Positions 1-35,066 of a DNA stretch of 35,066 nucleotides are shown here, in pieces. The DNA is taken from the NCBI GenBank assembly GCA_903871465.1, contig CAIQHB010000058.1, positions 1-35,066 of the forward strand, given 5' to 3'. Source of the DNA: an uncultured Methanosarcinales archaeon (GTDB taxonomy: Archaea; Halobacteriota; Methanosarcinia; Methanotrichales; Methanotrichaceae). How positions within the stretch are numbered: position 1 is the stretch's first letter; every line of letters starts with the position of its first letter. The notes under the pieces are model-generated. The model had not been told where the DNA came from, searched no databases, and saw nothing but the letters and a program-made list of their open reading frames with translations. The position numbers were made by a program, and so were the translations under genes.

Positions 1-462
1 AATCGGAATTGGCTGAGTCGCCAAGACCAATGTCAGACACGAAAAAACTCGCGTCTCCATATTTTCTAATATATCGCAGCTTGGAACTCGGCCCGTCATC
101 AAATCGGGGTCGTAGCCTTTGTGTTGCGACGCCTCATCGGCTCATTAAGGTTATCAGCCGAGGTATTTAAGCTTTTCTCTCAGTCCATCCCATTTCTGGG
201 AAGAATAGAGAAACCCTGGCTTCCTTAAACCGATATCATATTCAGGCCCTATAATCACTATCTACAGGACCCGTTGCCACGCCATCCAGGCGGGCCGAAC
301 TCATCCAATAACTCAGACGTATATAACCTTTTTGCTTCACACGTCAGCGCCCACGGCAGAGAGAAAGAGAAACGGATACCTTATATCGCTTAGTTTTAAT
401 ATGATCATAACCTAAAACTATGGATTATTAACAAGGAATAGTAAGCCTGCTGGAGGTCATTT
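1..462. other. Left-edge intergenic region with regulatory repeats
   Basis: I see no convincing complete gene here. On the minus strand a purine-rich stretch followed by CTTAAATA (164-171) is a good archaeal BRE plus TATA box pointing left. It is followed directly by an inverted repeat, TCGGCT (137-142) and AGCCGA (156-161). A minus-strand ATG at 58-60 opens a reading frame running off the left edge whose first 20 residues could be a signal peptide, but this is too short to judge. On the plus strand TATA-like stretches at 321-328 and 381-388 precede the aconitase gene. Confidence 0.4.
391..420. promoter_or_regulatory. Inverted repeat, possible operator of aconitase gene
   Basis: TAGTTTTA (391-398) and TAAAACTA (413-420) are perfect 8-base inverted arms. 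Between them lies a second palindrome, ATGATCAT (401-408). A TATA-like TTATATCG (381-388) sits just upstream, so the repeat would span the expected transcription start and lies 43 bases before the start codon. This is a plausible repressor site or mRNA hairpin. Only the symmetry is seen; regulation is inferred. Confidence 0.4.
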
Positions 463-2409
463 ATGGGTTACACCTTGACTGAAAAAATCCTGAGGGAACA
501 CCTCGCGGATGGTTCCTACGAGCTAGGCAAAGAGATCGGCATTAAGATAGACCAGACACTCACCCAGGACGCCACCGGCACCATGGCATATCTCCAGTTT
601 GAGTCTATGGGACTAACAGACATCTCTACCGAGCTCTCCGTCAGCTACATTGATCATAATACTATCCAGGTGGGATACGAGAATGCAGACGATCATGCCT
701 ACCTGGAATCTATCGCGAAGAAGTACGGCATCTACTTCTCGCGACCTGGAAACGGCATTTGTCACCAGGTCCACCTGGAGAGATTCGCGAGACCTGGCAA
801 GACTCTGCTCGGATCAGACAGCCATACTCCCACCGCCGGAGGCATGGGTTCCCTGGCCATGGGAGCAGGAGGTCTCGATGTGGCTGTAGCCATGGGAGGC
901 GGGGCATACTATCTCGCCACCCCGCGAGTGATCAATATCCACCTCACGGGAGAGCTGCAGACCTGGACCACAGCCAAAGACGTGGCTCTCAGAGTCCTCC
1001 AAATCCTCAGTACAAAGGGTAACGTTGGCTGCATCTCAGAATATACTGGAGAAGGAATATCCCGTCTGACGGTGCCTGAGAGAGCGACCATCACCAATAT
1101 GGGCGCAGAGACTGGCGTTACGACATCCATATTTCCCAGCGACCTGCAAACCAAGAAGTTCCTGGAAGCGCAGGGAAGAGGCGAACAGTGGATTTCTCTA
1201 GCAGCGGATGCGGATGCCATTTACGATCGCACAATTGAGATCGATCTTGATGAAATCGAGCCCCTCGCTGCCGCCCCACACAGCCCGGGAAACATAGCCA
1301 CGGTCCGAGGTCTTAACCTGCCCGTGGATCAGGTGATGATAGGCTCCTGCACCAACTCCTCTTATGTAGATCTCATGACTGTAGCGAGAATGGTGAGAGG
1401 CAAGACTCTTCCTGCCGGAGTATCTCTGGGCATTGCACCGGGCTCCCGGCAGGTGCTCAGCGCCATAGCCAGGAACGGCGCTCTGAACGATCTCATATCA
1501 TTTGGAGCCAGGATCCTGGAGTCATCTTGCGGTTTTTGTATCGGAAACAGCATGTCGCCTTGCACGGACTCGGTCTCCATTCGAACCAGCAACCGCAATT
1601 TTCAGGGCCGGTCCGGCACTCCCAGCGCCAATGTCTACCTGACCAGCCCGGTAGTCGCCGCAGCATCTGCAATCACTGGCAAGCTGATGGACCCAAGAGG
1701 CCTGGGAATGGATTTTCCCGAGATAGAGATGCCAGAGCATTTTGAGATCGATGATCGCATGATCATTCCACCGCTTCCGGCCAAGCAGAGGGCTGAAATA
1801 AAGGTCTGCCGCGGTCCCAACATCGGAGAGCCTCCTGTAAACGGCCCTATGCCGGAGGAGATTAGGGGAGTTGTCACCATAAGAGTGGGAGATCTGGTAA
1901 CCACAGATCATATCATGCCTGCCGGCTCTCGCCTCAAGTACAGGTCCAACGTTCCCAAATACTCAGAATTCGTATTTGAACCTCTGGATAAGCAGTTCTG
2001 CAGCCGGGCATCCTCCTTAAGAGATCAGGGCAACCATAACCTGATAGTTGCAGGTCTTAGCTACGGCCAGGGCTCTTCGAGGGAGCATGCTGCGCTCTGT
2101 CCCATGTACCTGGGGGTGAAAGGCGTGATCGCTAAGTCCATCGAGAGGATACACGCCGCCAATCTGGTCAACTTCGGCATAGTGCCCTTCACTTTTGCCA
2201 AGGATTCGGACTGGGATTTGCTGCCGGAAAATACCCAGGTCCGAATACCAGGCATTCGAAAGTCGCTGGAGATCGGCGACGAAAGCGTCCGGGCTCTGGC
2301 CGGTAATATAGAAATAAACCTGGCTTTGAGCCTCTCCAAACGCCAGAGGGAGATCCTTCTGGCAGGTGGCTTGTTGCCCTTAACGGTAAAGAAAACAAAA
2401 GGAAAGTGA
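463..2409 (+). CDS. Aconitate hydratase (single-chain, Aquifex-type aconitase)
   Basis: This enzyme interconverts citrate and isocitrate in the cytoplasm, in the oxidative branch from acetyl-CoA to 2-oxoglutarate. The 648-residue chain holds the aconitase catalytic domains (about 1-420) and the swivel domain (about 470-640). Cys296 (SCTNSSY) and Cys356/Cys359 (SCGFCIG) are the expected 4Fe-4S ligands. GSDSHT at 117-122 and YGQGSSREH at 534-542 are substrate-binding motifs. The length fits the compact aconitase group of about 650 residues rather than the 850-900 residue AcnA/AcnB forms. The start has a good ribosome-binding site, GGAGGT at 452-457, five bases before the ATG. Homoaconitase or isopropylmalate dehydratase are alternatives, but in archaea those usually have separate large and small subunits, so aconitase is preferred. 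The gene stands alone, with its own hairpin terminator. Confidence 0.9.
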   Translation: MGYTLTEKILREHLADGSYELGKEIGIKIDQTLTQDATGTMAYLQFESMGLTDISTELSVSYIDHNTIQVGYENADDHAYLESIAKKYGIYFSRPGNGICHQVHLERFARPGKTLLGSDSHTPTAGGMGSLAMGAGGLDVAVAMGGGAYYLATPRVINIHLTGELQTWTTAKDVALRVLQILSTKGNVGCISEYTGEGISRLTVPERATITNMGAETGVTTSIFPSDLQTKKFLEAQGRGEQWISLAADADAIYDRTIEIDLDEIEPLAAAPHSPGNIATVRGLNLPVDQVMIGSCTNSSYVDLMTVARMVRGKTLPAGVSLGIAPGSRQVLSAIARNGALNDLISFGARILESSCGFCIGNSMSPCTDSVSIRTSNRNFQGRSGTPSANVYLTSPVVAAASAITGKLMDPRGLGMDFPEIEMPEHFEIDDRMIIPPLPAKQRAEIKVCRGPNIGEPPVNGPMPEEIRGVVTIRVGDLVTTDHIMPAGSRLKYRSNVPKYSEFVFEPLDKQFCSRASSLRDQGNHNLIVAGLSYGQGSSREHAALCPMYLGVKGVIAKSIERIHAANLVNFGIVPFTFAKDSDWDLLPENTQVRIPGIRKSLEIGDESVRALAGNIEINLALSLSKRQREILLAGGLLPLTVKKTKGK

Positions 2410-2422
2410 AAATCAGGAAAAT

Positions 2423-2460
2423 AGCTCTGCCCAAATGCAGGCAGAGCTTTTCTCGTTTTT
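2423..2460 (+). terminator. Hairpin terminator after aconitase gene
   Basis: Perfect 9-base arms AGCTCTGCC (2423-2431) and GGCAGAGCT (2440-2448) are separated by 8 bases and followed by a T-rich tail. It begins 13 bases after the aconitase stop. The minus-strand gene ending at 2490 converges on it, so it may serve both. Confidence 0.65.
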
Positions 2461-2489
2461 CTCTAGTTCTTTTTCAGATATAACGCGCT

Positions 2490-2981
2490 TCAGACGTTGA
2501 AGAATGTTACGATATTCTGCGAGAGCATCTTTCCTGCTGCATCCTTAGCAGGCGTACCGGTTCCACTTGATGTGGTCAGACTTCCGCTTGTGGCAGGAAT
2601 TGACCAGACCTGATTCACGGCAAACCCGCTATTCACATCCCTTGTCAGCGACTGGCTGTTCCTATCAGCTACACTGAGAGAGGTAGCCGAAACATTGCCG
2701 TTGAAGCTCGATGACTTGAGCGGCAGGGGTGAGCTGAATACCAGGGGGAAAGAATTCATCCAGATATCCATATCAGATGTCGCACTGCGATGGGTCAGAT
2801 TTTGCTGGTTGGTGATATAGGATCCCCAATAAGTCTGGACATCAGGTTCAAAGGTCGATGAGCTTGGTGCATTGAAGAATGCCAATTGGCTGGAGCTGTA
2901 GCCCTCGCCGATGAACATAGTCTGGGCACCGGCAACACCCAATAGGCAGATTAGTGCTATTAATGCTACTATCGTTTTCAT
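2490..2981 (-). CDS. Secreted protein of unknown function
   Basis: The 163-residue product starts with a clear signal peptide: two basic-end residues, a hydrophobic core (IVALIALICLLGVAG) and a probable cleavage after Ala19. The mature part is rich in Ser, Thr and Asn and has no Cys. Just after the cleavage site it reads TMFIGEGY, which resembles TMSIGNGY at 128-135 of the secreted protein encoded at 6039-6941, so the two may share a module. I do not recognise the family. It is divergent from tgtA, with an 85-base shared upstream region. Confidence 0.75.
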   Translation of the reverse strand: MKTIVALIALICLLGVAGAQTMFIGEGYSSSQLAFFNAPSSSTFEPDVQTYWGSYITNQQNLTHRSATSDMDIWMNSFPLVFSSPLPLKSSSFNGNVSATSLSVADRNSQSLTRDVNSGFAVNQVWSIPATSGSLTTSSGTGTPAKDAAGKMLSQNIVTFFNV

Positions 2982-3036
2982 ATTAATACATCCCGTTTTA
3001 TTCGTTGATCTTTACTCCAGGAAATCTGACCCAACC

Positions 3037-3044
3037 TATTTATT
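3037..3044 (+). promoter_or_regulatory. TATA box of tgtA
   Basis: TATTTATT is centred about 27 bases before the ATG at 3067, which is the spacing expected for a leaderless archaeal transcript. This supports 3067 as the start codon rather than the upstream extension of the reading frame, which would begin at 2911 inside the divergent secreted-protein gene. Confidence 0.5.
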
Positions 3045-3066
3045 CCTTATTGGTGAAGTGGGGCTT

Positions 3067-4491
3067 ATGCCGGACCATTTCGAGATACTGCACAAAGATC
3101 TGGCCGGAAGGATCGGCCGGCTTTCTACACCACACGGCACAGTCGAGACTCCTCTGCTCATGCCCGTGGTCAATCCCCATCTTCCACTCATAACACCCGG
3201 AGAGCTGGCAGAGATAGGTGCAGATATGATCATCACCAACAGCTACATAATTAACCAGGACCCGGACCTGAAAATCAGGGCTGTGGAGCGAGGACTGCAT
3301 GAGCTCCTGGGCTTCAAAGGGCCGATAATGACCGACTCGGGCGCCTTCCAGCTCTCCGTCTATGGAGACATCGATGTTCAGCCTATGGAGATCCTGGATT
3401 TTCAATTTGCCATAAAATCGGACATCTCTGTGCCCCTCGACATACCAACTCCGCCTGATGTCGCCAGAGAAAGGGCAGAGTCGGAGCTGCATACAACAGA
3501 GGAAAGGCTGCAAGAAGCCGCAGCCGCCAATAGATCTGCCTTGCTCGCGGGACCTGTTCAGGGCTCGACCTATCCCGATCTCCGGGAAAGAGCAGGCAAG
3601 TTTGCCCGCGACCTTGGATTTGACGTTTATCCTGTGGGCGGAGTTGTGCCCCTCATGGAGGCTTACAGGTACAGAGATCTGGTAGATGTGGTTGTGGCCG
3701 CGAAAAAGGGGCTGGGCTCGGGCGTGCCCGTCCATCTCTTCGGGGCAGGCCACCCCATGATCTTCGCTCTGGCAGCCGCCATGGGCTGCGACTTATTTGA
3801 TTCTGCGGCTTATGCCCTCTACGCCCGACAGGACCGATACTTGACCGTGCGCGGGACCTGGAAGCTGGCGGAGATGAATTACCTTCCCTGCTCCTGCCCG
3901 GTCTGCCAGGCGCATACCCGCCAGGAGCTGGTGGACAGCCCTCATAAGACCAGAGATCTCGCCAGGCACAATCTCTACGTCTCTTTGCAGGAGATTCGGC
4001 TGGTCAAGCAGAGCATTCGCGAGGGGTCGCTCTGGGATCTTCTGGAGACGCGCTGCCGATCTCATCCCCGCATGCTGGACGGCTTGAAGAGGCTTTGCAG
4101 CCAGGGAAAATGGCTGGAGGGACTGGATACTGCCAGCAAGTCCACATTCTTCTATCTGAGCCCTGAATCGGCCTCAAGGCCGGAGGTCATTCGTCATGCC
4201 AGGAGGGTCGATCGCATCTGTCTGCAGGGCAACGTCCTGATCACCGACGATCCCAATGCGGACAAAGCTGGCTATAACCATGTACTGAACTTCAAGCCGC
4301 CTTTCGGGCCTTATCCGACGGAACTCTCTGAGACCTATCCCTTCAACGCCGAGGTTCCAGAGGATGCAGATAATACAGCAATAGATCAGGCAGTGAAAAT
4401 AACCAAACGGCTCGTCAGGGCCAATCCAGAGGCGAGGTTCACCTTCAGGCTCAAGTTCTGCGATTTGGGAGAACGACTGAAACAATCATAA
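3067..4491 (+). CDS. tgtA: Archaeosine tRNA-guanine transglycosylase, catalytic part (TgtA)
   Basis: TgtA swaps guanine 15 in the D-loop of archaeal tRNAs for preQ0, the first tRNA-bound step to archaeosine. The 474-residue protein has the TGT TIM-barrel: MTDSGAFQ with Asp90, the catalytic FDSAAYALYA with Asp245 as likely nucleophile, and a zinc site of Cys275, Cys277, Cys280 and His301. It begins MPDHFEILHKDLAGR, the usual family start. The C-terminal part (about 330-474) resembles the archaeal-specific domain C1/C2, but no PUA domain follows. A stand-alone PUA gene at 24811-25263 probably supplies it. The second pathway enzyme, arcS, lies 4.3 kb downstream. Confidence 0.92.
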   Translation: MPDHFEILHKDLAGRIGRLSTPHGTVETPLLMPVVNPHLPLITPGELAEIGADMIITNSYIINQDPDLKIRAVERGLHELLGFKGPIMTDSGAFQLSVYGDIDVQPMEILDFQFAIKSDISVPLDIPTPPDVARERAESELHTTEERLQEAAAANRSALLAGPVQGSTYPDLRERAGKFARDLGFDVYPVGGVVPLMEAYRYRDLVDVVVAAKKGLGSGVPVHLFGAGHPMIFALAAAMGCDLFDSAAYALYARQDRYLTVRGTWKLAEMNYLPCSCPVCQAHTRQELVDSPHKTRDLARHNLYVSLQEIRLVKQSIREGSLWDLLETRCRSHPRMLDGLKRLCSQGKWLEGLDTASKSTFFYLSPESASRPEVIRHARRVDRICLQGNVLITDDPNADKAGYNHVLNFKPPFGPYPTELSETYPFNAEVPEDADNTAIDQAVKITKRLVRANPEARFTFRLKFCDLGERLKQS

Positions 4492-4516
4492 GCTAGTAGT
4501 AACAATCTGCCTTTCT

Positions 4517-4718
4517 TCAGTCGTCGCTATAGAGTCCCCAGGCAGCATACTGACGTATGAACTGCTCCATCAGCTCACCATGATGAGTCTCAAGGTACCG
4601 ACACACCGCTTCTACTACCCAGGCTGTTGAGGTCAGGAAACCAGCCAGCTTTGACCTGATCCTGCACGTCTTCAGCTAAGCGTTTTGGTAAGCGGATCTC
4701 TGTCTTCAACTCAGACAT
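4517..4718 (-). pseudogene. Frameshifted ribbon-helix-helix antitoxin-like gene
   Basis: Reading from the ATG at 4716-4718, the first frame gives MSELKTEIRLPKRLAEDVQD and continues to WFPDLNS, a typical RHH DNA-binding antitoxin start. After codon 32 the frame shifts by one base, and the other frame gives VVEAVCRYLETHHGELMEQF ending in SDD and a TGA at 4517-4519. The total of 202 bases is one more than a multiple of three. Together the parts look like a complete RHH antitoxin of about 66 residues. No toxin gene follows, since tgtA ends 25 bases away on the other strand. A sequencing error is possible, but the two neighbouring fragments are also shifted. Confidence 0.6.
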
Positions 4719-4762
4719 GAGAAAATAATAAGTTACTTTTATAGTTGAACTTCCGATCGAGG

Positions 4763-4989
4763 CTATTGCCGAACTAGGGCTCTCAACTCCTTCCAGGCTT
4801 CGTCGAGCCTAATGCTACTCTCGAAGTTGTAGGAGCCCTCGTAGGTCAAGAGAAGGGGGATTATGGAGATTGTGACCTTGATTTTGTTCTCGACTTTCAA
4901 ATCGGGGAGCTTACGGCATTCTACCAAGAATTCCCGCCTTTGGCTATTTCCACATCGCGTATCTGAGTAGATTTTATTTCAGTGACCAT
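4763..4989 (-). pseudogene. Frameshifted small gene of unknown function
   Basis: The ATG at 4987-4989 gives MVTEIKSTQIRDVEIAKGGN and then hits a stop. A second frame starting in the same stretch gives EFLVECRKLPDLKVENKIKV and continues to SSIRLDEAWKELRALVRQ before a stop at 4763-4765. The 227-base length is not a multiple of three, so I read this as one small gene of about 75 residues broken by a frameshift. It lies 44 bases before the antitoxin remnant on the same strand, so the two were probably in one operon. Family not recognised. Confidence 0.35.
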
Positions 4990-5123
4990 ATGTCATTTTC
5001 ATTAATTCCATCAAAAATGTCACAGTTTCTTTTTCGGGCTTGGTGCATGTTTCACGCACCCGAATATACAACCTTTCTGAGCCTGTCCAAACGGCCTAAA
5101 TCCTCTTCTGGCAAAGTCCACAT
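4979..5123 (-). pseudogene. Frameshifted small gene fragment of unknown function
   Basis: The ATG at 5121-5123 gives MWTLPEEDLGRLDRLRKVVY, then a stop. One frame over, VRETCTKPEKETVTFLMELM continues to MTYGH and a TGA at 4979-4981. That TGA overlaps the ATG of the next remnant (4989) by 11 bases, an overlap typical of neighbouring operon genes. The 145 bases are one more than a multiple of three. The family is not recognised and the reading is tentative. Confidence 0.3.
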
Positions 5124-5342
5124 TCCAGCGACTATAAGAATGATAATCAAGTTTTCTTGCGCGGTGCTTGATATCTATCAATTGGTTTTCCTGCCTTCGA
5201 TTCCGAAAATGCAGAACTTGGAGTGCAACATATCGGGGTTCGACCTGGAAGTATCCTTATAATAACATCCTGTGATTTAGTGGCTATCTAAAAAAAAGAG
5301 GGTGGCTTGCAGGTTGTATATACTGCTAGGATCTGGGTCATC
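5124..5342. other. Intergenic stretch without a supported gene
   Basis: A plus-strand frame of 90 codons covers 4990-5262, but it lacks a ribosome-binding site and lies over the minus-strand remnants. A minus-strand frame (about 5255 down to 5020) is open for about 75 codons without a good start. An A-run at 5290-5297 lies next to the 3' end of the secreted-protein gene ending at 5343. Nothing else is seen. Confidence 0.3.
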
Positions 5343-5987
5343 TTATCTATGCACATGTGGGAATTCTGCTTGTGTTGGAGCTTCAGTTTTGGGGCTATTA
5401 TCACCAATCAGGGTTTTTCCTATATCCGAAACGCCGGAACCCCCATTTGATGACATATCCGAAGTTGGTGATGGTAACAGAGGAGTTCCTATTCCAGCAC
5501 ACTTAGATGGATCGATATCACAAGGATCGAGATCCGTGTGAGCGGGGATTAATACCCCCACAACTACCGCAGCTGCTACTGCGGCGAAAAATGCACCAGC
5601 ACTAAACGCAGCACCTGCGGCTGATGCTTCTTCAATTGCCGCCGCTTTAATTGCTTCCGCCGCTGCATAATCACCTGCCGCTCTAGCTGCAACATAAGCT
5701 TCAGCTCCCTTAGATATTATGGCCTTAATAATCATTTCTTTCGTTAATACAACTGTTCCAGTTTCTATGGCATCCCCAGCTGCCCCTATTGCGTAATCTT
5801 TGATTGCTTGTGTTGATGTAGGATTACCACTATTTTCGTAAAACGCTCCTGCAAGATTGCTAGCTTCACCTATTACCGCACCAGTTGTTGCCTTATCAAT
5901 TATGGGGCTGGTTTGGCTAACTGCCACACCTAAACTCATAATTATTGCTGATATACATAACATATGAAGTCTCGTCTTCCAATTCAT
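5343..5987 (-). CDS. Secreted Ala-rich protein of unknown function
   Basis: The 214-residue protein has a signal peptide (basic MNWKTRLHM, hydrophobic core, likely cleavage near Ser24-Gln25). A long Ala-rich segment (about 90-150) looks helical and includes a possible membrane span, AFFAAVAAAVVVGVLI. The tail is rich in Pro, Ser and Gly and contains one Cys pair (DPCDIDPSKC). A strong ribosome-binding site, AAGGAGGT (5997-6004), lies nine bases before the ATG and fixes the start. The Ala-rich helix followed by a hydrophobic stretch could be a membrane-active or membrane-anchored domain, but this is only inference. Family not recognised. Confidence 0.75.
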   Translation of the reverse strand: MNWKTRLHMLCISAIIMSLGVAVSQTSPIIDKATTGAVIGEASNLAGAFYENSGNPTSTQAIKDYAIGAAGDAIETGTVVLTKEMIIKAIISKGAEAYVAARAAGDYAAAEAIKAAAIEEASAAGAAFSAGAFFAAVAAAVVVGVLIPAHTDLDPCDIDPSKCAGIGTPLLPSPTSDMSSNGGSGVSDIGKTLIGDNSPKTEAPTQAEFPHVHR

Positions 5988-6038
5988 AGCAAAGCAACCT
6001 CCTTTTATCTTATTTTTGCCTCTAATGTTACACTACAA

Positions 6039-6941
6039 CTAATAAGACACTTTGGGGCAAGTGCAATCAAAGATTCCTTTTGCATCTGTTCCAAAGCCTT
6101 TCTTGTCAGAATACGTCATATCTTCCCAACCACCGGAACAACAGGGCAGCCACGAATCTTCGCTCACAATCTTGGTCACAGGCAATGTCAGGTTCATCTT
6201 GGTCGCAAAGTTGAAGGTTCCTGTGTAGTCTTCGTCTATTGTGATGTTGGACTTGTGCCAAGCACTTTTACCTATGTCCCAAGTGCCAATATTACCCTGT
6301 AGCATTCCTATATGAGCAGTACCGCTAGTGACGCCTCCATTTAGATTCATAAGGGTCCTGGCCAAGCCTTTAGAGGCACCTGTATAGGAGTAATCATCCT
6401 CTACACTTGCTACCAGATCCATGTTGATGGCCTTTGCTTGCTTAGTTTCGTGGGTCATAGATGTCTCTGAAGCGTAATTCTTGATCTGAGTCTTGTCGCT
6501 TAGAAGAGAGTTGAACTTTACGGGATGGTTGGCATAGTAACCATTGCCAATGGACATAGTTTGAGGTTCATAGACCATACTATTATTATCAAAGGCAGCA
6601 ATCAATCCATAAGCATAAATCGAATCAGGAGAGACCTGGCTTTTTGTTGATTCAGTAGATGTTATAATCGATTCTCTTTCAATCGATCCACTACCACGAT
6701 CAATTTTTTGAAGGTACACGTCAGCCAATCTGCCGTACACGCGAGCATCAGCGTGTGGACCTTGTGCAACTACTTTGTCGTTGCTTGCAAAAAGTCCACT
6801 ACCGCGGGTGCTATCCTCGTATTTGAATATTACTCCCGTGGTTTTCTCTTGGAGGGGATCTTCTGACATCACTAGTCCAACAAGCATGATCAGACCAAGC
6901 ATAGCTAAAAAGATTCTGCAAGAACGCTTCCCTCCACACAT
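6039..6941 (-). CDS. Secreted protein of the AHIG/WLPC family, unknown function
   Basis: This 300-residue protein has a hydrophobic N-terminal segment (IFLAMLGLIMLVGLVMS, about 10-26) that should be a signal peptide or anchor. The mature part contains TMSIGNGY (128-135), AHIGM (209-213), DYTGTF (238-243) and WLPCC (264-268), plus further Cys near the end (DCTCP). The C-terminal third aligns by eye with the secreted protein at 15637-16497, which has AHIGW, DLTGVF and a terminal WLPC in the same order, so they are probably homologues. No enzyme motif is seen. A surface, sheath or extracellular role is possible. The shorter start at Met14 would still leave a signal peptide. Confidence 0.75.
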   Translation of the reverse strand: MCGGKRSCRIFLAMLGLIMLVGLVMSEDPLQEKTTGVIFKYEDSTRGSGLFASNDKVVAQGPHADARVYGRLADVYLQKIDRGSGSIERESIITSTESTKSQVSPDSIYAYGLIAAFDNNSMVYEPQTMSIGNGYYANHPVKFNSLLSDKTQIKNYASETSMTHETKQAKAINMDLVASVEDDYSYTGASKGLARTLMNLNGGVTSGTAHIGMLQGNIGTWDIGKSAWHKSNITIDEDYTGTFNFATKMNLTLPVTKIVSEDSWLPCCSGGWEDMTYSDKKGFGTDAKGIFDCTCPKVSY

Positions 6942-7038
6942 AAGTTTGTTTCATCTGCCTAATAACATTTCAATCTTTCCCTAATCACAAGAAGAATGTG
7001 TCTCACCATGGTATGTTTTACTTCAGAAAAACACTATC

Positions 7039-8316
7039 TTGAGGAGAAAACGGCAAACCTTTATAGCAACTCCTACTAGAAAATATTCTGTGTCGATCTC
7101 ACAGGAAGCCCTCTTTAAAATAGCACTGAATCTCGAAGATCCTTGGTACATCAAATCAATAGATTTTAGTGCCGAAGGTAAACAACTCGATGTCCACGTA
7201 GATTTTGAGTCAGGCAGCAAATTTCCTTGTGCAAAGTGCGGCAAACCAGAGTGCTGCGTGCATGATACTATCGAAAGAACCTGGCGTCACTTGAATTTCT
7301 TTCAGTTCAAAACCTCCACTGCCGCGTTCCTCGCACAGAATGCAAAGACTGTGGAGTAAAACAGGTTAAGGTTCCCTGGGCCAGAAAAGGCAGCGGATTC
7401 ACTCTGCTCATGGATTCCATGATAGTCTTTGATGGCTCAGCATATGACTGTGACAGCGATTGCTGAGATGATAGACGAACACGATACTCGAATATGGCGG
7501 GTTCTAGAGTATTATGTTGGAGAAGCTAGATCTAATGAGGATTTTTCAAAGGTTAAATCAGTCGGCGTAGATGAAACGTCAAGAGCAAAAGGACATATGT
7601 ATGTTCCAGTTTTTATAAACCTTGATAAATCAAAAGTAGTGCATGTATGCGAAGGAAAAGATGCTTCGACCATTGAGTCGTTCAAGAACGATTTAGAGCA
7701 GCACAAAGGATCTAGCGACAATATAAATAATTTTTGCTGCGATATGTCTCCTGCATTTATATCTGGAATAAATGATACCTTCCCAATGCATCAATTACCT
7801 TTGACAGGTTCCATGTGATGAAGCTTATGAATGAAGCAATCGATAAAGTTAGGGGGAAGAGCAATCGCATAATGTTCTGCTTAAAAAGTCAAGATACCTC
7901 TGGCTCAAAAATCCAGAAAACCTTACGATCAAGCAAAATGAGACGTTCGGAGCTCTAAAAGATCTTAGACTCAAAACATTAAGAGCGTATAACATCAAAC
8001 TGGCTCTTCGCGATTTCTGGAATCAAGACCAGCATTCGGCTGAAGGCTATCTCAAACGATGGTATTTCTGGGCAACGCATAGCAGGCTCAATCCTGTAAT
8101 CGATTGCGCTAAAACCATAAAGAAGCATTGGAATGGGGTAACTAATTATATTAAAACTAAAATCAGCAATGGCATCTTAGAAGGAACTAATAGCCTCATT
8201 CAGGCGGCAAAGGGTAGTGCAAGAGGCTTCAGATCCACAAAGAATTTTATTATTACTATTTATCTTAGGACAGGAAAGCTCGAATTCAATCTACCCACAT
8301 GAAACAGCGAAGAGCC
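7039..8316 (+). mobile_element. Decayed ISL3-family insertion sequence
   Basis: This holds an ISL3-type transposase broken into several frames. The right end is probably at 8316: read inwards it starts GGCTCTTCGCTGTTTCATGTG, and a second, shortened copy at 33354-33774 ends in the same way (GGCTCTCCTTCATGTGGG inwards). I could not find a clear matching left inverted repeat. A weak match, GTTTCATCTGCCTA, lies at about 6950-6965, so the left end may be eroded or lie there. No target duplication is identified. Confidence 0.65.
7090..8302 (+). pseudogene. ISL3-family transposase, multiply frameshifted
   Basis: Pieces in order: a zinc-finger domain (GTG at 7090, or TTG at 7039, to about 7312) with SGSKFPCAKCGKPECC; a second zinc ribbon in another frame with CRVPRTECKDCG (about 7314-7425); the start of the DDE domain in a third frame (about 7429-7790) with VGVDETS and FCCDMSPAF; then DRFHVMKLMNEAIDKVRG after another shift; then the C-terminal part from about 7857, with ILEGTNSLIQAAKGSARGF, ending NLPT at the TGA 8300-8302. 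At least four frameshifts are needed. The catalytic Asp, Asp and Glu are all still present, so decay is recent. The element separates the secreted-protein genes from arcS. Confidence 0.8.
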
Positions 8317-8341
8317 GATATAGTGGATTATTCCATGCCCT

Positions 8342-8557
8342 ATGAGATATGGTATGGTGAAGTGGAAGGAGGATCAGGTCCGCCAGATCAAGGAGTCGGA
8401 ACTCTCTTGCAGGCAGAACGAGCTTTCTAATGTCTGGCTGTCCGCCTTCTTCGGCAATGAAGTGATGGACGACGATTACTATGAGCTGCAAAACCACCTG
8501 AGCCCGGGAGAAGTTTCCGGACTGGTCCGACCTACGGGTGCAGTGGAGAATCTATAA
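8342..8557 (+). CDS. Small hypothetical protein or gene fragment
   Basis: This 71-residue frame has charged, protein-like composition (MVKWKEDQVRQIKESELSC, then NEVMDDDYYELQNHLSPGEV). It starts 26 bases after the right end of the ISL3 element and has no clear ribosome-binding site, so it may be the 3' end of a gene cut by the insertion. The family is not recognised. Confidence 0.35.
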   Translation: MRYGMVKWKEDQVRQIKESELSCRQNELSNVWLSAFFGNEVMDDDYYELQNHLSPGEVSGLVRPTGAVENL

Positions 8558-8559
8558 GA

Positions 8560-8600
8560 GTCCCCCATGAGTGGGCATTATTGGTCCCCCATTCAAAATG
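8560..8600. repeat. Short GTCCCCCAT direct repeats, possible IS end remnant
   Basis: GTCCCCCAT occurs twice, at about 8561-8569 and 8586-8594, separated by a stretch that includes ATGAGTGGGCATTATT. Repeated motifs of this kind occur at the ends of IS21-type elements. No transposase gene is attached, so this is at most a remnant. Confidence 0.25.
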
Positions 8601-8701
8601 GTAGATCGCAGGGGTTTCCTGGAAAGTGAAGTTGACTCCAAAAATTCCGCATCCCTAAAATCATCGCTTCGTTTATTCTTCACCCTCTGCAAATTATCGT
8701 C

Positions 8702-8723
8702 GAAGCAAAGCTTCTTTTTATAG
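8702..8723 (+). promoter_or_regulatory. Putative arcS promoter with overlapping palindrome
   Basis: TTTTTATAG (8715-8723) is a TATA candidate about 90 bases before the arcS ATG. GAAGC and GCTTC (8702-8706, 8710-8714) form a 5-3-5 palindrome with an AAA centre just upstream. The leader between would contain a 19-codon frame (8748-8807) ending three bases before arcS. The roles are inferred. Confidence 0.3.
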
Positions 8724-8810
8724 GATTATGTTATCATTAGAAGTGATATGAAGACTTCCGCCTGCCATCCGAGACATTCCAGCATTCATGAGCTGCCAGG
8801 TGCATAAGAT

Positions 8811-10556
8811 ATGACCAAGTACTTCGAGGTAGTCCGCCGCGACGGCCCGGCCCGCATGGGAAAGCTGCTCCTGGAGAGGTCGATCAGCACGCCCGGCTTT
8901 ATCACGGGCGATGATTATGCAACAGCTGGCAGCGTCTACAGCTATGCCTCTGTGGATGAAGCCATACTGGCCCAGGAGACGTTGAAAGGCCAAAAGAAGC
9001 TGAATGTACTTCCTTACGTTCCCGCAGCTTTGCACACCGAGCCAGCACTGGAGATGCCCCCAATGGAGATGGAAGGCCCCAAAGGCGTCGTGGTCCATCC
9101 CTTCAGCGAAAAGAAACCGCAAAATGCCGATGTCTATCTGCTGGGCAACGCCGGGACGATCAAGAATCCAAGAGACCTGGTGAAGGCCGTCATCAATGTA
9201 AGGAACATGACCCAGGCGGATACTGCTCTTTATGCTCCAGCTCTCGCCACGCCTGCCAATCTGGCCTTGTTAGTGTATTTGGGAATCGATCTTCTGGACA
9301 GAACGCGCATGGTGGCCGACGGCCTTCTGGGCCGCTACCACACCCGCGATGGAATGCGGACTTTGAGCGATCTTAATGAGCTGCCCTGCCTCTGCCCGCA
9401 TTGCCGGAAGATGAATGAGAGCGGCCGGGAGACGGGGCTCCTGATCGCTCATAACCGGCATATGCTGGAGGAGGAATTGCTCTCGGTTCGGGAGGCGATT
9501 CGCTCCGAGACGACTCGGGAATATATTGAACGGCAGGTACGAGTAACGCCCGATCAGACGGCAGCCCTGAGGCTGCTGGACGCGGAACACCAGTACCTGG
9601 AGAGGAGGACTCCCGTAAGCCGTCGAAGCATCTTCTATGCCAATTGCGCAGAATCGTTACAACGCGTGGAAGTCACCCGCTTCGCCGATAGGGTGATTAG
9701 CCGGTATAAGGCCCCACAAAGCGATGTCTTGCTGCTGCTGCCCTGCTCTGCCAGAAAGCCCTACTCCACATCCCGATCGCACCGGCTTTTCGCGGAAGCC
9801 ATCGGATCTTACCGTCGCTATCTGCACGAGCTGATACTGACCTCGCCCCTGGCCCTGGTGCCGCGCGAGCTGGAAGAGGCTTATCCTGCAGCCAGCTACG
9901 ATGTTCCCGTCACCGGCCGATGGGATCTGGAGGAGAGGGCGTGGCTGACGGGTTGTTTAGAGGCCTACCTCAAAAAGAACAAGTACACCAGAGTCGTCGC
10001 CCACCTGGATGGAGAGCTGGAGGAGACCGTGAAGGACTCCGGCCTTGAAGCAGTCTACACCGGCGGCGGGACCAACAGCCAGGCTCTGCAGCGGCTTGCG
10101 GATGCAGTTGCAGAAGCCTGCCGCGGCGGGGCCACTCGATTACCCGATCTGCGCCTCCTGCGCTACCGCGCCCATGCAGATTTCCATTTTGGTCCGGGTG
10201 CAGGCGACGCTCTTCTGGCAGGAAAGATAATAGTGAAAGGCAGAGAGATCCAGGATGAGACCAAAAAATCGCTGGCCGCGACCACACCCAATGGCATGAT
10301 CGCAATCTCCATGGCAGGAGCAAAGCGGCTGGAGCCGCTGGGGTGCTACACCGTCTGGATTGGCGACTTCCTGCCCAAAGGCTCCTTGCTGGCGCCAGGC
10401 GTTGTGGATGCAGACGAGCAGATCCGTCCCGGGGATGAGGTAATAATAGTAGGAGAGAAGGCCTTCGGCGTCGGTCGGGCCAGGATGTCGGGCTGGGAGA
10501 TGAGAGATTCCCGCAGAGGTGTGGCAGTGGAGATCAGGCATATAAAGGAGAAGTAA
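8811..10556 (+). CDS. arcS: Archaeosine synthase ArcS (TgtA2)
   Basis: ArcS acts on preQ0 at tRNA position 15, in the step that leads to the amidine of archaeosine. In some archaea it adds lysine, which a radical SAM partner then cleaves. The 581-residue protein has a degenerate TGT-like N-terminal half that keeps a zinc site (Cys193, Cys195, Cys198, His214). The hallmark ArcS core motif PCSARKPYSTSRSH is at 311-324, and a C-terminal PUA RNA-binding domain spans about 505-575. It lacks the TgtA MTDSGAFQ signature, which separates it from the transglycosylase. Methanogen homologues are 550-660 residues long. The ATG has a modest AGGTG site about ten bases upstream. It probably works with tgtA (3067) and the PUA gene (24811). 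Confidence 0.92.
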   Translation: MTKYFEVVRRDGPARMGKLLLERSISTPGFITGDDYATAGSVYSYASVDEAILAQETLKGQKKLNVLPYVPAALHTEPALEMPPMEMEGPKGVVVHPFSEKKPQNADVYLLGNAGTIKNPRDLVKAVINVRNMTQADTALYAPALATPANLALLVYLGIDLLDRTRMVADGLLGRYHTRDGMRTLSDLNELPCLCPHCRKMNESGRETGLLIAHNRHMLEEELLSVREAIRSETTREYIERQVRVTPDQTAALRLLDAEHQYLERRTPVSRRSIFYANCAESLQRVEVTRFADRVISRYKAPQSDVLLLLPCSARKPYSTSRSHRLFAEAIGSYRRYLHELILTSPLALVPRELEEAYPAASYDVPVTGRWDLEERAWLTGCLEAYLKKNKYTRVVAHLDGELEETVKDSGLEAVYTGGGTNSQALQRLADAVAEACRGGATRLPDLRLLRYRAHADFHFGPGAGDALLAGKIIVKGREIQDETKKSLAATTPNGMIAISMAGAKRLEPLGCYTVWIGDFLPKGSLLAPGVVDADEQIRPGDEVIIVGEKAFGVGRARMSGWEMRDSRRGVAVEIRHIKEK

Positions 10557-10638
10557 GGCCTCACTATAGATCGATGTCAAGTCTCTCTTCGAGTGGAAGA
10601 GTAGTTGCGTATTGTAAGCTGTTTCACGCCTAAAAGAG

Positions 10639-10965
10639 GTGGGAGATACGGAGCTAATTGATGAGATGAAGAGTCATTTGCCCATTCCCGCTTATGCAAG
10701 CCTGGAACTGAGCAATTATCTTATCGAGAATGGAAAAGACATCGCGCCGGAGACGGAATTGATGATAACAAAGGTTTTCGAATCCGGAGATGATGGTGGC
10801 ATAGTCTGTTTGTTGGATGTGATGGATCAGGAGGCATTTGTCATCTCCATAACGCTGCTCAGGATTAAGCCCGAACACGCTCTATACGACAAGATCTCTG
10901 CCTATCAAAAGCAGAGGATAAGAAGCATTTTCAGGTCAAAAGGTCTGAGGCCGAGGAGACATTAG
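10639..10965 (+). CDS. Small hypothetical protein
   Basis: This 108-residue soluble protein has an acidic N-terminal half and a basic tail (KQRRIRSIFRSKGLRPRRH pattern around residues 92-108). The central part (ETELMITKVFESGDDGGIVC and following) reads like a compact alpha-beta fold. The GTG at 10639 is used here; an in-frame ATG at 10666 gives 99 residues and is an equally good start, since GAGGTGGGAG lies upstream of it. The family is not recognised. It lies 82 bases after arcS and could be co-transcribed. Confidence 0.6.
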   Translation: MGDTELIDEMKSHLPIPAYASLELSNYLIENGKDIAPETELMITKVFESGDDGGIVCLLDVMDQEAFVISITLLRIKPEHALYDKISAYQKQRIRSIFRSKGLRPRRH

Positions 10966-11110
10966 GAAACGGGAAGTGTGCCTGGGGGAGACGAGCGTTA
11001 AGGAGCGAATGGCTTGCATAAAGCCTTTCTCCAAATTTTGTATTGCGGTCAGATAGCCCGGAAGAAGGAGATTAGTAAATCGTACAGGCAGCAGATTACT
11101 TCCGCTGGGA

Positions 11111-11392
11111 TCAGGATGCTATGTTGCAGAGCCCCGGGGCCGATCCATTTGGGGTGAGTTTGTAGACATTGCCAGCCAGATCGACTTCAACATATCCGCC
11201 TTCCGGAGTGGCATCGAAGCCATGAGTGGCAAGGTAGAAAGCAAGGTCCACAGAGTTGATGTGCGGATCGTCAAAGCCTGATACTAAGGACCTCAGATCC
11301 GAGAGGGAATCTCTAGACGCACTGACTGTCGGCAGAGCCATCATGATTATGATCAAGATGATACCAATTGCACTTATCTCCTTCCATGCCAT
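11111..11392 (-). CDS. Small secreted protein of unknown function
   Basis: The 93-residue product has a signal peptide (MAWKE, then AIGIILIIIMMALPTVSA, cleavage near Ser26). The mature domain of about 65 residues reads SGFDDPHINSVDLAFYLATH and then YVEVDLAGNVYKLTPNG. It looks like a compact exported domain with a single Cys near the end. A ribosome-binding site is weak. The family is not recognised. Confidence 0.65.
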   Translation of the reverse strand: MAWKEISAIGIILIIIMMALPTVSASRDSLSDLRSLVSGFDDPHINSVDLAFYLATHGFDATPEGGYVEVDLAGNVYKLTPNGSAPGLCNIAS

Positions 11393-11554
11393 ACTAACAT
11401 CTAATCACTCAGAGAATCATATAGACGATTGTGTGTAAATAAGTCATAAAATTTTGACAGATTCGGCCAGCAAGGTCCGAATAGTAGAGAAGATACCAGA
11501 CGCACCCTGTTTAGGACACCTGTAAGAAGGTCCAAAAAGGGATGCTCTAAACTG

Positions 11555-14236
11555 CTAAAAATCAAACAGCGACTTCTGCTTCTGCTCCTTCTGGACAGAG
11601 CCTTCGAAGCTGAACAGATTGCTCTGAGCGCGGCCGGCGCACAGCCGGTCCTTGGTGACACCAAAGCTCTCGAAGATACGCAGAACGGGCGGAAGGATCT
11701 GCTTTTCTACATAGTACTCCGTGTCCAGAGGCATGTTATTCTCCAAAACAAAAGCCGGATCTTCAGCTCGGTCTACGAAGAGCGCCTTGTTCTTGCGACT
11801 GCTCTTACCCTTGATTATCACGAAAGGTACCCTGTCGCCAACACTTGGCACCTGTCCGCCCCGCTCTCTTATCTTCTCTACCAGTTGAATGTGTGGCTGC
11901 TTGTTCTTGTAGGAGCCGGTGCTCTTAGTGTATCTTCTGGTAAGTGTTAGTTCCTCCAAAATCCCAGGATCCAAAGATAGATCCAGACTCTGCAGCCTGA
12001 CGACTACCGAGCGAACGTGATCCACCGCCTCGTCCACTTTTCCCTCTTTGAGCACCAGCTCCAGGCAGGTCTTCAAGGTCTTGGAGGTCAGACCGCACCA
12101 ATCACGCCTCACCGTCTCCATGCCGCGCACCTTAATTCTATCCTTCCAGACTTCACCCACCTGCTCGAATACCCAGAGAGCGTAGCGTTTTTTCGCCAAG
12201 AAGATTCCGCGTCTGGCGAAGGCCTCGAAGACCAGCTCCATAGGCGAGGGAAGACTGGACGTGACAGTCTCCGCAATCTTTTTGCCGATCAACTCTGCGT
12301 CTTGCAGAGAGACTGGTCCGCCGGTGGAGCCAGAAGGGCTCAGGCGTACAAAGACGCTGTCTGTATCCCCATAAACGACCGCAATATCAAAGCCCTTTGC
12401 TGCCATCTTCCCAAAGGTCAGATCATCCTTGAAGACGACCTCACCGTCGATCACGTAAACCGAGCCGATCTCATCAATGATCTTCTTCGTGCGCAGGATA
12501 TTCTCCCGGCCAAAAGACGTAACCGCGTTGGCCAGAGCAAGGCTGTAAAGCCTGGCCCGGGCATAACCCGAGTAGCCATAGAAGCTATTCAGCAGAATCT
12601 TCATGGCATATTGCTTGGCATCCAGAAAGCGGCGCTCCTCATCACCGGCCTTCTTCATAAGTTTCTTTGTCTCGGTTCTCTGATCGAGCAGCTCCTTCAG
12701 GACGCCCGGCATGATGCCCGGAGATATCTCGGTCGAGACGAATTTTCCTCCGGAAGGCGCGGTTATGATTTGATCAATTACGGGCGAGTCTCGCAGCACG
12801 ACTGTGGAGTAGCACAGGTTGTGGGCCATCATAATAGTTGGATAAAGAGACTTGTAATCCAGGATGACCACATCTTCTACAAGGCCTTTCTCAGGCACCA
12901 GTACGGCTCCGCCCTTCAGGTCTTCATTCTCTATATAACGTTCCTCTGAGACGCCGACATCCGGCTTGGGGGGCACGACCCGGGATCTCTCCCGGAAACG
13001 GCGCAAGAGCAGGTTCTCTACCATCCCTGATTGGCCGCCATTGACGACATCCTGCAGCAAAGAACCGCTGGCCCGGGACATGGCGATATATTTGTCCATG
13101 AGCCGCAGGTCCAGCAGCATGTGCAGAGCCAAGACGGCATCCCGCCTGGAGTAGCTGATGAAGCGTTTCAGGCCTTCCCCATCACCGCTTTCCGCCCAGA
13201 GGGCCTCAATCTCTTTGGGGTCCACGTCATACTTCTCCATTTTAAGAAGCTCAGCTGCAGCGTTTCGGAGTGTGTACTGCTTCAGACTGTAGGAGGAGCG
13301 TATGATGGGCAGGAGATCAACTACTATCCGGCCGGTGATGGAGACGTCGGTCCGATTCACGATCTTGCGCACGTACCAGGAATTTCCATCTCGACCGACC
13401 CGCGATTCTACGCGCTGCTGTTTGGCCCTCTCCTGCAGATAGGGAAAATCGAACTCATTGGAGTTGTAGCCCGCCAGAATATCAGGATTGTAATCCCTGA
13501 TGATGGAGGCGAACTGGGCCAGAAGATCGTATTCATCCCGGCAGGATCGAGTGTCCGAACGAATGCAGTCGATATTCTTTCCCACCAGCACCAGGTCTTT
13601 TTGGCCCTGATACTCCGGCTGGAAGGCCATGCTGATGAGAACAACCGGCGAGACTTCGGCCTTGGGCATGGCTCCGTGATCTGGCAAGCACTCGATGTCG
13701 AAGCTCATGAAGCGCAACGGAGCATTGGCCTCATGCTGCACGGGATGCAATGTTTGCACGTTTACGATTGGAGCTGATGGTAATGCATGTGAGGCATCCT
13801 GGCTGAGAGTCCATTCCGGAATGGGCGCCTCTACCCATCCCATGCCGCCTAATGCCTGATCGATGAGAAACCTGTTCTTGAAGAGGATATCCGTCTCATA
13901 GACGGCTTTAATGCCAGGGACCTCACGCACACGTTCCCTGAGGCTGCGCACCTCTTTGGGATCAATGGTGGTGATCTTAAGCATCTTCTTGGGTGAACTC
14001 TGATATCCGATGGGCTCAAAGCGCTCTACTTCCTCGACCTCCAGCCCCCATGCCCGGAGATCCTCGGCCGCCCTTTTCAGGCAGCCTTCCTCGACGCCCG
14101 CGTAAAAGTAGGGCCGAAATCCTGCCACGCGGCAGGTAACGCTTTTCCCCTCTGGCGTCGAGCCGAAGAGCTGCACCAGAGGGTTTCTATCTGAGTCATA
14201 GGAGTAGTTGGCGTCCAGGATCTGGAAGATCATCAC
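11555..14236 (-). CDS. polB: DNA polymerase family B
   Basis: This is a replicative or repair polymerase with a 3'-5' proofreading exonuclease; 893 residues is normal for archaeal PolB. Exo I is FMSFDIECLP (Asp180, Glu182), Exo II is YNSNEFDFPYL (Asp263), and Exo III is YSRRDAVLAL (Asp366). Polymerase motif A is DYKSLYP (460-466), motif B is the Lys541 region with SFYGYSG (551-557), and motif C is YGDTDS (622-627). About 25 extra residues lie between motifs B and C. The chain ends in QKSLFDF, a PCNA-interacting PIP box. Two ATGs stand in tandem at the start. A TATA box CTATTTATG (minus strand, 14256-14264) is centred 24 bases upstream, so the mRNA is probably leaderless. Confidence 0.96.
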   Translation of the reverse strand: MMIFQILDANYSYDSDRNPLVQLFGSTPEGKSVTCRVAGFRPYFYAGVEEGCLKRAAEDLRAWGLEVEEVERFEPIGYQSSPKKMLKITTIDPKEVRSLRERVREVPGIKAVYETDILFKNRFLIDQALGGMGWVEAPIPEWTLSQDASHALPSAPIVNVQTLHPVQHEANAPLRFMSFDIECLPDHGAMPKAEVSPVVLISMAFQPEYQGQKDLVLVGKNIDCIRSDTRSCRDEYDLLAQFASIIRDYNPDILAGYNSNEFDFPYLQERAKQQRVESRVGRDGNSWYVRKIVNRTDVSITGRIVVDLLPIIRSSYSLKQYTLRNAAAELLKMEKYDVDPKEIEALWAESGDGEGLKRFISYSRRDAVLALHMLLDLRLMDKYIAMSRASGSLLQDVVNGGQSGMVENLLLRRFRERSRVVPPKPDVGVSEERYIENEDLKGGAVLVPEKGLVEDVVILDYKSLYPTIMMAHNLCYSTVVLRDSPVIDQIITAPSGGKFVSTEISPGIMPGVLKELLDQRTETKKLMKKAGDEERRFLDAKQYAMKILLNSFYGYSGYARARLYSLALANAVTSFGRENILRTKKIIDEIGSVYVIDGEVVFKDDLTFGKMAAKGFDIAVVYGDTDSVFVRLSPSGSTGGPVSLQDAELIGKKIAETVTSSLPSPMELVFEAFARRGIFLAKKRYALWVFEQVGEVWKDRIKVRGMETVRRDWCGLTSKTLKTCLELVLKEGKVDEAVDHVRSVVVRLQSLDLSLDPGILEELTLTRRYTKSTGSYKNKQPHIQLVEKIRERGGQVPSVGDRVPFVIIKGKSSRKNKALFVDRAEDPAFVLENNMPLDTEYYVEKQILPPVLRIFESFGVTKDRLCAGRAQSNLFSFEGSVQKEQKQKSLFDF

Positions 14237-14255
14237 TTATAAATGGAAATTTTCG

Positions 14256-14264
14256 CATAAATAG
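14256..14264 (-). promoter_or_regulatory. TATA box of DNA polymerase B gene
   Basis: CTATTTATG on the minus strand is centred about 24 bases before the polymerase ATG. This fits a leaderless transcript. Confidence 0.45.
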
Positions 14265-14325
14265 CTAATCATGCCGACCTCATTGGTTCAAACCAGGCAT
14301 TCAAAAATAGATACGAATATTCCCG

Positions 14326-15207
14326 TTATCTTTCGCTCTTCCACTTGACCTTATCTCCTTTGATCTTCACCACGTCGCTCTTCTCCAGCACCTTGGCCAG
14401 CTCCTCGGCAACTTCCTCCCCGTCAATCAAGATGTCATCGCCGTCTTCATCCTTCAGACGCATAGAGCAGTTTTCTATGAATTCCCCAAAATCCATCTTT
14501 CGAGATGTGGGCGATGTGGCCAGCTTCTCGATCAGCATCCCCAATACTCTGAGATTCTGATACTCTTCTGGATATAAATCACTGAACTCTTCATCGAGCT
14601 CGCTGGAGAGCGGCGTTGTGAACTCATCGACATAGACTCCAACGGTCTTTTCCAGATGGAACTCAATCGTTGTCTTATACTGCTCCGGTTTTGGGTCGTA
14701 ATCTCTTGAATTGACTGGAATATCCAGCAGAGGATCGTCCAGCTTATCTCCCACGGGCTCTCCGATCTCGATATCGTTCAGAGAAAGAACAGACTGGGCA
14801 AAGAGTTGGGCTTTCCCAAACTTTACTAGAAAGCTCAACCATCCTGTTGAATTGAAATCGAGGGATTCCTTTTCAACTTCCGAAAGGCTGTCCGGGTTCT
14901 GAGAGAGCGCCAGTATCTTATCCCTCTTTTCCGTCATAGTGGGGTCCAGCTCCGCCATGAAGAGCTCATCGAATTCCGCCTCGGTCGTGCTCCGGACAAG
15001 GACGCTCTTCAGCACCGATAGATAGCCTTCGTACTCGTCCATGTCTTTTGCCACATCTTTGAGCAGGCTATGTCTACCATGAAGGAAACAAGTCTGTTCC
15101 TCCATTACCACAAGGGAAGGCTTGAGCTCGACCTTAATGCCGGCATCAATCAGAAAGGTCCGGATCTCCTTGGCCTCTTCTTCATCGTACTCTCCGAGAT
15201 TGAACAT
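14326..15207 (-). CDS. Acidic hypothetical protein
   Basis: The 293-residue protein begins MFNLGEYDEEEAKEIRTFLI and is strongly acidic, with many Glu and Asp throughout and a charged tail (VEEL to VKIKGDKVKWKSER). No transmembrane span or catalytic motif is seen in this version. The frame is open upstream to an ATG at 15306, which would add 33 residues including a hydrophobic stretch (VKLFLVLLIILS); I prefer 15207 because the domain-like sequence begins there. It lies 89 bases before the polymerase gene on the same strand, but the polymerase has its own TATA box. The family is not recognised. Confidence 0.65.
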   Translation of the reverse strand: MFNLGEYDEEEAKEIRTFLIDAGIKVELKPSLVVMEEQTCFLHGRHSLLKDVAKDMDEYEGYLSVLKSVLVRSTTEAEFDELFMAELDPTMTEKRDKILALSQNPDSLSEVEKESLDFNSTGWLSFLVKFGKAQLFAQSVLSLNDIEIGEPVGDKLDDPLLDIPVNSRDYDPKPEQYKTTIEFHLEKTVGVYVDEFTTPLSSELDEEFSDLYPEEYQNLRVLGMLIEKLATSPTSRKMDFGEFIENCSMRLKDEDGDDILIDGEEVAEELAKVLEKSDVVKIKGDKVKWKSER

Positions 15208-15582
15208 GGGCGAGAGAATTATAAGAAGGACTAAAAAAAGCTTTACATGGGAGAGGCTCGAAGCCAGGGTGTCTGTGATCATCTGATCTGTCTCGTAGAC
15301 ACGCACTCGACCTAACTGTATCCTCGGTGCTAATTCACGGGTAATTGGATATCGATTTTTCCCTAACCATATTACTTTTTTCTATAAAATGTTAACATGG
15401 ATAAGTCTTAAAATCCATCTCGGGGCCTCAATCTGTCTCTGGCCAAGTTTAGATTCAGGGACATCCCTCTTTTTTGCTGCTCATACGTACTACTTTATGC
15501 AACGCTCCAAGATCGGCTAATTCCTCTGCCTGCGAATTTTACATCAAAACTGGCACGCTACCCTAAATTATCACTTCATAAT

Positions 15583-15592
15583 GCTTAAATAT
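15583..15592 (+). promoter_or_regulatory. TATA box of secreted-protein gene
   Basis: GCTTAAATAT fits an archaeal TATA box. A start of transcription about 25 bases further (near 15613) would exclude the GTG at 15601 and leave the strong ribosome-binding site at 15623-15630 in the mRNA. Confidence 0.5.
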
Positions 15593-15636
15593 GATATTAA
15601 GTGATCAGATTGCAATCTAAACAAGGAGGGAACGAA

Positions 15637-16497
15637 ACGAAGAAACTCCTAATTTTGGCGGTATTAGCTATTGCGCTAATTGGTATGGCAGAATCTGCCA
15701 ACTACATGTACGAAAAAGCATCTGTCAATGGTGTAGGCTACAAGAACGTAGAGATGATCATCTCTACTCAGACCGGCTTTAACGGTCAGAAGCTTGTGGA
15801 GAAGGAGGCCGGCTCCGGTAATGTCATCACCGAGAGGACTGAACTTGAAGCCGAGAGACAACTTGAACGATTTGAAGGCTTCGTCGACAACTTGCCACCT
15901 GTTATGCCAAACGCCGATTGGCCGTACGGACTAACAAAAGGGGCTTGGGTTCCAATTGGATATCCGTATCAGGGAGATGGAGGATGTGCATTCCCAACCG
16001 GAACTGCATGCCCCATGGATTACATCAACTTCACCAAGGAAGCTGAGTTCGAGTACATGCCCGTGTCTTATCAGACCGGTACTTACGACCAGAAGTGGGT
16101 TGAGAAACTGTGCGTGCAGAACTACAGGATCGGCGCTGTGCTGACTGAGATGTACACCCATGCTGAGCACTTGCAGAAGACCACCGAGGTCAAGACCAGA
16201 GGATACGGCGACACTCTTGGTGGAATTGAAGGCCCGCTTTATCCTCGTGATGGAAACTGCCCAGCTTGTTGCACCGGTGTTCTCGAGGCTAACCTGAACA
16301 GCAATGTCATCGGCGTTGCCCACATTGGGTGGATCTCCAGGGACCCCAACGCTGACAACCAGCTCAAGGGACGCCATGCCGAATATGGCCGCAGTGTCGA
16401 AGACCTCACCGGTGTCTTCTCCATTGAGAAGTTCATCCAGCTATGGGGCAACTCTACCTGCGGAGCCATCAGCGTTGATTGGCTGCCGTGCGTCTGA
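15637..16497 (+). CDS. Secreted protein of the AHIG/WLPC family; probable ACG start
   Basis: From 15637 the product has 286 residues. Its first codons, ACG AAG AAA, head a textbook signal peptide (KK, then LLILAVLAIALIGMAESA). A strong site, AAGGAGGG (15623-15630), lies six bases before the ACG. The alternative is the GTG at 15601 (298 residues), but that would put 12 hydrophilic residues before the signal peptide and lies upstream of the start of transcription expected from the TATA box. The mature protein has several Cys, AHIGW, DLTGVF and a terminal WLPCV, in the same order as the secreted protein at 6039-6941. No catalytic motif is seen. An extracellular or envelope role is likely; the function is unknown. 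Confidence 0.8.
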   Translation, partial: TKKLLILAVLAIALIGMAESANYMYEKASVNGVGYKNVEMIISTQTGFNGQKLVEKEAGSGNVITERTELEAERQLERFEGFVDNLPPVMPNADWPYGLTKGAWVPIGYPYQGDGGCAFPTGTACPMDYINFTKEAEFEYMPVSYQTGTYDQKWVEKLCVQNYRIGAVLTEMYTHAEHLQKTTEVKTRGYGDTLGGIEGPLYPRDGNCPACCTGVLEANLNSNVIGVAHIGWISRDPNADNQLKGRHAEYGRSVEDLTGVFSIEKFIQLWGNSTCGAISVDWLPCV

Positions 16498-16709
16498 TCC
16501 TAGCAAATATCAATCTCCTTTTTTTGCCAATCAGCAACTCGCTTGTCAAGATATCCGACATTATTCTATTTCATAGTTCCGTAACGCCATGTTTGCCAGC
16601 GAACTACATGAATCGCTCAATCGTGATCGCCCGTAGTTTTCCCGGCTGAAAGGTTTATCATGTAGTGTATTAGTTCGGTAATTCAGCTCGAACTCTATGG
16701 AGGCCTGAG

Positions 16710-17276
16710 TTGAAGATCGCTGTGGATATTGACGGGGTATTGGCAGATCAAGTCGGAGCCGTCCTGAAAGTGATTGAAAGAGAATACGGGTTAAAGTATT
16801 CCAAAAGCGATATTGATCGTGCCCACTGGAGCTTCGGGGGAATCGAGATCTGGACTGAGATCGGAAAGCTGTTGTCCGACCCGGAATACGTGCTGCAAGT
16901 GCCTTTAATTGAGGGTTCGCAAAACGCCATAAAACGGCTCTTCCGGCATGATGTATTTGTGGTGACAGCCAGAAGGCCCAATTCAGAGGTGGCCACAAAG
17001 CAGTGGCTGAGTGCTCATTTCCCAAGCCTGAAGCAATACCATTCTGCAAGTACAGGCTCCAAGCATAACATACCTTCAGATGTGTTGATTGACGACCTCG
17101 ACATGAATATCGTAGAATTTGTCAAGAGCGACCCCAATCGACATGGAATTCTGTTCCAGCACCCCTGGAGCCTGAATGGCATGGATATCGAGAGCTACTC
17201 AAATCAAGTATCATATTGCCCTGATTGGCAAAGCGTGGTGTTGGCAGTCGAGGCTTTTGACCGAGCCCGCCAATGA
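16710..17276 (+). CDS. HAD-family 5'(3')-deoxyribonucleotidase-like protein
   Basis: This cytoplasmic phosphatase of the NT5C type probably removes phosphate from (deoxy)nucleotides or a related substrate. The 188 residues show HAD motif I VDIDGVLAD (nucleophile Asp6 and acid/base Asp8), motif II VVTARRP (Thr86) and motif IV DVLIDDLDMN (124-133). The start is TTG at 16710, with GGAGG at 16699-16703. It is followed after about 100 bases by the purine salvage gene hpt, so a role in nucleotide recycling fits. The exact substrate is not visible from the sequence. Confidence 0.75.
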   Translation: MKIAVDIDGVLADQVGAVLKVIEREYGLKYSKSDIDRAHWSFGGIEIWTEIGKLLSDPEYVLQVPLIEGSQNAIKRLFRHDVFVVTARRPNSEVATKQWLSAHFPSLKQYHSASTGSKHNIPSDVLIDDLDMNIVEFVKSDPNRHGILFQHPWSLNGMDIESYSNQVSYCPDWQSVVLAVEAFDRARQ

Positions 17277-17378
17277 TCGTTTCCCGATTTTTCAAGGCCA
17301 ATGTTCGGCCAGCCATCCAACATCTTTATGGTCTGGAATAGCAATTCTTTCGCCAGGATTCTGAATTGAGGCTCATCT

Positions 17379-17963
17379 ATGCTGGAAAGGCTCAAGAAAT
17401 CATTGCTGGAGGCTCCCATATTCAAGCGGGGCAGCTACAACTACTTCATACATCCCATCACAGACGGCGTGCCCGAGGTCAGGCCGGACCTTATCCGGGA
17501 GGTTACAGCCAACATCGTGCGCATTGCCGACCTGGAGGTGGACAAAATTGTGACCGTTGAGGCTATGGGAATTCCTATCGGCATTGGCCTCTCCATTATC
17601 ACCGATATTCCCCTGGTGATAATACGCAAACGTAAATACGGACTTCCCGGCGAGATCGAAATCAGCCAGAAGACCGGCTACTCCAAATCGCAGCTCTTTC
17701 TAAACGGAATAGAAAAAGGCGATCGGGTCATCGTGGTGGACGATGTGATCAGCACAGGTGGAACTCTTCTCGCCACGCTGGAATCCCTCAAGATCGCTGG
17801 GGCGACAGTTGTCGATGTGGTAATAGTGGTGCAGCGAGGAGACGGTGTGGAGAGACTGAAGTCCAAGGGTTATGCCGTCAAGACCATGGTCCTGGTCGAG
17901 GTGGATGAGAGCCGGGTGACCAAGGTCATGGAATCCCATAATGATCGCCGCCGGGACGCTTGA
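17379..17963 (+). CDS. hpt: Hypoxanthine/guanine phosphoribosyltransferase
   Basis: This enzyme joins hypoxanthine or guanine to PRPP to give IMP or GMP in purine salvage. The 194-residue protein begins MLERLKKSLLEAPIFKRG and contains FIHPITDGVPEV, both typical of archaeal Hpt. The PRPP-binding loop VIVVDDVISTGGTL is at 117-130. The family is related in fold to PyrE and to adenine PRTases, but the N-terminal sequence favours the archaeal hypoxanthine/guanine enzyme. The DUF357 gene starts 18 bases later and is probably co-transcribed. Confidence 0.88.
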   Translation: MLERLKKSLLEAPIFKRGSYNYFIHPITDGVPEVRPDLIREVTANIVRIADLEVDKIVTVEAMGIPIGIGLSIITDIPLVIIRKRKYGLPGEIEISQKTGYSKSQLFLNGIEKGDRVIVVDDVISTGGTLLATLESLKIAGATVVDVVIVVQRGDGVERLKSKGYAVKTMVLVEVDESRVTKVMESHNDRRRDA

Positions 17964-17981
17964 AATGAGCTGTGCCGGGGC

Positions 17982-18251
17982 ATGAGCCCAAAAGAGACCG
18001 ATATGGATCCGGAAAAGAGTCTGGAAGAAGATCTGCAGATGGAGACATTGAAATGGCTGAAGAAAGCAGAAGAGCTCTATTGCCAAATATCCGGTGATGA
18101 GCATTTCCTGGACAACGTCTCTGCCTACATTCGCGACTCCCATTATTTCCTGGAAAAAAAGGATCTCATCAGAGCCTTCGAAGCTGTGATTTGGGCCTGG
18201 GCCTGGATGGAGATAGGCCTGGAGAAGGAGATGCTAAAGCAGAGAGAATGA
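17982..18251 (+). CDS. DUF357 family protein
   Basis: The 89-residue alpha-helical protein matches the archaeal DUF357 pattern, with YIRDSHYFLEKKDLIRAFEA and a Trp-rich AVIWAWAWMEIG. It is small, soluble and conserved in euryarchaea, but its function is unknown. A second ATG at 18003 is possible. It directly follows hpt, so the two are probably one operon. Confidence 0.8.
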   Translation: MSPKETDMDPEKSLEEDLQMETLKWLKKAEELYCQISGDEHFLDNVSAYIRDSHYFLEKKDLIRAFEAVIWAWAWMEIGLEKEMLKQRE

Positions 18252-18345
18252 GAGGCAAGCGAGTATTAGCAGAGATGTCAGGCTTTATCTATCTATTAGA
18301 ATTATAGAAAATCAAGAATTTTAACAATCAGTAACTTTAGGTTAG

Positions 18346-18355
18346 TATTATATAC
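18346..18355 (+). promoter_or_regulatory. TATA box of metalloprotein gene
   Basis: TATTATATAC is centred about 30 bases before the ATG at 18381, indicating a very short or absent leader. Confidence 0.45.
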
Positions 18356-18380
18356 TTAGACTTAACAACACGGAATTAGA

Positions 18381-18881
18381 ATGAGGATTGATTACGGATC
18401 CCGGTTGGATGAAGCAAAGTCCCTGGCGGACATTTTCGAAGTTGTCAAATCACTGGTACTGAACAGCACAGGTAAGTGCAGAGGAGGGTTGATGCTAGGC
18501 ATGGCTAACCTGGGCAACCATCCCCAGGGATTCTTCGGCGGCTTCTTCACCACAGGATCAAATGTCATCGTCCTGAATAAGATTCCGCTGCAAAGGATCA
18601 AGGAAACTAGGCCCGAGCTCTATAAGCCCTATGTCTTTCATGTGCTGCTGCATGAGTATATCCACTCCCTGGGTTACCTGGATGAAGCGATAGTTCGCTC
18701 CAAGGTTCATCATATCACAAAAGAGGCTCTCGGAGAAGAGCACCTGGCCACTCAAATGGCTGCCAATACGGTAGGCTTCATTAAGCACCTGGCTTATCCC
18801 GATGTATCCTGGAAGCCGGACGATACCGGACTCGAACTGGTGGAAGGATTCGATAGGTCGAGCGTCTCGTATATCGCTTAA
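18381..18881 (+). CDS. Putative zinc metalloprotease-like protein (HEXXH)
   Basis: The 166-residue protein carries HEYIH at 91-95 within VLLHEYIHSLGYLDE, a zinc-metalloprotease signature. Its two His would bind metal and Glu92 would be the catalytic base. The third ligand could be a later Glu or His, such as in LGEEHLATQ. There is no signal peptide or membrane span, so it should act in the cytoplasm. The start has its own promoter. The substrate is unknown, and it could be a non-peptidase metalloprotein. Confidence 0.65.
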   Translation: MRIDYGSRLDEAKSLADIFEVVKSLVLNSTGKCRGGLMLGMANLGNHPQGFFGGFFTTGSNVIVLNKIPLQRIKETRPELYKPYVFHVLLHEYIHSLGYLDEAIVRSKVHHITKEALGEEHLATQMAANTVGFIKHLAYPDVSWKPDDTGLELVEGFDRSSVSYIA

Positions 18882-18908
18882 TACTTCCAGGTAAGAGTCG
18901 AACGCAGA

Positions 18909-19478
18909 TCATAATATTAGAAAGAACAATGCGGCGACGACTGGAACGGCGAGATTGTCATCAACTGGCAAGGTCAACCCTTCCACAATTGCGGTGAGAG
19001 CGGCTAGCGCAACTCCAACCCAACCTACAAACAGACAGACGGGAAGGGAAAAGACGAAGAAGGCGAGAGAGCCTTCAACCGTCTTGCATCTATTATAGGG
19101 AAGCGGATGGCAAGCTCTGACTCCAAAGACCGTGGCCGCGGAATCACCCAGGGCAAGAGTCAAAATTGCGGCTGCGATTTCATTGGAGGCGCCAAGAAAT
19201 AAAGCGGCCAGCAGGGTCCCTACAACATACCAGAAGGCTCCATAGCCGGGAAATCTGACATTCTCTCTTTCGAATGTCTCCTCAAACCAGTCGGCGACCG
19301 GAATTTTTCGACCCTGTACTCTCCACACAACCATAATTGATCCCAAGAGGAGCAGAAGACTCAAGAGAATAATCAAATTTTTGCGGCCGGAGTAAAATAG
19401 AACCGATATCAAAAATAGGCCAAAAAACGAATGCAAGAGCTTCCTTCTGAGCTCAAAATCAAATGCCGTTCTTTTCAT
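18909..19478 (-). CDS. Polyprenol/diacylglycerol kinase-like membrane protein
   Basis: The 189-residue protein has about six hydrophobic spans and the conserved features of the CTP-dependent dolichol kinase / DGK1 / SEC59 group: RRKLLHSFFG near the start, FPGYGAFWYVVG, ALGDSAATVFG, KTVEGSLAFF and EGLTLPVDDNLAVP. These proteins phosphorylate membrane lipids such as polyprenols, so a role in lipid-carrier recycling for glycosylation or in isoprenoid lipid salvage is plausible. It lies 177 bases after the DUF362 membrane gene on the same strand. Confidence 0.75.
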   Translation of the reverse strand: MKRTAFDFELRRKLLHSFFGLFLISVLFYSGRKNLIILLSLLLLLGSIMVVWRVQGRKIPVADWFEETFERENVRFPGYGAFWYVVGTLLAALFLGASNEIAAAILTLALGDSAATVFGVRACHPLPYNRCKTVEGSLAFFVFSLPVCLFVGWVGVALAALTAIVEGLTLPVDDNLAVPVVAALFFLIL

Positions 19479-19655
19479 GAAAACTCAGCCTTCAACGCCC
19501 TCGATCTTTCCAAATGGGCCACCCCGGACGTATACCCAATTAAATGCCGGGGGGAGATACCTTTGCAACCCTCCTATGTTATCCTTGTCTTCAGCCTATG
19601 GGATCAGTAGAAGCAAAAAGGTTGGGAGGGGATGGCAAATCAATTTGCTTTATAT

Positions 19656-21923
19656 TCATGAACCATTCAACCCCGCCCTCTTGGGCAGCAGGTATCTCTC
19701 CTTGTATTTCCCCAGATCTATGCCCAAGAGATAAATCAATCCATGAATAGTCCAGGTATTTATAGGCCAACTTAGCGCAATGAAAATTGCAAGAGGTTCC
19801 ATGAAGTGATAATGCCATAGCCCCGCCATAGAGCCGATCAATTCCATGTACCCCCCAACAACAAGGCCGACTACCATAATGGAAGCATTCCATTCAATCG
19901 AATGTCTCCAGGAATAAACTAGACCTATTACTGCCATGACACCATACATCTCCAGAACCTCTCTTCCACAGATCGCCAGATACCCTTCCCAATAGAAGAA
20001 AAGGGCAAAGACTATGAAAGTGATGACAAAAGGCAAGATGCTCCAGCCCTGCATATTTTTGAATATGCCAAGGCCTGGAAGCCATTTCATGGAGAGATCC
20101 GATAGCTGCAGAATGACAACCATCATCAGAATCCATCCCGAAACGACGAAGAGAGATACATCCGGGCTCCCGGAATAAGCGAGCAGCCCGGCGGAAACGT
20201 TGGTATGCTCGACAACGACAGAGACAAGCGCGGAGGAAAGCACCAGAGCGGCCAGGTTTTTTGTTTTCATCCTTGCTGCCGCCACCAGGGCTACTGCGAT
20301 GGCCGCCAGGTAGCTCAGTTCAAATAAAAGACTGGAATGCCGGATGTATCCATCTGAATAGTAGCCCGACCCAGATGCCAGGGCTACTAGAAGCACTATT
20401 GCGATATTGGTCTTTCTCCTGGCAATATCCTGCTCTGTATCCTTGAGGTCTTTAAGATTCAGGTAAACGATATCATTCATCAGCTTGAGAAGGGCGGGAG
20501 TCAGGTAACAAAATACCGGCATGCGGCTCAGATCATACAGGAAGAAGTCTGCGCCGATGTTGAATAGGGTCTCCCAGCCGGGCAGCTTCATGAGAAGTTC
20601 GATCCCCCATTCGTAAAAATCCTTGACCGATGGATCAGGACGGTCCCAGTTTCCGTCTTTTCCTCCCGGATGGCTGTAGGGCAATCGGTCGAGATCAAAC
20701 TTTGCTCTGGCATTGCCAAGGCCGGATTCCTGGGCTATTTTTAAATGAACCACGTTCATTGGATCGTAGCCCATAATTTGGCAGGCAATAGAGTCGGCCA
20801 TGACCACATCATTGGAAGCGATGATGGTCTCGAAGGATAGCGGTCTTGTGGACAGGGGTCCTACGGCTTCTCCGCCAATGCTGCCGTCAATCACCACAAG
20901 GCTGGGTGTGAAAGCATGATTCACCTCATAGATGGTCTGTTCGATGCCCTTGCGGTGATACTTCGCCTTGTCCACATCCGGGAAGGTTCCGTACATATTC
21001 TTCATGCCCAAAGTGACTCCGGTAAGAAGATGGGTCTTCATGGTTGGAACGGAGATTATTACATCGGCATTGATGCATTCCATAGAGACCTTCTCGATGC
21101 CCAAGACGCTGTCTTTTCCGAAGTCGAAGTTCACAATCTTTGTCTCAGAGAGGTTCATGAGACGAACTCCTTTCTCTTTAGCCCAATCCACCCAACCGGA
21201 ATCCTTGGCCGCCTGCCAGAACTTGGTCCAGATCATATCGGCGTCTGCCAAAATAGGCTCTCCGCCTGCGGATCGGATCAAATCCACCAGCTCACCTGCT
21301 ACAATGGTGCTGGTATAGGACCCTTTGATCTCAGGAACACCCCCACAGATGTTGACTTTGACCAGAACCTTGTCGCCGTTTTTCACGAACTTGCCGATGC
21401 CGCCCAAGGCGTTTATGGCATCTTGCACGCATTTTTTGGGGTCATTTCCCCTGATGACGGCATATATTGATCGAGCAATCTCGTGCTTTCTTTCGGCGCT
21501 TCCATCGGCACTGGGTTCATCGATTTTTGTTCGGATCCTGTTTTTGCTCTTGACACTGGAATATGTATAGGTCTCTTTGGAGAAGCGTCTCTTCTTCTCA
21601 ATGAGAAGGGCTGATGCGTATCCGGCAAAGATCCATACAGGGTAGAGCAGAAACAAAAAAGCCTCAATTATCGCAGGAATATCTGAATTTCTGATGCCGG
21701 TGAGGTTAGTATGTAACATAAATTCAGAAGCCCTTCCTGAGAAGAATGGGAACGGGCAGCGAATTAGGTCTGTACATAGAAGGGCGCTGAAGATGATGAA
21801 CATCAAAGCAATCGCAATTCCCACTACGATCTTGGCGTGCCTGCTCCAATCAAGCCTTCTACCTAAAAAGTAAATGGCAAGGCCGGAAAGAAAAAGCAGA
21901 GGAGGATCTATCAGGAAACTCAT
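19656..21923 (-). CDS. DUF362 domain between two membrane regions
   Basis: The 755-residue protein has three parts. The N-terminal part (about 1-115) has three membrane spans. The soluble DUF362 domain (about 155-450) includes KVLVKVNICGG, ISVPTMKTHLLTGVTLGMKN and ASNDVVMADSIACQIMGYDP. The C-terminal part (about 510-740) has about seven membrane spans and ends with a conserved-looking stretch, ELIGSMAGLWHYHF. DUF362 is usually a free-standing or ferredoxin-linked domain of unknown function, and I see no Fe-S Cys cluster here. The C-terminal part faintly recalls carotenoid-biosynthesis membrane proteins, but this is uncertain. The arrangement suggests a membrane enzyme with a soluble catalytic module, possibly linked to the lipid-kinase-like gene downstream. 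Confidence 0.7.
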   Translation of the reverse strand: MSFLIDPPLLFLSGLAIYFLGRRLDWSRHAKIVVGIAIALMFIIFSALLCTDLIRCPFPFFSGRASEFMLHTNLTGIRNSDIPAIIEAFLFLLYPVWIFAGYASALLIEKKRRFSKETYTYSSVKSKNRIRTKIDEPSADGSAERKHEIARSIYAVIRGNDPKKCVQDAINALGGIGKFVKNGDKVLVKVNICGGVPEIKGSYTSTIVAGELVDLIRSAGGEPILADADMIWTKFWQAAKDSGWVDWAKEKGVRLMNLSETKIVNFDFGKDSVLGIEKVSMECINADVIISVPTMKTHLLTGVTLGMKNMYGTFPDVDKAKYHRKGIEQTIYEVNHAFTPSLVVIDGSIGGEAVGPLSTRPLSFETIIASNDVVMADSIACQIMGYDPMNVVHLKIAQESGLGNARAKFDLDRLPYSHPGGKDGNWDRPDPSVKDFYEWGIELLMKLPGWETLFNIGADFFLYDLSRMPVFCYLTPALLKLMNDIVYLNLKDLKDTEQDIARRKTNIAIVLLVALASGSGYYSDGYIRHSSLLFELSYLAAIAVALVAAARMKTKNLAALVLSSALVSVVVEHTNVSAGLLAYSGSPDVSLFVVSGWILMMVVILQLSDLSMKWLPGLGIFKNMQGWSILPFVITFIVFALFFYWEGYLAICGREVLEMYGVMAVIGLVYSWRHSIEWNASIMVVGLVVGGYMELIGSMAGLWHYHFMEPLAIFIALSWPINTWTIHGLIYLLGIDLGKYKERYLLPKRAGLNGS

Positions 21924-22194
21924 AGTCGAACCTCAATTTTGTGATCCCTCATTACGCGCTATTGAGGCGATCCTAAATAGAAATAGGGCTTAAAATATTT
22001 AATCTTATCTTAATCCGGGAATGAGAGGCGGGAAATGCCAAGTTGAGCAAGGCAGTCAGTTTCATGCGCCTATGAATATTATTTACACTATTTAAAATAA
22101 TAGTAGTTATTAAACATTGATTAGAATAATTTGATAATGCAGGAATGCATCTTAACACCTGAAATGATCGATCTTGCTCCTGAATTGGCAACCA

Positions 22195-22458
22195 TCAAAA
22201 GCGCGATCGTTCCTCCTTCCTCTCGGCCAGATACGCCTTAGCCACCTTAGGGTCCGTCGCCAGGTCATTTATTCTTTGCTCCGACATCTCCCAAATCATA
22301 TCATCCAATTCAATCTCTTCATCTCTCTTCTGCCACCAGGAGAGGCAGATCGTCGCCGCCAGCTCGCAGGCGTCCTCATCAGACATATGGAGAGATGCAC
22401 AGAACGCCTCACCCACGCATGCGCCCGCAGGTGCTCTGGTACAATAATCACAGGTCAT
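22195..22458 (-). CDS. Small Cys-rich hypothetical protein
   Basis: The 87-residue product starts MTCDYCTRAPAGACVGEAFC, with Cys at 3, 6, 14, 20 and 31; this could be a small metal-binding or zinc-ribbon-like domain. The rest is acidic and helical, ending EERSRF. AGGAG lies about five bases before the ATG, which supports the gene. It is divergent from the thermosome gene. The family is not recognised. Confidence 0.6.
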   Translation of the reverse strand: MTCDYCTRAPAGACVGEAFCASLHMSDEDACELAATICLSWWQKRDEEIELDDMIWEMSEQRINDLATDPKVAKAYLAERKEERSRF

Positions 22459-22787
22459 TATCGGCTCCTAAACTCCAAAAAGCTGCTCTCTTTAAATATT
22501 TTCTTATCGGCATTGGCTTCATCCCCGATTTGGGACGGTCGTTTAATAGAATGTATTAAGCTATATCGATTCCCAGCTATATAAGTACATTACATAAACT
22601 AAAAAGTTCCAAAGATAAAGTTTTCAATCCATCTTCGCGCATTTGGGTTCAAGTTGCCGGCATTCTGACATATCCCTGTTTTTCAATCTTTGAAAATCAA
22701 AGCTAGTAGTATGTATTTATATAGAACCTCAAACATTGGTTAGCTATAAGAATTGAATCGCAATTGAATCGCTATTGAGGTAATTAA
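22459..22787. other. AT-rich upstream region of thermosome gene
   Basis: There is no gene. It holds the promoters of the Cys-rich gene (minus) and the thermosome gene (plus), including the palindrome and TATA box listed separately. Confidence 0.4.
22688..22724 (+). promoter_or_regulatory. Thermosome promoter with palindromic operator candidate
   Basis: CTTTGA-AAA-TCAAAG (22688-22702) is a perfect 6-3-6 palindrome, 13 bases before the TATA box TTTATATAG (22716-22724). A transcription factor that controls the chaperonin, for example a heat-shock regulator, could bind there. The leader before the TTG start would be about 40 bases. The sequence shows only the symmetry and position; regulation is inferred. 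Confidence 0.45.
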
Positions 22788-24431
22788 TTGGCAGGACAAT
22801 TTAACGGGAGCCCTATTTACATACTTAGGGAAGGCAGCCAGAGAACTGCTGGAAGAGAGGCACAAAGATCGAATATCATGGCCGCCAAGGCCGTGGCTGG
22901 TGCCGTAAGAACCACTCTTGGCCCCAAGGGCATGGACAAGATGCTGGTAGACACCATGGGAGACGTGGTAATAACCAATGACGGCGTCACCATCCTCAAG
23001 GAAATGGATATTGAGCACCCTGCCGCCAAGATGATGGTGGAGATTGCCAAGACTCAGGACACCGAGGTTGGAGATGGAACTACCACTGCGGTGGTCCTCG
23101 CCGGAGAGCTTCTCAAGCAGGCCGAAGAGCTGCTGGAACAAGAGATCCATCCTACAGTTATCGCAGCAGGCTATAGGGCTGCAGCCGAAAAGTCCATGGA
23201 GATCCTGCAGACCTTGGCAGTAAAGGTCACCGTAAAGGATGAAGACCTTCTAAGGAAGATAGCCATCACAGCTATGACCGGCAAGGGCTCTCAAGCTGCC
23301 CGGGATGATCTGGCAACTATTGCCGTCAATGCCATCAAAGCAGTTGTGGATGAAGATGGATCTGTCGACACCGACAACATAACAGTGGAGAAGAAAGTCG
23401 GCGGAAGCATAGGCGACTCGGTTCTCATTAGCGGTGTGGTTATCGACAAGGATAGACTCCATCCCAGCATGCCGAAGAAGGTCATCGATGCCAAGATCGC
23501 TCTGCTTAATGCGGCTGTGGAGATTGAGAAGACCGAGGTCGATGCCAAGATTCAGATCACCTCCCCTGATCAACTTCAGGCATTCCTGGACCAGGAGGAG
23601 ACTATGCTCAAGGGCATGGTTGATAAGATTGCAGCCTCCGGTGCGAATGTGCTATTCGTCCAGAAGGGCATAGACGACCTGGCTCAGCACTATCTGGCCA
23701 AGGCCGGCATCTATACCGTGCGCCGCGTCAAGAAAAGCGACATGGAGAAGCTCGCCCGTGCCACAGGCGCAAGGGTTGTCACCAGCATCCATGAGATCTC
23801 CAACGAGGACCTGGGAAAGGCAGGTCTTGTCGAGGAGAGAAAGGTCTCAGATGAGAAGATGACCTTTGTGGAAGAGTGCCACAATCCCAAGTCAGTCTCC
23901 ATAATCCTGCGTGGCGGAACCGAGCACGTGGTCGATGAGCTGGACCGAGCCATGGAGGACGCCCTCCGGGTTGTGGGAGTAGCCGTCGAGGATAAGATGC
24001 TTGTCGCCGGCGGAGGAGCACCGGAAGTAGAGCTGGCTCTGAGGCTGCGAGCTTATGCCTCAACCGTGGGAGGCCGCGAGCAGTTGGCCATTGAATCCTT
24101 TGCAGATGCCATGGAGATCATACCCAAGACCCTGGCCGAGAATGCCGGCTTGGATCAGATCGATACACTCGTATCTCTGCGCAGCCAGCATGAGAAGGGT
24201 GTGAAGACTGCAGGTCTTGATATGGATACCGGCAAGCCTGTTGACATGCTGAAGCTGGGAGTGGTCGAGCCATTGAGAGTAAAGACCCAGGCCATCAATT
24301 CTGCAGCAGAAGCCGCAGTCATGATTCTGCGCATTGACGACGTCATCGCATCCAAGTCCGGAGGACCGGGCGGCGCGGGCGGAATGCCCGGCGGTATGCC
24401 TGGCGGCATGGGCGGAGAGGACTTCGAATAG
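22788..24431 (+). CDS. Thermosome subunit (group II chaperonin)
   Basis: This is a subunit of the double-ring ATP-driven protein-folding chaperonin of archaea. At 547 residues it has full length. Nucleotide-binding motifs are TLGPKGMDK (43-51), NDGVTIL (64-70) and GDGTTT (95-100), and GGGAPEVEL lies near residue 405. The tail is the usual flexible Gly/Met repeat ([13 protein letters not shown]). The start is TTG, with GAGG about nine bases upstream. The gene is single with its own promoter. Its last codons and stop are part of a 56-base tandem duplication. Confidence 0.96.
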
Positions 24432-24535
24432 GTCCTAACCGCTTTCTTTTTTATCTTTTTTTGGTCTAAACATAATAATTCGAATAGGTTCTAACCGCTG
24501 TCTTTTGTGTCTCTCTTAGTCAAGACATAATAATT
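24425..24535. repeat. 56-base tandem duplication over the thermosome stop
   Basis: Unit 1 (24425-24480) and unit 2 (24481-24535) both begin CGAATAGGT and end near CATAATAATT. They differ at several positions, so the duplication is not recent. Unit 1 contains the thermosome stop codon and a T-rich stretch that may act as terminator; unit 2 repeats it. Confidence 0.65.
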
Positions 24536-24583
24536 CGCTCAGAGACAAGATAGACTCTTGGAAGTATTGATAAGTTTGAGAAC

Positions 24584-24745
24584 ATGTTTATAATTGCCCG
24601 GAAGAACCGGGGTATCGAGGGGTGCCTGGAAGCTGGCAGGGACGATTACATATCCGAGCCTGTGAACCTGAATGAGTTGGCAAGAGTGGTGGAAAATATC
24701 AGGCATTTCAGGTCGACTTATAGCTACTTGTCAGCTAATACTTGA
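24584..24745 (+). pseudogene. Response-regulator receiver domain fragment
   Basis: The 53-codon frame reads NRGIEGCLEAGRDDYISEPV and then NLNELARVVENIRHF. This matches the C-terminal end of a REC domain (the usual LEAGADDYISKPV followed by a helix), with the conserved Lys replaced by Glu. The phosphoacceptor half is missing. It is most likely the remains of a two-component regulator cut off at its 5' end. Confidence 0.6.
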
Positions 24746-24758
24746 ATCAAGCAAAATA

Positions 24759-24779
24759 GAATCGATATGCCGTCGATTC
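24759..24779 (-). terminator. Hairpin terminator of PUA gene
   Basis: The 7-base arms GAATCGA (24759-24765) and TCGATTC (24773-24779) have a 7-base loop. On the minus strand the hairpin is followed by TATTTTG. It lies 32 bases beyond the PUA gene's stop. Confidence 0.45.
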
Positions 24780-24810
24780 CGGTCTTTGTAAGGCGGCCAA
24801 TGCCATTGAT

Positions 24811-25263
24811 TCAGTGCTCTGCCGCCTTTCTGGCCTGCACCGCCAGGCCCCGCTTGATCTGCAGCATCTCCTCGGGCGCGAGCACAGCCGTGCCTGTGGC
24901 CAGCAATCGATTTCCGGAGTCCACTACCAACACCTCTTCCCCAGCACGAATCTCGGGGTCTACGCTTAAGACGTGCTTGGCAAAGACGTTCCCGCCTTTG
25001 GCAACAAAGGGCGCGGCATCGTCCGAGGCCACGACTCTGAGCCGCGGGCTCTCGAATAGATCATGCAGCCTTTTGGCGCCCAACATACTTAGAGTCAAAA
25101 GGTTGTCACTGGCCCGAACTGTGGCAATCCTCTCCTTTCCGGTGTAGAGATATCTCAGCCGGCGCGTCTTGGAGAGGCTATAGGTTGTGTCATCGGGAAA
25201 TAGGGCGGCACCCGCTCCCCTGCCAAACTGGTAGTCGGCGATGATCCTGGCGCGCTTTAGCAT
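24811..25263 (-). CDS. Stand-alone PUA-domain protein, probable TgtA partner
   Basis: The 150-residue protein matches the C-terminal part of archaeal TgtA/ArcS. The first half (RIIADYQFGRGAGAALFPDD) aligns by eye with ArcS residues 453-470 (HADFHFGPGAGDALL). The second half is a PUA domain (GNVFAKHVLSVDPEIRAGEE then VLVVDSGNRLLATGTAVL). In many archaea this C-terminal module is fused to the TgtA catalytic domain; tgtA at 3067-4491 lacks it, so this gene probably supplies tRNA binding for the split enzyme. It lies 20 kb from tgtA and seems to be a single gene. Confidence 0.8.
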   Translation of the reverse strand: MLKRARIIADYQFGRGAGAALFPDDTTYSLSKTRRLRYLYTGKERIATVRASDNLLTLSMLGAKRLHDLFESPRLRVVASDDAAPFVAKGGNVFAKHVLSVDPEIRAGEEVLVVDSGNRLLATGTAVLAPEEMLQIKRGLAVQARKAAEH

Positions 25264-25445
25264 CCTTATGGCAATGAATGGAACTAATAAAGAGTTATGG
25301 TTGCAAGAGAGGGCAGGATTCAGTGGCTTAATCCCTGGTAGCTTCCGAGGAGAAGGACCCGGGAAAATCGGGCTTTCACCATAATCTATTTTGCCCTCCT
25401 CATTACATCTCCTCCAATCTCGCTAGTTCATACCGGTGATTTGAT

Positions 25446-26690
25446 TTGAAACCATTAAGTGTGGAAGATCCCCAAATCGCAGCCGCAATCCAGGCTGAGC
25501 TGGAGCGGCAGCGAAATAACATCATTCTGATTGCATCAGAGAACTTCGCAAGTAGAGCGGTCATGGAAGCCCAGGGCTGCATCATGACCAACAAGTATGC
25601 GGAAGGCTACCCAGGCAAACGCTACTACCGCGGCACCGGATGCGTAGACGTGGCTGAGGAGCTGGCACGCGAACGCTGCAAGAAGCTCTTTGGTGCTGAA
25701 CACGTGAACGTCCAGCCGCACAGCGGCACCCAGGCCAACATGGCCGCCTATTTCGCTGTGCTGAAACTCGGCGACACCATTATGGGCATGAATCTAGCCC
25801 ATGGCGGTCACCTCTCTCACGGCAGCCCGGTGAACTTCTCAGGAAAGATGTACAAGATTGTACCCTACAGCGTCTCACTGGAGACCGAGATGCTGGACTA
25901 CTCCGAGATGGCGGATATTGCCAGAAAGAACAAGCCCCAGCTCATTGTTGTTGGCGCTTCCAGCTATCCCAGAACCATCGATTTCAAAGTCGTCCGAGAG
26001 ATCGCAGATGAGGTAGGAGCCAAAGTTATGGCCGATATCGCCCATATTGCGGGCCTTTGTGCGGTGGGCGCGCATCCCTCACCTGTGCCCTACTCGGACA
26101 TAGTTACGACTACCACTCATAAGACCCTGCGCGGGCCTAGAGGCGCCCTCATCATGTGCAGAGAGGAGCTCGCGCCAGCCGTGGACCGCTCGGTTTTTCC
26201 CGGGACTCAAGGCGGGCCTTTCATGCATGCCATAGCCGCAAAAGCCGTGGCTTTCAAGGAAGCTCTGGCTCCGGAGTTCAAAGAATATCAGTTCCAGGTG
26301 GTCAAGAACGCCAAAGCTCTGGCGGAACGATTATTGGAAAATAGGTTCGAGCTGGTCTCGGGCGGCACTGACAACCATCTCATGCTGGTCAAACTGATCA
26401 AAGAAGGCATTACCGGCAAGGTTGCAGATGAGACTCTGGAGAGGGCAGGAATCACTCTCAACAAGAACATGATTCCATTCGACCCGGCCACTCCTTTTGT
26501 CACCAGCGGCATTCGCATCGGCACTCCAGCCATGACCACCCGGGGAATGCGTGAATCGCAGATGGTCCAGATCGCCGACATGATCACCACCGTGCTCCGC
26601 GATATCGAGAATGAGGAGACAATATCATCGGTGCGTTCAGAGGTCAGAGAGCTGTGCGACCAGTTCCCGCTGTATCTTGATATGGTGTGA
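25446..26690 (+). CDS. glyA: Serine hydroxymethyltransferase
   Basis: This PLP enzyme converts serine to glycine, passing the hydroxymethyl carbon to a tetrahydropterin. The 414 residues carry ASENFAS and [13 protein letters not shown] near the start and the PLP-binding Lys226 in [13 protein letters not shown]. The start is TTG. The stop overlaps the GTG of folD in GTGA, a sign of translational coupling. With FolD next, the carbon acceptor is probably tetrahydrofolate, although methanogens also use tetrahydromethanopterin or sarcinapterin; the sequence does not decide. Confidence 0.96.
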
Positions 26691-27556
26691 TCGAACTGAC
26701 AACGATAATTGATGGAAAAGCGTTGGCCTCAGACGTCGAAGTCGATGCAAGAGAGAGAGCAAAGAAGCTGGCAAAACGAGGAATTGTACCGGGTCTGGCT
26801 ACGGTTCTGGTGGGGGAGAATCCGGCTTCACAGATGTACATCCGGCTCAAGCATTCCGCCTGTTCCCGGGTAGGCATCCGCTCCGAGAACGTGGTCCTTC
26901 CCCCGGAAAGTACAGAGATTGATCTCATCGCCAGGATCCAGGAGCTCAACTCGAGGTCCGACATAAACGGCATACTCCTGCAGCTGCCTCTGCCTCGGGG
27001 CCTGAGCCCTCAAAGGGCCATGATGACCATTCGACCTGAGAAGGATGTGGACGGATTCCATCCTCAGAATATGGGCGCGCTGCTTCTCGGAGTTGAGTTG
27101 CTGGTGCCCTGCACGCCGCTGGGCATCATCTACGCTCTGGAGCGTCTGGGGAAGAAGCTGGAGGGAGCCGAGGTCGTGATCGTGGGCCACAGCAATGTAG
27201 TGGGCAAACCTCTGGCAGCCATGATGCTCAATCGCAATGCTACGGTTCAGGTCTGTCATGTCTTCACCGGAGATCTGGCCAGGCACACGCGCGATGCCGA
27301 GATATTAGTAGTGGCGGCAGGAGTTCCGGGGCTCATCAAGAAGGAGATGGTGAAATCCGGTGCTTATGTCTTTGATGTGGGCATCAACCGCGTGGGAGAT
27401 AAGACTGTGGGCGACGTGGACTTCGATAAAGTGTCGGAGGTAGCAGCGGCTATAACGCCCGTACCGGGAGGCGTCGGGCCGCTCACTGTAGCCATGCTGC
27501 TTCGCCAGACTCTGCAGGCGACCGAGAATCAGAATCAGAACAATCCGACGGATTAG
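26687..27556 (+). CDS. folD: Bifunctional methylene-THF dehydrogenase/cyclohydrolase
   Basis: FolD oxidises methylene-tetrahydrofolate to methenyl- and then formyl-tetrahydrofolate for purine and formyl-group supply. The 289 residues show the catalytic YIRLK (Tyr and Lys three apart), the substrate-binding [13 protein letters not shown], the NAD(P)-binding [14 protein letters not shown] and [15 protein letters not shown]. Start GTG overlaps the glyA stop by four bases. The last eleven residues are rich in Gln and Asn and may be unstructured. Confidence 0.95.
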
Positions 27557-27582
27557 TAAAAGAGAAGCAGAAGGTCTTGAAG

Positions 27583-28179
27583 ATGTCCCTGATCATTGCG
27601 CTGGCAGGAAGCCGGGAGGCGGTAATCGGAGGCGACAGGCGCTGCATCACTTTTTCGGGCAGCTGCCAAAAGCTAGAAGACGAGCTCTACGGTGGCCGGA
27701 TCAAGAATGATGAGGCCCTGCAGGCCAGAGCCGCAGAGCTGGGAGCCACTTTGCAGGTCTCGGATGAAAAAGAGAAGGTCTGGAGGATCGGTGATTTGCT
27801 GGTGGGTGAGGTCACAGAACTGTCCAGACGGCAAGAGCGACGCAGGAGGATCTATCTTGCACCAGGAGCCAGCCTGGAAGTAGACATCACAGGCCGCGAG
27901 GCCCGGATCAGAGCCCGCGGTGGCGTAGGATGCGTGGTTTTTGGAAACCGATTCACACAGGAGCTTGCCGGATCAAGCGTCGCCCGGGCCGGAGGAAGGG
28001 TGAATGAGGACCTCATAAAGAGCATCTTTGTAGAGGCCGGGGACAGGACGGCCTCGGTGAGTCGCCAGCACATGATCCTGAAGAGCGACAAAATGCCCTC
28101 GGACCCAAATGGGGCTCTGCAAAAAGCGCTGGAGGTGGACTGCCAGAAGAGCGGTTGGAGGCTATGCGATCCGCAGTGA
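27583..28179 (+). CDS. DUF2121 family protein
   Basis: The 198-residue protein begins MSLIIALAGSREAVIGGDRR and continues with DELYGGRIKNDEAL, the hallmark of archaeal DUF2121. The N-terminal part recalls proteasome-like Ntn-hydrolase folds (a strand followed by GDRR), but no N-terminal nucleophile residue is obvious. ATG 27583 is preferred over TTG 27577 because it starts the conserved sequence. It lies 26 bases after folD, and the mobA-like gene overlaps its end by 16 bases. The function is unknown. Confidence 0.8.
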   Translation: MSLIIALAGSREAVIGGDRRCITFSGSCQKLEDELYGGRIKNDEALQARAAELGATLQVSDEKEKVWRIGDLLVGEVTELSRRQERRRRIYLAPGASLEVDITGREARIRARGGVGCVVFGNRFTQELAGSSVARAGGRVNEDLIKSIFVEAGDRTASVSRQHMILKSDKMPSDPNGALQKALEVDCQKSGWRLCDPQ

Positions 28180-28865
28180 TACTGGCGGGGGGCAGCAGCC
28201 TTCGACTGGGCGCGGAAAAGTCGCTCCTGGCGTTTGACGATAAGCCGCTCATCTGCTGGACTGTAGAGATTCTCTCCCAGGCAACGGATGAAGTGATAAT
28301 AGTTGCCAGAGACCGTAGACATGCAGAGAGCCTGGAGAGGATCATTTTCGAATCGAATGCTGATGCAGGATCAAATCCGCCTCCAAAAGCCTTCTTCACC
28401 TGGGATAGCATCCCTGGATTTGGGCCGGTGGCGGGCCTGGAAGCCGGTATGAGACGCGCCAGGGGTAGGCTTGCATTTGCCACCGGATGCGATTTGCCGT
28501 TCTTGAAATTGGAAGTGATCGACAGGCTCTATGAGCTGGCGGATGAATTGTCTGATGATTCGGTTGCGTATGAAGCCGCCGTTCCTGTGCAGCCCAATGG
28601 ATTTTTCGAGCCGCTTCACTCGGTTTATGATCGAGAGAAGATGCAGATCGCATGCATTAGGGCGCTGGAAAATGGAGAACGGAGAATTCACGTTCCACTG
28701 CAGGAGCTCTGCGTCAACCGCGTCCCTGTAGATCAGCTTCGGCCGCTTGACCCCGATCTTCTCAGCTTCTTCAACCTGAACACGAGAAAGGACCTGGAAA
28801 CGGCCCTGGCGCTCTGGCCGGATCACAGGTCGAAAGGCTTGCTTAGCCGCACCGAGAGCTTTTGA
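28164..28865 (+). CDS. mobA: MobA-like molybdenum cofactor guanylyltransferase
   Basis: This enzyme probably adds GMP to molybdopterin (or tungstopterin), making the dinucleotide cofactor used by formylmethanofuran or formate dehydrogenases. The 233-residue protein has the nucleotidyltransferase signature LAGGSSLRLGAEK (7-19), a metal-binding GCDLPFL and the PVQPNGFFEPLHSVY substrate region. ATG 28164 is chosen over TTG 28155. It overlaps the DUF2121 gene, so it is in the glyA-folD-DUF2121 operon. Other NTP-transferase roles cannot be excluded. Confidence 0.82.
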   Translation: MRSAVILAGGSSLRLGAEKSLLAFDDKPLICWTVEILSQATDEVIIVARDRRHAESLERIIFESNADAGSNPPPKAFFTWDSIPGFGPVAGLEAGMRRARGRLAFATGCDLPFLKLEVIDRLYELADELSDDSVAYEAAVPVQPNGFFEPLHSVYDREKMQIACIRALENGERRIHVPLQELCVNRVPVDQLRPLDPDLLSFFNLNTRKDLETALALWPDHRSKGLLSRTESF

Positions 28866-28998
28866 CGGGCATCAAGCGTAAAACAGCATTAATTCAATCG
28901 ATGTCAGGCAGGCCGAAATGTCGGCTGATCCTGGAATGGATAATGGCTGTTTGAGACATCCTGGAATCAGCCGCATGTCATCCTTCGCCCACTAACCT

Positions 28999-31440
28999 TT
29001 AAGAGCGGCCTCTCTTGATGGAACTCGCCATCGAACGCAAGCGCATCTTCGGTTTGAATACTGGAGCTGCAGCCAGAAGTCCACGATCTTCTGATAGACC
29101 TCTTTCAGATTCTTCAACCACACATCGCAACCAGAAGCTGCCTTCATCATCGGTCTCTATCCCATGGATCTCGCGCTCGAAACCCGGGAAGCGGAGGTTG
29201 AACTTCTCGAGCGCTAACAGGAATTTGACATGAGGACCTTTCACCTTAAGGGGCTCGCCTGGCATCAGTATGGGTATTCCGGGAGGATAGGGCACAAGCA
29301 TGTGTCCAGCGATCCGATCAGCGGCCATCACCGAGATCTTTACCCTCTCAGTCTTGTAGCGTACCAGCATCTGGTACGTCTCTGCCGACGAGTACTCCGC
29401 TTGGGGAATGTCGTCGCAGGCTTCATTGAGAAGGCCAGGTAATTCCAGATCACACATTGCAGAATGCATACCCTGGCAAAGCTCCTTGAGTGTCATTATC
29501 GGCTGACCGTCTGAATCCCAACCATATCTGTCTGGATATTTTTCAGCAAGCTCAGGCAGCACTTCTGCAACGCTAGCACCGCCATCGTACAGGCGCTTGA
29601 ACTCGAGAAGCGCCTCGATGAGGGTTCCCCACTTGCCTTTGCTGGTCCCGACAGAAAAGAGCACCAACACTGTGTAATCTCCCGTCCTTGCGATCTCAAT
29701 GCGTCGTGAGTCCAGGAAGCGGGTGAGGATGGTGCCAGGAATGCCCAATTCAGAGATGTGACCCTGAGAATCCATGCCAGGACAGAGAATGGTCACCTTT
29801 GTGGGGTCGAGCATGCAGTAGCCGTCTCCAGACAGGTCTTCCTTCTTGAATCCGTGCCATGAATCTCCAGGCATCAGCGCCCAGCATGATGGCAAGTTTG
29901 CCAGAAGATCATCCGGGGCATCCACAAAGTCGTAGTGGTGCTTTGGCGGCTTTGGATCGGTTATCCTTTCAGGCTGGTAGCAGCTGAAGAACCATTTATC
30001 CTTATTGTCGCTGGCCATGATGCGATTTGCAACAGAGGCAATGGCTTTTCGCAGGCCTATAGCATCCCTGACGGTCTCGTCCATCATCGTTCGTCCGGCG
30101 GGCTCGTCCATCATAGATGTAGCCACATCAATAGAGGCGATCATGGGATAGAAGGGTGATGTGGTGCCGTGCATCATGAATGCCTCATTGAATTGGTCGT
30201 GATCCAGTCTTGCCCGGGACTCATTGACCTTGACGTGGATCATTGAGGCCATTGAGAAGGCCGGCAGCATCTTGTGCGTTGACTGCACTGCGAATAGTGT
30301 CGGAAGATCTGCCTTATCCTCCAGGCCCATAGCAAATCGGCCACAATAGAGGGGATGGAACTTGGCATAGGCGTACCAGGCCTCGTCGAAGTGGACACGA
30401 GGAACGCTTTTGGAGAGGTTGTCCACTACTGCATTGACATCATAGCAGAAGCCGTCATAAGTGCAATTGGTCACCACAGCGTACGAAGGCTCTAATGAGA
30501 CTGCACCTTCTTTGAGCTTGCTCCTATCAATCAGCTGTTTGATGTAGTCCGGCTCGAAGTATCTGAGAGGGATGAGCCCGATCATGCCAAAGCTGTTGCG
30601 AGTTGGCTTCAGGTAGACGGCCCTTGCCCTGCTGATGGTCAGGCCATGGTTGAGCGACTTGTGACAGTTGCGGTCGGCCACAACCATCTCCTCTGCGCCT
30701 ATTGCACCCTGGCAGACTATTCGGTTTGAGGTCGACGACCCGCCAAGCACATAGAAGGTCCATTGAGCGCCAAAGATGCGGGCTGCATTGCATTCAGACT
30801 CATTTGAAGGGCCTATATGCTCGAGCCAGTCCCCCATCTGCGAAGTTGAGATCCCTATGTCGGCGCGCATGATGTTCTCGCCAAAGAACCTGTGAAACTC
30901 CATGCCCACAGGATGCTTGAGGTATGCCACGCCACCCATATGACCTGGCGCATCCCAGCTGTAGGCTGCGTCCTCAGTGAACTTTTTGAGCTCTCTGAAG
31001 TAAGGTGGCAGAAGGCCCTCGTAATAGCGTCTGGAGGCAAAGTCCACCCTGCCAGCTATGAAGTCAGGCGTGTCCTGGCCCAGGTAGATGTACTCGTGCA
31101 CCTCCTTAACAACATCCAGAGGAATATCCTGTAGCTGTGTCTTATCGGCGATGAGGAATATGGGTAGCCTTCTATCCATATCCCTGATAGCGCAGATTAT
31201 ATCTTCAGCAGCCCTCTGACAGAAGCTGCCGCCTCCTGGCAGGTCCCAATCCAGTAAGACGCATCCAAAGCCATGGTAGGATTTGACCAGGCTTTTTCCA
31301 TCGCCTGGAGTGGTAGCTATAAGAGTCTGATACCCCAGGCTTTTGATAGCCTCATCCAATCGGTTCATTGCCAGAATAGAGGCAGACCCTGCATCTTCAC
31401 TCCCACCGGAGATGATCAAAATCGAAAGTTTATGCGACAT
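28999..31440 (-). CDS. Orn/Lys/Arg decarboxylase, class I PLP type
   Basis: The 813 residues fit the large, bacterial-type basic amino acid decarboxylases (AdiA, LdcI, SpeF). There is an N-terminal response-regulator-like wing (about 1-130, with LIISGG and VLLDWDLPGG), then the aminotransferase-fold core with DAPGHMGG, VVADRNCHKSLNH, HFDEAWYAYAKFHP and the PLP lysine Lys390 in STHKMLPAFS. The C-terminal domain contains VPYPPGIPILMPGE, typical of the family. It produces agmatine, cadaverine or putrescine; the substrate is not decidable by eye. It follows the C69 peptidase by 12 bases, so the two form an operon. Confidence 0.92.
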   Translation of the reverse strand: MSHKLSILIISGGSEDAGSASILAMNRLDEAIKSLGYQTLIATTPGDGKSLVKSYHGFGCVLLDWDLPGGGSFCQRAAEDIICAIRDMDRRLPIFLIADKTQLQDIPLDVVKEVHEYIYLGQDTPDFIAGRVDFASRRYYEGLLPPYFRELKKFTEDAAYSWDAPGHMGGVAYLKHPVGMEFHRFFGENIMRADIGISTSQMGDWLEHIGPSNESECNAARIFGAQWTFYVLGGSSTSNRIVCQGAIGAEEMVVADRNCHKSLNHGLTISRARAVYLKPTRNSFGMIGLIPLRYFEPDYIKQLIDRSKLKEGAVSLEPSYAVVTNCTYDGFCYDVNAVVDNLSKSVPRVHFDEAWYAYAKFHPLYCGRFAMGLEDKADLPTLFAVQSTHKMLPAFSMASMIHVKVNESRARLDHDQFNEAFMMHGTTSPFYPMIASIDVATSMMDEPAGRTMMDETVRDAIGLRKAIASVANRIMASDNKDKWFFSCYQPERITDPKPPKHHYDFVDAPDDLLANLPSCWALMPGDSWHGFKKEDLSGDGYCMLDPTKVTILCPGMDSQGHISELGIPGTILTRFLDSRRIEIARTGDYTVLVLFSVGTSKGKWGTLIEALLEFKRLYDGGASVAEVLPELAEKYPDRYGWDSDGQPIMTLKELCQGMHSAMCDLELPGLLNEACDDIPQAEYSSAETYQMLVRYKTERVKISVMAADRIAGHMLVPYPPGIPILMPGEPLKVKGPHVKFLLALEKFNLRFPGFEREIHGIETDDEGSFWLRCVVEESERGLSEDRGLLAAAPVFKPKMRLRSMASSIKRGRS

Positions 31441-31452
31441 TATCTTTCACCT

Positions 31453-33276
31453 CTACTGTTCCCTCAAAGTCGTCATCGGCTCTTTCCTGACCATCTCTCG
31501 CTGACAGGTCTGGTGCTCTTTTATGTATTCCAATTCAGAGCCGGGCTCTGTCATCTCAGTCTTGCCGACATATCGGACACATCCTACTTCCTGAAGCTCT
31601 TGGTACTGGTATATTCTGGGGCCATACTGGTATCCTACCTTGCCCAGCCATTCTTCGGGATAACCTTGCTTTGTGCTCGAAATCACCCCGTTCTGGACTT
31701 CATTGACCAATCCGTTGCTGTATTTCACTATGAGCGAGTCAGAGAGATTCCACCAGCGGCTGATGACTGACAGGGCATTTCTGCTGCTGTAATCGGTCAG
31801 GAGCTTGCCGCAGGCTTTGCTTCCCTTGGACTCGTAGATGTTCCTGGCCGTCTCTTCTATCTCCGTCTGCTTGAAGAGCTCCTCCTCTTCAATCCTGCAC
31901 TGCTCTGACCTTATGTCCTTGATCATGTGGCAGTAACGAAGCATTGCCCAGTTGGCGACGAAGTTGAAGGCCCACCAGGCGGATTTGCGGTCGAAGATGG
32001 ACCTTCTTCCACAATTGAGCTCTGCAGGGAGCGAGTCTGCTCCTGCATAGACAGGAATGTAGCAGGTCTCAGAAGGCTGGGCAAATCCGAACCAACATAT
32101 CCCGCCAACTGGATCTGGAAGCCGGCTCCGTCCCTGTGTGACATAGCTGTAGCTGCAGAATATGGCAGATACCGGCCTCGGCCATGAACCTGGTTTGATC
32201 TCTCCTGGCAAGAAGGCCTCATGCGAATCGAATTGTCCATCATCGCGGTAAGGGTTGCCATAGGGACCAGCCGCAAGGCCCGTGGTCAGATCAAAAACAG
32301 TTCCCTCATAATGATCCCTGAAGATCTGGAAGGTATCTTTGGCCGTCAGCTTCTGGTCCGGCACCAGAGAAAAGGGATAGTCGCGTGACCAGCTGTCCTT
32401 GACGTAGGGGCTGAAGCTTTTGGACGGAGACAGGCGGCGGTAGACGCTCCACAAGCGGGCGAGAGAGTAGTAGGGGTGGGAGTACTCTCCTGTTGAGAAT
32501 GTATACAGCCAGTCGAGCATGCCTTTTCCATCCCACCATCCCTTGGAAATAGCAACATCATGAAGCTTGCAGGAATAAAGCATATCAGGATCTTTGGTAT
32601 CCACATCTCTTATCCGGAATGTGTTTGAAGCCACGAAGACCTGGCCATCCGGCACTTTCTTTGCCACCCAGAGGCCTTTGCAACCATCCACTGTGCAACC
32701 GCACATCTCCAATACCCAGGCTTCCCTCGGGTCAGCAAAGATGAGAGTCTCGCCCGTGCCATATACGCCGAACTGATCTATCAGCCTTCCAACCAGCTCT
32801 ACAGCCTCCCTGGCTTGAGTGCACCTCTCCAGGGCGATGTTGGAGAGCTCAGAGCTGTAGAAGATCCGCTCTGCAGGAACATAATCTGGCTGCATCTTGG
32901 CAAAGTCAGTGCACTCCGAGCACATGAGCTGGTGCTCGTTCATTATGCCATAGCTTCCAGTCAGATAGCCGTATGTATGGTTGACCTCGTCAATGTATGA
33001 TACAACGTGATCGGTCTTACCGCCGCCTGACTGATCGTCTGAGCCTGAGTTAGGATCATAGTGGACCGTGCGCTTGGCACCCTGCAGGTGGTCAGCAGCT
33101 GGAATGTAAACGAGCTTGTTCCCCTCATCTGATAGCTCATGGCCGACAACGCATGGACCGAATCCATCGTTAGTATGACCGGTGAACATCGATCCCTCGG
33201 CGCAGGCTCCGGGCGTCACAGCGAATATTGTGCACCCGTGATTCTTCTCCCTCAAGGGCGGATTCTCTTTAGCCAT
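31453..33276 (-). CDS. C69-family dipeptidase
   Basis: This N-terminal-nucleophile peptidase of family C69 (PepD-like) has 607 residues. The likely nucleophile is Cys15 in HGCTIFAVTPGACAEGSMFT, which becomes the new N-terminus after processing. It is followed by GHTNDG. Later YGTGETLIFADPREAWVLEM, PYYSLARLWSVYR and YEGTVFDLTTGLAAGPYGNP are typical of the family. There is no signal peptide, so it acts in the cytoplasm. ATG 33276 is chosen because a TATA-like stretch (33291-33306) lies about 22 bases upstream; ATG 33288 adds four residues. Many Cys and Trp occur. The downstream decarboxylase gene suggests it feeds basic amino acids from dipeptides into decarboxylation. Confidence 0.88.
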   Translation of the reverse strand: MAKENPPLREKNHGCTIFAVTPGACAEGSMFTGHTNDGFGPCVVGHELSDEGNKLVYIPAADHLQGAKRTVHYDPNSGSDDQSGGGKTDHVVSYIDEVNHTYGYLTGSYGIMNEHQLMCSECTDFAKMQPDYVPAERIFYSSELSNIALERCTQAREAVELVGRLIDQFGVYGTGETLIFADPREAWVLEMCGCTVDGCKGLWVAKKVPDGQVFVASNTFRIRDVDTKDPDMLYSCKLHDVAISKGWWDGKGMLDWLYTFSTGEYSHPYYSLARLWSVYRRLSPSKSFSPYVKDSWSRDYPFSLVPDQKLTAKDTFQIFRDHYEGTVFDLTTGLAAGPYGNPYRDDGQFDSHEAFLPGEIKPGSWPRPVSAIFCSYSYVTQGRSRLPDPVGGICWFGFAQPSETCYIPVYAGADSLPAELNCGRRSIFDRKSAWWAFNFVANWAMLRYCHMIKDIRSEQCRIEEEELFKQTEIEETARNIYESKGSKACGKLLTDYSSRNALSVISRWWNLSDSLIVKYSNGLVNEVQNGVISSTKQGYPEEWLGKVGYQYGPRIYQYQELQEVGCVRYVGKTEMTEPGSELEYIKEHQTCQREMVRKEPMTTLREQ

Positions 33277-33290
33277 AGATATGCACATTG

Positions 33291-33306
33291 CATAAATACA
33301 TATTAA
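33291..33306 (-). promoter_or_regulatory. TATA box of peptidase-decarboxylase operon
   Basis: On the minus strand TTAATATGTATTTATG precedes the peptidase start by about 22 bases to its centre, so transcription should start at or near the ATG at 33276. Confidence 0.45.
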
Positions 33307-33353
33307 GTTTTTGGATATATCAATCTAATTATTTCCTCACGGATTTTTGCAGT

Positions 33354-33774
33354 AGGAGAATAAAGCTTTGCTCGAACTTACACTAGAAAAATATGTCAAA
33401 TCGAGTTCACAGGAAGCCTCTTTTAGTAGCATTGAATCGCGAAGACCGTTGTTGCATCGTGTTTATAGATTTGCGCTGAAGGCAAGAAATCGATTGCTCC
33501 AATTGAATTTCAAATCAGGCTACAAATTTTCCATTGCAAAACGCGGTAAACAAGGCTGAAGTGTGTGTTATACTATCGAAAGAACCCTAGGTGAATTGGA
33601 CTCATTTTAATTCAAAAATTTATAAATGACTCAGTTTATGACTGAGACTGCGATCACTGGGATGATTGACGACCATGATACTCGAATATGAGGGTCCTAG
33701 AGTACTACGTAACGTACTATGTTTATCTTAGGCTAGGGAAACTCTAATTCAAATAACCCACATGAAGGAGAGCC
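33354..33774 (+). mobile_element. Internally deleted ISL3 copy (MITE-like)
   Basis: This is clearly related to the element at 7039-8316. It has TTCACAGGAAGCCTCTTTTA near 33405, the zinc-finger region, a short piece with ATGACTGAGACTGCGATC, GATACTCGAATATG and GAGTACTACG. It then jumps to the last bases (TTTATCTTAGG to CCCACATGAAGG). Compared with the first copy, about 110 bases near the middle and about 740 bases of the DDE domain are missing, and no long reading frame remains. Both copies end with AGAGCC-type sequence (8316, 33774). Confidence 0.65.
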
Positions 33775-33777
33775 ATT

Positions 33778-33924
33778 TTAAGCGTAGTGTTTCAGAATTA
33801 GATAAATTATGTAGACTATCACTGCGAAGATCGCAATCCGCATTAGCCACCAGAAGGCATTCCAGAGGACAAGTGCCACAAGAACGGCCAGCAGTATCAA
33901 CACCAGATTCTTCTCGCGGCTCAT
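33778..33924 (-). CDS. Small two-span membrane protein
   Basis: The 48-residue product starts MSREKNLVLILLAVLVALVL and continues with WNAFWWLMRIAIFAVIVYII before a short charged end. Two hydrophobic helices with a turn around Trp/Arg are visible. A longer start at 33960 adds 12 residues and is less likely. A TATA-like GATTAATACC lies upstream at about 33983-33992 on the minus strand, 16 bases from the IS481 end. It is not recognised; proteins this small can be real or chance. Confidence 0.5.
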   Translation of the reverse strand: MSREKNLVLILLAVLVALVLWNAFWWLMRIAIFAVIVYIIYLILKHYA

Positions 33925-34007
33925 GGCGGGCTGCGGAAGACCCCAAATCCGACTGTGCATGGCAGCCCATAAGAGGAATAGGTATTAATCGCTTTTCCTA
34001 TCGGAAC

Positions 34008-34039
34008 TGTGTAGTCCCGAAACTCTTGACTTTATATAC
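34008..34039 (+). repeat. Left inverted repeat of IS481 element
   Basis: It matches 35035-35066 read in reverse over 32 positions: the first ten bases and the last twelve are identical. It includes the TATA box (TTTATATAC) that probably drives the transposase, whose ATG follows at 34053. Confidence 0.8.
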
Positions 34040-34052
34040 CCATCACTGGTGC

Positions 34053-35021
34053 ATGGGAAAGAAGAACAAAATCGTAAAGCTAACTTCGAAAAAAATCAGA
34101 TACATAATCCGCTACAAAACCAATAACAATAGCACCAAATCAATCGCTAAAGATCTCAAAATTAGCGAATCAACTGTAAAGCGAGTCTGGATGCATTGGA
34201 TCAGAACCAAGACGCCCCTAAACATTAGTAAATTTGGAAGAAAGAAAAAGGAATTGGATAGAGCCACAGAGGAATTGATTCTCAGAATCAACAAAGAGCA
34301 AAATCTCGGCGCAAGGCGTCTGGAGAAGATCATAAAATTCACGCACGGAAAACATATACCGCATAATGCCATCCATAAGGTGTTAATGGCTCATGGTCAG
34401 GCAAAGACAAATCCAAACAAATCAAAACGCAGGAAGCCGTGGGTTCGATGGGAGCGAGATCACAGCTTAAGCCTTGTGCATCTGGATTGGCACATCAGCA
34501 AGTGCAATGGCAAAGAGGTTTGCGTCGTTCTCGATGATAGCTCGCGGTGCATTCTTGCGGGTGGCGAATTCGATGCGGAGACAACGGAAAACAGCATCAA
34601 ACTCCTCCAGGAGGCTTTGGATAGTTTCGGGTGGCTGACATCGATTCGCGAGGTGATGACCGATCATGGGACTCAGTTCTATGCCAACAAGCGGGACAAA
34701 AATGGCAATGCTGACAGCCGATTTGAAGACTTTCTCCGGAGAAATAAAATCAGTCACATATTAGCTCCAGTTAAACGCCCTCAAGTCAATGGCAAAATTG
34801 AAAAATGGAATGATACGTACGAAAAGAATCGATCCAGGTTTGATAGTTTTGACAAATTCATGAATTGGTATAACACAGTCAGGTTCCATGAATCGCTTGA
34901 TACAAAGTGGTATCTACAGACGCCTGATATCGCATTCTGGGCCAGGCTACCAGAAGGATGCAAGTTGGGAATGTTCTTGAATCGCATGGAGACTGAATTA
35001 AATGCTAGAAAAAGAATGTAA
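34053..35021 (+). CDS. IS481-family transposase
   Basis: This DDE integrase-type transposase moves the surrounding element. The 322-residue protein starts MGKKNKIVKLTSKKIRYIIR, has a helix-turn-helix at about 27-48 (STKSIAKDLKISESTVKRVW), and the DDE triad Asp145 (LVHLDWH), Asp204 (VMTDHGTQFY) and Glu250 (RPQVNGKIEKWNDTYEKNR). The frame is open upstream to 33762, but that part lies in the ISL3 remnant and outside the inverted repeat, so ATG 34053 is correct. The frame is intact and all catalytic residues are present, so the element may be active. Confidence 0.92.
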   Translation: MGKKNKIVKLTSKKIRYIIRYKTNNNSTKSIAKDLKISESTVKRVWMHWIRTKTPLNISKFGRKKKELDRATEELILRINKEQNLGARRLEKIIKFTHGKHIPHNAIHKVLMAHGQAKTNPNKSKRRKPWVRWERDHSLSLVHLDWHISKCNGKEVCVVLDDSSRCILAGGEFDAETTENSIKLLQEALDSFGWLTSIREVMTDHGTQFYANKRDKNGNADSRFEDFLRRNKISHILAPVKRPQVNGKIEKWNDTYEKNRSRFDSFDKFMNWYNTVRFHESLDTKWYLQTPDIAFWARLPEGCKLGMFLNRMETELNARKRM

Positions 35022-35034
35022 ATATCGGAGTGGA

Positions 35035-35066
35035 GTATATAAAGTCCAAACATTCAGGACTACACA
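35035..35066 (-). repeat. Right inverted repeat of IS481 element
   Basis: Read on the minus strand it gives TGTGTAGTCCTGAATG and then TTTGGACTTTATATAC, the partner of 34008-34039. The window ends at its last base. Confidence 0.8.

Follow-up and report, generated by a model that had tools for sequence, protein, structure and literature searches.

The window (the whole stretch of 35,066 nt analyzed here, from contig C58 of a Methanothrix-group genome of 3.13 Mb in 81 contigs) contains a gene for a predicted secreted protein with a putative ACG start codon. The features at this locus are:

15584 to 15591 (approximately), + strand: TATA-like box CTTAAATA, the best-scoring 8-mer, 53 nt 5′ of the ACG; its family-wide significance is weak.
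15601 to 15603, + strand: GTG, an upstream canonical codon directly after an in-frame stop; its use is unlikely, and most relatives have no equivalent.
15623 to 15630, + strand: Shine-Dalgarno (SD) sequence AAGGAGGG, complementary to the 16S rRNA 3′ end (...CACCTCCT).
15637 to 15639, + strand: putative ACG start codon, 7 nt past GGAGG, at a site that is ATG-like family-wide.
15637 to 15696, + strand: predicted signal peptide TKKLLILAVLAIALIGMAES, its first residue presumably Met, with the cleavage site placed by eye.
15637 to 16497, + strand: coding sequence read from the ACG, giving a predicted secreted protein of 286 aa with the C-terminus DWLPCV, from a family found only in Methanotrichaceae.

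Much of what a preliminary description of this locus had reported can be confirmed. The base at 15638 is C in the window sequence, the codon it belongs to heads a clear signal peptide (TKKLLILAVLAIALIGMAES, continuing ANYMYEK...), the six bases AACGAA separate it from AAGGAGGG, and the rest of the gene is intact, running to the C-terminus typical of the family. The reading frame runs uninterrupted from GTG 15601 until the stop at 16497, with two further in-frame canonical codons, TTG 15610 upstream of the ACG and TTG 15655 within the signal peptide. No Pfam or NCBIfam model matches the protein, a PDB sequence search gave no credible match, and its AlphaFold2 model is poor (mean pLDDT 53).

A TATA box usually lies about 25 nt from the transcription start; by this rule the position of CTTAAATA would put the mRNA 5′ end near 15612, that is, after GTG 15601, as the preliminary description had also proposed. 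For the window gene this is a prediction only, and the signal is weak in the family at large: over the 32 genes with near-cognate starts described below, TATA-like scores barely exceed those of shuffled sequence (6.56 vs. 6.38, sd 0.65), so that the promoter argument for the ACG is suggestive only. At 15624–15650 the AGGAG of the SD could pair with the CUCCU of codons 4–5, leaving the ACG in the loop. An RNA hairpin hiding the SD was nevertheless rejected, since the fold of the window gene is not unusual compared with shuffled sequence (z −1.17) and most relatives lack the pairing, many having CTA CTA or CTA CTG at codons 4–5.

The family of the window gene was found in all 37 genomes of family f1 (its own and 36 relatives), usually as several paralogues, and in none of 23 genomes from other families of the class. 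A census of 155 of its loci gave 109 distinct N-termini; three were omitted for lack of sufficient upstream sequence, as were matches starting past query residue 12. A GGAGG or GGTGG SD precedes 96 of these; the 13 without one in the expected stretch include some with other SD forms and ATG, and a few that are second domains or misaligned. In 64 of the 96 a canonical start is found 3–13 nt past the SD (ATG 40, TTG 21, GTG 3). In each of the remaining 32, an in-frame near-cognate (one base off ATG) lies 6–9 nt past it (ACG 21, ATC 4, ATT 3, CTG 2, ATA 2). The preliminary description had proposed a comparison with orthologues for ATG at this position; of the 96 SD-bearing family members, 40 have ATG after the SD and 32 a near-cognate, most often ACG.

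The pattern exceeds what chance would give. Under a codon-blind rule, which takes whatever in-frame codon lies 7–9 nt past the last SD core, one of the five is found in 31 of the 32 genes (8–19% expected; 17–19% at neighboring codons), and the single exception is AGG, with ACG immediately before it. Relatedness among the genes inflates a test of this kind, although they span considerably more than ten genomes and several groups of genus rank. Start class also goes with leader type: GGAGGG leaders precede 29 near-cognate and 13 canonical starts, vs. 3 and 51 for other leaders. GTG, an efficient start one transition away from ATG, does not occur among the 42 GGAGGG leaders. Raw counts of GGAGGN5-9ACGAARARR were no higher than for a reversed control in most genomes, and the pattern is informative only after a reading-frame check. 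Candidates set aside as ambiguous, with a canonical codon nearby, were L191/L192, L296, L306, L311, and L263.

A sequencing or assembly error at 15638, left open by the preliminary description, might be suspected in a window from an 81-contig assembly. The same codon is however found at the same place, within the same range of SD spacing, in four genes of the genome to which the window belongs, as well as in many independent assemblies, and near-cognate starts also occur in the two-contig genome G004. A base error is thus very unlikely, and we give it practically no weight.

GTG 15601, in frame right after a stop, is the choice of ORF callers; initiation there or at TTG 15610 would lengthen the protein by as many as 12 residues ahead of the signal peptide. 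In the case of the window gene this remains formally possible. By eye, though, GTG 15601 has no SD at a suitable distance upstream, and the inferred mRNA start would fall after it. More generally, in 26 of the 32 near-cognate genes the stretch from the preceding stop up to the near-cognate contains no in-frame ATG, GTG, or TTG (within an upstream view of 240 nt at most), the exceptions being the window gene (L001), L008, L126, L078, L093, and one L107 gene. In L012 and L016 the stop abuts the start (TGA ACG), as it does in one L107 gene (TAA ACG), and in L004 and L094 an in-frame stop lies two codons before the near-cognate. Over the 32 genes, the same frame 5′ of the SD is unconstrained (pS 0.77, pN 0.71), while the signal-peptide codons have pS 0.70 and pN 0.37. 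Use of either upstream codon is accordingly held to be quite unlikely.

Initiation might instead occur inside the signal peptide, at TTG 15655 in the window gene, so that the export signal is shortened or absent; most signal peptides in the set do contain a TTG or ATG. These internal codons vary in place from gene to gene, most are too distant from the SD, and a start at one of them would remove the charged beginning of the signal peptide. L094 and L305 (the latter in G004, of 3.0 Mb) have no ATG, GTG, or TTG at all from the upstream stop through the end of the signal peptide. This leaves internal initiation with only a very small chance of being correct.

A second secreted-protein family was identified by searching 26 genomes of the genus for the SD-ACG pattern, followed by frame checks. 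Distantly homologous to the first (hhalign 93%, E 2.5e-7), it is present in all 25 g1 genomes and in none of the 16 other genomes searched. An SD and signal peptide were found in 38 of its 44 distinct genes, the other six receiving no call by the rule based on these. The 38 starts are CTG (25), ACG (6), ATA (1), ATG (2), TTG (2), and GTG (1), plus the window's own member:

6039 to 6941, − strand: distant second-family member, with an ordinary ATG at 6941 just before its GGAGGG; the rule picked TCT.

The tally favors CTG, some loci having been fetched by a CTG pattern; among those fetched by protein alone, CTG and ACG are already the rule. The sequence GGAGGGATTGAT-CTG-AAG-AAG, or a near variant, is found in most genomes of the genus. 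In 17 genes with the CTG pattern the start is CTG in all, a biased result since the selecting pattern required it; invariant leucines elsewhere in these genes are mostly encoded by three or four different codons, TTG being a frequent one. No TTG start was seen among the SD-keeping genes of the CTG subfamily in the second-family tally. The near-cognate start is thus conserved as a class; in the second family, whose near-cognate starts also occur in G004, it is conserved as CTG. G004 has both CTG and ATA members. The near-cognate start is dispensable in some lineages: L220, L221, and L230, three of the six genes without a call, have no SD at the near-cognate site, and an ATG further upstream would prepend some 15–20 residues. 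Adjoining the second-family gene of the window is a cysteine-rich ORF (7039–7359, + strand) that looks like an N-terminal transposase segment, with a resemblance to the ISL3 type.

Near-cognate copies could also be silent cassettes or decaying genes from which the ATG has been lost, with no role but that of recombination donors. Each genome has many paralogues, and on a tree of 99 mature proteins the start classes are intermixed, with at least 22 changes of the near-cognate class, 9 of them forced by well-supported branches; the class therefore arose, or moved between copies, many times, which fits copy exchange. Among the paralogues of the window's own genome (L001–L008), two well conserved blocks are separated by variable inserts, and the types of start leader are discordant with the mature-protein tree, as if 5′ parts had been swapped. 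Purifying selection is nevertheless the same in the two classes, with mature-part pN/pS of 0.110/0.721 for the near-cognate and 0.114/0.691 for the 64 canonical genes. The SD and its spacing are retained, and in 31 of 32 cases the position is filled by a near-cognate, not by a random codon; in the second family near-cognates are the rule. One of the 32 near-cognate frames leaves its locus, and 30 of the 31 complete ones reach the family C-terminus (L131 ends differently). Silent cassettes are on these grounds improbable. The preliminary description had offered a mutated ATG and a non-standard start side by side; with SD, spacing, signal peptide, and normal purifying selection all kept among near-cognate relatives, a damaged gene is unlikely and a non-standard start fits best.

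Three genes outside both families have a similar arrangement. In the window's own genome, a DUF4352 lipoprotein gene (L346, 315–1304, + strand) has an ATC start 7 nt past GGAGG and no in-frame canonical codon between the preceding stop and a point within the signal peptide. A gene for a secreted nuclease-like protein with an Ada-type zinc domain (L019, 2439–3269, − strand, in G031) has an apparent ATA start after GAGGAGGG, and one for a dockerin and periplasmic-binding protein (L197, in G014) has an ACG start, the corresponding codon being ATG in a 97% identical relative from G012. The trait is thus not confined to one family. It is rare, however: a random 400 kb of G004 gave no convincing near-cognate start in 289 genes with a visible 5′ end, its four raw hits having canonical codons upstream.

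RNA editing offers another route to a conventional start. Plant plastid genes with a genomic ACG at the start, as here, are edited C-to-U to AUG, and the same change in the mRNA would convert CUG to UUG prior to translation; over both families combined, the two most frequent near-cognates are ACG and CTG. Such editing could not convert ATC, ATT, or ATA to AUG, GUG, or UUG, and so fails for 9 of the 32 near-cognate genes of the first family (and for L305, L346, and L019), making it an exceedingly unlikely explanation.

The translation machinery has no evident peculiarity. The window's own genome gave 44 tRNA matches (most of these sites, though not every one, were called as tRNAs by ARAGORN), including one initiator-type tRNA, L334, with anticodon CAU. 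Among the tRNAs examined, the GGGCTNNNAAYCC stem-loop is found only in this initiator and in tRNA-Arg L329, and no special initiator with an anticodon matching ACG or CUG was found. The 16S 3′ end, present in one copy, is a standard anti-SD. A duplicated or odd aIF1 was likewise rejected, since nearly every genome has a single SUI1 (aIF1) gene, the exceptions being G010 (two partial pieces) and G008 (none).

The near-cognate start of the window gene thus appears to be natural, not an error, although its use as a start site is inferred. In the proposed mechanism, pairing of AAGGAGGG with the 16S 3′ end would position the ACG, at its distance of 7 nt, in the P site, where the single ordinary initiator tRNA (CAU) would start despite one mismatch, presumably with Met. 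ACG, CUG, AUU, AUC, and AUA, each one base off AUG, would be recurrent and evolutionarily kept starts in this secreted-protein superfamily, most likely keeping initiation low or conditional on otherwise strong ribosome binding sites: in effect a conserved brake on the translation of surface-protein genes. We regard this account as a whole as probable, with good confidence. The sequences themselves show that the SD, its spacing, and the near-cognate identity are conserved, that the frame is intact and constrained, that many members lack any other start, and that tRNA and rRNA are ordinary. Without RNA or protein data, use of the codon by ribosomes, insertion of Met, and low or regulated output as the purpose are all inferred. 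The reading of the preliminary description is supported, and the phenomenon is broader than it supposed, being superfamily-wide, with CTG, ATT, ATC, and ATA also in use.

Non-AUG initiation is already known, but near-cognate starts like these are very rare in known microbes. The E. coli infC gene has an AUU start, other bacterial examples being rare; it keeps output low and serves feedback control. Like the genes of the window family, infC has natural initiation one base off AUG. Cases of its type are single, mainly translation-related bacterial genes, whereas here there are dozens of archaeal secreted-protein paralogues with ACG and CUG the commonest starts, and the window-gene product is predicted to be secreted. 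In eukaryotes non-AUG initiation is scanning-based, whereas here a fixed SD about 7 nt away would select the codon. Conserved non-AUG starts are reported in eukaryotes (PMC5487733), where they likewise lower or regulate initiation. An archaeal initiation review, as far as it was accessible, names AUG, GUG, and UUG alone as start codons (PMC7531240), and a survey of AUG switches in 36 bacterial and archaeal groups gives 2 of 61,358 to CUG and 1 to AUU (PMC5622118). A search of the open literature listed no report of ACG, CUG, or AUH starts in Methanothrix, or of conserved ones in archaea, subscription journals being mostly outside the scope of this search.

Start efficiencies in E. coli relative to AUG are given as 58% for GUG, 30% for UUG, and 0.86% for CUG in one study (PMC11497404); GUG and UUG starts, which share position and SD logic with those described here (TTG in 21 SD-bearing family members), are thus efficient, unlike CUG. 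Sulfolobus aIF1 promotes discrimination against non-canonical starts (PMC6237735), and from these two results weak output would be expected. Such output might even be negligible in effect, unless tolerance is higher in Methanothrix. The persistence of near-cognate starts beside close ATG paralogues suggests that low or conditional synthesis of surface proteins is itself selected. Two purposes, both conjectural, would fit: matching of synthesis to export capacity, or control of the gene by initiation-factor activity. As to the products, the major sheath protein of Methanothrix thermoacetophila, MspA, is a surface protein of the same genus (PMC10470525) but at 60.9 kDa (PMC6242892) is twice the size of the window family (~30 kDa).

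These genes may form a dedicated class of ribosome binding site in Methanotrichaceae, with GGAGGG, about 6 nt, and a deliberately poor start codon, in which selection maintains the weakness as a brake or switch; we put this forward tentatively, the case for it being a little short of evenly balanced. If true, weak codons would be interchangeable yet barred from becoming efficient, and the switch would be read by initiation factors. To our knowledge, common gene callers accept only ATG, GTG, and TTG, so that surface proteins with near-cognate starts are likely mis-annotated, with a wrong start or a trimmed export signal. The near-cognate set, spanning several genera, is natural material for the study of start-codon fidelity in archaea (aIF1, aIF1A, aIF2), and bears also on whether archaea regulate through weak start codons.
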